Assembly: GCF_041260155.1 (NCBI RefSeq) | Contig: NC_091931.1 | Coordinates: 21,450,654 to 21,514,653 of the forward strand | Direction: 5' to 3' | Source: Ptychodera flava | Lineage: Eukaryota; Hemichordata; Enteropneusta; Ptychoderidae | Length of the DNA: 64,000 bases | In this document: positions 1-64,000 of the stretch, one piece after another | Numbering within the stretch: position 1 is the stretch's first letter | Layout of the letters: each line of letters starts with the position of its first letter | Program-made: the position numbers and the translations under genes | The notes under the pieces: model-generated | What the model was told of the DNA's origin: nothing | The model's input: only the letters and a program-made list of their open reading frames with translations | Database searches by the model: none

Positions 1-112
1 TCTTGTCATACAAACACATCACTCATCTTTACCCAAGTATGTTGTGGCACTTGCGACAATGGCACAGAAGTGTCCAACCAAGTTCAATCTCCGATGATTT
101 TGTTTCTTTCAG

Positions 113-2116
113 ACTCCCATGTCATGGCTCCGTAGGTGGGATGGGCCTGAGGATCCAATCCACTTTTTGAGATCCCTGGTGGCCCGTACCATGGCTCTGC
201 AGCATTGGGTTGAGAAAGCGGAACGTGGCTCACTGCTGTCAGACCAGCTGGATCTCTCAGAGCTGTTCCACCCGGATACATTCTTGAACGCACTGCGTCA
301 ACAAACAGCAAGGTAACTTGTAGATTCTCACCACTATCATATATTTTGTATGGACTGGTGCGTGTCGACTGAGTCACAGTCATCAAATGCATTCTGTGTT
401 TCTTTGGTTTGTACCCAAATGAATCATTAACAGTCATAAAGAGAATTTACAGACACTGCAGGGTTGACAATCTCTACAGAGGGAAAATGACAAGTTGAAG
501 GTTAAAAAAAAATAAATTAAGCACATTAATTAACTAAAAGAACATGCAAAATTTCTTCCAAAATTTACCAGGATAGACTGTTTGAGCAAGTGGGCTCTCA
601 AGCAGGAAATTTGTAGCTACACCAAAATACGGTAAATTACTTACCAGTGTACATTGACTGAAGTGTAAGTGCTGTACACATACATGCAAACTTAAAGTGG
701 GCATTTTGTATTTTCTTGTCAATGCAGACAGACCAAGACATCCATGGATAGCTTGAAGTTTGCATGTACCTGGCAAGGCAGCATATCATCAGCCAAGACT
801 CAAGTCAAGGTGAGCAGCGCCCTCTGTGTTACTTTTCCCTTGCTGTGGGACGGTCCTGAAGACAACAAGATTGCAGGATTTGTATGGGATCGAATGATTC
901 AATGATGTGGAGGAAGAATGGACTGATTGGATGGCTGTGTGTACAACTTTGTCAATGAAAGAGTACTCTACTGTATGCATGTGTACACAAATAATCTTGC
1001 TTTGTTGTTTGGCTTCAAGTCCAATTGAATATTTCTAGCATGCTATAAAAATAATGAACCTGTTATAAATATCCGTGATAGTATAAAATGTTCAGTTCTT
1101 AGTTAGGAGGGCTGTATACAGGAAGTTGTCTATTTCCAATTGAATCAGTGATCATCTATACACCAGCGACATTGCTAACTTGTAGTACATCTGCATCTGC
1201 TTCATGGCAAAGTTGAGCATTATTAGAGAGAAATGGGAGTCACTACCTGTCAGATTATTTCCATCTTATTGCTAGTCTCCAACGTAGATATATTGACCCG
1301 TCTCACCTTTGTATCGATAATAAGCCTCTAATATGTGACTTTCTTCTTGATTCTTTCAGATCGCTGGTCTACAATTAGAAGGGTGTACGTTCGATGGCAG
1401 GCATTTGTCAGAAAATCAGAGAGACTCGGCCAGCGTGTCAGCAATTCCTGCGTGTACAGTGGCATGGATTATGAAGGTGACTCAACACACTCCTCCAAAT
1501 CACTCCAACCATGATGCAAATCAACCAACGATGTGTTAGAACATAAATCATGTTTGAAACATTTCCACATCAGAGAGAGTAGGCAGTCAGAGACCATGAA
1601 ACAACACAAATTTGAAATAGCCATCATACAACAAGGCGCATAATTTGTTCACATGACCACACTGTAAATGATACATCAGTATATTTATCCATGTCCTTCC
1701 TCATTTGCATTTCCTGGCCAGCTGGTCTGTTTCATTTCCCCTCTACATTTCATTAAGTTGAATGTGAAAGGGTTGTTCACGAACGACGTCACTGTTCTGT
1801 CATTAATATGCAAAAATAATTTTTTGTCCACAAATTTACATTATATTTTTGGAAATTACACAGGGATTCATATAAATTGATGCTAAAGATTTCCATTCCA
1901 CACTTCTTTACTCTGGTCTTTATGATAACGTGATAATTGTGTTGGATTTGCCCACAGGACATGCCGGATCCTTACAGCATAGACGAGTGTATATCTCTGC
2001 CAATTTACTTCAGCTCTGCCAGGGAAAAGATTGTCACTCATCTGAATGTGCCGTGTGGTGGAAACCAGAACCAGTGGATCCAGACAGGAGCTGCTCTCTT
2101 CCTGAAAAGTCAATAA
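113..2116 (+). CDS. DYNC2H1: Cytoplasmic dynein-2 heavy chain, last four exons
   Basis: C-terminal end of the motor heavy chain that drives retrograde intraflagellar transport in cilia; the 5' part of the gene lies left of the window. Exons are 113-312, 728-809, 1360-1476 and 1958-2116 (TAA 2114-2116). All introns are GT-AG and all phases join, giving 185 residues in this window. Exon 1 encodes WDGPEDP followed by a stretch ending LFHPDTFLNALRQ, a hallmark of the dynein C-terminal domain. Exon 2 has SMDSLKFACTWQG, exon 3 has LEGCTFDGRHLSENQ, and exon 4 has SIDECISLPIY and PCGGNQNQWIQTGAALFLK, ending at KSQ. I recalled the human DYNC2H1 C-terminus from memory and it matches along all four exons, which separates it from axonemal and dynein-1 heavy chains. 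No break is visible. Several ATG-initiated frames on the opposite strand here are shadows. Confidence 0.95.
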
Positions 2117-3240
2117 ACACATCCCTTCAAACAATTCTTGTATGAACATTTACTGTGTGTTTAGTACTTTCTGATAAACCGTCCAAATGTAAAGAAAATT
2201 CTTGTCTTTACACGCCTTGAGGACTCAAGATGTTCTGAGTTTTGATGCAGATGTGACTTAAATGGTGTCTGGCACCATTTCAAATGTTACTGTTTTCTTG
2301 AAATGTTGGAAAAAAGTCACGGAGACTTTTGTGATCAATTTCAGAAATGTATATTTGAGTGTTTAATAGCCCTTTATGATAATATATTAGCAGTCCAAAA
2401 ATTAGAAGAAAAATGTTTTTTTTCTGATGAAATATTTTCATTCTATCACTTATATGTACATGTCTGTTTGTTACTTTTTATATTGTGCTTACCTTCCCCC
2501 ATTGAACAAAAAATAAGCTGCGAATTGCTGTGACAGAAAAATAGCACATTGCGGAAACAAAATCAAGAATGTGGATTACAGGAACAGCTCAAATGGAAAT
2601 CTTTGAGAGTGTACATATAAGAAGTAAAATTCTGCAATGAATGAACAGGGTAGTTTCTGAATTGTGTACAGTTTAAACCGTTGTAACAGGTTTGTTTATC
2701 AGTGTTGAAACATGTACTTTCCTAAGCAAACCCCACTTTGAGACGGAAGTACTGGATTTAGCGATTTGAAACTTAAGGAGACAATTTTGTAATGTACAAT
2801 GTATGTACATTCATTACTATCAGGAATGAGACCTGGGGGGAGGGGAGTTCTGAGGTAAAAAAATGTTTCTACCGTGTGTAATACTTCTGTATTTTTAAAA
2901 CTTGCAATCCAAAAATTTCTGATGTTGTACAGAATTATAACGTTATTCAAGTGCAGCAGATGGACACTTTTGACTTTCAGAGTCATGCTGAATATATGTA
3001 TATGGATAGAGGGAGAGAGAGAGAGATTTGTAAAGTATTTGGGTGTTTTTGGAATAATCATGTATTTTTGGCTATTCAATTCTGTATATGTATTAGATTT
3101 CACAACGTGAAGTGGATAAGATGTGAACATTTTTTCTTGGTTTTCTATTACTTGCTGTGTAAAAAAAATAAAGCTGTGTGTGAAATGAAGTTTGTGTTGC
3201 CTGAATATCTGAAAAAATAAACTACTTTAAACTTTTCCAT
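2117..3240 (+). other. 3' UTR and polyadenylation signals of DYNC2H1
   Basis: Non-coding, AT-rich stretch after the dynein stop codon. AATAAA hexamers lie at 3167-3172 and 3216-3221 and fit a 1.1 kb 3' UTR. An AATAAA also overlaps the stop codon (2112-2117) and could give a very short UTR. The exact 3' end cannot be seen without transcripts. Part of this stretch (3024-3089) is copied again at 3709-3778. Confidence 0.5.
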
Positions 3241-3850
3241 TGTATTGTCATCATATTGTGAATGTAGACTGATTTTGACCAAAGAATTAATTAATGAAAA
3301 TGAGAAGGGCGGAGAATGATTACATAACAATGATATCACTATATAAACCGAATACAGTCAAACCTGTGTCAGTGCAGTGATCACCATGTGACATAGACTT
3401 GAAAGATCAGTTGATTGAGGGCGCTCTCTACGGGACGCTTAAGAAAGCACCCTAGAGTGACGGATCTTTCAGTCTACTTGTGACAGTTCTGAATTATTTT
3501 ACATGTTAAAGACCCTCTACAGAGCAGCCACCTCTTTTATGTGATCAGTGGCCACATGTAATTGCTCCCAATTTGGTACAAAACCTATGTTTAATGGTCA
3601 GAATATCTGAGTCTGAATGACCTGTTCAAAAATGCTTAGACTGACAGCAAGATACCAGCCTGTTTTGAGTAATTTTAGAGTAGCATCTAAACTGCTCCAA
3701 AAATTAAATGAGATTTGTAAAGTATTTGGGTCTTTTTTTGGAATAATCATGTATTTTTGGCTATTCAATTCTGTATATCACCTTGTGACATAGACTTGAA
3801 AGATCAGTTGTTTGAGGGCGCTGTCTATGGGACGCTTAGAAAGCACCTAT
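3024..3850 (+). repeat. Partial segmental duplication of the dynein 3' flank
   Basis: Two segments occur twice in the same orientation. Segment a lies at 3024-3089 and again at 3709-3778 (shared core ATCATGTATTTTTGGCTATT). Segment b lies at 3382-3452 and again at 3779-3847 (shared core GACATAGACTTGAAAGATCA). In the first copy a and b are about 290 bp apart; in the second they abut. This looks like a local duplication that lost its middle. Confidence 0.8.
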
Positions 3851-4876
3851 ATAATGATATGATGATTTTCAGAGATTTATGATCTTATTGAATTTTTAAT
3901 TGCTGTAATCTTTTCCTAAATTCACCACTCTCTGTACACCTCTGACAGCAAAAGTAATGCCACACCTACCCTTTATGGAAAGGCCACCTCCATATAGCGG
4001 TCACTTTTTTGGTCCCTTGAGCAGCCACTATACACAAATCTTGGTATTACTATCTAATAGCTGATAGTCTGGGTTCTCTCCAGTATTTCAGTACCCAGAA
4101 ATTATTCCAAATTTCGAGACTAGAAAAGCTTAATGCAAGATTTTTCTCATTGAAAGATTACCATGAATTCAAAACTGTCCCGATACTGCTCTGTGCATAT
4201 ATGTCTTGTAGATACAAAAATTGGTAGTTTACTGATAGAAAAGTTACGCTTTTTTGCACATAGGCAGCATCTGTATCAATGCCACGGGAAAAAAATAAAC
4301 CTTCATTTTATTCAATAAATAAAGTTCTCGTTCATTTTCATTTTCAGAAATTCTAAATATTCTAAAGAGTTGAGGTCAAAGAAATATTTGTGAGTGTACA
4401 GTGCGCATCGTATATTGTTTGTTACCCTTTTTTGTTCAAAATGATGGTATAAATGCGCGCAGGGTTGTGTAAAGCGGTCACTTTGACCTTTCAGCGCTCA
4501 TAATTTTTAGAGCTCAGGTTCACTATCAAAGTTCTACGCTGACTTTCTTCATTATTTACGCCCAGCGCAAGGGAACAGCGAGAGAAATGGTAAAAGGCCG
4601 TATTGGATTTTGCAGTGCATACTTTGTTCTTGTGTATAGTTAGGCCGTATTGGATTTTGCAGTGCATACTTTGTTCTTTTTTACAAATACTATCAACAAT
4701 AACAACAACAACAAATTTACTGAGTCCGAATATATTTTTATTTTTCTTCATTTTTAAATATTTAATCATCATCATCATCACCATCTGATCATCGTCATCG
4801 GAGCCTGAGGCCCCTATGCTCAGACTAGTTTGACGAGACTTTGAGCTTGTTCTATTTGTAGCAAGGCAGGATGTGA
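3241..4876. other. Intergenic, no gene seen
   Basis: Apart from the duplication above, this holds a 36 bp direct repeat (4596-4631 and 4643-4678, core GGCCGTATTGGATTTTGCAG) and a short ATC/CAT microsatellite near 4767. Reading frames are short and unlike protein. Confidence 0.6.
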
Positions 4877-5802
4877 TTATGCGCCAGTCAATGTAAACCC
4901 CCACTCCCCCCACCTCGGGGTTTAGTGGGGGATTTGGAAATTAGTCCTGTGAAATCTGCCAAATGCCCCACCCCCTGGGGCAAGACAATCCGGAAAATCC
5001 CCACCTAAACCAAGTAAATCCCCCACATACGGGGGTGGGGAATTTGTAAATTCCTACACACAACCACTCTTTGGAATTTTCATGTCGTAAACAACCTGCA
5101 TCAATATAAAAAGTTCATGTTCAACTTTAGAACAATTTTTATCATTTAAAACAGGGTTTTGTGACATTTATGCTGTTCACAAATGTCTATCACAATCAAC
5201 ACAAATAGATCCAGGAAAATAACATACTTTTCGCATTTGTTTTTCAGCCACTTATAGGCTACTGTGACCAGATAAAAGTGTTGAGGTGTCACTGTCACGT
5301 CACCTATTTTGGAGCAAAAATTTACAATATTTTTCAGTCTAGTTTGCTTGTATGTTGTCAGGCATAAACACATTTCAGGCTAGAACAAATGATTTAGTTA
5401 GATCAAAACACCAGATGTATCACACAAGACATGTCGCCTCAATAAACTAATTAAAGCTGATGAACAAGATACATGTTGTCCAATCTCACAAGTGCAGCTG
5501 TTTTGTCTTCTCGCTCTCATGTTACAAGCACAATTACACATTCTACATCAGTCATGCACTGATTTAAAACAAGCAGAGGAATGAAAATTCACAATGGTCC
5601 GTGTTTATTCATCACAAAACACACCACAAAGATACTGTGTAAAACTCAACAGAACAGATGATCAGAATGATCACAATTATGAAACAGAACTGTTTCCCTA
5701 GCTATATGGGTCATCATGAATAAATTTGATAATACATTTAGCGGACATAAAAAGGAATCCCGTCGTGACCGAACATGTTTTCCAAATACACAAGCAATTT
5801 AA

Positions 5803-6129
5803 AGGGACAAAGTCGGCCATTTTTCATGAATTTTGTTTGATGTGAGATACTACTTATATTGTTTGACATGTCAAAAGATACCGAAAGAATGGCTGACCAT
5901 GCTTATATTCGACCCCTGTTTTAGACACGATACATGCAAACCATCACGAAAATGAATTAATGGTCATGACCATTAATTCGTTTTCGCGATGGTTTTACTT
6001 AATTTGTATAAAACTGGGGTCGAATATATGTATGGTCACTCATTCATTCAGTATCTTTCAACATGTCAAACAAAATAAGTAGTATATCGCATCAAACAAA
6101 ATTCATGAAAAATGACTGACTTTGTCCCT
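5803..6129. mobile_element. Palindromic MITE with TTAA target duplication
   Basis: The element is one imperfect palindrome. The arms start AGGGACAAAGTC and are flanked by TTAA on both sides (5799-5802 and 6130-6133). The centre, near 5966, is an exact palindrome around AATGGTCATGACCATT. The arms pair along about 160 nt. TTAA duplications are typical of piggyBac and Kolobok families; the AGGG terminus fits Kolobok better, but that is inference. No coding capacity. Confidence 0.85.
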
Positions 6130-6477
6130 TTAAGCTTTATCAAAAATAGAGTTGACCCGGAGGTCTTTTTAGTGCTGGACCATGTCGATGACGCATCGTG
6201 AACATCCGAAATGTCACGCTCACATGGGAAAATGTGAGAAATTTTGCATATGGTATCATGTTCAGTTTTCCAAAACATAAGAATACACGGCGGATGAAAA
6301 TCATTTATTTAGTTATCGATATTTAAGCCATCAATCACAAATATACTGTCATACACACCTCTGAATATTGCTGCATCGCGTTCATCAATAGCCAGTTGAA
6401 AAACTGCTTACCGGCCCACATGGCCTTGACAGCCACCTTTCGCCATGCTACTGCTCTGAACAACAACATACCATTAC

Positions 6478-7653
6478 CAGGGCCTGAAAATTTCTGTTTT
6501 TTCCCACTGGTCCCAGGACCAGTGACCTGTTTTTTTTTTCACTGGTCCCAAGGTAAAATCCACTGGTCCTCAAAAAATTTGCATAGCAATACAAGAATGA
6601 TTCATTTCTCATACTCATGTTATATATGCATTTCTATCAGATTTGCTTGGGATTTACATACAGCATAAACTGCCAATCTTTTTAATACAGACACACTGCA
6701 TAAACATTTACTTGGTAGTTTTCTCAAGTTCTTGTACACACACTTGACATGCTTTTAACTATTGCTATAAAGTTCACTTCATTTTTACAATTGCTCAGCG
6801 GTTGATTCTTTTCCATTTAAATTGTAAAAAATAGGTTGAAAACACCAAATATCTGAGAGGGACTTCTTTTTCCTTTGATAGCAACAGCAAATTGCCATAA
6901 CGCTGTTTTGACAAGCTAGGCGGTTCTTGTTAAGGTCAACTACAATCGAGCTAGGGGGACTTGACTATATAAGGAATTCAGCATGGTGACCTTCTAAATT
7001 CAGAAGCTTGCTTGCCACGGACGATCGGAAAGTTGTAATGAGACTCCTTCCAGAGAATTTTACTGCAAAATACTACTTTGATAGACAGAGATATGATATT
7101 TTCACACAATTTTGGGGTTGCTGATATTTTTAGCTGAGGTTATGGTCTGGTTTTTACCACATTAAATTTTACATGTAAAATGTGTACGCGTACGTGGCCC
7201 GTCAGTGCAGTGGCTAGTTGACGCACATCGCCTGGCTCATAACATGAATCGCAAACTGTAATAGAGTAACTGATTTTCCTTTAGAGTTTATGTTGTGATG
7301 AAAGAAATAGACTAAATTTTAAATGTTTGATTGACTTAAAGACGCGATAATTATTGTAATTTTGTAGCTAAAAGACGTAGTCTCTCAATGGAATGGGCTC
7401 TTGGTTTTAGTGTAACTGGCTTTAGTGCGTCTGCTACCTCCATGGTTTCAGTAACTTCGGTATTTTGGGGGGACGTAGTTTCTAATTTTTGTCAAAAGAC
7501 ACGAGAACACAATCTGGGAAAAGCACTGGACATTCCCTTGCAAAATAAATTGGCTCCTTTTTTGTATTGGTCTGCGGACTTTTTAGGGGTAATTAGTACT
7601 GGTTCGGGATAAAAAATCACTGGTCCGGGACCTCGGGTAATTTTCAGGCCCTG
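6478..7653. mobile_element. hAT-like non-autonomous element
   Basis: Inverted ends read CAGGGCCTGAAAATT (left 6478-6492, and its inverse ending at 7653). Subterminal CACTGGTCC motifs are present on both sides (6504-6570 and about 7590-7630). CAGGG termini are usual for hAT transposons. An 8-bp target duplication was looked for and not found (ACCATTAC versus CATACGTG). No transposase frame. It lies inside the 4880-7841 element. Confidence 0.6.
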
Positions 7654-7844
7654 CATACGTGCGCATGCGTAGTTATTTACGAACATCTTCTGGGCCTGTC
7701 CGTCAAAGGAATAGGGGGATCAAAACGAGGCAATTGCCCCACCCCCTCGGGCACAGTTTCATGGCACACACGGTCTAATCCCCCACATTTTTCCCGTATC
7801 GCCCGAGGTGGGGGGGGTGGGGGTTTACATTGACTGGCGCATTA

Positions 7845-9241
7845 CAGGTTTGAGTATATTTACATTACGTCAACGTCAAAGTAGACCGTTATTTGATAGG
7901 TTAATTGGTTTCAGGCACTAAACTTTGAAGAAGTTTATTTTGTCCCAATGGTTTCCGTGTAAGAGCCATGGTTAAAATATGTATATATTTTATACGCAAA
8001 GATAATGGTTGAAATGATCCATGTATTTGCTGGTTTTTTATTGCGTTACATATGAGGTAGTCGATGGTTACCCCGGAGGCTAGCCCTCGACTTAGATCAC
8101 ACACAGTCTTTTTGATAAAATGAAGTGTCCGTGCTTGTAACGTGACCTAAGAAAGCAATCAATACGCAAGCAAACTTGAATGTACGCCATACTGTCACAC
8201 ACGCATCGCAAAAAAAATAGAAACTAATTTCCATTTTGTATGGCCTTCCGTTCCGTTCCGTTTCTTCGATTAGGGCATGGATGCAATTACATCCATGATT
8301 AGGGGAATATAAGTCCATTAGACATACACACGGATCTCTCTCAGTGTTCAGTAAGAAAGGCAATTTTAACTCTTGCCATCACTTTGTTGACATACTTGAA
8401 CTTAATATTACACAGTAGGCAGCACAAATTTCGGTCCTGCAATAACACTGTTTGTGGTTGCAGGTTTGTTAAAATATAGCTGCATGCATTAGGCTAATTG
8501 GACACTGCTGCTTTTAGAAAAGATTTTTCAATGTTGAGACCCTAGCTGTTGCTGCAGCTTGTAGTCTGAGTTATTATATGTGTTGTTCAGTATTTATTGT
8601 GACACTAGCAGTTGCCTACAAGTTGCATTTTTGTCATACTTAAATTCTAAAATGTAATGAAAATCTGCACATTTATTATTGCATATTAATGAGAGAACAA
8701 TGATGTCATTTGTGAACAGCCCTATTGACAAGGTACTACTAATGGTTTATGTCCTGTCTTTGTATATATGCATAGTATTTCTTTTTTTCGAATCAAAACG
8801 ACATTATTGAACAAAAACGGAGTGTCAGATCAACTTCCAATCCAATAATAAAGTAACGTAAATTTGATGAAAGTTTCAGTAGCTGCAACAATGCTTTAAT
8901 TCCAAATAACCTTTCAAGGTAATCCGTTTTGTTTCACATTCTTTCATTCTATTCTGTCACCATTTTTAAATCAAACAACATATCTATTGAAAAAAATGAT
9001 ATGGTTTTTGTTTCTGTTTGTTGTTGTTGTTGATGTTGTTTTGCGGCCCGAGCCAAGCCTGCAAATCTTCGCGGCAGTAGCTTATGTAGCTTCCTTGCTT
9101 GTATATCGCTTGTCTTCAGGGAACGTCTTATACCGCCCTCTATCAACGAATTCTGAACAATTACGATTCACGAGGTCAAAATATTGCCGCCGCCCAAGTA
9201 TGCAGTAGCCAGCCAGCTGCGCTGGTTGTAGATGTTACATA
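7845..9241. other. Intergenic, upstream flank of GHDC
   Basis: No gene or clear repeat seen. A GTT-rich microsatellite lies at about 9018-9042. The last few hundred bases presumably contain the GHDC promoter and 5' UTR, but I see no TATA box or initiator that I would defend. Confidence 0.5.
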
Positions 9242-12200
9242 ATGACGGTAGTATTATCTAAGAGTGTCGTTGTGGCCGCAGTGAGCGTGATATGTGCTCT
9301 ACACCTTCTTGTCAACGTTGTGCTAAACTTTAGGGAAGCCATGCCAGCTGTGAAGAGAATCTTTGCCGGTAAGGTACCTTTCACTCAGGTCCAAGCTGTG
9401 AAGTATTGTTTAGTACATTGTATCGATGTTCGAGGGAAGAAACTGAATATAGTACGATTACCACACTAGTACACTGGAGAAGATTCTGTCGCCGTCTGAC
9501 AGTATATATTGTTGAAATTACATATTTCAGTGTGTTTACGTGTGAACAGGGTGCATTGTTTCAAAACACATCTAAACTTGTCAGCGGCTGACATCACATG
9601 TCGAGGTCAATCAGTCACCTGATACGACCCCGGACCGTGATAAAAACACTGTTTACATGCTGTCATCATCCCTCATTGCCAGGACGGGTTCACATGATTT
9701 ACAAGTAACCTTGACGCAAAGACAACAAGTATGTGTCATCATGGAGGTACCAGTTCCTCCGTGGTGTCATCAACAAAATACAAAGATCGACTTCTAAGAT
9801 GTATGAAACAGCCTCCGTGTAGGAATCAGTATTACAAGTTTTGCCACATTTCTGTGCAATGCCAATCACTTTGTTTGCCTATCACAATATTTACTCACTT
9901 TATCAGAAACCAGCCACCTCTCAATTGCCATATCACATGATTTGCACCCTAATCTCACTCTGGCAGCCTATTTGCTGCAATAATATCCAAGAAGTGCAGA
10001 TTTAACCCACCCCAATGTAAATATATCAACTAGAAATTAAGCCATGCCACCAAGGCTAGCTATATAGTCCAATCTGGTGAATCTCACCATTTGACTTCAA
10101 ATACTGAACCGTATATGAAATTTACAATGGTAATCAAAATACTCATTCATCAACATATCCTCTTTTTTTGCCATATGAACAAAGCAAGTCATGATTAGTA
10201 CACACACCATATTCCAGGCTGTTATTCATAATATCATGTGAACACGTAGATTTGATTTTGTATACAATCATTTCATTGAAAATTATAATGAATGAAAGCA
10301 AAACATGTTTTCCTACATATACATGTACTCTTAACCATATGGTATCACAACACTTCTAGCATTGATATAAACTTGCACAAAAAAGATAGGGTGAGACTGA
10401 AATATTTTCTCAATACACATACACAAATATTTGTGTTAAACCTTTTTTGCTATGCTTAGCCTGTTTCCATCTAAAAATCTGAGCTAGCTTTTCTGCTTTC
10501 TGTTCCTGTGGTGTTTCCAGGACTTAATGAGGGGCTTTTGTTTAATCAATCTTTTATATATTAATATTTTTTTGTATTGATGTTCTACACTGTCAGGCCT
10601 GTTGGCTGTTGGTTGTGTAGGAGTCACCACACTCTCTTACAAACTGCACAGAATGAGGGCATCGGAGTACCATACAAGGCGTTCCATGTTTGACCAGTAC
10701 GTCGTGTTCTCCGTAATGAGTTTGCTTGGCAGTTACAAGAGAAAGAAACTTGAAGCCGCGACGAAGAAAGTGAAGGATGTGCAGGACAAGATACTGCTGG
10801 AGAGACTGGCGTACAATGCAGAGACAGAGTACGGAAAGAGGTTTCACTTTTCCGAGATCAAGACACGAGAGGACTTCAAAAGGCTCCACCCTCTGACGAG
10901 ATACGACCACTACAAGGACTATGTAGACCGCATTGCAAAGGGAGAGGAGAATGTCATAACCAAGGACAGACCCAAGATTCTGGCACTGACATCCGGAACC
11001 TCAGGGAATGCTTCCATGTTACCTACGATTCAGAAACAGTTTTCTGCGTTCTTCCTACAGGGCATCACAGTCTGCTTTGATTCCCTGTTCACAGGGTATC
11101 CAACCGCAAAACAGCTGCAGAGAGATCTGAAACTGTTCTACTCACCAAAACCACGGACTTCGGAGTCCGGCATTCCAGTGGGTCCCAACTCCTCCTCTCC
11201 GGCGTCTTCCAAGGGACTACTGAATCTGTATTCCACTCCAGAGGCCGGCTTTGGAATCATGACCGAACCGGAAGCCCTGTACGTCCACCTGCTCTTTGCA
11301 CTCAGGGATCGGAACCTCGGCATGATTGAGGCCAATTTTGCATCGCTTGTCTACATGGCATTCGTGGCATTATCAAAACACTGGAAACAGCTCGTCGAAG
11401 ACATTGAGAGAGGGTACATCGATCCAAAATTAAACATTACCGATGAAATCGAGCCAAATTGAATGATCTGATGAAGGCAGATGAGAAGCGTGCCGCTGAA
11501 TTGAAACGAGAGTTTGAGAAAGGCTTTGACGGTATTGCAAAGAGAATATGGCCGTACCTTGAACTGATACTGACAGTGGATACAGGATCATCAGAACTGT
11601 ACGGAAATGTTTTAAAAACACACTATGCAAAAGGTATAATTTGTCAACTTAAAGGGGCAGATTTTTGTCAGCTTTGTCTCTGAGCAAATATTGACCGACT
11701 TTGCACAACTTTCAAAGGAGAACAAAAGACCAAATCACATAAACAGTCAAAATCATGTAAGCAGCCACTATTAAATGTGAGAACCATGGATTGAAGACTG
11801 TCACTTTAAATCTTTTAAACGGTTTATTATGAACTAATGCTTTTCCTTTTATTTTGAAAGCTTGGGTTTGTAGAATTTGATGCATAGATTCCCAAGTATA
11901 AGTCATATATACTGAAAATTGTTGAGGCATTTTTAAAATATCTCCAGACCTGTCTGTTACAGTATCTATCCAATTTTGAAATACAGTTTTTTTCTGCTTC
12001 TTTGGTTTTATAAATTATTGATGGAAATAACATTGCACATAAGTCTTTTTGGCTGGAAATTTATAAACCAGTATCAGTCCAAGGAATAGTGATTGGGCCA
12101 TGTAATCTACAAAGGTGAAGATGACGAAAACTCCATATGCTAAAATGCTGATTCACATGACCAATCAACACTCATGCATTAATATTGCTTCACTTTTCAG

Positions 12201-15200
12201 ATATTCCTCTGTATTCACCGTTGTACGCTGCAACTGAGGGCTTATTAGGAATCAATGTCTGGCCAACTGATCCAGAGAGATACTATCTGCTAGTACCAGA
12301 GTCAATGGTTTTTGAATTCATTCCCATTGAAGCAAGGTGAGATCTTTTTCTTTTCCCGATCACACAGGGCATTTGGTACATCTGTGAACAGCGATAAGCA
12401 AACTCCATTCAGCCTTTGGAATATAGTCCTAAAATCAGTATTGAGGTGTACTCAGCCAGGTTTGCTTTCCATGTGCACTATGTTATCATACACCTCAACT
12501 AGGATGGTGTGGGAGAGCACCAAAATGACTATTCACTAATCTTAATAGATACTGGTTCTGTTTGTTGTTCTTGACCTCATGCCAATCAATTTGCTCACCC
12601 TAATTAGAGTCACTCACAGTGATACTTCGCCATCATTTGAAATATTGAGTAATTCCCCGACAGAGAAAAATCAAAAGCTTAAAGGGCCAGTACTGTAACT
12701 TTTGATGATTTTGTCTCTATTTTTGTTTTGTATGTAAATGTCAAGGTCTTGTTCTATACTCCCCAAAGCATATTGAAACACCTACTATTTCGCTTGTCAA
12801 GATAGCGTCTATATGTGTAAAATGCACTGTTATTGTTTACATTTGAAATTTTAGTGGGGACTAAAATTCACTTGTAAACAAGAACGATGCAGTAGAAACA
12901 CGTACAGGCTGAATTGACAAGCTCAACACTGCGTATCTAGATATGCTTTGGGGAATAGAACAAGAAACACCATGTTGACATTACAGAAGAAAAATAGTGA
13001 AATAATCATCAAAATCTACAGCCTCTGACCCGTTTTGTATTTTGTTTCAATTTTCTTCATGTAAGTAATACATGTATTTTAGTGGTTGACATTCTGACAA
13101 TGAAAAGATTTCCTGGTTTATTCTATCCACCTCTCCTATGTGTATCTCACTGATACAACATGTTTTTATCTTTGTCTGTTTCTTACTGTCATGCGTTTGT
13201 TTCCATATCTTTTGATATCATCATACATCCTGGAAATTTTGACTTTATATATGTATCTGTGCTATTGATACACTGTATGGAACTGCTGCGCACATACACA
13301 GACACACCCACACACAAGCACATTCATGTGCTTTTTTTTTCAATTTTACATTGTCTTGTTGATTCCCCTCAGTGACGAGGCCCAGCCAGACACGCTGTTC
13401 ATGGACCAGGTTGAAGTTGGTCAGACCTACGAACTGGTCATCACCAACGTCAGTGGTCTCTATAGATACAGATTTGGTGATGTGATCAGAGTTGTCAGGT
13501 TGCATAACCAGTGTCCAGTCATAGAGTTCCTCTACAGGTGAGAAAATGATATGAGAAATTCACTTTTCTTGCACAAATCTATGTAGATAGTGTGGTACTG
13601 TAAACACTCTATTGATTCAACCACTGTGTTAATGTGAAAATTTCAAATCGTAATTATTTTTTCTGGTCAAATGATAGGGTTTTTATAGTATCAATAACAG
13701 AGAATAGAGAGACTTTGTAAGTGCTAATGTAATTGGTCAATTGGTCAGTGAGATGAGATTTGTTAGAAACCAAGCCTGTCAACTATTTACCCCATGACCT
13801 CCTACAAAGACCCACCTTTTCTCCAGACAACAATAGGGCTGAGCCAATATTGGGCAACAAAGAGGTAATATATAAAGTAAAAGTGTCCTAGAATTCTGTA
13901 TGTCCAGGTTGTTGAGAACTTTTCCAAGTACATGTTTGACAACTTGCAATGGACAGGCACCCAAATGAGGTTGAGGGATGAGAAGCTTTCGATGAAAAAG
14001 TAGCTGGTCAAAATCAGTCTATGACAGGTCAATTTATCAAGTTTCAGGCTAAAAATGAAATGTATAGGTTTTAGTATATTACACATAAAATTGATTTCAA
14101 TACGTGATTGACATTTCAGACAGGGTCAGTTGTTGAATGTACGAGGTGAGAAAACATCAGAGAATGTGTTCTACAAAGCCTTGGTTGAGACAGTGTCTAA
14201 ATGGTCTGATGTCAAACTGGTGGATTACACCACAGCTGAGAGTGTTATGCTGCCCTCACAGAGAGGTAATACCACCATTTCAGTCATGTCCCCCCTGCCC
14301 CATAAAAAAATTGATTCGAGAGTAACCATTGCTGCATGGGAATATTGAGCAATTACATGGACTGTGCATCAACAAAGACAGATTTTTTTATGTTCACACT
14401 TGAACCAATGACTGAAGAACCAGAAACCTCAACTCGCAGTGTTGGTGCTGTAGACGTTTTCACATGTAGAAAGAGATTTCTTATCAGAGTAATTCTAGGA
14501 TATTGCCGCATGCTATTAATACTACATTTGTGCATTTTGTGGTACATTACTAAATAAATGTATATCGCATTGCTTGGTAATTTTTATTTTCTGTTTTCTT
14601 CTGTTTTTAGTGGATGTCAATGATGACACATCACAGTATTATTTAGTGTTTGTTGAATTAGATGGAAATGCTGAAAAGCTTCAACTCAGTCAAGAACAGA
14701 AAGACATGGCAAGTACTTAAACCTGCTCACCCCCCAGCGCCCCTCCCCCGCCCCATAAACAGGTCTACAAGCAGCATTGATAACAATGAGCTCGGGGCCA
14801 AACCATGGTTGTAAAACGGCTTTCTTATCGATGGATGTCAAGAGACTGTTTTATGAGAAATCAATAACCTATGATACACTTCAGTTTGACAGTGGTGTAG
14901 CTTTCATTATTATAAACCATTGACTGTGAACAACCTTATGGAATTCATCCAATCAAAACGTGAGATCCATTTCTCCTTTATTGTACTGGGCTTCGACAAG
15001 TGAAAGGGTAGGTCTGAACTGTGAGATGTAAGAAAGGGCGCCCTCACAGTCAAAATTATTCGTTTTAAGTTGAGTTATTGTGAGACCGTGTGGGGTGATC
15101 ATGCTGTTGGCAATTCTTTTGTTCACTTCTTCCTCGGGAAGAGCCATTGTTCTTTTCACCGAGCTTGATTGTGATGTTGTTGGCACAGATGTATTGCCAC

Positions 15201-17300
15201 CTGGTGTGTTATATTCTGGGTATTGCGAGTTGCCATCACTGAGGATAGTTATGAGTGCGAAAAATGAATCCGATTTTTAGTCCCCACGGACACCGTCCGG
15301 GGGGACTTATAGGTTTGGTCATGTCCGTGCGTGCGTGCGTGCGTCCGTCCGTCCGTTCACGCAGATATCTCTGAGATGCCTGGAGCGATTTCATTCAAAC
15401 TTGATACAAGGATTACTTCATATGGCATACAGATGCACGTCAATTTGTTTTGTTATACGATCCAATATGGCCGCCAGGCGGCCATTTTATTACGATTTTT
15501 TCATGTACAGAGCCATAACTCAGGCATGTTCCAACCGATTTTATTCAAAGTTGGTACAAGGACATTGACCAATGTCATACAGATGCACGTCAATTTGTTT
15601 TGTGATACGATCCAATATGGCCGCCAGGCGGCCATTTTATTACGATTTTTTCATGTACAGAGCCATTACTCAGGCATGTTTCGACCGATTTTATTCAGAG
15701 TTGGTACAAGGACATTGACCAATGTCATAGATATGCACATCAATTTGTTTTGTGATACGATCCAATATGGCCGCCAGGCGGCCATTTTATTACGATTTTT
15801 TCATGTACAGAGCCATTACTCAGGCATGTTTTGACCGATTTTATTCAAAGTTGGTACAAGGACATTGACCAATGTCATACAGATGCACGTCAATTTGTTT
15901 TGTGATACGATCCAATATGGCCGCCAGGCGGCCATTTTATTACGATTTTTTCATGTACAGAGCCATTACTCAGGCATGTTTCGACCGATTTTATTCAGAG
16001 TTGGTACAAGGACATTGACCAATGTCATAGATATGCACATCAATTTGTTTTGTGATACGATCCAATATGGCCGCCAGGCGGCCATTTTATTACGATTTTT
16101 TCATGTACAGAGCCATTACTCAGGCATGTTTTGACCGATTTTATTCAGAGTTGGTACAAGGACATTGACCTATGTCATACATATGCACGTCAACTGTTTT
16201 GTGATACGATCCAATATGGCCGCCAGGCGGCCATTTTATTACGATTTTTTCATGTACAGAGCCATTTCTCAGGCATATCCGCATGTTTTGACCAATTTTA
16301 TTCAAAGTTGGTACAAGGACATCGACCAATGTCATAGCTATGCACATCAATTTGATTTGTGATGCGATCCAATATGGCCACTGTGCGACCATTTTGTTAC
16401 GATTTTTTTCATGTCCTGAACCATAACTCAGACATGTATCAAGCGAATTCATTCAAAAGTATTTTTATCACAGACCTAATGAAGAGGACTCTATCCTCTT
16501 TGAGGACCTGTAATCAAAGTACCGATTAACAAGTGGGGACTGTGTCATCAACGATGACTTGTTTGATGATAACTTGGACGTACCCGTCTGTAGGCTGCTG
16601 AAGTGTCTGGCTACACTGAACATCTACATGTAATTCCAAACTTCCCACTAATACAGCTCCGTAGCCCCGCCTACACCATTTATCAATGCTAAGCATCAAA
16701 TTCACGTAATGCGAAGACATCAATTTCTCACTATACTATCAAACTGAGAGAAATTATATTTGTGTGTGGTGCCAACTACCTATGCATAAAATATCACATG
16801 CAGTCTATTAAGCTTCCATGATATAATTATTGTTATAAGTAGTTTTTAGTGCAAGTTCAACACAGAAGCCAAGGTTTACACAAGTGCATCACGGCCTTGA
16901 CAATTTCCATTGCACTGTTTCTTGCAAAAACTTGATAAGCATGTCTAATATCTCTAAGTGTTTTAGAAAACTCACCAACAAGATGAAAAATCATAGCGTT
17001 AATTCAATTATAAACAAATTTGAAAATATACATCAGTTACATTGGATTCTTCATTTTTTAAATTCTCACTTTCAACAGCTTGACCAAGCTCTAGTGAGGT
17101 CTGGATACGTCTATGAGTCATTCCGCAATAAAGGCAGCATCTCGGCACCCAAGGTGCACGTTGTCAAGTCCGGAACATTCCAGAAACTCAAGGAGTACCT
17201 GATAGAAAACACCATGGCAACGGCGAATCAGTTGAAGATACCGCGTGTTCTGAAGAGACAGGACGCCTTGAACCTGATGCTTGAAAACGCCATTGATTGA
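9242..17300 (+). CDS. GHDC: GH3 domain-containing protein (GHDC), seven exons, one frame break
   Basis: Animal member of the GH3 family; plant relatives are ATP-dependent acyl-acid amido synthetases, while the animal substrate is not established. Exons: 9242-9368, 10597-11633, 12201-12336, 13373-13537, 14120-14265, 14611-14708, 17079-17300 (TGA). Exon phases all join. The total is 1931 nt, one short of a multiple of three, because exon 2 lacks one base near 11450; restoring it gives about 643 aa. Two hydrophobic segments lie at residues 5-30 and 43-57 (signal anchor or membrane hairpin). Adenylation motifs: LTSGTSG (about 173-179), YAATEG (about 397-402), YRYRFGDV (about 464-471). The start is the first ATG after an in-frame stop; the exon 1 to exon 2 join rebuilds Gly43. 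Introns carry MITEs and a tandem-array element. The last intron uses a GC donor. Confidence 0.88.
10597..11633 (+). CDS. GHDC: GHDC exon 2 with a one-base frame break
   Basis: The main GH3 exon. The first frame runs to TGA at 11460-11462. The GH3 similarity continues in the next frame from about 11453 (LNDLMKADEKRAAELKREFE, then WPYLELILTVDTGSSELYGN). The expected peptide across the join is DEIRAKLNDLM. Inserting one base at about 11450/11451 gives it, so a single nucleotide is missing. No intron signals bracket the spot. Sequencing error, a polymorphic null allele and a true pseudogene all remain possible. The other six exons are intact, which favours an assembly error or a recent mutation. 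Confidence 0.85.
11649..11809. mobile_element. Short TTAA-type MITE in GHDC intron 2
   Basis: Flanked by TTAA at 11649-11652 and 11806-11809. The ends AGGGGCAG and CTGTCACT are imperfect inverted copies, similar to the termini at 5803 and 12683. It sits 15 bp inside the intron after the exon 2 donor. Ends only are convincing; the interior shows little pairing. Confidence 0.4.
12683..13031. mobile_element. Foldback MITE in GHDC intron 3
   Basis: TTAA at 12679-12682 precedes AGGGCCAG. The right end reads CTCTGACCCG and is diverged, with no TTAA after it. The arms share TTTTGATGATT near each tip and CCCCAAAGCATAT further in (about 12760 and about 12945). The centre, near 12855, is AATTTTAGTGGGGACTAAAA. 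Same terminal style as the 5803 element, so probably one superfamily. No coding capacity. Confidence 0.65.
14745..14815 (+). repeat. Dispersed repeat copy (GGGCCAAACCATGG family)
   Basis: Shares AAACAGGTC, GATAA and GGGCCAAACCATGG in the same order with 23262-23340 (+) and, inverted, with 36361-36430. Three diverged copies in the window; family not recognised. Confidence 0.6.
15274..16562 (+). mobile_element. Tandem-array element A (Helentron/HINE-like), in GHDC intron 6
   Basis: The left end is TTTTTAGTCCCCACGG, forming the hairpin GTCCCC-CGGAC/GTCCG-GGGGAC (15280-15306), then a GT-rich CGTGCG run. The right end, 16530-16561, begins CAAGTGGGGACT and ends ATGACTTG, with a small hairpin; its GTGGGGACT is the inverse of the left AGTCCCCAC. 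Between them lie seven units of about 150 bp, each with CCAATATGGCCGCCAGGCGG (15461, 15611, 15761, 15911, 16061, 16210 and a decayed one at 16367). Subterminal inverted repeats, a 3' hairpin and a tandem core are the plan of non-autonomous Helentrons (DINE-1/HINE). That assignment is inference. No protein is encoded. Confidence 0.7.
15541..16140 (+). repeat. Exact 300-bp duplication inside element A
   Basis: 15541-15840 and 15841-16140 are identical at every base I compared. Each is itself a dimer of two slightly different 150-bp units (one with CATACAGATGCACGTC, the next with CATAGATATGCACATC). The copies outside this block differ. This is a higher-order repeat, so the expansion was recent. 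Confidence 0.9.
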
Positions 17301-17626
17301 CACTGCGTAGGATTGATAAAGTTTCACGACTGAACGATCCCTTGATTACAGAGAACAAAATTATTATATACCGGTAACCACAGTTAGACTGGACTTTTTG
17401 AACTTCAAAATTCCTTCTGTAAGACATGGAAACCACATACCATGATAATCAAGATCTTGTCATGAAAAAAATCTGTACAAAAGTCACGTGTGCTATTGGC
17501 ATCTTTGTGATATGATGTTTTAAGATCAAAATCCATTTTCCAAGTGGCATTAGAGCAATAGCTTCCGAAATTGGTTCAAACACTGTACAAAAACTGTTAC
17601 AGTTGCTATGTAGGCGGGTATCGTTG
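17301..17626. other. 3' flank of GHDC
   Basis: No canonical AATAAA is seen close to the GHDC stop, so the transcript end is unclear. Nothing else found before the next element at 17627. Confidence 0.4.
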
Positions 17627-18050
17627 TTAGTCCCCACGGACACCGTCCGGGGGGACTTGTAGGTTTGGTCATGTCCGTGCGTGCGTGTGTCCGTGCGTGC
17701 GTGCGTGCGTGCGTCTGTCCGTTCACGCAGACATCTCAGACATGCCCAGGTCAATTTCTTTCAAACTTTGCACAAGGATAGTTCCCTACCCCATACAGAT
17801 GCACGTCGATTTGATTCACAATGCGATCAATTTTGGCCGTGTTAGAGGACTTTTTAGTTTTCACCGTCATAGACTCCCATGTATAGGCAGTCTCCATAGA
17901 CTCCCATGTATAAGGCAGTCCATAGACTCCCATGTATAAGGCTGTCCATAGACTCCCATGTATTAGGCAGTCTCCATAGACTCCCATGTATAAGGCAGTC
18001 CATAGACTCCCATGTATAAGGCAGTCCATAGACTCCCATGTATAAGGCCA
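17627..18050 (+). mobile_element. Second left end of the element A family, with minisatellite
   Basis: Starts with the same AGTCCCCACGGACACCGTCC hairpin (17629 on) and the same GTGCGTGCG run as element A. After about 240 bp it passes into a minisatellite of seven 26-28 bp units with CATAGACTCCCATGTATAAG (17867-18048). The matching right end is missing; element B starts directly after it. It was probably interrupted or truncated by that insertion. Confidence 0.6.
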
Positions 18051-18054
18051 AGAA

Positions 18055-19842
18055 AATTAAAGCTGCAAGCAGCGTTGGCGGGGCCCAAGCGGTTAACATG
18101 GTTGAAAAATCTTGCACTAATGATATTATGTGCAAAATTCGAGCTTGCAAAAGTAGGATTTTGAACATCATCTAATAGTTACTGTACGTTTCACTTGGAA
18201 TTTAATATTTTACAGAAAATCCAATATGGCGGCAAAACCATGTGACCGATCAAAATGCCTTTCGCAAACTTGAAAGAGATCACATTCAAGATGTTACACA
18301 TAAAATTTCAGCTCATTCGGTGTCTTGGTTCTGGAGAAGAAGATTTTAAAGATTTAATCACGATTTTAACAAAATCCAATATGGCGGCCAACCATGTGAC
18401 CGATCAAAACGCCTTTCGCAAACTTGAAAGAGATCACACTTAAGATGTTACATGTCAAATTTAAGTCAAATCAATGTGTTGGTTGTGGAGAAGAAGATTT
18501 TTAAAGATTAAATCATGATTTTCGCAAAAATCCAATATGGCGGCCAAACCACGTGGCCGATCAAAACGCCTTTCGCAAACTTGAAAGAGATCACACTTAA
18601 GATGTTACATGTCAAATTTAAGTCAAATCGGTGTGTTAGTTGTGGAGAAGAAGATTTTTAAAGATTAAATCATGATTTTCGCAAAAATCCAATATGGCGG
18701 CCAAACCACGTGACCGATCAAAACGCCTTTCGCAAACTTGAAAGAGATCACACTTAAGATGTTACATGTCAAATTTAAGTCAAATCGGTGTGTTGGTTCT
18801 GGAGAAGAAGATTTTTAAAGATTTAATCACGATTTTCACAAAATCCAATATGGCGGCCAAACCACGTGACCGATCAAAACGCCTTTCGCAAACTTGAAAG
18901 AGATCACACTTAAGATGTTACATGTCAAATTTAAGTCAAATCGGTGTGTTGGTTGTGGAGAAGAAGATTTTTAAAGATTAAATCATGATTTTCGCAAAAA
19001 TCCAATATGGCGGCCAAACCACGTGACCGATCAAAACGCCTTTCGCAAACTTAAAAGAGATCACACTTAAGATGTTACATATCAAATTTCAGTAGAATCA
19101 TTGTGTTGGTTCTGCAGAAGAAGATTTTGAAGATTAAATCACGATTTTCGCAAAATCCAATATGGCGGCCAAACCACGTGACCGATCAAAACGCCTTTCG
19201 CAAACTTGAAAGAGATCACACTTAAGATGCAATTTATCAAATTTCAGTAGAATCAGTGTGTTGGTTCTGGAGAAGATGATTTTTAAAGATTAAATCACGA
19301 TTTTCGCAAAATCCAATATGGCGGCCAAACCACGTGACCGATCAAAACGCCTTTCGCAAACTTGAAAGAGATCACACTTAAGATGTTACATGTGAAATTT
19401 TAGTCAAATCGGTGTTTTGGTTCTGGAGAAGAAGATTTTTAAAGATTAAATAGGTATTTTTCAAAAATCCAATATGGCGGCCAAGGTCACGTGACCGCAT
19501 GCGATTTTATTGGCAAATTTTAAAGACCTTAGGCCATGCTTGCTATACAAAAAATTTCAAATCGACTAGACCCCTAGGTTATCTGGAGAAGCCATTTTTA
19601 GTTTTTTGGAAAATCCAATATGGCCGCCAGGTCACGTGACCAATCAAAATTTGTATACCCAGGTGCACGAGATCTCATAGGTACCTATTAGCCCTGCAAG
19701 TTTCAGAAGTTTGCGGTAAGCGGTGTTTGAGTTCTAGGTCGACAAAAAAAGAGCGGAAGAAGAAGAAGAAGAAGAAGTAGAAGAAAGTTGAATTCCTATA
19801 AAACCAATAGGGGCCCAGCCGGTCGGCTTGGGCCCCTAATAA
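18055..19842 (+). mobile_element. Tandem-array element B
   Basis: The left end has GCTGCAAGCAGC (a hairpin) and GGGGCCCAAGC; the right end has the hairpin GGGGCCCAGCCGGTCGGC followed by TTGGGCCCCTAA. GGGGCCCAAGC/GCTTGGGCCCC is inverted between the ends. The core is ten units of about 155 bp with AATCCAATATGGCGGCCAAA at about 18221, 18375, 18532, 18689, 18845, 19002, 19157, 19313, 19469 and 19615. A (GAA)n tract lies near 19760-19785. No coding capacity. It could be a Helitron-like element (the right end is hairpin plus CTAA), but the 5' TC is not evident. Confidence 0.65.
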
Positions 19843-19894
19843 AAATTTAGTTTCTCATCGTATTCATATTGCAAAAAGGATGCAGTGACACAGT

Positions 19895-21501
19895 TTTTAG
19901 TCCCCACGGATGAAGTCCAGGGGGCTTATAGATTGGGTCATGTCCGTCTGTGAGTCCATCCGTTCACGCAGATATCTCAGATATTTTGACAAAATGTCAC
20001 GTGACCTTGGTGACCTTTGACCTCAAAAATATATATTTGTCCATAACTCAGTAACCACAAGTGCTACACCCTTCGTATATGGTATGATGGGACAGCTTAT
20101 GACGCCACATATTGTACCTCATTAATTATGTGCATATCTAATTTTGAGCGAGCCAATAGAGCTAGAGGTCTGATTTTTGGTATATAGGGATAACTTAGCA
20201 ATACTATTTTTTTTCCAAAATGTCACGTGACCTCGGTGACCTTTGACCTCAAATATACATATTTGTCCATAACTCAGTAACCACAAGTGCTACACCCTTC
20301 ATATATGTTATGATGGGACAGCTATATGACGCCACATATTGTACCTCATTAATTATGCACATATCTAATTTTGAGCGAGCCAATAGAGCTAGAGGTCTGA
20401 TTTTTGGTATATAGGGATAACTTAGCAATACTATTTTTATTTCAAAATGTCACGTGACCTCAGTGACCTTTGACCTCAAATATACATATTTGTCCATAAC
20501 TCAGTAACCACAAGTGCTACACCCTTCATATATGTTATGATAGGACAGCTTATGACGCCACATATTGTACCTCATTAATTATGTGCATATCTAATTTTGA
20601 GCGAGTCAATAGAGCTAGAGGTCTGATTTTTGGTATATAGGGATAACTTAGCAATACAATTTTTTTGACAAAATGTCACATGACCTCGGTGACCTTTGAC
20701 CTCAAATATACATATTTGTCCATAACTCAGTAACCACAAGTGGTACACCCTTCATATATGGTATGATAGGAGACCTTATGAAGCTTCATACTGTACTATG
20801 TACCTCATTAATTATGCGTACATCTAATTCTGAGCAAGCCCATAGAACGGGATGTCTGTTTTTTGGTATATAGGGATAACTATAGGATAGAAATTTTTTG
20901 ACCAAATGTCATGTGATCTCAATGACCTTTGACCTGAAATATAAGTTTATGTCGATAATACATAACCACAAGAGCTATGTCCTTTATATTCAGTAGGGTG
21001 GGAGACCTTATGACAACACACGCTTTACCTCATTAATTATGCACACATCTAGTTCTGGGCAAGCGAATAGAGCTAGAGGTCTGATTTTTGGCATATAGGG
21101 ATTAATTAGCAATACAATTTTTTTTCAAAATGTCACGTGACCTTATGACCTTTGACCTTGATGATACATATATATGCATAACTCAGTAACCACAAGTTCT
21201 ATACCCTCCAATTCTGATAGGATATTAGACCTTAAATGTCACATCTTGTACCTCATTATTATGCGCATATGTATTTCTTGGCTGGCCAATACAGCTAGAG
21301 GTCTGATCTTTTTTCCAGATTTAGAACCATGACTTAGACATGCCTCATGTGTTTCAAATTGGGAACAACGACATAGACCTATGTGCCCATAGATCTCAAC
21401 ATATACACTCCAGTGATACTTCTTAATGACCACATTTCCCTGCCCATCAAGACTAATACTCCCCTATTACAAGTGGGGACTATGTCATTGTCATGACTTG
21501 T
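19895..21501 (+). mobile_element. Tandem-array element C (same ends as A, different core)
   Basis: The left end is TTTTTAGTCCCCACGG (19895 on), and the right end, 21470-21500, runs from CAAGTGGGGACTATGTC to TGACTTG, as in element A. The core differs: about six units of roughly 220-230 bp starting at about 19994, 20219, 20446, 20674, 20905 and 21126. Each has TGTCACGTGACC, TGACCTTTGACCT and TCATTAATTATG, or close variants. Shared ends with exchanged cores suggest a family that captures and amplifies unrelated sequence. Confidence 0.7.
19996..21160 (+). promoter_or_regulatory. Array of E-box plus nuclear-receptor DR1/DR3-like sites
   Basis: Each core unit of element C contains TGACCTTTGACCT, whose complement AGGTCAAAGGTCA is a perfect DR1 (HNF4/RXR-type) motif. 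Sites lie at about 20010, 20237, 20463, 20690, 20920 and 21147. In several units a third half-site stands three bases upstream (TGACCTCGGTGACCT, DR3-like). A CACGTGAC E-box precedes it in four units (CACATGAC or CATGTGAT in the others). The motif match is direct; regulatory use is untested. Confidence 0.35.
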
Positions 21502-22582
21502 TGATCAAAGTTAACAGAGGGAACTGGAAGAATTTTATAGTTGCATTCAGTAGTCGCATGCAATCTTGTAAGATGTCTTGTCTACACGTTGTGAATTGCA
21601 GCACCACCACCTGCACAGTAAATGTTTGTGTTGCACTCTTTTAGTGTTGTATCGTTGAGGGCGCTGTACATTTGCATCCGCCAATGCTGAAAATAAAATG
21701 CCCAATGCTGAGACTTGGTGATGTTGAATGTACACCACTTTGACTCATGAAAGAAATAATTGAATTATTTTCTTTGTATTAGATGTGCATGTCTCATCGT
21801 TTTCATTGCTACTTTGTTGACAGTACGCTGCCTGCGAATGCAGTTTGTGTTGCCTCACACAGCTCAAGAATGCACCAATCAACCCAACTGATGAAAATCC
21901 AATGCATAGATAGATCAGTTTTGTATACAATTCTGTTGTAGCCTTTATTCCCCAGTCCTGCAATCTGTACAGGACCATGGAAATATAAACCGCAACACAA
22001 AAAAAATAGACCTACCCATCTCTACCTCAGATTTTACTAGTAATTGGATTGACATCCACCGAGTCATAGAAACGAATGCTTATCAATATGTATCATCATC
22101 CATCCCACCTCAGCTAGCAAGGCATTAAGAACCCAGACTATTGCCAATGCAACATTCTAAGCAACTGCTGAACATCAGGTATCAAAGGAAAGTGCATATA
22201 CATTTTCAAGACTTTCTGTGGCAATACCCCATTTCACAGCTCTTGGTCATTTTTTCACAGTTACAAAACTAAAACACAGAAGCACAGACTGGATATCAGG
22301 GTCACTGGATCAGCAAATCTGGTCATTACTTCACTGCATTAAGAACGCTTGTGATGGCAGCAATTAATTTGAATTTCATTACATGACGATATCACTTTGA
22401 ACTGTATTTAAATAACTCGCCTTTGGCATTAAGATAATCTTTCATTACAACTTAAAAGGGAGGGAGGGTTCTCAAACTGCACTCAAAGGCTTATGGGATC
22501 CATATGACCAATGTAAACTCTGTATCCATAGTACATAGGCAAACTAAAGAAATTTTTAACGTGTTGGTCATAGTGCACATTG

Positions 22583-22672
22583 TAAAATTTAAATATTGCA
22601 GCCATGTTGCATCCAGATATCGTACATGAAATACATTGTAAACAAGAAAATTGCAATGGCGTAGTTCCAGTG
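22583..22672 (+). repeat. Dispersed repeat, second copy at 56232
   Basis: Shares AAAATT(T/C)AAAT, GATATC, CATGAAATAC and GTAAACAAGAAAA in order with 56232-56330, same orientation. About 90 bp, diverged, family unknown. Confidence 0.55.
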
Positions 22673-23261
22673 ACTCCCTGAGATCCGTAAGACGGAGAAA
22701 TTTCCAATTTCAGGTGACTAGACAGTAATTCACAGAATTCTTTTTTTTTTCAGAAAGGTATACAAGTTTCAGCAGGTGTTAATTGCAATATTCAACATTG
22801 CAGGTGACGAACACACTTTTTCAAATGTGTATGTGACACAAGTCATGATGATTATGAGATTTCATGTAAACCAAGATCTAGCATTTCAGCCACTTCTGGC
22901 TGATCCATCATTAATGAATGATGGAGTGGAACGTAATTCATTTATTAGAATGAGAGAATAGAGAAGACCTAGTGTTTCAGACATTGCCTTTGATGAGAAG
23001 TTGTATGACACAGAAGGCAGCGCTCAGGTTGGTTGTACAACATAGAGGGCGTGCTCAGGTTGTATGATGGATACCTTTCTATGCAATGGCCCTCAAAATC
23101 TCACCATTATTATGTTGACATCCCTGTGTTAATAAGTCACAATGCAAATTAGGTAGTGTGAGAAATCTGACCCATTTTAGACATTATTTCTTCATTTTTA
23201 ACTCCTGCAACATTGATACTACCGCATTGTCCCACCACTTTTCAGCCTGTTCTACCCAAAC

Positions 23262-23340
23262 TCCCAGTAAACAGGTCCACATTCACAGTTGATAATAATG
23301 GATTTGGGCCAAACCATGGTGGGGAAGGGGTTAAAAATCC
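23262..23340 (+). repeat. Dispersed repeat copy (GGGCCAAACCATGG family)
   Basis: Second copy of the 14745 repeat: AAACAGGTCCACATTCACAG, then GATAATAATGG and GGGCCAAACCATGGTGG. Confidence 0.6.
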
Positions 23341-26300
23341 CCATGTTGTGCATTCCTGGCAATGCTTTCTTCCTCAAGAGCTTCCTGAATTGCCGATGAA
23401 ATACTTTCTCACGTTACAAGGAGCCATGGCTAAGTGTTTGTATGAACTACAATAGATAAAAATATGGTGAAAATACTTGCTTTAAAGAGAAAATCAGTAG
23501 TGCCCAAATATTTGCTGTCCATGGCTTATTTTAGCAACATTGCAACTTAACAAACCCCACATGAATGACATCCATTTGGCAGAAATACCTACCACTTTGT
23601 GTCAATTTGTCCTCCTCTGGGTATCATTATATAACCTTATTGAGAGCGAATCGCTGTGTAATTGTTGATCTTTGTGGTGTGTTTGGCAAGATGCTTACAG
23701 CAATGTTGTTCCAAATTAGTTTCAGACTATGTGTGTGTTTCACGGATATTGCCTGAAAGGGGTTCCCTTTAAAATAAAGTGAATATTACTGATGTGTTTC
23801 TAGGGTGAAGACCGTCAACACCTTCAATGGGATATTACTATAATTGCATCCTTAGGCATTCACCCATACAATAGATATCTGCATGGCTTACGGCCATTTT
23901 TCCTTCAAATTTCGTGTGACAATTTTAGTCTTACACCAAAATAATCACCCTCAGAGGAGGAATGTTTGAGAAATCCTTTTGGGCAACAAGTCCCAAAACG
24001 TGCAAAGTTAGCAAATACACTCAGTATTTATATCAGCTGGCAGGCATCGCAGATTAGACTAAAAACAAGAAATGTGTTTGGAAGTTTTCTGTGGGCAATG
24101 GATGAAATATGAAATATTGTTTACCACTTTAAGAGAATGTAAGATGTAACAGTTTAGAAAGTATGATATTTTATAGAAATTTATTGCAATGTTAGACATA
24201 GTAACATTTGTTTTTGAAATCCACACAGTGGGTCATGGGTCAAATTACCAATACAGCTTGATATGCTGCATTCATCATTTGATTATGGTGCTTTCATCCC
24301 TATTTGCCAATGTAGAGGTCTATCTTTGCCCTAGAGAACAATAGGATTTTTCCAAGATAGGGGAATGAAGGGTTTGGAAATCGGGGACAAAAAGCTGCAC
24401 AACATCCACATTTTCATCGCACCACAATCAAACTTTACTCTAACTATATCACAAGTAGGGACAATTTAGTTCAGCTTGTTAATTAAGACATTAATATACA
24501 GAAATAGCCTGACATCCTGTATTTACACATTCCAATCAGCACTCAGGGGCTACATGCTGAACTTTACACTGTACTATGTCAAAATCCCAATCAAACCCTC
24601 TCACACATTGTCACATACTTTGGTCTTGTTGTCTTTTAAAAAATTTTTATTCTTAAAAAAAAAAGTAATATTAAACAATACAAAATAGAACCCTTTCACA
24701 ACCAGACCCTCGTTGTCAAACCCTGCTTTCAACAGGGGTGATTTGTCTTGTATTGAGGGATGCGGATTTTGAAAGGGTTTCATACAACTGATCAGAGGGC
24801 ATATTGCCTGATACTAAACTGAAGCTGCATTTAATACAGCCTCCAAAAGTTGAAACAAAAAAACACTGCACAGAAGTTTAAAATCGCAACTTAAACAAAT
24901 GAGAAATCAACACACTTCAAATGTTTAAATATTCATGACCTTTACGATAAATGTTCGGTCAATGTAACAACCTAGATGTAGAACAATAATGAGTTTCTAT
25001 TTTAACTTCCAATTTTAATGAATTTTTTAAAGATAATTACTGGTATACTATGACTGAAATTACCTTCAATGAAATAAACAAATGTTAATTCAAGTTAATC
25101 GCTTGTTTGTGTGTCATTTTCACTGACACATTGGAAAAATAACAAACAAGAATAGGATTTGTAAATAAGCTCTTCAAAACAAGAGCTTGTCTTTTAGTCT
25201 TCTCTGTCTTTCTCCCTGTGACGACATTACGGTGTTCAAGGATAAAAGTGGACGGATTCATTTAGGATTTATTTTGAAATTACCAACCCTGGAATGTCGC
25301 TATCGTTTTTCACTCAGCAAAACTTTTGATGATTTCTGTGTTGCTCTGACAACATACCATGATTAAAGGATGACTTTGTGATATGATGGTGATTACAGTG
25401 ATTATACTGACATGTTCTCCACCGCCATTGGTGATGATAGATCTGATTGGTCAATGTTGAAAGTGCTGATTGTATTCATGCATTTTTAACATTTGTGTCC
25501 CTTTCCTCTGATCATTTTGTCTGGACTTCATATGCCCAGATTTTGGCATCACTTGTGTCATAATTCCACACTGTGACACTTGATTGTTTTGTCAGGGAAA
25601 TTAGTCTCAACTCAGCAAAAACATGAAGATAGCACAAGGAGAAACAATACCACCAGTGCACAGAGTTCGTGGTGCCCATACCTGCCTCTGATTGGACAGG
25701 TTCTCTGGAGCACAAGGGCCAGAGGTCAGGGAAGAACTTCAGCATGTAACTGTATGCTTCAACAACAAACCGTCACCATCATTATCTTACAAGAACACAA
25801 GACAACAATTCTAACAAACCATCACATCTAATTTATGATGTAAACATTTTTTCGCAACATCAGGGTTTTAAAGCCAAATAAATCTGATATGGATCAGTAC
25901 TGGTAAAAGTTGTCTCACAGACGCTATTCACAAGGTCAAGTTCTTACTTTCTTCTTCATGCATTTCAAGAATAACCCTTTCATTGCATATGGCTAGTAAA
26001 TTAAGAAATAAAATGACTTTCAGGCTAGCAAGAAATGCTAACTTTAGAGCAAGGGATCAAAAATTGTAGACTTGTATGAAAGTTTTCTTTTCTGTAAATC
26101 TAAGGTGAATAAAAGTGCTCGGCCCACACTTTCAATCATTGTATGTTAGTTGAAATATGCGATGTGTAAGCTTTTTCGTCACATCTTATGGTTCCACTCT
26201 GACATGAAAATGTTGCAATGTGTTGTACAGCATCAGTGCACCCAAGAGATCAGGTGACGGCGGTACAAACAAACCCCACTTGTACCATAAACAGTAGATG

Positions 26301-26418
26301 CATTTCTACTGTCTATGCTAGTACATGGAACACACATGGAAATGCACATATTTCTATTCATGTTTCTGCTCATGATGGTTTTGTTTGTACCATGGTCCGT
26401 TCAAATTCAAGGTGTAAT

Positions 26419-29400
26419 TTATCGAATTATTTTGTTTTTCATTTGGTAAGTATTTATGAAATATTCCTTTTGATCAGTTACTAGATCTGTTAATTCAGCT
26501 GCAAAAAGACTGATGGGATTGACTGGTATGTGTGCAACTTGCCCTTTAGGTGGCGCCCTCATTGGCAACCTGGCTTCATTAATCATTTTTGACAACAGTT
26601 ACAGCTCAACTCTCTTGCCATAATCATAATTGATCTATTATCCATTACATGTTAAATAGCAATGAATTTTAAAAAGACAAACATTTCGGTTTTCAGAAAG
26701 AAATATTTACAAAGTCACAGTCCCTCGGTTGACATTTAGGGAGTGCATAGCTAAGAGGATAAATACAAAAATTCACTTGACTTGTTTCAAAACAGATGTG
26801 TAAAATTTTGTAAATGTCTGTCACATGACATTTTTTAATCAAAACAACTGAAAATGGAGAATGATTTTTAAGATGTTAGGTGAAATATTAATAGAAACGC
26901 TAAAATCTTGCATTAAAGCTAAGTTTTCCTTTCAAGTACTGTCTTGTGTCTGTTAATTTTATCTTTTCTATGCTGTGATGCAGCATCAAGTGTTTGACAT
27001 GTTTATTGTGTACGAGCTGCTCATTAACTACGACAACAGCCAGCAGCACTTTGCTTCATGACGGCCAAACACACACCTGTGGGACAGATGTGTACACCGT
27101 GGTGAATTACCTCAAGGAATACACTGATACCATTGAAGACTGAAACAAACCTCCCTGTGGTGGGTTTTATTGCAGCGATGCACTCAAAAATCCTAAAATT
27201 CCTGGCCCATTTTGTCAGTGTTGAGAGTTATATCTGTTGTTTTAGGTAGGCTCTAGTTTTCAGTCTCAATGGTGTACACTTTTGCTAACTGGTCTTTTTA
27301 CAAATCACAAACACAACAGTAGTCTAGATCTTTCAGCGTTATATTACACCTACAGTCCCTTGAATGCTTGTCACAGGTCAAAGGTCGAATAGCACGCAAC
27401 GTGATGCCGTCTTTTTTCAATTCCAGCAAGAAGTTTTCAACAAGCGCTGACCGGACAAAAAAAAACAACAGAAATACAAATCTTGAAATCTACATTGGTC
27501 CAGTCCAGCATGAAACCCAGCTGGGACTTAGCGGCCGCTCTTTAAGGGGTGAGGCAGATCCCGGACGAGGCGGAGGAGATGGCATCTTGCATCGTTCATC
27601 CGCTGTTGCTATGGAGTGTAACATCCTGGTGATCACGTCTTTTTCTATGAGTAATGGAAAACATAAAACGTAATGCTACTTTTAAAATCAGTTCACATTG
27701 AATAAACACTCTTTCTCATTTTGCTGCCATGGCAATCCTGATTTTTGTGCCAGTGCCCTTTTTTTATTTGCCACAACAACAGACCTACATGTCCACTGTT
27801 GACAATTGTGAATAAATAACAAAATGAACTATGTACTTATAGTCTTATACCTCTATATCTACTTTCGGGTTGTGTGATAAAATACTGCAAAAAAAAGGGT
27901 TGCCTAAATGTCTAATATCTTGAAATTCCATGATGCTATAATTGTTTATATTATCACCAGAACTCGTGGTACAATTTTTTGACGTATCTCTGAAATTATT
28001 ATATCTCAACCTAGTGGAGAATTCATTGTACGCAATGAACTGAAAACGTGATAAAAATTGCAAATTTATGCAAATCCAATTACGATATCCGGTCTTACCT
28101 TTCTCGTTAGCGTTTTTCAAGTAACTCTCAATTTGGCCAGACTCGAGAGCCCTTTCAATCTGTACAGTCCCTGGGGGCAGTATTCGTCCAAATTCTCTGT
28201 CGTAGGTGGTACGGTTACGTATAGTAACAAGGTGGGATCTGGACGGCGCATGGGGAACTGAAAGCAAGAGAAATAGGACAAAAATCGTCATTTTACAGAA
28301 ACAAACAAACTTTACAGTATTATATCCAGACGATATCACCAACGCTAACTGTAACGAATAGTTTCAGAAGCAATACTGATGACATTTTTTAAATCTCAAT
28401 ATTCATAAAATTCCGGCAAGAAGACTCATCCAATAAACAAAATGCTGAAAATAAAGTGTGACAATGGAATAATTTAAAATACTGTCGAAGTGAGTGTGAA
28501 TGGAAATGGGTTTTTGATACAAAGGAAATCCTCAGAAAGGAAATAGTTTTAGTAACCATGATGGTGATATTTTTATTTAAATATTATCTTCATAAAATTC
28601 TCACTCTATACATGGCAGCTGAAATGACTATTATAGAATCATGAAAAATTTGAGCAGGAATACATGAGAAAGTGATAAATACTGGTGTCATCTATTTTTT
28701 TAAGTGTCTAGGGCTCTGAAAGAAAACTGTATCAACAAGTCTCATAGTTTGTATAAAGAAATCTTAATCCATCTTTCAATTTCCACTGGTTCATTGTTAT
28801 CAAGTCAAAAGCAAGTAACAAGCAACTGGATTGGACTACTTTTATTTTATGAATCGTGCAAAGGTTACAAAAACAGAAAAATATTAGTTTAGTGGATTAT
28901 CGTATGTCTTCCACATGTGTTGTAAATTTTAATTTCTTCTCTGCGGTTTTAATATTAATTAGATGCCAGAGCTCATTGAATATAACTCAAGGGATTGGTA
29001 AAATCCCTTTCCTTTCAGAAGAAATTTGCGGCAATTGGATGATATGTGTACATTTTATCTAATGATAAAAAAAAAACCATATTAATTCCACCACAGACAT
29101 TGCTGTTGAGAAGTGACAAGTTCTCTCTCCCCCTTGGAAGCTAGCTTCATAACTGTCCACAGTAACTGTGTTGGTTTGTTGACTGCTCTCTGGAACACAA
29201 TGACTTTCGGTAGTCAATGTGAACGTTTGTTGTGTGTATACACCTTTGTAGAAAAGAGTTTGTTCATTGTATGCAAGACCACACAATAGACGACATACTG
29301 CGACGCAGCTACTACCACGGCATGTACTTATTACACCCCCTTCTCACAGGGGAATACATTTTCACAATGCACCATATGTGGTTGAATGAAAATTTCCACT

Positions 29401-32400
29401 GTATTGAATCAAACGGAGGCTTTCATTCAGAATGGGTTACGACCCCAGACAACTGTACAATAGTTTTACTGCCACAAGAATTGAAATAACTGTCTCTTGT
29501 AACGGAAGAGAGAGTGTCGGGCCTAGCTATGTTGAATGGGCAGAACAGTGACCTGGTGTGTTTGGGCGACAGTTATGCTTGTCCTAACAAAATCTAAACC
29601 AGCTATTTTCTTTGAAATGAGTGATGTGGCACATTCTAGACAGGTAGACTGGAAGTTTTCCAAAGTTTTTGACAGCTTTACTTTCAGTCCTTTGCTTCAT
29701 AAGCAGGCTTCGTTTCAATATTATGTTTTAATTGTCTCCAGTAATTATGTCACATACTTTTCCCTGACGATGCAAATGATATAGAGTTGATGATGGCAAT
29801 ATTAATAATTTCACCACCAATTTTTTTCGAATTTACCAATTCAGCTTAATAAATATTGCCATGGTAGTCGTAGTGATGGCAACCCCACTGGTGAAACACC
29901 ATGCACACCTTGACAACCACATGTTTATCCATTATTCTATCCCTAGCAACCACATAAATGCATGTTCCCATGGGCATAGTACCCACACGTACATACGGGT
30001 TAACAACGCCTTTTCTGGTTCTCACCATGGAAACCACATGACGAGGGCAATATGCTTATTCTTATTAACTCCATGGCAACAACACATTTTCTCACTCACA
30101 CCACATACCAAGCACGTATGTATGAGTCCAGGCACAATCCATGCATTTATAGCACTGAGTAATCACACGGGCATCAAAATAAATCCTATCACAAAATAAT
30201 TAAAACACATATTTTGGTCTAGGTTCCACTGACACAGTGCAAGTATCACATCTAGCTTGTCTTAATAAAATTCTTATTTTATGTTGATGCCTTTTCATAG
30301 TACTATCAAAATGAATAATTTTACATGGAAAATAACATGAGGACTGTTTAAAAGTGTTGTAACAGTAGCAAAAACAGCAAACTACAAATTGAGTTGTAAT
30401 GTTCAAAACTTGCAGTAAAGCATTTAACAATCCCATACAAGGTAGGTCTTAACCCTTTCAGAACTGTAATTTTTCGCAACAAAATTTTAGTGCAGCAATA
30501 TTTTACCAATTTTTAAGAATTTTTTGTAAATTTTTCGATAATTTTGGACCAAATGGATATCAAATTTCATTGGCTACAGTTTTTTATTAGAAATTTGAAA
30601 AAATCGACTACTGTATATGTATTTTAAAGGCGACAAAACTTGACTATGGTGCTCAAAGGGTTAATACTTACCAATTCCTGTAGCTACAAGATGTCTCTTC
30701 GTATTGCACCCAAACCGAGATGAATTTTCTTGAAGTTCTTTGGGTTGTCTCGGTGCCTGATATGTATATCTTGTTGTGCTGTCTAAAGTGTATGGGATCT
30801 TCTCTCTCCAGTCTTCATACCCAGAATACGCTGACTTGACTGTGTAACCTGAACAAAAATAACACAACACAATCAAATCTTCACAACTCCAAAGTTTGGA
30901 GGAAAAAAAAAACATTACAGTGTTATCCATATATTTCTTTCATTTTTTCTGGCAAAATAAGAAAAAAGGCAGGAATACAGGTGGGAATACTAGCAGAAAT
31001 AATGAGATGGGAAAAATGTTCTGTGCGACATGAACTGTGGTTTCATCTGCTGTAATAATATGGAAGACAATAATTGTGTTACCAATAAGTAATAAAATAT
31101 CTGTGAGACTTTATCTACAAGACTGAGATACCATTGCGTATCTGATACATCTGTATATGAAACATTGCTTTTTTCACCAATTTGATAAGGGACTACTGAT
31201 CTACATGTACATGTATTTTTGTAAAAAAAGTCATTTTATCCTGGTCTCTACAAGAGCTCTTTACTTTATGAATTAAAGGTGGAGTGACATGGGACAGATG
31301 CATGGTCATATGATGTCATTAGTAGCTATAAATTTGACGATTTTTTTCACAACTAGTACAACAAAAGTAAGTTCTCCATGTAATTTATGAAGTATGTTGA
31401 AAATACCATATGCAAATACAGTCTGTCAATATCTGTGTGACAGGCATTAATTATTGAAAGTGGACGATCAAATTTGATAATGAAACAGTCAATAGTGTCT
31501 ATAGCTAAACATCTTTACAATGTTCAAACGAACAAATAAAATACAGGATATTTCAATAAAAGTTTGATTCATTAAAGCTAAGATGCCAAATATCTGTAGA
31601 CTGTTGGTACACATTTCAAAAAATCCAAAGTGCCAGGTAAATAGCTTTATATAACAATACTTTGACAGTCTGAGGGTATTTATTGATTTCTCATGATCAT
31701 ATCAGTCTCCATTCCAGTGTCTATAGTCTCCTATGCTCTACGGAACAAGTTTCTGAAAGCATATTTCAAACTTTGATGTATCCATGGACTTGGCCATGAT
31801 CTATAGAGCAGTGTGAAAGAGTTGATAAAGCAGGCATTGAGCAAGCAATGCTTCTAACATTTCTACTGTGAAAATAAATTATTTCTTTTCAAAGGGTCAC
31901 TAGTGAAAATGGCAATAAACAAAGGCCACAGGCTCTGATTATGCCTGACTGGTCTAAGAAATATCTTAAAATCATAATTATTATAAATGAATATTATTAA
32001 TAATATTGTTTTAGCATATTATCAGGGTTGAGTTTTCTGCTCTGCAGTACTTGAAATATTCTCCTCTTCATAAGAATCATTATCATATAAATTCTTGAAA
32101 TCTTTCCACTGTAAAATATCCATGTCTGAGATAGAAATTAAGTATATGGTAATTAATATTTTGCGTCATAACCAGCTATAGAGTGTTCAGAATTGCTGTG
32201 TTAATGTTTATAGTTATGGTATTAATTTGACTAGTGTGCATGTATTTAGACAAGAAAGTCTGTTTTTTTATGTCCTCAGAAACAACAGGTAATTGGAGTA
32301 TGGTATATCCTGCCTCAAATTTTCAAGTCTTGAAATCCATTGTTTTGGTTTGAGGGGAATTTTATTTTCATTTACACGATGGAAACCATGGTATAACCAA

Positions 32401-35400
32401 GGATTCAGAGTACAATAAATATTTCAATTTGTGGACTCATGACTTATTTTGATTCAGAAAACGTAATATTAAAAAAAATTAAATGGGTTTTATTCCATTG
32501 GGCTGCCACAGAATCTGACCACTCAATGGGTGTTGGAATTTCAAGACCAGGTGTACAAACACTTCACATCTGCCGTGCCATTAGCAACAACGCAGTAATG
32601 CTATTATCTGTCCATTATATTAATTCCATCGGCAAGCCAACACTCAATATCGGCAAAATTAATCAATTGCTCACTGCCACAGATATTCAATGTGATCTTC
32701 AGAAGGTCAAAGGTTATTTCTTACCCTCCACTTGAAATTAAAACGAGGCCTACTCGATGGTTGCTAAGGGAAGCTATAGCTACCTGCTATCTGTTACCAA
32801 CGTACCGACTTACCGCAATCTCACTATTAGGAAAACACAATTACGCATGTACAGTCTAATAACATTTCCCTAAGCCGACAGACACACTTCCCTTGTTTGG
32901 GATTTTCACCAGAAACCTAGGTTTTACAGAATGCCTAGAAAAGAGGTATTATCAGGATAAAACATTTTCAGAGCAACTGAGAGATGGCTTTTATTGTACA
33001 TAATGAGTACAGGATATATAATTCCAAAGGCTCTACGGTTGAACTAACACAGACATTTCTTTCACTAGGTGGGGATTCGCTGACCTGAAAAATGTGTAAT
33101 GAGACTTCTGAGATGATTTGCGTGTGTCAACAAATACATTTAATTAGCGAACACCGATAAATTACCTTTTATGACAGAGTCAAACAAAACAAGAACCATT
33201 TGGAGGATGAAAATTTTATATTGATGTGAGTTGATATGAAAGGACAGATATTTACAAGTAGTTTTTCAAACCCATTATTCAGTGGTTTTAATTTCAAAAA
33301 TTTCTGATAGCTCAGACAAACCGTTACATGAGACTGAACAAGCGAAATAATATGCTGAATGAAAAATGGTTTCTTTTCAAAGATATTAAGAGCTTTAAAT
33401 AATAACTGTCTGATTGTCATAAAAAATTCAGCAAATTTTTCAGTCCTCTTCAAAAGTAGCTCAATAAAGAACATCAATTTGAAACATATCTTTGTTGATC
33501 ATGTATAGAACCCTCTGACAGCCATATCCTGTCTGCGGGAAGAGAGTTTTCAATGAAGCTATAGACTTTTGTTTGGTTAATTATCGTTATTTCAACTGTC
33601 GATTAAATGGATTTTCCTCGAAAATATCCTGCGGTAGTAGTCAATTCAAACGGTCTATTTGTTCTGTTATTTTCATCAGCGTGATCAAATATTTGTAGCA
33701 AAGTTTGCAAGTGCTAATATTTGTGACCGTTGATGTTTGTTGTAGACATGTCATGGTGACAGGCCAAGCCTACCGCATGAAAAGAATACAAACTTGCCCA
33801 GCGGGCAGAATAGTGATTTGAAATAAATCCCCATGTGTTGAATGAAAGGCGAGAGGTCTTGTCAAACTTTGTGAACTAGACTGTTGTTGACACTGACAAT
33901 GGAGAAGGAAAGGTGAGGGATCGAAATATGTTCAGATCTAGGTAGCTGTTTATACATACATTTACCTGTTTGCAATAACAAATACACTCAGAGGTTGCTA
34001 CTGACCTGCGTTTTCAAATCAGCTTTGCCTGTTTTCATGACAAGCTTCTGACAAGCATTTTCCCAGACTTTGGTGACTTTTTACCTGCATATATTCTGAA
34101 GGTAGTGTGTGCGTTTGGAAAAAGACCTTTCGGAATTTCAAAACCTCAGAATCCTTTTCTGTTCTTCAGCTTGTGTTGACTGATTTTGAAACTTTTAGAG
34201 AAAATTAATTCTTTACTACCTTGCTTGTGTGGAAAGTTAAAATTTAATTTTTTTACTGCACCATCTTTTTTTTTATTTGAGATATCTGTGAGCTGAGGTA
34301 ATTTGCTTGCTTTTTCTGATCCAAAAATTTGAACTGGATTTTTATTCTTGATTGTGTATAAGCCGATAGTTTAAAATTTCTTTGAGCAAAGTTATAACAA
34401 AAGTTTGAAACTTTCATTTCATAAGAGAGCATTATATAAACTACATCTGGATTAAACTTTCCCTGGACAATAAAATAAACCTTGATTCAGGAATGTGTGA
34501 CAGCTCAAAAGATAAAAAAGTCAATGTTTCAAATGTAAGTACCGTGTAAGTTTTGTGAAACTTGAATTCAACATGAACATGCGTACATTAAGTAAAATGT
34601 TTGAAATTAAATTTTTCTGTTGTTCAATCATTTGATGTCAGTTTTGAAATTTACACACAGTGTGCAGTGATGATGGAGTGATTTCAGAGTCAAACAATCT
34701 GACAGATGATCAAGAAAAATAGCAACACCAAGGACACTAGAAGTGTTGTGCACTTGAACCCTGACATTAATAATCACAGTTTTTCACGACAACGCTCATT
34801 GAATCAACTTGACACTGAAGTGGATGAGTTTTTAGTGTTCCACTGGGACAGTCGAAACATATCAACCAAACAATTTACCAAACGCACCATAGGTCATCTG
34901 TAAAACAGTTATATAGCAACGAGGAAAAGATCGCCAGTTGCACTGGTGTTTTTATTGATTGGGTGTGTGAACAACAAACGCACAAACCCAAACACTCAGT
35001 GCCTTGATTACCAGTGCTACTCTGTTGCTAGGTAACCACCCTGTAACCAGGGACCCGAACGGATTTCCAAATTATGTGATCAAAGTAGAAAACACAATGA
35101 TCGCTTCTCTTTGTAACTATGTATCGTGTCATTCCCTCTGACCTCAGAAACACAGACATTTACTCAGTGCCACTACTGTCCAAAGTACCTGGGTGATAAG
35201 TTTATGGCCAATTGTCAGTCTGTCGGTTAATCCATGGCATATTGTTATTTTCCTCTTTAGATATTTCAAATGGATCAGTCTTGGCACAGGTGTTATACTG
35301 GTTTCATGATATTATGTCTGCAGTGCAAGTATACTCACATTTACTTGTAATCACAATATTTGCACCTGTTTTGTGCAATTTTATAAATGCGCATGGTGTC

Positions 35401-38400
35401 CAACGGCTCTTCTATCCTGATTGAACTGATTGGAAAACGCTTTCTTTTTAATTAAATGCACACTGATTTTGGACTGGTTTAGAGATTGTGTTCCATTTGG
35501 ATTAAATTTGACAACACTCATAATACTTCAATATTACTGCAATGTAAAACTGTAAGTGGCGATAACAAGAAAAGTTTGACATTCCAAAAACTTGAACACA
35601 AGGGAGTAAAACAACCATTTTATAGACAGCATCATAGTGAAGATGCCTGATGTCGTCAATAGAAATTTAAAATGACACAATTCACGTATGAATAATGATG
35701 ATGATAAAAATAAACAAACAAATAAAACATTTACATAGTAATTACTATATCAACAGAACCCTGTTTGTAAAAAATGTTTAATTAAATTAAGTTTTGTAAT
35801 TTTTTTTCTTTTAATACTGCCCTCCAAGAAGGGTTGCATGAATTTGTAGAATGTGTTATTGAAAATTGTTTAAAAAGATAATCATGATGATGGTGAACTG
35901 AAATAAATAAACAAAGACTTAATTTAAATAGAATGTCTCACTTCTATTTCACTTGATGCAGGATGACCCAGCATACTATAGAACAATCAGGTGAACCCAT
36001 CTAATGGTGAAAGCCTGGCTTGTCAAAATGACTGTCTGATGTATAGGCACTTAGATTCCTTGTAGATGTAAGTTTTTAAAAAACCTTGTTCATGTAGGTT
36101 CCTATTCGGTATGATACACGTCCCTTACTGATAAATCCTCTCGTTTAAATGTATCTGTTCATGAAACTGTGGAAATTTTCAGAATGACTTATTTTTTTAC
36201 ATTATTAAACATACATGAAATATTGAAATTACTAATCAATCAGGGTGTAGTCTGGACCTTGCAAAAAACGGGGCAATTCGAAGCTGTATATTAGTCTACA
36301 ATTTTACAAAAATTGTACTCTGCACACCTTTCATAATCTTTTTCTATATTGCTCATCCCTTTCACCACCATGGTTTGGCCCAAATCAATGATGATTGTGG
36401 ACCTTTTTACATGAAATTGGGGGCAAACAGGTTAAATTCAGCAAGTATACTGTAAATGCTGACATTCTTGAAGCAAAACAAATTTAACAGCTGGCCTACG
36501 ATATTGGGCTTAATTTTCTCTAACATTTAAAAGATTTGAGATGTTACAATCACTCGGATATTAAATCCTTTGAAATGATTACAACCAGATGAAATTCACT
36601 TTTTCATGAGAGACTTTTGCTATGATGAAGTAAACAGTCTTAAAAAAAAATTGACAGTACACACAAATGAGGAGCTATTTTATGCTTATATTGTTCATCC
36701 CTAATTTTTCTATTTAATCATAAAGAATGAACAATCTGTCTTTCAGACATTGATTAAAAGATAGTAAGGTTAGTTACGTTTATTAGGGTATTAATTTCTA
36801 TGTAAACACTTCTAGGTTCAGTTCTGGTTTTAAAATGGAAAATTCTCTGCCATGCTATGCTACTATACTGTGCAGAATAATTATAATGGTGGGAAGTGCA
36901 GTCTCTAAGTCTGCCTATCACTTCACCCTACTCCAACCTTCCCATCCGATAAAAAAAATAAATTATAACAGGCTTTGTAACGAGACAAAGCTCCTTATGT
37001 TTCACAAAACAGCAATATTCTTTCAAAAATAACTTTCTGTTGTGTATTACTTTCAAAACAGAAAAGTTCAAAATGATAGTGAGAGAAAAGGTTACGAAGC
37101 AATTCAATATACTGCCATGCTTACCTTGTGGAAGGCCAAGATAATCATCTTGATATGTAGATTTGAATTTGTCATGGCATATCTGCTCCAGCATACTGTC
37201 TGTCAGTGGGAACGGATATTCCTTGTGATCCTCCGGAATATGCTTGGGAAATTTCCATACCATGAAAGACTGGTGGGAGAAATATCAACACAATACAATT
37301 CGTAATCTGCAAAAATCTTGCCGATTTTCTAGCAGCCGACTAAGTAACATGTTTGAAAATGGCAGCTATGGGAAAAAATCAAAACGAGCGGGAAAGGCTG
37401 GCGGATATCAAATAGCGGCAAATAACCTAGGAAGAAAACGGAATTGTGTTCGAAAAGAAAAAAAAACGCTAAAAAAATATCGCTGCGAGTAGGGTTCGAA
37501 CCTACGCGGGAAGATCCCATTGGATTTCAAGTCCAACGCCTTAACCACTCGGCCATCGCAGCTGCCCATACATATTAAGAGCTTTTTTCATTCTTATAAC
37601 GCCCACACCGTTGTAACTTGTCGGAATATCATTTATATGTTGTTGTTTTCAGTATAAAGTTGTGCTGTTTGGCTGATAATGCTTCTCTATTTGATCAACA
37701 ATTATTTGGTCACAGTGTTTGCTTAGAAACAATACGCATGTAGCATTGCTACTGCAGAGCGAGAGACCCGATCGCGACCTACGCGACCGTGGCCAAGCCA
37801 AAGGGGTCCTGTGCACGTTGGATCTGCTCAATGAATCTTGTCATAGTGTACCTCAAAAGGGTGCGGGTTGTTTCTTCTATTTCCCGACGAAGTCCCCGAT
37901 CTTATAGGTTCCCTCATACTGTAAGGTTTATTTGAGTATTCCTCGGAGTAATGTGGCGTGCCAAGACTACTTCTCAACTCTCTGCGAGCGGTGTACGAGT
38001 TCTTTGTCGTCGACGGCCTAAAGAAAAACAAAACCATGGACAGCGATTTATACATCAGCCAAACAACATGGCGCGCGGCAGGTGGTGGACAACAATCGTC
38101 GCAAAAAACAAAAAGAGGCTTAATTTAATCAGGTGTACTAGCATAACTGGATTACGCTACGAAGTATGATGTGCTTTTGTAGGGTTTCTCACCTTTGCTC
38201 TGGATATCTCAAATGTTTTGTGACATCGATTCCGGGATACTCTTGCCAGTAGTGGGTTTCAACTGGTGGCTTGCGTCGGTGTCCTGCGGGAGGAAAGGGA
38301 AAAAACGTGATCCTTGCACGCGACATCGGAACTTCGGAGTGATGCCGATGTCGATTGACTCGAGTCGATTTGACGACAAGAATTTGAGATTATTGCGAAT

Positions 38401-39046
38401 GCCGACATCGCGCAGTTCAAAGTCTATATTGTGTTGACAATGTACCGTGTATATTTGACTGGAGGTCGAGAGTCTCAAAGTTGTAACCGGAAACCGTGAA
38501 AAATGACGGGAGTCTGGCCCGACACTATATACGTCTACGGTCTAGGGGCGAAAATGAAATAATTTAATAATAACTAGCTTCGAACAATAAACGGTAGAAC
38601 AATGGTTGACTGACATGAAAAACACAGCCCGCGGATACCTACCTAGCGATGGCATGGCCGTTTTGGGTCGGTGTATTTTCTTTGCCTTTTCTTGATCTCG
38701 GAGTTGTCTTTCCTTCTTTTGGACCTCTTTACCCAACGTCAGTGCCGCCAAAAGTCGGACACACTGCTTCTTGTCGTTAGGATCTGATGCCTTGTAATAA
38801 AAGTTTTCCAAATGACTGATCAATTCTGGTCCCAGATATTCCTCCCCATACTGTAAATAAGACAAAAGACAGTCGTAATTTTTTGCTACTAAAATAGCTG
38901 ACAGACACAGTTCATATAAGGCGCCGACAATTACCAATCACCATTGTGGCATTGTGACGTACCTCAGTGACAAAATCCTTCCATCGGATATTGGTCTCTC
39001 CGAGAGAATCCTCGGGAAACCACTTCGCCTCCGTATCGGCCGCCAT
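26419..39046 (-). CDS. TEX26: TEX26-like protein, eight exons
   Basis: Probable axonemal or sperm-tail protein (human TEX26 is testis-expressed; cellular role inferred). Exons in gene order: 39046-38963 (ATG), 38850-38643, 38283-38193, 38017-37852, 37269-37125, 30848-30672, 28257-28099, 26498-26419 (TAA). All introns are GT-AG and all phases join, giving 369 aa. The C-terminal half aligns to human TEX26 as I recall it: YQAPRQPKELQ, RFGCNTKR, ATGIVP, RTTYDREF and SGQIESYL match YQIPAKIPELQ, KYGCYSSL, SQGLVP, QTTYQSDY and SSQVKEYL. The N-terminus (YGEEYLGPELISHLENFYY, then a charged KEVQKKERQLRDQEKAKK helix) is longer than in the human protein (about 289 aa). The last exon is the least certain; an alternative is noted separately. 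A tRNA gene lies in the intron between 37852 and 37269. Confidence 0.62.
26984..27143 (+). pseudogene. Orphan coding-like exon, antisense in TEX26-like last intron
   Basis: A good acceptor (pyrimidine-rich, ending TGATGCAG at 26983) opens a frame reading HQVFDMFIVYELLINYDNSQ to a TGA at 27059. The overlapping next frame reads DVYTVVNYLKEYTDTIED to a TGA at 27141. Two protein-like frames end to end suggest one exon split by a frameshift. No upstream exon was identified and the family was not recognised. It could be chance. Confidence 0.25.
28258..30671 (-). other. TEX26-like intron
   Basis: 2.4 kb, no exon seen. A stretch at about 29860-30100 is rich in CCATGG and CAACC motifs (for example CCATGGCAAC), but there is no clear repeat unit. 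Confidence 0.5.
35024..35037. promoter_or_regulatory. X-box (RFX) motif
   Basis: GTTGCTAGGTAACC is a near-symmetrical RFX half-site pair with a two-base spacer. RFX factors drive ciliary genes, and the host gene is probably ciliary. The site is about 4 kb from the nearest exon of that gene and may be chance or an intronic enhancer. Confidence 0.3.
36361..36430 (-). repeat. Dispersed repeat copy, inverted (GGGCCAAACCATGG family)
   Basis: The complement reads AAGGTCCACAATCATCATTG and GGGCCAAACCATGGTGG, matching the copies at 14745 and 23262. Lies in a TEX26-like intron. Confidence 0.6.
37481..37562 (-). tRNA. trnS-TGA: tRNA-Ser (TGA)
   Basis: 82 nt, class II. Read on the minus strand it starts GCTGCGATGGCCGAGTGG and ends TTCGAACCCTACTCGCAGCG. 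The acceptor stem GCTGCGA pairs with TCGCAGC, leaving discriminator G. The anticodon arm is TTGGACTTGAAATCCAA with TGA at the loop centre. A long variable arm (TGGGATCTTCCCG) is present, as needed for seryl-tRNA synthetase. The B box GGTTCGAACCC is intact. No intron, and CCA is not encoded, as usual in eukaryotes. The GGTTCGAACC and GTGGTTAAGG boxes would serve as the Pol III promoter. It sits in a TEX26-like intron on the same strand. Confidence 0.96.
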
Positions 39047-40079
39047 AACTTGGTTGATACACTCGTGCTCCGGTCGGCTGGCAAATCTAGCTAGCAGGCA
39101 GGTTTGGTATAGCGTTCCATTGGACACAATTTGACATATCTATTCTATTGTAGGTTCTTCGCGGTCGTTTCCATGTGACGCTGACCTCGTTGTTAAGCCG
39201 GCCTGTCCATCACACCTTGAAAAGAAGGCGGGGCTTTCACGATCGATAACCTCGCATACTGCCCTCTCAAAGGCGTACTGTAAGGATCTTTTGTTTCTTT
39301 CAGGACGCATTATATGTAGTTGTCGTTAAAAATTAGCAATAAAACCGTTAACAGATGATATTAAATTTCGCAAGCCCATCGACTTCGATGAGCTAACATA
39401 TCTCCATTGTGCTCTGATTTATATAACTGTCAGTTTGTCGTCTCACTCCACACATTGTAGAGAGGTAGCGATCCGATTTTACGTTCACATGTACAGTTAA
39501 TCGCACTCGACATTGAAACCATATATGGCATATGTCATTTTATGAGTACATGATCTACACGATGAGAAATAAATGATAAAAGAATGAATAAATAAAAGTC
39601 TTTGTTTCTAGAATGCAAGTTCATCATTTTAAAACGCGAGTATACGCGCCGACACCATTTTCCTCACTAAAGCCTACAGCACATGGCACACGGGAGAAAT
39701 TAGCTGAGCAAATCTGCATTCGAGGCTGGTTCGCTCAGCTGTTTTACCCTCATGTGCGGGAGATTTTTCGTGAGTTTTATACTTTCATGCCGTTCAGCAA
39801 AATACTATTGTAATAGCTAGTTCCGTGTAGGGCGACAAACGAACGTTTTGCGCATCGGCATCTGACGATTATCTCAAACCTTGGGGATCATTGGGGATAG
39901 AGTTCAGTGGATGTTTAGAGCATGAGGGCGCTCATGTAGGGACTGTATCCTGTTTTACGAGTGGTATTCTGGTGTATTTTATGAGGTAAACCCTTTCTCT
40001 GTCTTGCTCTATTATCCAATTGTTCTCAAAATTGATATCGATTTCTCCTAATATCCATACCTTGCTTTTCACCTTGTAG
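39047..40079. other. Head-to-head intergenic region
   Basis: Lies between the minus-strand TEX26-like start and the plus-strand candidate small gene. Possible shared promoter. GC is higher just upstream of the TEX26-like ATG. A donor-like GTAAAC at 39987 could end a 5' UTR exon of the small gene. No TATA box that I would defend. Confidence 0.35.
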
Positions 40080-43000
40080 GTGACCTGTAGCTTGAGAGAA
40101 TAATGAAGGCCATATTACACGGTAAGCACACGTTCTGGAAGTAATGAAGACCTGCACAGAAATATTCAGTAAGGTTCCACGCTAGCTGTTGATCAATTCA
40201 TCACATCCATATAATGAGGGGGAGTGCGGGTCATGTTTTCAACCTTCGAAAAAAAGGGGGAGGGGGAGTTGTGTAGTTTGGACCAGACTGCCGTTCGACA
40301 GCGTCATCATATCGTTTTTAAATAGAAGACGACACAAACTTTGTGTAAAACTTTACTAGACAGGGCGTGCTCATTTGAATCGTGTAAAAAGTAATTTGAA
40401 AGTGCGCTAATATTGTTGTTACTATGCGTATCTCTTTCTTGTCGTGTACGAGTGGTGTTTCTGTTGGATTGTTTTCGAGACCGATCGGTTCTGATTTACG
40501 TCAAGTTGGTGTTGAGTCATGGAATGTACTGCTAGTGTATCTATGATCTTCCATTAGATGTTCCGTTGTACATGGTGTTTTCAGGTAGGCATATAGATGT
40601 AAGGATGAACAAAAGACAAGTGACGATTTTTTTAGATCCTCTTCTGCCTGCGGAACAGTTGATCAAAACGACAGTGGAATGAAGCCCTGTATAATCGGAA
40701 CCTGCCCACGACAAACAGCGCCCGCCGTGTTCACGGGAGGGTTGGGTCTTGAAGTGTTCGCAAAGACGCACATTACAAGCTTATGCCGGGATTTACGTAT
40801 ACGACATGGCAACCGCGTGTAGGAGTTATATTCAATAATGGAGTTCAAATTTGTTTTGAAATAGTCGTTGTTTAAATACTTGTTGGCGTTTTCAACTTCC
40901 AGCAATCAGTAATTTGTCACGTTTGCAGTCCGGGTCAGCTCCAAAATTGGAGACGCTATACCATAATATTTTCCCCCTCTCATTAGCCAATCAGCGGCCA
41001 GCGCGCCATCAGTAAAAATTGTATTTCCTGGCAACCTCCACATGCGTCCTTCGTTACGGACGCCATACTGTGTCGAACTCCCGCGCCATATTCTGTCATA
41101 ATGTCGAACAGTTGTGTGGCCACTCTGTCAAAACACAATTTCAAAATCGCGTACCAGTTTTATTCTGGCTAAGACAACCAAACCCCATATATCGCTGTGA
41201 TTCCTAGACTCTGGCTTGAAGTCCTGCGAAATATAAATCGTGTACCTACACAGATCGTTCAGAATACCCATTTGTATCGGAGATGGCAGCGATACAAATT
41301 CTACCGTATGGGGAACAGTTGTGTGGCCACTCTGTCAACACATTTTCAAAATCGCGTACCATTTTTAGTCTGCGTTTGACAACTACAAAACAGGTATCGT
41401 TCTAAAGCTCTGACATTGCTATTCTTTCTTGCAAAATGTTATACGCGTACCTACACAAATAACCTTTATAACAGTATTTCTAATAGAGATTACGAACATC
41501 CACAAAATGATTCTCGGTACTTGAGCGAAATCGATAAACTGGGGGTAGAAATAAATCGTCAATATTTCGAATATTTGTTCACTAATCGGACTCCTTGTTG
41601 GACATGACCTTCTGCAGAACACGTGGATTATGTTGACTGTCGAAATTCGTCGAAATTCACAAGACAGGGGCTTAACAAGCGTCCCAAAACTGCCGATCAC
41701 ACTTGGTGGGTAATTTGTGACCCAACGTGACCTGTACGTTATTAATGATGTAATCTGGTCGATGATTGGCTGAATGCCGGTGATCTGCGACCTACCCTAC
41801 CTGCGATCTACTCTTCCACTCATGAATAATTAATTTGATTTATGCAAATATTGCTACTTATGCATGACAGCAAGTTCTATTCAGACTACACTGCCTATTC
41901 AAAACGAAGTCTGTAAAATACGAAAATGTAATGGGAGAAAGGTGGTTTTTACGATCACTCAATCACAGAGAGGTTATGCTTACGGATGTGATGAACTTCT
42001 TGTCCATGTTTAGTAACCTTTCCAATGTTAGAAAGGAGAAGAATATTATTTTAGGCCGTGGCGCCTGTCAATAGACAAAATCCGGCTATAGACAAAAGTT
42101 GGCTATTGACACCGTGAGGTTTTTCGTCAAAATTCACCATATTTAAGCCTAATAAAGTGTCCAATGCTTGAAAGAATGCTTGATAAAGCCTTCGTACACT
42201 CAATTATGGACAAAGTCGCTGCAATCTTGAGTAATTGTAGACTTTACCGTGTACGATATGTTGCACCAACGCCGCGCCGGTCAATAGCCAGGATGTGGCT
42301 ATTGACACGCGGGAGGTTTTTCGCCAAAATACACCATATTTAAGCCTAATAAACTGTCCAATGCTTGTTAGAATGCTTGATAAAGCCTTTGTACACTCAA
42401 TTATGAATAAAGTCGTAATTTTGAGTAATTGTAGAAGTTTACCGCGTACGATTACACCTTGCAACGCCGCGCCTGTCAATAGGCTATTGACATGCGGGAC
42501 TCGCTGTCCAAATTTTAATGGATTTTTTATCGAAACATACATAGTTGGCAATGAGTATAGATGGCAATGGGAGTGTAGATGGCAATGGGAGTATAGATGA
42601 CAATGGGAAAATAGATGACCTGCATAAGAGACGACGTCAAAAGTTCAAAATTTCTGACCCAACACCCAAACGCCCACCTCCACTGAACCTTATGATGAAT
42701 ATCAATAATCAGAGGTTCCCATTTAATCTTCACTGTGATAATCCCAATCATACTTAAAACATTACCAGGACAGAAAGTTGCAAATAACGACAATGTTCTA
42801 ATGAGAAAAAAACCCCATTTATTTCTGTTAAAAAAGCTCATCAGTAAGATAAGTCCCTGTAATATAAGCAGGTCAATATATAAATGTCTCTCAGACAAAT
42901 CAAACAAGAACATCGTTTTTGCAGGATGAAACTTTTTTGGGTTAACCCCCCCCCCCCCCCATCACCACAAAACCCTCCCCACCCCAAACTTAAAGAATTC

Positions 43001-46000
43001 GGATTTTTATCTTTTGACGTGGTCTCGAAGGGAAGTGTTATGGTTACCAGGCTCAAGCTACACTGGCTGCACTGAAGAGCTGTGACGCCTGTGACTATTA
43101 TGTCGTGAGGTTTTTGGCATCGATAACCAACCCCTAATTATTGTTTTAGAATGGCTTAGTATTGACTGAAGTCTATAAATTGAACGAAATCAGCAAAATG
43201 TATTTGGGAAGCGCTGTCTATAAATTGAACGAAATCAGCAAAATGTATTTGGGAAGCGTAGATTACAAGGGAAGTATAGATCGCAGAGGTATCGGCGAGG
43301 TAAACTTCCTGCGACCAACACTGCATGGCTTCCCCGTGGCGATGGATGTGAATTTTATCTTGCAGGGTTTGTGGTATCGAAAATTATTTGATCCTGTATA
43401 ATTGTTTTCGAACGTTTAGTATTAAGTTTCAATTATCAATCGAACGAAACAATAAAATGCATCTGGGGAGCGTTGATCGCAAAGGAAAGTATAGATCGCT
43501 AGGGAAGTATAGATCACAGAGTTACCTGCGAGTTACATACTTCCTGCGATCAACACTGGCTGCCATGTGCATGCCATTGTGGTGATGCCAACGAATCGTA
43601 TGTTGCGAGGCTTGTGGCATCGAGGTCAATCAACGATCTCGGATAATTGTTAATCGAATATATAAACTGAACGGTAATAATAAAATATGTTAGAGAAGCC
43701 TAGAGATAAAGGGAAGTATAGATCGCAAGGGAAGGATAGATCGCAGAGTTACCTGCGAGCTATACTTCCTGCGATCAACACTGGCTGCCGTTGTGGTGAT
43801 GCTAGTGAATCGTATATTGCGAGGCTTGTGACATCGATAATCGATCCCTGAAAATTCTCTCGATTTAATATTCTATCTAATTTATCAACTGAACGGTAAT
43901 AATAAAACACGTTGGAGAAGCGTACATAGCAGAGGGAAGTATAGATCGCAGAGATACCTGCGAGCTAAACTTCCTTCCACTACAATGGATCCCGGATAAT
44001 TGTTTTGGTATCCCTTGATATTACATCGAATTTATCAACTGAATAGTAATAATAAGATAGGTTGGAGAAGCATAGCTAGCGGAGGGAAGTATAGATCGCA
44101 AGGGAGGTAGAGATCGCAGAGCAGAGTCACCTGCGAGCTATACTTCCTGCGATCAACACTGGCTGCTATTGTGATGATGACAGTGAATCGTATTTTGCGA
44201 GGTTTGTGCCATCAACATCGATAATCGGTCCCAGATAATTGTTTTGGCATGACTTAGTATTACATCGAATTTATCAACTGATTAGTAATACTGAAATACG
44301 TTTGAGAAGCCTAGAGGTAAAGGGAAGTATAGATCGCTAGGGAAGTATAGATTGCAGAGTCAACTGCGAGCTACACTTCCTGCGATCAACACTGGCTGCC
44401 ATGTGCATGCCATTGTGGTGATGCCAACGAATCGTATGTTGCGAGGCTTGTTGCATAGGCAATCGATCCCGGATAATTGTTTAGGTCTGATTTAATATTA
44501 CATCGTTATCAACTGAATAGTAATAATAAAATACGTTGGAGAAGCATAGCTAGCAAACGGAAGGATAGATCGCAGAGTTATCTGCGAGCTATACTTCCTG
44601 CGATCAACACTGGCTGTGGTGATGCTAGTGAATCGTATTTTGCGAGGTTTGTGCCATCGACATCGATCCCGGATAATTGTTTTAGTATGATTTAATATTA
44701 ACTTGAGTTTATAAATTGAACTGTAATAATATAGTACCGGTACGTTTGAGAAGCGTAGGTGGCAGAGAGAAGTACAGATGGGGGGGGGGGGGTCGCAAGG
44801 GAAGTATAGATCGCAGAGTTGAGCTATACTCTCTGCGATCACCACCGGCTGCCATTGTGGTGATGCCAGTGAATCGTATCTTGCGAAGCGTGTGACATCG
44901 ATAATCGGTCCTGGATAATTGTATTTTTAATATTTTTAATATATTTAATATTACATCAAATTTATCAAGTGAACGGTAATAATGAAATATATTTGAAAAG
45001 CGTAGCTCGCAGAGGGAAGAATAGATCCCAGTCACCTGCGTCTAAGATTATGATCATTGTTCCGCGATCAGACCGACACTGCCTTTACATAGGCCGACTT
45101 CATTTATTGAAGTTAGATGTTGCGACATTCGCGGTACGTATCGAGGTGTGGCGGTTAGCTTTTGGCATTTCTTCTTTGAACCGAAAGAACAGATATGCGT
45201 GCTGTAGAGTAATTTGTTGGAGTAGCGTAGAAGGGAAGTATTGATCGCAGGTGTGTTTGACAGAAAACCATGCGATCTACCCATCTCTATCTTGTAGTAA
45301 TTTGATCTATACTTGTAGGCCTACCGATTGGATGAATATTTTATTTATTTGATTTATTAAAGGATGGATGTGTCGATTATGCTTACATCTTCAACTTTGT
45401 CAGAACATTATTTATTCCATCATGAGTTTCTTACGTTCACATCGCAATTAATTACAACCATCTCACCATGGCTAATTTCTTACACCAAATAGTAAACAAT
45501 ACACATGATAAAACATGTATATTAATAATACCGAAATAATACACAATCAGACCATACCACATGTACGAAACATTAAAATACACTAACTAATGAGAATTGT
45601 GGAGCAAACTTCCTCTATTTTACTCATACATTAGTATAGAGTTTATGACACAATGCAAGGAAGTGATGGCTAGATGAAATTTTTAAATATCCCATTTTGA
45701 AGATTTGCAGTCGTCATAACAAAATTAGGCCTACTGGCTGCAAACAGATTACAGCGAAAACGGTGATTAGCGAAAAGCACGCAAAGTTTGCCGAATTTGC
45801 AGTTTGCTTCTAACGGCGCTCGCGCAAGCTATAAGGATCTGAAGTACAAAATGAAAATGAAATATAAATCAGCTGAAGGCCTCCACCGGGGGCCTCCATT
45901 ACATCATGCACCGTAAACGGACCGAATGTACGGCTACATTTGGTTGAAAATCTGCAATCGTGGAGCGTAGATCGCAAGGCAGCATAGCTCGCAAGTCAGC

Positions 46001-48688
46001 ATAGATCGCAGTATATACCTGCGATCTATTCACCATATTTCACGGGCGCACAGGAAATTTGCATAAAACTGTACATTTTTGCATGAACCTAATTAATTAT
46101 TCATGAGTGGAAGAGTAGATCGCAGGTAGGGTAGGTCGCAGATCACCGGAATACATTATCATAATGAGTCTCCAATTTTGGAGCTGACCCGGACTGGTTT
46201 GGGAGACGTTCAAGGCCTACTTTAATCGCTAGATTTTCGCTCCTACACTTTCGCTTAATTTAGGGGAGTTTCACCTCAAACGCACTGACTTTCCTTCGTC
46301 GTTCGCGTGTTTGTTTATGGTCGCCAGGATCATAAGCCATAAATTGATTATGCAAAAATTTACAGGTGAACTGTTACGAATCCTGAATAATAGTATTTAC
46401 GAAACAAGTGTAGTTGCAGTATCGCATGCAATATGTGTATCGCGATGCACGGTCACAGAACTGCCGTTGCTGTTTATTACGTGTAAACAGTGAATTTATT
46501 TCAAACTTCAATAGGGCTAAGAATAGACAAATTTGGAACGCTGTTATGGTTTTAGCCATATGAGGAAAGAACATTGCAAATAAGGGAAAAGATAATCCCC
46601 TTTCATTATAGGGTTGTTATTTACAATCATGACTTCATCGTTTAACGTATACCACATACTTATCTGTCAAGTCATGCACCCTTTTTTCAAAATATAAACC
46701 AGAAAAATTTGTTTTACTAGGTTTTCTGAAACTTACCTTGTATGATTTTTTTGCGTGGATCGGAATCGTGTTCATCTCTACGTGATTGACGGGTTGATTC
46801 CATTACTAGTATTTTACAACTTATCCAAAGAAATGATCCATGATAGTTGCTAAAATCATATCAGAACTTTCTACGGACGGATATAACTTTTTGTGTACAT
46901 GTAGTTTGAACAAATTGTTTGCGTCGCGTCAGTGAATGGTTGCCAGCCGCACTGGAAGTCTTACATCTCGCTATATTTGGAGTGGCGCTCCCTTATTTGA
47001 CTGAGCACATCGTCTCCGATTACAACATAAGAGACTCGCGATTTTCGCTCTGTTTATGTATCGATGAAGTTTACTATAGTCCACTCACCATTGCAGCGAG
47101 GTTTGGCCAAACAAATATAAAATGTTCATTAAATTCCTATGCCATGTCAAGATTATTCAAAATTAATGTCAAAGTATTGCCGTAAAGTAAATGTATAGTA
47201 CTTCTCAGAAATCCGCGGTGAAATGCGACTCTGTCAATGATTTGTTGAAGTTGTCTCTAACATCAGAATGTGCCTCGCGGGGACAGATATTCGGACTCTC
47301 AGACTTGCCTGGTTTGTGCACAGGGTACCCAGACATCTGGTTGTTGTTTATATTGTTGTTTATGCTTATTAGTCAAGTTTTTTGTTGACCAATAAAATTC
47401 AACGAAGATAACTGTTGTGTTGCTGTTGGTTCAAACGTAACGTAGATGTCATAAGAAATGCTACAAGGACGCTATCTTATCATTTTACTTTATTTCAAGA
47501 GGGTAGTCCGAGTTACAAAAAATAATTGTAATTTACATCAGAAATAAATGCAACATATCCTACTCAGAATACCAGTTATTACTAATACCATTTATTACTA
47601 ATACCAGTTAATACCAGTTGTTACTTTATTTCAAGAGGGTAGTCTGAGTTACAAAAAATAATTGTAATTTACATCAGAAATAAATGCAACATATCCTACT
47701 CAGAATACCAGTTATTACTAATACCAGTTTATTACTAATACCAGTTAATTCCAATTGTTACTTTATTTCAAGAGGGTAGTCTGAGTTACAAAAAATTATT
47801 GTAATTTACGTCAGAAATAAATGCAACATATCCTACTCAGAAAACCAGTTATTTCTAAATGTTGAAATCATGTTGAACTCATAACTACTTTTTATTTTAT
47901 AAAACAGACTCTGGTGTTGGCAATGCTAGCAATGAAGAGGTTAACGGAATGAATGATTTGATTCAAGCTGAGAAGGAGACAGCTACAATCAAGGAATCTG
48001 ATGATCATTTGTAAGTATCTGTAAGCTGTTGTTGATACCAACGATTAGTGGGCATACAATTTACACGTTTATTTATATATTTATTTATTTAGATTTATCC
48101 AAAGTAAATGGTAAAAAAGGTCTACATAGGATGACCAAAACAAGCTATGGCCAATAGTTGCCGATTTAATTTTTTTTTTCGCGTACAGATCGGACCTCTG
48201 GATGAAGGTCTGATAGTTCGGTGTATTTCGAACGGACATTCATTGAAAAAATGTATTAAATGTAAAGAATGTATTTCGTGCATGAATAAATGTAAAAAAT
48301 GTGAAACGTGCAGAATTCTTGTCTACTAGCCATGGATGACCAAAACAGTTGCAAATCATCTATACAACGTCAGTCCCCCATAACACACTACAGAACAAGC
48401 AAATGGAAAAGGTGACGTAAAATATACAATTTAAAGTGAAAAAAACAACATTGCAAATGACCTTGATATACAATATCACACGATCCATGTCCATGGTACG
48501 ACCACATTTACCAACACGTAATATTTGCGCCTTATTAACCTTTTCTTTGGATATTATTTTTGCATAGATCGAATAATTGTGTGTCTGATGAAGACAGACC
48601 AAGGAGGAACAGAAGTCAGAATGTTGTCTGGCGTTTCTTCCACCTAGTTAGGAAACGGATGAGTCGTGTGTTCGGCCATATTCAGTAA
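40080..48688 (+). CDS. Candidate small gene, 80 aa, three exons
   Basis: Exons: 40080-40121 (ATG 40103), 47908-48010, 48568-48688 (TAA 48686-48688). The acceptors (CACCTTGTAG, TATAAAACAG, TTTTTGCATAG) and donors (GTAAGC, GTAAGT) are good. The phases join (1 then 2) and the coding sum is 243 nt. Exons 2 and 3 together encode an acidic, Ser/Glu-rich middle (SNEEVNGMNDLIQAEKETAT) and a basic amphipathic tail (VVWRFFHLVRKRMSRVFGH). AATAAA lies at 49065. Exons 2 and 3 are supported by frame continuity across the intron. Exon 1 is weaker: only seven codons, joined across 7.8 kb, and other exons could lie between. Not recognised as any family. There is no signal peptide; the tail could bind membranes or nucleic acid. 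Confidence 0.4.
41107..41470 (+). repeat. Diverged two-copy tandem repeat, about 204 bp
   Basis: AACAGTTGTGTGGCCACTCT occurs at about 41107 and 41311, followed in both by TTTCAAAATCGCGTACCA. CGTACCTACACA recurs at about 41241 and 41445. It lies in the extra 0.8 kb of the left arm. Confidence 0.65.
42056..42500 (+). repeat. Tandem repeat, about 207 bp, two and a part copies
   Basis: The unit starts at GCGCCTGTCAATAG or a variant (42060, 42268 and 42470) and includes CACCATATTTAAGCCTAATA and GAATGCTTGATAAAGCCTT. Copies differ by substitutions and short gaps. GGCTATTGAC recurs in each. Confidence 0.75.
42543..42612 (+). repeat. Minisatellite, about 17 bp, four copies
   Basis: GTATAGATGGCAATGGGA-type units repeated four times with drift to GATGACAATGGGA. 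A tract of about 14 C follows at 42947-42960. Confidence 0.75.
43166..43258 (+). repeat. 42-bp duplication
   Basis: Two nearly exact copies, back to back, of a unit containing ATAAATTGAACGAAATCAGC and AAAATGTATTTGGGAAGCG. The same sequence appears, diverged, in each hairpin unit that follows. Confidence 0.8.
43258..45070 (+). repeat. Array of about nine hairpin-bearing units, 150-235 bp each
   Basis: Each unit has GGAAGTATAGATCGCAG, a 6-12 nt loop, then CTGCGAGCTATACTTCC, which can fold into a stem of about 16 bp, followed by CTGCGATCAACACTGGCTGC and a spacer with CGGATAATTGTTT. Units start near 43272, 43478, 43712, 43933, 44080, 44320, 44556, 44800 and 45010. Spacing and sequence vary, so the array is old or gene-converting unevenly. 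One unit carries a run of 13 G (about 44779). Further GATCGCAG/GCGATCTA pairs lie at about 45240-45280 and 45962-46030. Confidence 0.75.
46737..46803 (-). CDS. Possible orphan first exon
   Basis: On the minus strand an ATG opens MESTRQSRRDEHDSDPRKK and runs to a good donor (CAAG|GTAAGT, exon end 46737). No downstream exon was found, because the hairpin-array element follows. Short and charged; could be chance. Confidence 0.2.
47483..47862 (+). repeat. Tandem repeat, about 136 bp, three copies
   Basis: TTACTTTATTTCAAGAGGGT at 47484, 47621 and 47758. Each copy continues with GAGTTACAAAAAA, AAATAAATGCAACATATCCT and ACCAGTTATT. It ends 46 bp before exon 2 of the candidate small gene. Confidence 0.9.
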
Positions 48689-50384
48689 AGTGATGAGGTA
48701 AATAGAGTTTGACAACTAGAACAGCACTGGCTGTAGTTAGACAGACATGAATACGCAATTAGCCAAATACAAGGATTTGACTGATAACTATGCAATTTGC
48801 AAGCCAGACTGGGACCACGGAGTTGAAGCAATGGCGTACAGGCTTGCATGTAGCCAAAATATCAACGTCTGAACAGGCAGATTGGTTTTGTTATTTGAAC
48901 AGTCTCAATCAAAATTACACAAAAACATGGTATTATGTTTTTATTTTCTCTTTGTTATTTATATTTATTATTTATTTATTTTTCCATTTGCTCGAGTAAT
49001 TCGACTGGAACAAAGGACGAAGTGAAAACGTCGAAAGGGAAAAATACAGTTATGTCTCCAAGTCAATAAAATCAGAATTACTTTACCACGTCAACGACCG
49101 GGTATTGCTGAAATCTCAATTTATTTCATATTTATCAGTTTACAGGTATCAAACATCAATTCTACACATTACACTTACAGTTGTTGAGGATCTTCGAAGG
49201 AACTGGGGAGACAGAGACCATTGAGTGATACTTTTTCACAGGTTACAATGGAGTGAATGATCACCAGATATGAAGTGTCCTTAATGAAAATTAAAACGTG
49301 ATACACTAGAGCATTTTAAAGTCACGATCGGAAGGGCAACATCCGACTTTGATTGATTCTGACAGAAGTGGACGAGCGCGACATTTCAAATGTGATGGAG
49401 ATCAAGGCCGCTGGATCGTACTCAAAATTAACTCTTGGAAGCATCCGTGACCACAATGTAATGAAATATCTGTCGAAAACAACACCTGGACGAACGTACT
49501 TTCAAGGACTTCATGGAAAATGAAATCAATATGAACAGGTAAGTCGTACGCTTCCTTTTTACGCAAATTACATATTTTAATCTATTGAATGTGAAGTGCC
49601 AGCCGAAACCACAAACTTTCATCCGCTACGTAGAATCTGGCATAGGCTATCTTACATGTACTACTCAATAGGGGCGTTAATAGCAATATTGTTAAACGGG
49701 TTGCCCATTTTTTATAGATGCAGAAAACAAATATGAAAGAAAGTGTAAACTGAGTTTGAAGCTAGTGAATATCGTCCGGCATGATCGGCCCTGAATCTGT
49801 ATACTATATGCACACACAGCAGTATATTCAAGGTTTGATTTGGAAATAAACAAACTATGTATTTTGGAAGGAAATGAAAAGTAATTGCATCCCTTGAAAC
49901 ATCAACTTCCAATATCATGTCATTAAACAAGCTGAAACACGTGTAATGCCTACACTAAAGCAAACGAAACAAAAATGTGCAATTTAGGGTGATCTTTGGG
50001 TTTTTTTATTATTCCTTTTGCTGTAGAATGGCTTGATTACGAGCACTACCTGTTGAATTTTACTAGCCGAGTTACTTCAAGAATTCTATGCGTCTGCTTG
50101 AAAACGAGATGGTGAATTGTACAGCAAATCCTCCTTATCTGGTTTGCGAGCATCAATTCATCGCCATATTACATGTCCCCAATACCATCGATAGATAAAT
50201 ATTATGCACAACAGGGATATTCCTATTCATGCTGGATAATCGTATACATTATCAGTAATAATCAGGCAGTACGACGTCACAAAATTCACAGGTTTTGACA
50301 AAGCTATGATATTATTATAAGAGTCCAAGCAGTATTAGAATATTTGTATTGTGACGCAAGGTAGTCTTACTCAGAAAAACAGAG
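48689..50384. other. Downstream of the small gene, no gene seen
   Basis: Contains the likely 3' UTR of the small gene (AATAAA at 49065-49070). Beyond that, AT-rich sequence with only short frames. Confidence 0.5.
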
Positions 50385-50640
50385 CAACAATTGAGTCTGT
50401 GCAGGAAAGAGCTCTTAGAATCATACATTCATTGTTGTCATACAGTAAATCGCTTTCTATACTGAACCTGACACTTTCGAAACGCTGTAACGCATAAAAT
50501 TATTTAGGAAATTTGCTGAAGACGTTTTGAATCCCAAGCTTAAACTTACTCATCATATTCCTCCACTTGCCCGTCACAAATATGCCACAAGAAATTGTAA
50601 ACAGGAATTTTAAAATTCGCACAAAATGCAAAGAATTCAG
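50385..50640 (+). mobile_element. LINE remnant: 3' end of a reverse-transcriptase ORF
   Basis: Frame pieces read ESVQERALRIIHS and SYSKSLSILNLTLSKRCNA, then in another frame LFRKFAEDVLNPKLK and HHIPPLARHKYATRN. The order LExVQxRALRII, LxxRR/C, P.L...(lips)..RxK matches the region just after the reverse transcriptase in CR1/L2/Jockey-type non-LTR retrotransposons. The copy is 5'-truncated and frameshifted at least once. Following sequence to about 50825 may be its 3' tail. Confidence 0.65.
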
Positions 50641-50825
50641 TGCTGTGGTATATTGTTTATAGTTACTCCCAAATGCTTGAGGCATTCATGGCTGTTCTCT
50701 TCTGTTAGGTGGTGTTTTACTGTTTAAGGTTGGTTTTATCATTCATTTTCAGTTTCACTCTGTGTTTATACGCCCCGTTTATAGTTCTGTGCCTTATTGT
50801 TACTTTTGGAGGGCCCTCAATGTCT

Positions 50826-51620
50826 TGGTAATGTAAACCTACTTTAATTTCTTTGGTCACAATTTGGAATATTATTAATCCATTATCATTATTATTATCA
50901 AGATCACAACTTACTGAAGGCACTCCATGCATTTAGCATTATCCATAATGATTTGAAGTTATCTAAAATTGTTGTGAGTAGTATGTATGATAAATCTTTA
51001 GGTGTATCACAGTTAATGTTGCCAGACCACATATTGTACCTTTATTTAGTCCTAAATTTACAGCAAAACATTTATATTGATGGAGTTTTGGCCATATTTG
51101 CATTTGCAGCCGGCAGAACTGACGACAAAACTCACTGACTTTACATTCAGTTGTTATGCAAAGTCTCCAAAGTTCAACAGAGCAGTTTCACTAAATGTTT
51201 ATCAATCCTGTTTTAGTTAATTTTTCGGTAATGCAAACCTATTTTAATTTCTTTGGTCACAATTTTGAGTATTATTAAACCATTGTTATTATTATATTAT
51301 TATTATTATTATTATTATTAAGATCACCAACTTACTGAAGACTCCCAACAGATTCAGCATTATCCATTATGATTTCAAGTTATCTAATATTTTTGTGAGT
51401 AATAATTATGATAAATCCTTGGATGTATCATAATTAATGTTGTCTGACCACATACTGTACCTTATTTTAGTCCCCTATTTACAGAAAAACATTTATATTA
51501 ATGGATTTTCGGGAAACATTAAGACGTGATTTTATATCATTTTTGCTTTTGCAGAGGCCAAAACTGACAACAAAACTCATCAACTTTACATTCAGTTGAT
51601 GTACAAGGCCGCTGAAGTAT
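50826..51620 (+). repeat. Tandem duplication of about 400 bp carrying kinase exon pieces
   Basis: Unit 1 (50826-51215) and unit 2 (51222-51620) share ACCTACTTTAATTTCTTTGG-type starts, an ATT microsatellite, GATCAC-AACTTACTGAAG, the HNDLK exon remnant and the LTDF exon remnant, in order. The duplication includes intron, so it arose at the DNA level. Confidence 0.85.
50926..51180 (+). pseudogene. Kinase-domain fragment, copy 1
   Basis: Exon A remnant 50926-50973 reads IIHNDLKLSKIV (catalytic loop; the Asn of the parent LSN is changed to Lys). Exon B remnant 51110-51180 reads KLTDFTFSCYAKSPKFN and then stops matching. The intervening intron is kept. No N-lobe and no C-terminal part. Confidence 0.7.
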
Positions 51621-51985
51621 GCTCCACCGGAACTTTATAAGTTTGATGTAAGTCCCAGCATGTAACAAAGCCAAAGACATCTGGGCACTCCACTGTTGCA
51701 TGGCTCAGCTCGTCACCTTGAGGACAGCCCATGATGAAGTGTGTATCAATGGTGACATCATGGAAGAAGTCATCGCCAAGGTCGAAAATGGCAAGCCAGT
51801 ACCTCTCAACATTGCCTGGTCAAGAATGCAAAATTATGTCAGACCTTGTTGCCTTGTCAACGAAGTCCACATTGAGTTCTTTGTTGCCGTCGGATTATAA
51901 GTTTGAGTTTTATAAGTTTGAAATCCAAGCATGCAACAAAGCAAAGGACATCTGGGCACTCAGCTGTTGCATGGAGCAGGGTCTA
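51351..51985 (+). pseudogene. Kinase-domain fragment, copy 2
   Basis: Exon A remnant 51351-51394 (HYDFKLSNIF; the catalytic-loop Asn is Tyr and the Leu is Phe). Exon B remnant from 51555 continues through a decayed APPELYKFD and NKAKDIWALHCCMAQLVTL to EEVIAKVENGKPVPLN. A second piece of the same C-lobe (KFEIQACNKAKDIWALSCCM, about 51898-51975) follows directly, so another partial duplication is joined on. Several stops and frameshifts. Confidence 0.7.
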
Positions 51986-52359
51986 GTAGCATACCTTCTA
52001 GCTTACACATTATCTCCAACCACCGGCAGAGCAACTCCGCATGCAAAGTAGACATTAGCAATATGGCAATCAACCAAGTGCGACCAATCTCCATCATAGA
52101 TAGATGTCTTGGAGATTTTATTGATGAGATCATTAAAACCATGTGAGGACTGTTGTACCGACAGAAAAAAGAATCATTTACACCACTGTCCAATCTGCCT
52201 TGCGTATGTTAACCCTAACCATTATTATTATTATTATTATTATTATTATACCATTATTATTATTATTATTAGCTAACCCTTCTAATAAACGTGTGACAAA
52301 TAGGGCCCAACCTATTACATCAATCGCTATGAACATACACACATTGCTTTGGTCTGAGA

Positions 52360-52850
52360 TTGGAGCTGTCTGAGGGCGCAGGTATGCTGCTAGATACTTA
52401 CGATGGTGGTTGCATGGCTCAGCTAGTTAGTACTTTGAAGATGGCTCAGAACAAATTGCGTATCAACATCATGGAAGAAGTCATTGCCAAAGTAGAAAAT
52501 GGTGAGCTACTTGTACCTCTCAACGTTGCTATGTTGGAAGAAGGAGACTTCAAGGAACTGTGTCAACGTTGCTGTGATATGGAACCATCTAATTGACCCA
52601 GCGCCAAGAAAGTCTATCAAGATCTGAAGAAATTGCTTGCAAAAAGAAAGACCATCCAACTGACGAATATTCACTTCCATTGTCATGTACACTCATATCG
52701 GAGTCTGTTTGTTATTCATACCTCACATCAGTCAAGAATTCAGAATCAATTTAAGTCCACTACTGAACTCTTCCATTGCCATCAGGTTGTTAACCATATA
52801 GCTCCCACCATTGGCAAACGGGATTGACAATTTCTGACCAATCGAGCCAC
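52360..52850 (+). pseudogene. Kinase-domain fragment, copy 3
   Basis: Encodes CMAQLVSTLKMAQNKLRINI, then EEVIAKVENGELLVPLN, LCQRCCDMEPSN, a stop, then AKKVYQDLKKLLAK. It covers only the end of the kinase C-lobe. Similarity to the 57.8 kb copy runs on into the 3' flank (ACAATTTCTGACC, AGCCAC near 52830), confirming DNA-level duplication. Confidence 0.75.
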
Positions 52851-55406
52851 AACGGTGACTGAGTGGATCCAAATTCGCTCATTGGTCACTCTTTTAGGCC
52901 AAGAAAAAGTAAATGGTGCTGTTCCCATAACTATGGTTTTCAAAAATAGGGTAGGTAGGTCAGCAGGGACTTTTTTTCCCAAAATATTTTTATTTTTAAA
53001 TATGCACTTTTCAGGGGTTCAGGGCAATCAAACACTGGCTGCAACATTTCCAGAAAAATGTACCATACATATAAAAGGCATAAAAACATAAAAGATGTCC
53101 TCGTTCAAGCAAAAATCAAATGCCAGGTAATGAACACATAATTTTAGGGATTTTCCTTTTTTTTTTTGCTTCGGTGTTTACATAGCTCTAAAAAGTTTAG
53201 GGTAGGTCTGGTTATCGGAACAGCACAATTTTTTTCTTTGGCCTTATTTCTCTACCATTTTCAAGAATTTCTGTATGAGTTCAATCAATCTTTTCAGGGT
53301 AAGATATTTCTAACCTGTTCACCATTACTGTCAAAGTATCAGAGAACAATAATCTTTTGTATGAGTGGCAACAGCGTTTCTCACATCCAGTGGGACAGTC
53401 GGGACGGCCGGGTGGGTGATAAGAAAGGGCAAGGAAGAAATCAATAATTTTTTCAGTTCTCTCCTCTGTCAATGCATTCTGTCCCATCAGTGTCGCTACA
53501 ATTTTTCTCTTCTCTGTGATGGCTTCCTTCTTACAGCTCCTCTTTTCTTAATTGTGGCAAAGTTGACAACTCTGTAATGTAGCGTTGTATGAAGATGAAT
53601 ACTCATCATCCTGGTGGGCATCTATCTGTAGTAGTAATGACAAATTTTGGTTTGAGCTAGGAAATCTACATGTTAATATTGAACTTCATTACTTTGACAA
53701 AACTTTTGACATGAAACTGAATACATCAATCTCTTAACATAAGTTTCCAGCACCTTCAATTTATCAATTTACAACATGCAAATCCACAAGGAAGTCACTT
53801 GAATGGTTGTGACAAGATGTGTAGGTTTCCACTCAATCCTGTCTTTCTAACTGCTACCTCAGTTCTTCTTTCCAATCAATTTAAAATATATAACACATGA
53901 ATTATCTACTTCAGCTTCACCACAACACTACACAAATACCAGGGTCCACACTCCACACCAGTCTTTAAGATTGGTACTGTGCATGATATTGGCAATTTAC
54001 TATCCCGCCGAATGACCATGTTTTACAAACACCAGGTTCTGCATTGAACAAACATGAACTGCAGGAATAATGGAGTTCCTGAAAATGAGGAAATCAGGAT
54101 CAACAACAATGACATTTTTGAAAATGAAACTGGCGCGGAAAGTTTGAACTTAAGCTCTGCGTGGCTCGGCTGCATGTTGCATGTTGTTACCATTTGCCAT
54201 TTGGAGGCGCAGTCGTTCACAATACACAGCTATTATTTTCCTGTTGTGACTTGTCGTATTTTTACTTGTTAAAATATAAGCTTAAACATTTTTAATTGAC
54301 CAGCAGAACAAAGCGTACGCGTTGGTATTCATATAGTACATAAAAGTAGTAAAACAGCTGAGCGAACAGAGCTTATAAAACCGAAACACCTTATATATAT
54401 ATTCGTTGTCCGTGTTATTTGCTTTCTGTTTTTCTCCATTTGCTGCTTTTTTATTTTGCACCTAAGTACACAAGTACAGTTTTACCGAAAACAAACAAAC
54501 AAACAAACAAACGTAATATTCAGTACTGCGACTGACACCTTTCCACCCTTCACAATTAAGTTGGGCGTCTTTCACAGTCGTCTATGCAGAAAAATCAAAC
54601 TCGACTACACTACCGAAAACTACTCGACGGAGATTGCGCACATTTCGTATGTTCTCGATTCATTAATATATTATGGTGTTCCGTTCACAAAATTCAGTGA
54701 TACAGAATCCGGATACAATATCGGTCAATAAGACACTCCGCAGAAAGACACTCTAGTGTAGGTTGTGTACACAAATTTACCCATGCGCAAGGCAGACACG
54801 AAAAATTGAAAATAAACGAGTCGGTGTACATACCTGTCAAATGTTTTATGCTCGTTGCTACAACATATACAAGAAATTTCCACGTACCATGTATGGATGG
54901 ACGTGTCATCAAGTTTTCCCTGATCAACTCACGAATATTTCCATCTTACATAAATTCGGCATATATCTTATTCTTGAAGATATTAAAGCTGATTGGTATA
55001 GCTACTATATCCAGATTCCATATTCACAGATCGTGGAGAGTTGGTCACTCGCACTGCGAGGTAGCTCGGTCATTCTTCCACGTGTCGTCTTCGCTTGCCA
55101 AGGTCTCTTCTCTGAGTTGCTGGATGCTCCCGAAAACTGTTAGTGAGTGGGAAGTAACGGGCCCTTGCGAGAGGACGACATGTCCACATGGGGGCTGAGA
55201 ACGCGCGAATCGGAGTTTGACCCAATATTTCGACGGACCACATAACTTTCGCGAAGGGCTGATGTTCTTTTCATAACACGAAAAAACGCACCAATATTAC
55301 ACCTCTTGCCTATGTTTTAACATATCCTGATACTAATCCAAAATTGAAAAGCCATTTAAATTGTGAAAACTTATGTTTGCAATTTCATATTTAGATTGTC
55401 CGCTTT
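52851..55406. other. No supported gene
   Basis: Contains diverged AT-rich DNA with T-runs near 52970 and 53155 and an AAAC microsatellite at 54489-54512. Overlapping frames at 54456-55198 are long for this composition (one reads TEIAHISYVLDSLIYYGVPF), but no family is recognised and no splice chain was built. Confidence 0.45.
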
Positions 55407-55530
55407 GAAATTTAATCACAACCCCTCCTACCAAGTGGAATGGTCCCCACTGCGGAACAATATCATAGGTGATGCGGTTGCCAGCTCTCCTTGGCCACCA
55501 TCCATGTACGAATACATCGAGGAGTAAGCA
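55407..55530 (+). CDS. Orphan terminal-exon candidate
   Basis: After an acceptor-like TTTCATATTTAG a frame reads LSALKFNHNPSYQVEWSPLR, NNIIGDAVASSPWPPS and MYEYIEE, then TAA at 55528. The composition is protein-like (Trp, Pro, Tyr spaced) and no shadow gene explains it. No upstream exon could be joined. Family not recognised. Confidence 0.3.
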
Positions 55531-56231
55531 AGATCGATTACAAGTAATTCATGATCCTTGATTATTTACTCGAACAATATATCCTAACTTCTCACATAAT
55601 AGTTGTATACCCATAGAGGGGGCTCTGTTTTCTTTTTGTTTGTTTCTTTATGTATACGAAATACATTTGTAAAGTAGGCCTAAATGTTTATTTGAAATGA
55701 AGCAACTCATAAGGTTTTTGAAATGAAATAAGTTTTTTCATACGAATAAATCGGTTGGAATTTTTATCTGCCATTTCTACAGACAAAACTTTAAAGGATC
55801 GAAGCTTAAGGCATATCATCGCCTCATAATGATGAATAATGCATGATTTCCCATTAAACTTCAATATTCTGAATATTCTGTTACAGTGTCAGCATGAACA
55901 TGAGTTAGTATAGTTTAATGTGTGTAGTCAATACCCCTGAAATGCCTTTGGAAGTTTTGTTCAAGAAACAATCACGTGACCTTTTTTTAGAGAAAATAGT
56001 GCAACTTTACAAAATAAAAATGCCAAGATTTCGCACTTAAAAAAAACACCGCGGGAGTTTATTTTATTATTCATTTCGTCAGCGTACGAAAATAGTTACG
56101 GAATAACTGAAGGGAGGCAGTCGTCGGAACTCTGCTCAAAGGTTGCCAGGGACCCCTACGGCCGGTGTAAACACTAGGATACGTTGGCGAGTGATGAAAG
56201 TTAAAACATGTTTGTGAACAATGAATATCGT

Positions 56232-56330
56232 AAAATTCAAATGTTACAGCTATGTTGACTTGATGCATCTAGATATCATGCATGAAATACTTTGTTTGTA
56301 AACAAGAAAAGTCGCACACGCGCAGTTCCG
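56232..56330 (+). repeat. Dispersed repeat, first copy at 22583
   Basis: See 22583-22672: shared order of AAAATTCAAAT, GATATCATGCATGAAATAC and GTAAACAAGAAAA. Followed by GTCGACGACGTCGAC, a small perfect palindrome. Confidence 0.55.
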
Positions 56331-56450
56331 TCGACGACGTCGACTGCCTCCTTTTAAAACCCCCTTTAAGATACATTCTGTTGCTTTTGCAGCAGCGTTT
56401 AAGGAATTGTAGGCCTACCACCCCTCTGTTCATCAGTTTGCCCTTCCTTA

Positions 56451-56604
56451 GGGACTGGACGTAAATTAGCAGGGGGGAGGACCGGGGGATTTGGAGGAGG
56501 GTCATAAATTTTTGGACCAAATTTTGGGGGAGGGTCATGATTTTTTGGCCACTCCCTTGCGAAATCCCCCCGGCCCTCCCCCCTGCTAATTTACGTCCAG
56601 TCCC
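56451..56604. mobile_element. Foldback MITE with G-rich arms
   Basis: The arms are inverted over about 43 nt: GGGACTGGACGTAAATTAGC, then AGGGGGGAGG on the left; the exact inverse ends at 56604. TTA stands on both sides (56448-56450 and 56605-56607), a possible 3-bp target duplication. The loop holds two GGAGGGTCAT motifs. No coding capacity. Confidence 0.8.
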
Positions 56605-57145
56605 TTATCCTATACAGATACGGGGAAACGGTGAGTTTCTCGCAGAATATCAGACAACTAACACAAGTAGTGTGATATAGTGTCCCAGTCCTGGGTCATG
56701 TTTCTACCGGTATTTCTACTGCTTTCAAACCTACGTCCAATAGCAAGCCGAGATTGGTATACTACTATATCTAAATTGGTAAGTGGGCGACACAATTGCT
56801 GGACAAAATTTCTAGGAATGAATCTTACGAAAAATTACTTCAATGGTTTGATTTGTAATTGGACGTGTGTGTACACAGGGGAAGCATCATGGTAATGTTT
56901 GTAATGCAGCAGACTCAGAACAGCAAGATGATCAATTCGAAATCCTGCCATAGCCAGGGCATCAGACCTACCCTGAAAAGAAGGCTGCGTTCCAAAATAG
57001 AAAACGATGTCATACCCAAGAGCAAATCATTTTACTCCTCATAGTCATACCTCTTATCCTGTAGTTGAGTTTTCACCCTGTGGACATTTGGTCGGAAAAC
57101 AATGTATTAAATCCCTTCATATATGACTTTGTCTTCATTTTGTAG

Positions 57146-57851
57146 TTGCCTCTAGTCGGAAAGTACGACATCATGTTGAAGATCGCCAACTCGCTGAACG
57201 CCCTCCACGGATTCGGCATCATCCATAATGATTTGAAGTTATCTAATATCCTGGTAAGTATGATAAATTCTTCACTGTATCACTGCCATGCTGCACAACA
57301 CATTTTACCTGCATTTAGTCCTCTATTCACAGGATAGCACATACTGATAGAGTAGAGGGCTATATTAACTCTCGATTGTATCTCATATTTGCTTTTGCAG
57401 TTACAACGACCAGAAATGAAAGTCAAACTGACCGACTTTTACGTTCAGTTGCTACGCCAAGTCTCCCAAGTTCAACGGTGCAGGATCACTCATGTACGCT
57501 GCACCGGAACTGTTCAAGTTTGAAGTTCCGCCATGCAACAAAGCCAAGGATATGTGGGCACTCGGCTGTTGCATGGCTCAGCTCGTAACCTTGAAGACGG
57601 CCTACGATGAACAGAGTGTCGACGGTGAAATCATGGAGGAAGTCATTGCCAAGGTCGAAAATGGCGAGGCGGTTATTCCTCTGAACATTACCATGCTGGA
57701 GGATGGACAGTTTAAAAATCTCTGTCAGCGCTGCTGTGACATGGACCCAGCAAAACGACCAAAAGCAAAGAAAGTGTACCGAGAGGTGAAGAAATTGCTT
57801 GCAAAAGAAAAAGAAAAGCAAAACAAGGAATATTCACTTCCATTACCGTAG
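57146..57851 (+). pseudogene. Atypical protein-kinase C-lobe, best copy, one extra base
   Basis: Exons 57146-57253 and 57401-57851 (TAG), GT-AG. Exon A: LPLVGKYDIMLKIANSLNAL, then HGFGIIHNDLKLSNIL, a catalytic loop with HND in place of HRD. Exon B: KVKLTDF, then (after one extra T in 57437-57440) TFSCYAKSPKFNGAG, MYAAPELFKFE (APE motif), WALGCCMAQL, and LCQRCCDMDPAKRPKAKKVY (the conserved RP-K of subdomain XI), ending KEYSLPLP. Copy 1 has three Ts at the same spot, which shows the frame intended. DFT replaces DFG, so metal binding may be weak. The N-lobe (glycine loop, VAIK) was not found upstream. Could be a gene with a sequencing error, or a pseudogene. Probably TKL-like; family not assigned. 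Confidence 0.6.
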
Positions 57852-60800
57852 TAATATGTACAGAAGACAGTTGGTTATTGTGACCACATAGTCACCTGTC
57901 GAAAAGGCAGAATTATGGTAGCCTTTGTTGCCTTGTCGACGAAGTAGGAGTTATCAATATTGTCCGTACAGCCCAACCATTGGGAAATACGGCGGACAAT
58001 TTCTGACTTATCAAGCCACACCAGATACCAGCTATTTTCAGTTCGTTTCATTACTCTGCCGATTTCGAGAATTTATGTATAGTTAACCCTTTGACTGCAA
58101 GACATTTTGACGTGTTCACGATTATTTCGATCGGGACAATGATTGAAAAATCTGCGCACCGCCCCCCCCCCCAAAAAAAAAAAACCAATTCAAAAAGTGT
58201 ATTCCATGAGATGACGAGTCCGTTAAGTAAAGAACATGATGGGTACCTGTTTGGAGTAACAGTATTTACCTAGACGTCCTGTCCAATGATACTATTATCG
58301 CTTGTATGTGTTTGGGTACAGAACGGACAGCCCCTGTGACTCTAGGCCACAGGAGCCTTCGTGTGTTCGACATAATTATACGGAATGAAAGGACGTTTGC
58401 CAATCATTATTCTCCAAGATTAAAGTCTTCTTGGGCGAATATGCAACGTTGTCAGATTCAACCTTCATCGCAAGTGTAACACATGATGGCACTTCGAAAA
58501 GCAAAATGGGACTTTGTTATGTTAAATTGTGAAATGGAATTTAGAAGAATAAAGAGGAGAGTAATAATGTTGTACCGTGAAATATAACGTTGAATTGTGA
58601 AACTTAAACGTTGAAGTAACAGGTCGAGTAGTAGAATGTAAAATAAAATGTAGAAGGGGACATAGGGAGTCAAGTTTTAAAGTTGAATAAAGAATATACA
58701 GAAAGTCGAAAGAAATGCTGAATTGTAAAATTGAATTCAGAATAGAACATAGAGAGAGAAAGAGACATAAAAAGTGGAGTTGAAAAAAAAATTAATACAG
58801 AATAGTAATATAGAAAGTCGAAGGAAAGGTTGAGTTGTAAAATTGAATGCAGACCGACACAGGGGAAGACGACAAGAAAGTACAACACAGTGGCTATAAA
58901 TTCCAACCAATGGTGAAGCAGCCGATCTGTCTTCACACTTTTTGGAGTGGCTTGAAACTCAACCGTACTCTTGCACAGGCACTGGGAATTGCCAATATGT
59001 TATACGTTGAGAGCATCTTTTTTTTACGGCACTCTACAATGAACACCCAATGCGCCTGCGCCTTTGGACACTTGTATGCACGCTCAAAATGTCCCCTACT
59101 TTTCGCGTCGTAATGATCATGATGATTGTGTGCCACTTATGGAGATCTACGAGTAGCCATGACCCCTAATTTCTTTAATATACCCTTGCAATCAGGAAGT
59201 CCCAGGACATGTGATGCAAACATATTGCTTTGTAAAGGCTGCTCTGTGTATGGGGAAGGGGTTTGTTACCGATACTTGTGTGAGAACAAGACTAAACTTT
59301 TCAACTTGCGAAATCGACATGTTAAACTCTGAGGGCGCACACGAGACTCCATGTTAATCGTCCCGCGTATAACATTCTCTCCAAGGTGTACTCCCCAAAG
59401 CATCGTAATTGAAGAAAAACTCAGTCGTCCAGCCATTTTTCCTCTTGCAAATTAAAATGATGAAGACTATTCGCATTGTTTCACAATAGCTAAGCATTCT
59501 CAAATATTTGTTATTCGAGTCAAGTGCACATTCGGCAGAAAAGCTTAGTAACTAAATACGTATGATTCAAGTATAGTTATCTTAAAGTTTAGTCAGCCAA
59601 TCAACATCGAAAAAATTGTCAAGTTCCAATGCCATATGTAAGGATCACAATGGCAATACCTGTGTTTACAAAGTACTGGGATACGTAAACCGACTATTTT
59701 GCCATATTGCCTTGTGTCCAGAGTTACACCTTTCGAGTCTGAAGACTCCCAAGTCCTCCGAAGGCTCACCATTTCCATCTCCACTTGCGCCACTCTCATC
59801 AACGAAAATGTGGAAAGAAACGTTTGTGTGAACAGATTAAAGTCATCGTTGCATAAATCGTCGCCGGATGATATTTCATGTTGATCAAAAGAGAAACAAT
59901 CGACCCGAAATAGCTATTGGGCTAAAAGTCTACGCGCGGAGGTAAGGAAGGCAAAACTCCTTTCACCTCCATGGTCTACGCCTAGGCCGCAACTATATTT
60001 ATACTAGGTATAAAAATCTTGTAAATCTTTGTTAGATGTAACTTTTATGCATTTTGCAGAATGTTTGTTGGTCAATAAATTTTCTTGCTATGACCCCAGT
60101 GTCGTAAGACACTCGTGTTCAACTTGTCAACTCAGTCCATATATGCATAATGTTCAATGTTGTTGTTGACAACTTAATAACTTTATTTCGGACTAGAAGA
60201 CGTTTTTCAGCAATGATATCGCATATTATAAACAAGGCATCATGCTTGCAAGGCTAATACTCTGTATCTCAACATAATCAAGGAAGAAAGGGATGACAAT
60301 ATACTCGTTTCCTACCAGAACTAGAAAAATGAAAATATTATAAAGAAGTCACAGATATTGTCCCGTTCATTTTTGTTTACTGCCTTGCTGACGGTTCATG
60401 AGTGAAGAGGGCCTACGCCTAGATTTGTTTGTGACGAGTAACTGTGTGCTTAACCTCTCTTTTTTCAAAAATATCTGAGTAGATTTATTTTGACGCAGTG
60501 TAAGCGTTACATTTATTTACTTATTGTTTTGGTGACTGAACTTTCAATTACGTTTTCGACACTCTTCATTTTCATGTTTTCAAATCTATCAACGCTTTGA
60601 ACTTCACTCAAATTGTACATGAGTATAATTTACTCTCGTACATGCCACATCTGAGCTCAAGCGAGTAGTATTCTACCCAGACGAGCACAACAAATCGTTT
60701 TGTAATGACCATACATGTACCCCATGAGCCTCTTTAATGGCAACAGCATGCTGAAATTTTGCAGTTATGGTAGAATGCGTCTCGGGGACAGATATTCGGA

Positions 60801-61852
60801 CTCTCCACGTTTTACAGTTTCTTTCTAATCTAACTGTGGGGGCTTATTTTAGAGCTCTTGGAGCAAGAATGATTTCATCGTCTTAGTTTTTATCAAAAAT
60901 CACAAATCCCGTTGAGTTAACACGAGGATGGCCGCCATTTTGAATTTCAAATATTGGTAAAGGCGAGGTAATTTGTTTCTCATGGCCCAAGCTTCAGAAG
61001 GTGACCCCTGATTTTTATTCTTGATTTTGTAAGAAAATCGGTAAAAGTTTAACAGAGGAAAGTTTGAGCAAAACTTAAAAATTAAGTGTTTCACTTTAGA
61101 GGCGCGTATTACCTTAAAACAGCTGAAATGGTGTGTTTGAGCGTGGAGATACATACCTCCATGGTTTGAGCCAAGACGTTTCTGTTTGGTACATAATACG
61201 TGCTCATATAAGAACAGCGTCATCGCACAGGCAGTAGGAGCAAGACACTTTATGCCGTCTGTGGTCACAGGCAAAGCAGGCAGCGGCCAGGCCTGCCGTC
61301 AAAGTTTGAAAAGTTTTGAAACTATTATCCAATGAAATTGTTCGTTCTGAAAGTCAAAAAGTTGAACCAATCAGAGATGTTGTTGTTTGCCTGCGTAAAG
61401 ATGGCGGTAAGTGGAGGACTCATTTGCACTTCAAGTTCGTTGAATTCCAAGGAGAACAGCTCTTGCTCAAACAACTGTAGGATTGCCTATTGTGAAAACT
61501 AAGTAGCTCATACTGAGTAAAGGTCTCACGGTAATGCCACTATATTTAAAAAGTAGGACGACATTTGAAGAAGAGTTCAATGATGTCAATTTATGCCCGA
61601 CCCTACAGACTACGAACCACAGCCTGCCTTGGCGGCGGCGATCGTCGGGCCTCGGCCTGGCCGGGCCCGACAACGGCTTGCGTACTCAGTGCCCAGCGCC
61701 ATATCAATGAGGGACCCTGCCTGCACTACACGAACAAAGTATTAGTGCAGAGAAGGTCGATAGGGTAGACTATCCAGCCACAGTCACACTCTGATGGCCG
61801 GACTGTGATCCAGCCAACAATCTGCTGACTACTGTGCTACTATTGCCAACAG
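57852..61852. other. Mostly featureless intergenic DNA
   Basis: Holds a C/A homopolymer junction (58162-58183), a diverged two-copy repeat of about 115 bp (58690-58750 and 58805-58855, sharing AGAAAGTCGAA and TTGTAAAATTGAAT) and an AAGATGGCG|GTAAGT sequence at 61387. No gene supported. Confidence 0.5.
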
Positions 61853-61861
61853 ACATCCGCA

Positions 61862-61963
61862 TAGCCCTGCGTACCGTGCTGTGTGTTCCCGGCGTTATAT
61901 TCGGCCTCCCACCAGAGGGAGGCCGTATAACGCCGGGAACACACATCACGGTACGCAGGGCTA
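61862..61963. mobile_element. Mutator-type foldback MITE, 102 bp, 9-bp target duplication
   Basis: Near-perfect palindrome: TAGCCCTGCGTACCGTG on the left pairs with CACGGTACGCAGGGCTA on the right, continuing through GTTCCCGGCGTTATA and CGGCCTCCC to a loop of about 6 nt near 61913. It is flanked by ACATCCGCA on both sides (61853-61861 and 61964-61972). A 9-bp duplication is characteristic of Mutator-like elements. The arms are almost unchanged and the duplication exact, so the insertion is recent. Confidence 0.9.
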
Positions 61964-61972
61964 ACATCCGCA

Positions 61973-64000
61973 CAACTTCTTATAAACTAAGTTTGTGGCC
62001 CATACGTCTCCATTTTCCCCTACATGTTTATATTTTTAAATCCTTTCAGGGCTAGGGGCATATCACGGGCCAATTGATTTGTTGGCAAATTGCTGAAATT
62101 TTACCGATTGTTCAATGTTGATGGGCAGTAGTTTGTGTCTTCTATCATGTCAAAAATTTCCAAAATTTCCGGAATGCTTGCTGAAGTGATGCTGTAAAAT
62201 GCCATGATAAACAGAATTACAGATTTTTACATGGTCATATATAGTTGATGTTTGTCATATAACCGGGCATATAATGTATGAGTCCAGAGAAAGTTGCTGT
62301 AGTATATGTCAAAATTGTGTAACTCTGTGTTTGATGAGAAAAATGGAGTTGTATAGAATACACTATACTACCGACCGTTGAGAGCAAAGGAGCAATGGTG
62401 GTATTTTATGTGTATTGGAATTTTCTTTTGAAAATTGATAAACAGGTCAGATATGAAAAATATTGAAGGGAATATTTAGTGACTTGGTCAATAAAAGTTT
62501 GAGAGGTGATATGATAACTTTTTCTGTTTTTACTGTGTAATGCATATAATCTTTGTCCCCTCTATGTCTAACTTTTCACAATTGATGCTCCATTTAATCA
62601 GTCCCTTGTCAATACACAAGAGTCTGATTTTCATTTTATTGTCTGACAAAAACCACACATTCAATTGAATCTACCATCATATTTCCTGCCAGTCATTAAG
62701 TGGTTTCAGCTTCCATTATCCTTTCATCACCTGATATCAGTTCACCCTCGTTGTTCTCAATTGGGGATGGTGTGCACTCAGTGTGGGCGGGGGGAAGAGG
62801 AGGGGAAGGTTAAAGGTCAACCAGATATCATAGGCAGGGATTTTAGAGGAGTTTAGGTACAATAGCAAGTTTAAGTAATCAATTCAAAGGTTAATAGATG
62901 TTGATATAGCTGGGGTACTCAGGTCAGTGCATGCTGCATGGATGTGATTATAGAGGCAGCATGGGCATTGATTTGGAAGCTGTACCACGGAGAATTACAG
63001 TTTGGTGAACGAGTCATGGATAAGTGAATTTTCAATAAACAGGATGTGTATTAAGCTATGCAGTGTCCAATAACCCGGGAGTGTTTGGCTATTTGTAAGA
63101 CAAGTCAAGTTTTCAACAACCCCTCAGGTAGTCATAACACCTCAGCCGTAGCTGGATTTCATTACCATCACAAAAAGGGCTCTCCACGCTTGAGCTGTGC
63201 GCGGCATAGTTCTCCCTCTTGGCAGGATGGAGTGTATCAGGCATTGCTGAGAAGGAATTTTAAAAGCTTTCCGCAAAGAAACTCTCGGAAGAGTGTGATG
63301 AAATATTTCATGACTTTGTCTTTTTCAGCCGAGAAGAGTCTTAGACAGCTTGTTCGAGAGAAACTGTGGATGGGTGTTGATTTTGTGTTCTGATGTGCTA
63401 TTCCTCCATGTAGGGAGTGTACATCGCTTGGAGATAAAGTCAGTACATTGCTTGAAGATAAAGTCTGTCAACCCAGGAATTAAGGTATTTATGACATGTG
63501 CGCTTTACCACATACTTTTCTTCAACAAATGTTGTGGTGATAATTAACTTGTACTTGTCAGGTAATATACTTGCTCATAGTGAGGTGGTCTTCCTTTTTC
63601 TCAATATTTAGGTTTTAACCCAACTGTTGAAAACAATAGGTCTCTTTAATGATATCATTAATTAAAGTGTGGAAGATTCTTTATGTAGATTATTTTTCTT
63701 GAAACAAACAAACAAACAAGCAGACAAACCACAGGACATGGAAAACCAAGAATGCTACCTTCTAGCATCAGTGATGATTTATGAACACTTATTGTCAGTG
63801 GACAATTTATGGAAACTTGAGAAGTTGTTCAATGAAAAGTGTACATACATTTGTTGAGGAACTTTTTTCCAGAAACTTATTAAAACTTAAAGAGACACAG
63901 TTGCTATCTCTTCTAATTACTTTGCTTAATTTTGTTTGTGTGAATTATTTATGTTGTTCTGCTTACTGACACATGTTGAATTATCAATCATCGGAGCTCT
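61973..64000. other. No supported gene
   Basis: AT-rich with a G-rich patch near 62787-62810 and a 24-bp imperfect duplication (63419-63442 and 63443-63466, GTACAT(C/T)GCTTG). A frame at 63058-63393 ends AEKSLRQLVREKLWMGVDF after an acceptor-like TTTTTCAG, but nothing supports it further. Confidence 0.4.

Follow-up and report, generated by a model that had tools for sequence, protein, structure and literature searches.

A probable non-autonomous DNA transposon with its end motif amplified in an internal hairpin array

What kind of element encloses, between inverted arms, a series of hairpins built from a word that is also present in the arms themselves? The question is raised by a stretch of 5271 bp at 40926-46196 of a 64-kb window (the whole stretch of DNA analysed, 64,000 nucleotides), for which an earlier note proposed a non-autonomous transposon with internal recognition sites, a source of structured RNA or an amplified protein-binding array. 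Systematic analysis of the ends, the flanks, the coding content and the internal repeats confirmed the observation of an element bounded by inverted ends, with corrections. Judged from its sequence, the element is probably a non-autonomous cut-and-paste DNA transposon in which the motif of the ends, probably a site bound by transposase, has multiplied internally. This best accounts for the inverted tips, the repeat in the flanks, the lack of recognisable coding and the motif common to ends and array; the first proposal is thus partly supported and fits best, and the protein-binding array amounts to the same idea viewed from inside.

The ends of the element were examined at nucleotide level. 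The outer inverted ends are identical over 29/29 nt from the tips and over 40/47 up to the inner arm (49 nt at 86% by the repeat finder), while the inner arms are identical over their first 59/59 nt (81 nt at 93%, with 4223 nt intervening, in agreement with the roughly 4.2 kb described before). The identities of 29 and 59 nt therefore stand, whereas the division into two separate arm pairs does not. On the right the outer and inner parts are contiguous at 46075-46196 (minus strand), and on the left the outer part at 40926-40972 and the inner part at 41777-41851 (both plus strand) are parted by 804 nt, which rules out two nested pairs. The arms are a single terminal inverted repeat of about 120 bp, which stops after about 122 bp and whose left copy is split. 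The tips read CAG...CTG: the left one opens at 40926 with CAGTCCGGGTCAGCTCC..., and the complement of this sequence closes the element at 46196.

The 804-nt stretch that splits the left repeat (40973-41776) has imperfect inverted ends of its own, CATTAGCCAATCA / CATTCAGCCAATCA, with an end-to-end local alignment score of 27 that was reached by 3 of 500 random 60-mer pairs from the first 40 kb. It also carries a partial tandem repeat with a spacing of about 206 bp, and within it no copy of the motif described below was found at up to 4 mismatches. A nested insertion is the simplest account of these inverted ends and of the absence of motif copies, and is favoured over a deletion on the right end as the cause of the split; since no target duplication was seen around the stretch on inspection by eye, its status as an insertion is no more than probable.

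Immediately outside both tips lies a 5-bp direct repeat, GTTTG (40921-40925 and 46197-46201, identical), which had been overlooked at first reading. A match of this kind has a chance of 1 in 1024 for a fixed boundary and length, and a somewhat higher one here since lengths of 2 to 11 were compared; flanking words of 2-4 and 6-11 bp gave no match across the tips. Together with the inverted ends, the flank repeat is as expected for a cut-and-paste insertion, and inverted termini that are 29/29 identical at the tips and accompanied by a direct target duplication are what a non-autonomous transposon with terminal inverted repeats would present. Target duplications are 7-8 bp in the P superfamily, against 5 bp here, and the flanking 7- and 8-mers differ; those of Hermes are 8 bp.

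The element had been described as devoid of open frames. Mechanically called frames of up to 128 aa do exist, although all 19 stop-to-stop frames of at least 70 aa overlapping the element returned no Pfam match reaching the curated cut-off, and in these frames no transposase or transposase remnant was recognised above it. The best match below the cut-off was DUF443 (E 0.0078). Searches for relatives were similarly sparse. No second copy of the element is present within the 64-kb window, and a single copy with no second insertion there counts against the transposon reading. Four exact patterns gave 0 matches each among viral contigs, where zeros say little as the collection is not one of animal genomes. 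The 17-nt tip pattern was found in 54 bacterial stretches among prokaryote genomes, against about 30 expected from collection size and equal base frequencies, and these are taken for chance matches.

The remainder of the window is eukaryotic by gene content (10 frames scanned, 4 with matches), and the genome is judged to be nuclear and animal-like. Pieces of a GH3 domain, N-terminal at 10581-11462, middle at 13269-13541 and C-terminal at 16839-17300, lie kilobases apart and in order, arranged as exons of one gene would be, and a protein kinase fragment is found at 57432-57851. Diverged duplicated pieces at 50819-52681 and 57179-57844 are 67-85% alike, the latter overlapping a frame with a C-terminal part of a protein kinase, and are possibly decaying duplicated genes. 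A head sequence is repeated at 15279-15420, 17629-17779 and 19899-19984 (pairwise pieces 74-81% alike), opens at 15279 and 17629 with the hairpin AGTCCCCACGGACACCGTCCGGGGGGACT, and shortly precedes differing tandem arrays of 150-, 26/80- and 226-bp units; these stretches look like another family of mobile elements carrying tandem arrays. An inverted repeat of 102 nt at 61862-61963, with 37 pairs, at most 1 mismatch and a 26-nt loop, has no further copy in the window.

The link between ends and interior is carried by a 16-nt motif, of consensus GGAAGTATAGATCGCA, which was taken from the hairpin word and matched at up to 4 mismatches. It can be seen from the distribution that 41 of the 45 matches in the window fall inside the element, which makes up 8% of it, and that 200 first-order Markov resamples of the element held a mean of 0.43 matches and a maximum of 3. 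Since the motif derives from the element itself, this enrichment is partly circular, an objection that does not extend to the occurrence of the motif in the terminal repeats. Relaxing the limit to 5 mismatches gives 75 matches, 25 of them outside the element, so that single weak matches mean little. The shorter word GATCGCAG occurs 17 times in the 64-kb window (9 plus, 8 minus), always within the element, and with two motif copies in each terminal repeat the claim that inner arms and array have a word in common was borne out.

Of the 41 matches, the inner part of the left terminal repeat has 2 (minus strand, 16 bp apart) and the right terminal repeat another 2 (plus strand, 16 bp apart). Between them, an 18-bp array at 42541-42620 holds 3, the central array accounts for 27, a further 3 fall in 45081-45950 and the right subterminal cluster contributes 4. 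At this threshold the motif was not detected in the outer part of the left repeat, in the 804-nt stretch, or in the intervals 41852-42540 and 42621-43244. When up to 5 mismatches are allowed, same-strand neighbours in clusters lie 16-19 bp apart, with two exceptions of 32 bp on the plus strand (a 13-G run lies between) and of 30 bp on the minus strand (45271/45301). The 16-bp spacing at this threshold is that of the left terminal repeat and of six units of the central array (u1, u2, u3, u5, u6 and u7), all as minus-strand pairs, and of the right terminal repeat as a plus-strand pair. The basic unit of amplification is the motif of 16-18 nt and not the hairpin, which results from motif copies in facing orientation.

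Several repeat arrays lie between the terminal repeats. At 42062-42500 a tandem repeat of about 197-bp period and two or more copies contains inverted repeats of its own (GTCAATAGCC / GGCTATTGAC) and, at up to 4 mismatches, no GATCGCAG motif. It is followed at 42541-42617 (plus strand) by 4.4 copies of an 18-bp unit with a diverged form of the motif, ATAGATGGCAATGGGAGT. A 15-C run is located at 42946-42960, between the arrays. The central array at 43245-45080 (plus strand) comprises units u1 to u8 and a partial u9, with boundaries chosen by the analyst and hairpin starts 168-241 bp apart, and in each unit plus-strand motif copies, mostly 18-19 bp apart, stand opposite minus-strand copies, which are 16 bp apart in six units. 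The 13-G run, at 44780-44792, breaks one motif copy in u8. The right subterminal cluster at 45961-46031 (plus strand; three plus copies and one minus) forms an 11-bp hairpin.

Would the motif matter to the element, or is its array a passenger? The terminal repeats and the array could belong to one transposon in which the array is a passive satellite, seeded by a chance subterminal duplication and without a role in transposition, an alternative that we regard as possible but on the unlikely side. The two motif-free tandem repeats between the tips, with periods of about 206 and 197 bp and the first of them inside the probable nested insert, indicate that duplication occurs here regardless of the motif, and satellite-like repeats within transposons are documented in the passages on Tetris in PMC4079207. 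For Hermes, the passages of PMC10368747 cited here consider auxiliary transposase binding deeper inside the ends, beyond the outermost sites, unlikely to support transposition in cells; this speaks for a passive array and against a role for the motif copies far inside, and it weighs on the preferred reading. Most internal copies here lie over 1 kb from both tips, which sets them apart from the sites of Hermes, which are subterminal. Conversely, motif clusters are also present outside the main array, and the motif is better conserved between units than its surroundings, with 0.839 in motif-cluster columns against 0.768 in spacer columns (Mann-Whitney p = 0.009) and 0.888 against 0.832 without u1 and u4 (p = 0.057), a comparison that depends on the chosen unit boundaries. 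In this test and in the pair count below, u9 was omitted as its right half is unalignable, and the omission raises the pairing figures.

The hairpins raise the further issue of whether pairing itself is conserved. At least nine units, each folding into a stem of about 16 bp, had been reported. The hairpin word does occur in eight diverged tandem units, the ninth being degenerate and partial, and the hairpins are real, with a stem size that was a little generous: the 16-pair consensus stem is realised with 10 to 15 Watson-Crick pairs per unit over eight units and with 16/16 in none, u8 lacking 4 positions. Pairing over the eight units amounts to 91.1% of 124 cells (11/124 broken). Among the 16 stem pairs, 5 are invariant, 5 show a one-sided change of G-U type (one of the five also has a single broken cell) and 6 deviate by broken cells alone; a particular A-U pair is disrupted in 4 of the 8 units. 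Across these eight units, u9 left out, 0/16 pairs changed on both sides. When the partner was slid by 1-3 columns, pairing fell to 27-49%, a drop that any inverted repeat would be expected to show; in 5 of the 6 slid registers one pair has a two-sided change, whereas the true register has no such pair. The shuffle control of this test gave values identical to those observed in all respects and carries no information, and eight related units give little power. The pattern of pair changes gives no sign that pairing has been selected and suggests that the facing arrangement of motifs was inherited.

In a strict scan (at least 12 pairs, at most 1 mismatch, loop of 3-40) the 5.3-kb element yielded 4 hairpins, of which 3 consist of the motif, and the remaining 58.7 kb of the window yielded 8; none appeared in any of 10 mononucleotide shuffles of the element. 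Hairpins of at least 12 pairs occur in only 2 of the 9 units (u3 and u5), which argues against the stem as the conserved entity. An array that is transcribed and whose hairpins serve as structured RNA or give rise to small RNAs would be consistent with folding of ten stretches (units 1-9 and the right subterminal cluster), as z lies below -2 in 8/10 (the exceptions are unit 8 at -1.91 and unit 9 at -0.56). It is nevertheless very improbable in view of the broken cells, the pair disrupted in half of the units and the motif copies of the terminal repeats, which stand in direct and not inverted order. A function as RNA was rejected on the absence of covariation and of any Rfam family over the array at the gathering threshold, and the earlier proposal of a structured RNA source finds little support.

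Under the preferred reading of a non-autonomous transposon, a transposase supplied from elsewhere would recognise the 16-nt motif, two per terminal repeat, cleave the element at its CAG...CTG tips and integrate it with a 5-bp target duplication. Tandem duplication, by unequal exchange or replication slippage, would multiply motif clusters inside the element and could generate satellite-like units of about 170-240 bp with the motif in both orientations, the facing copies of which would form hairpins; the additional sites may help to keep transposase on the element. As to how the array began, the left terminal 35-mer, which holds two motif copies, matches four units at 27-28/35 and a fifth at 24/35, compared with 21/35 at the best site outside the element. 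Units carry plus copies and then minus copies, and the element ends carry minus copies at the left and plus copies at the right, so that a unit follows the order of a right end and then a left end. Units thereby resemble the site where an element has closed into a circle or been joined in tandem, minus the outermost 47 bp, and it is conceivable, though we rate it as quite unlikely, that the array grew from such junctions and now acts as an internal platform for transposase loading or as a decoy.

The array, with its look of a hairpin satellite, is traceable here to a motif in the ends of its probable carrier transposon. Should that motif bind transposase, the element would offer a test of whether additional internal sites give a long non-autonomous element an advantage in competing for the enzyme.

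How far does this plan depart from mobile DNA already described? A literature text search found this exact plan in no described element among the matches listed, bearing in mind that text cannot find sequence; the earlier statement that no described family has such a plan was too strong, as Tetris and Galileo, in the passages cited below, have much of it. Tetris, a Foldback-like element of Drosophila virilis, is apparently non-autonomous, lacks conserved open frames and combines inverted ends with tandem repeats of about 220 bp (passages of PMC4079207). Inverted ends, tandem repeats and the lack of recognisable coding are common to both. This likeness invites the reading of a Foldback-type element, in which the long inverted repeats would consist of tandem repeats and one of the arms would have undergone rearrangement, to which the tandem repeats of about 200 bp, the two tandem motif copies per terminal repeat and the further cluster just inside the right one would also conform. 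Such an origin appears improbable, given that the arms here are only about 120 bp with two motif copies each and that the arrays lie between the arms and not in both. In Tetris the arrays are in the terminal repeats and the duplications are 8-10 bp, against 5 bp here, and the cited passages of PMC4079207 do not mention a motif common to tips and repeats.

In Galileo, a Drosophila element of the P superfamily, a THAP domain binds repeated sites in internally repetitive ends; the role of such repeats is called uncertain by its authors, who propose that a large number of binding sites may compensate for the cost of being long (passages of PMC3688188). Repeated sites inside the ends are the point of likeness, with binding to the present motif being putative; the sites of Galileo are in terminal repeats exceeding 1 kb, whereas the repeat here is about 120 bp and most motif copies are in an internal array. 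Target duplications of 5 bp are ascribed to the hAT5 group (passages of PMC12730594, citing Kapitonov and Jurka 2007), and the element is possibly hAT5-like, a first guess from the duplication length of one insertion, a likeness that does not by itself make membership. Hermes, of the hAT superfamily, has short subterminal repeats, one pair of them quasi-palindromic, that are bound cooperatively by BED domains, the site being AAGT and close to the tips (passages of PMC10368747). Its resemblance to the present element, with short and partly palindromic repeats near the ends, is one of arrangement. Overall, the comparison with these known systems portrays the element as most likely a variant of known mobile DNA rather than a new system.
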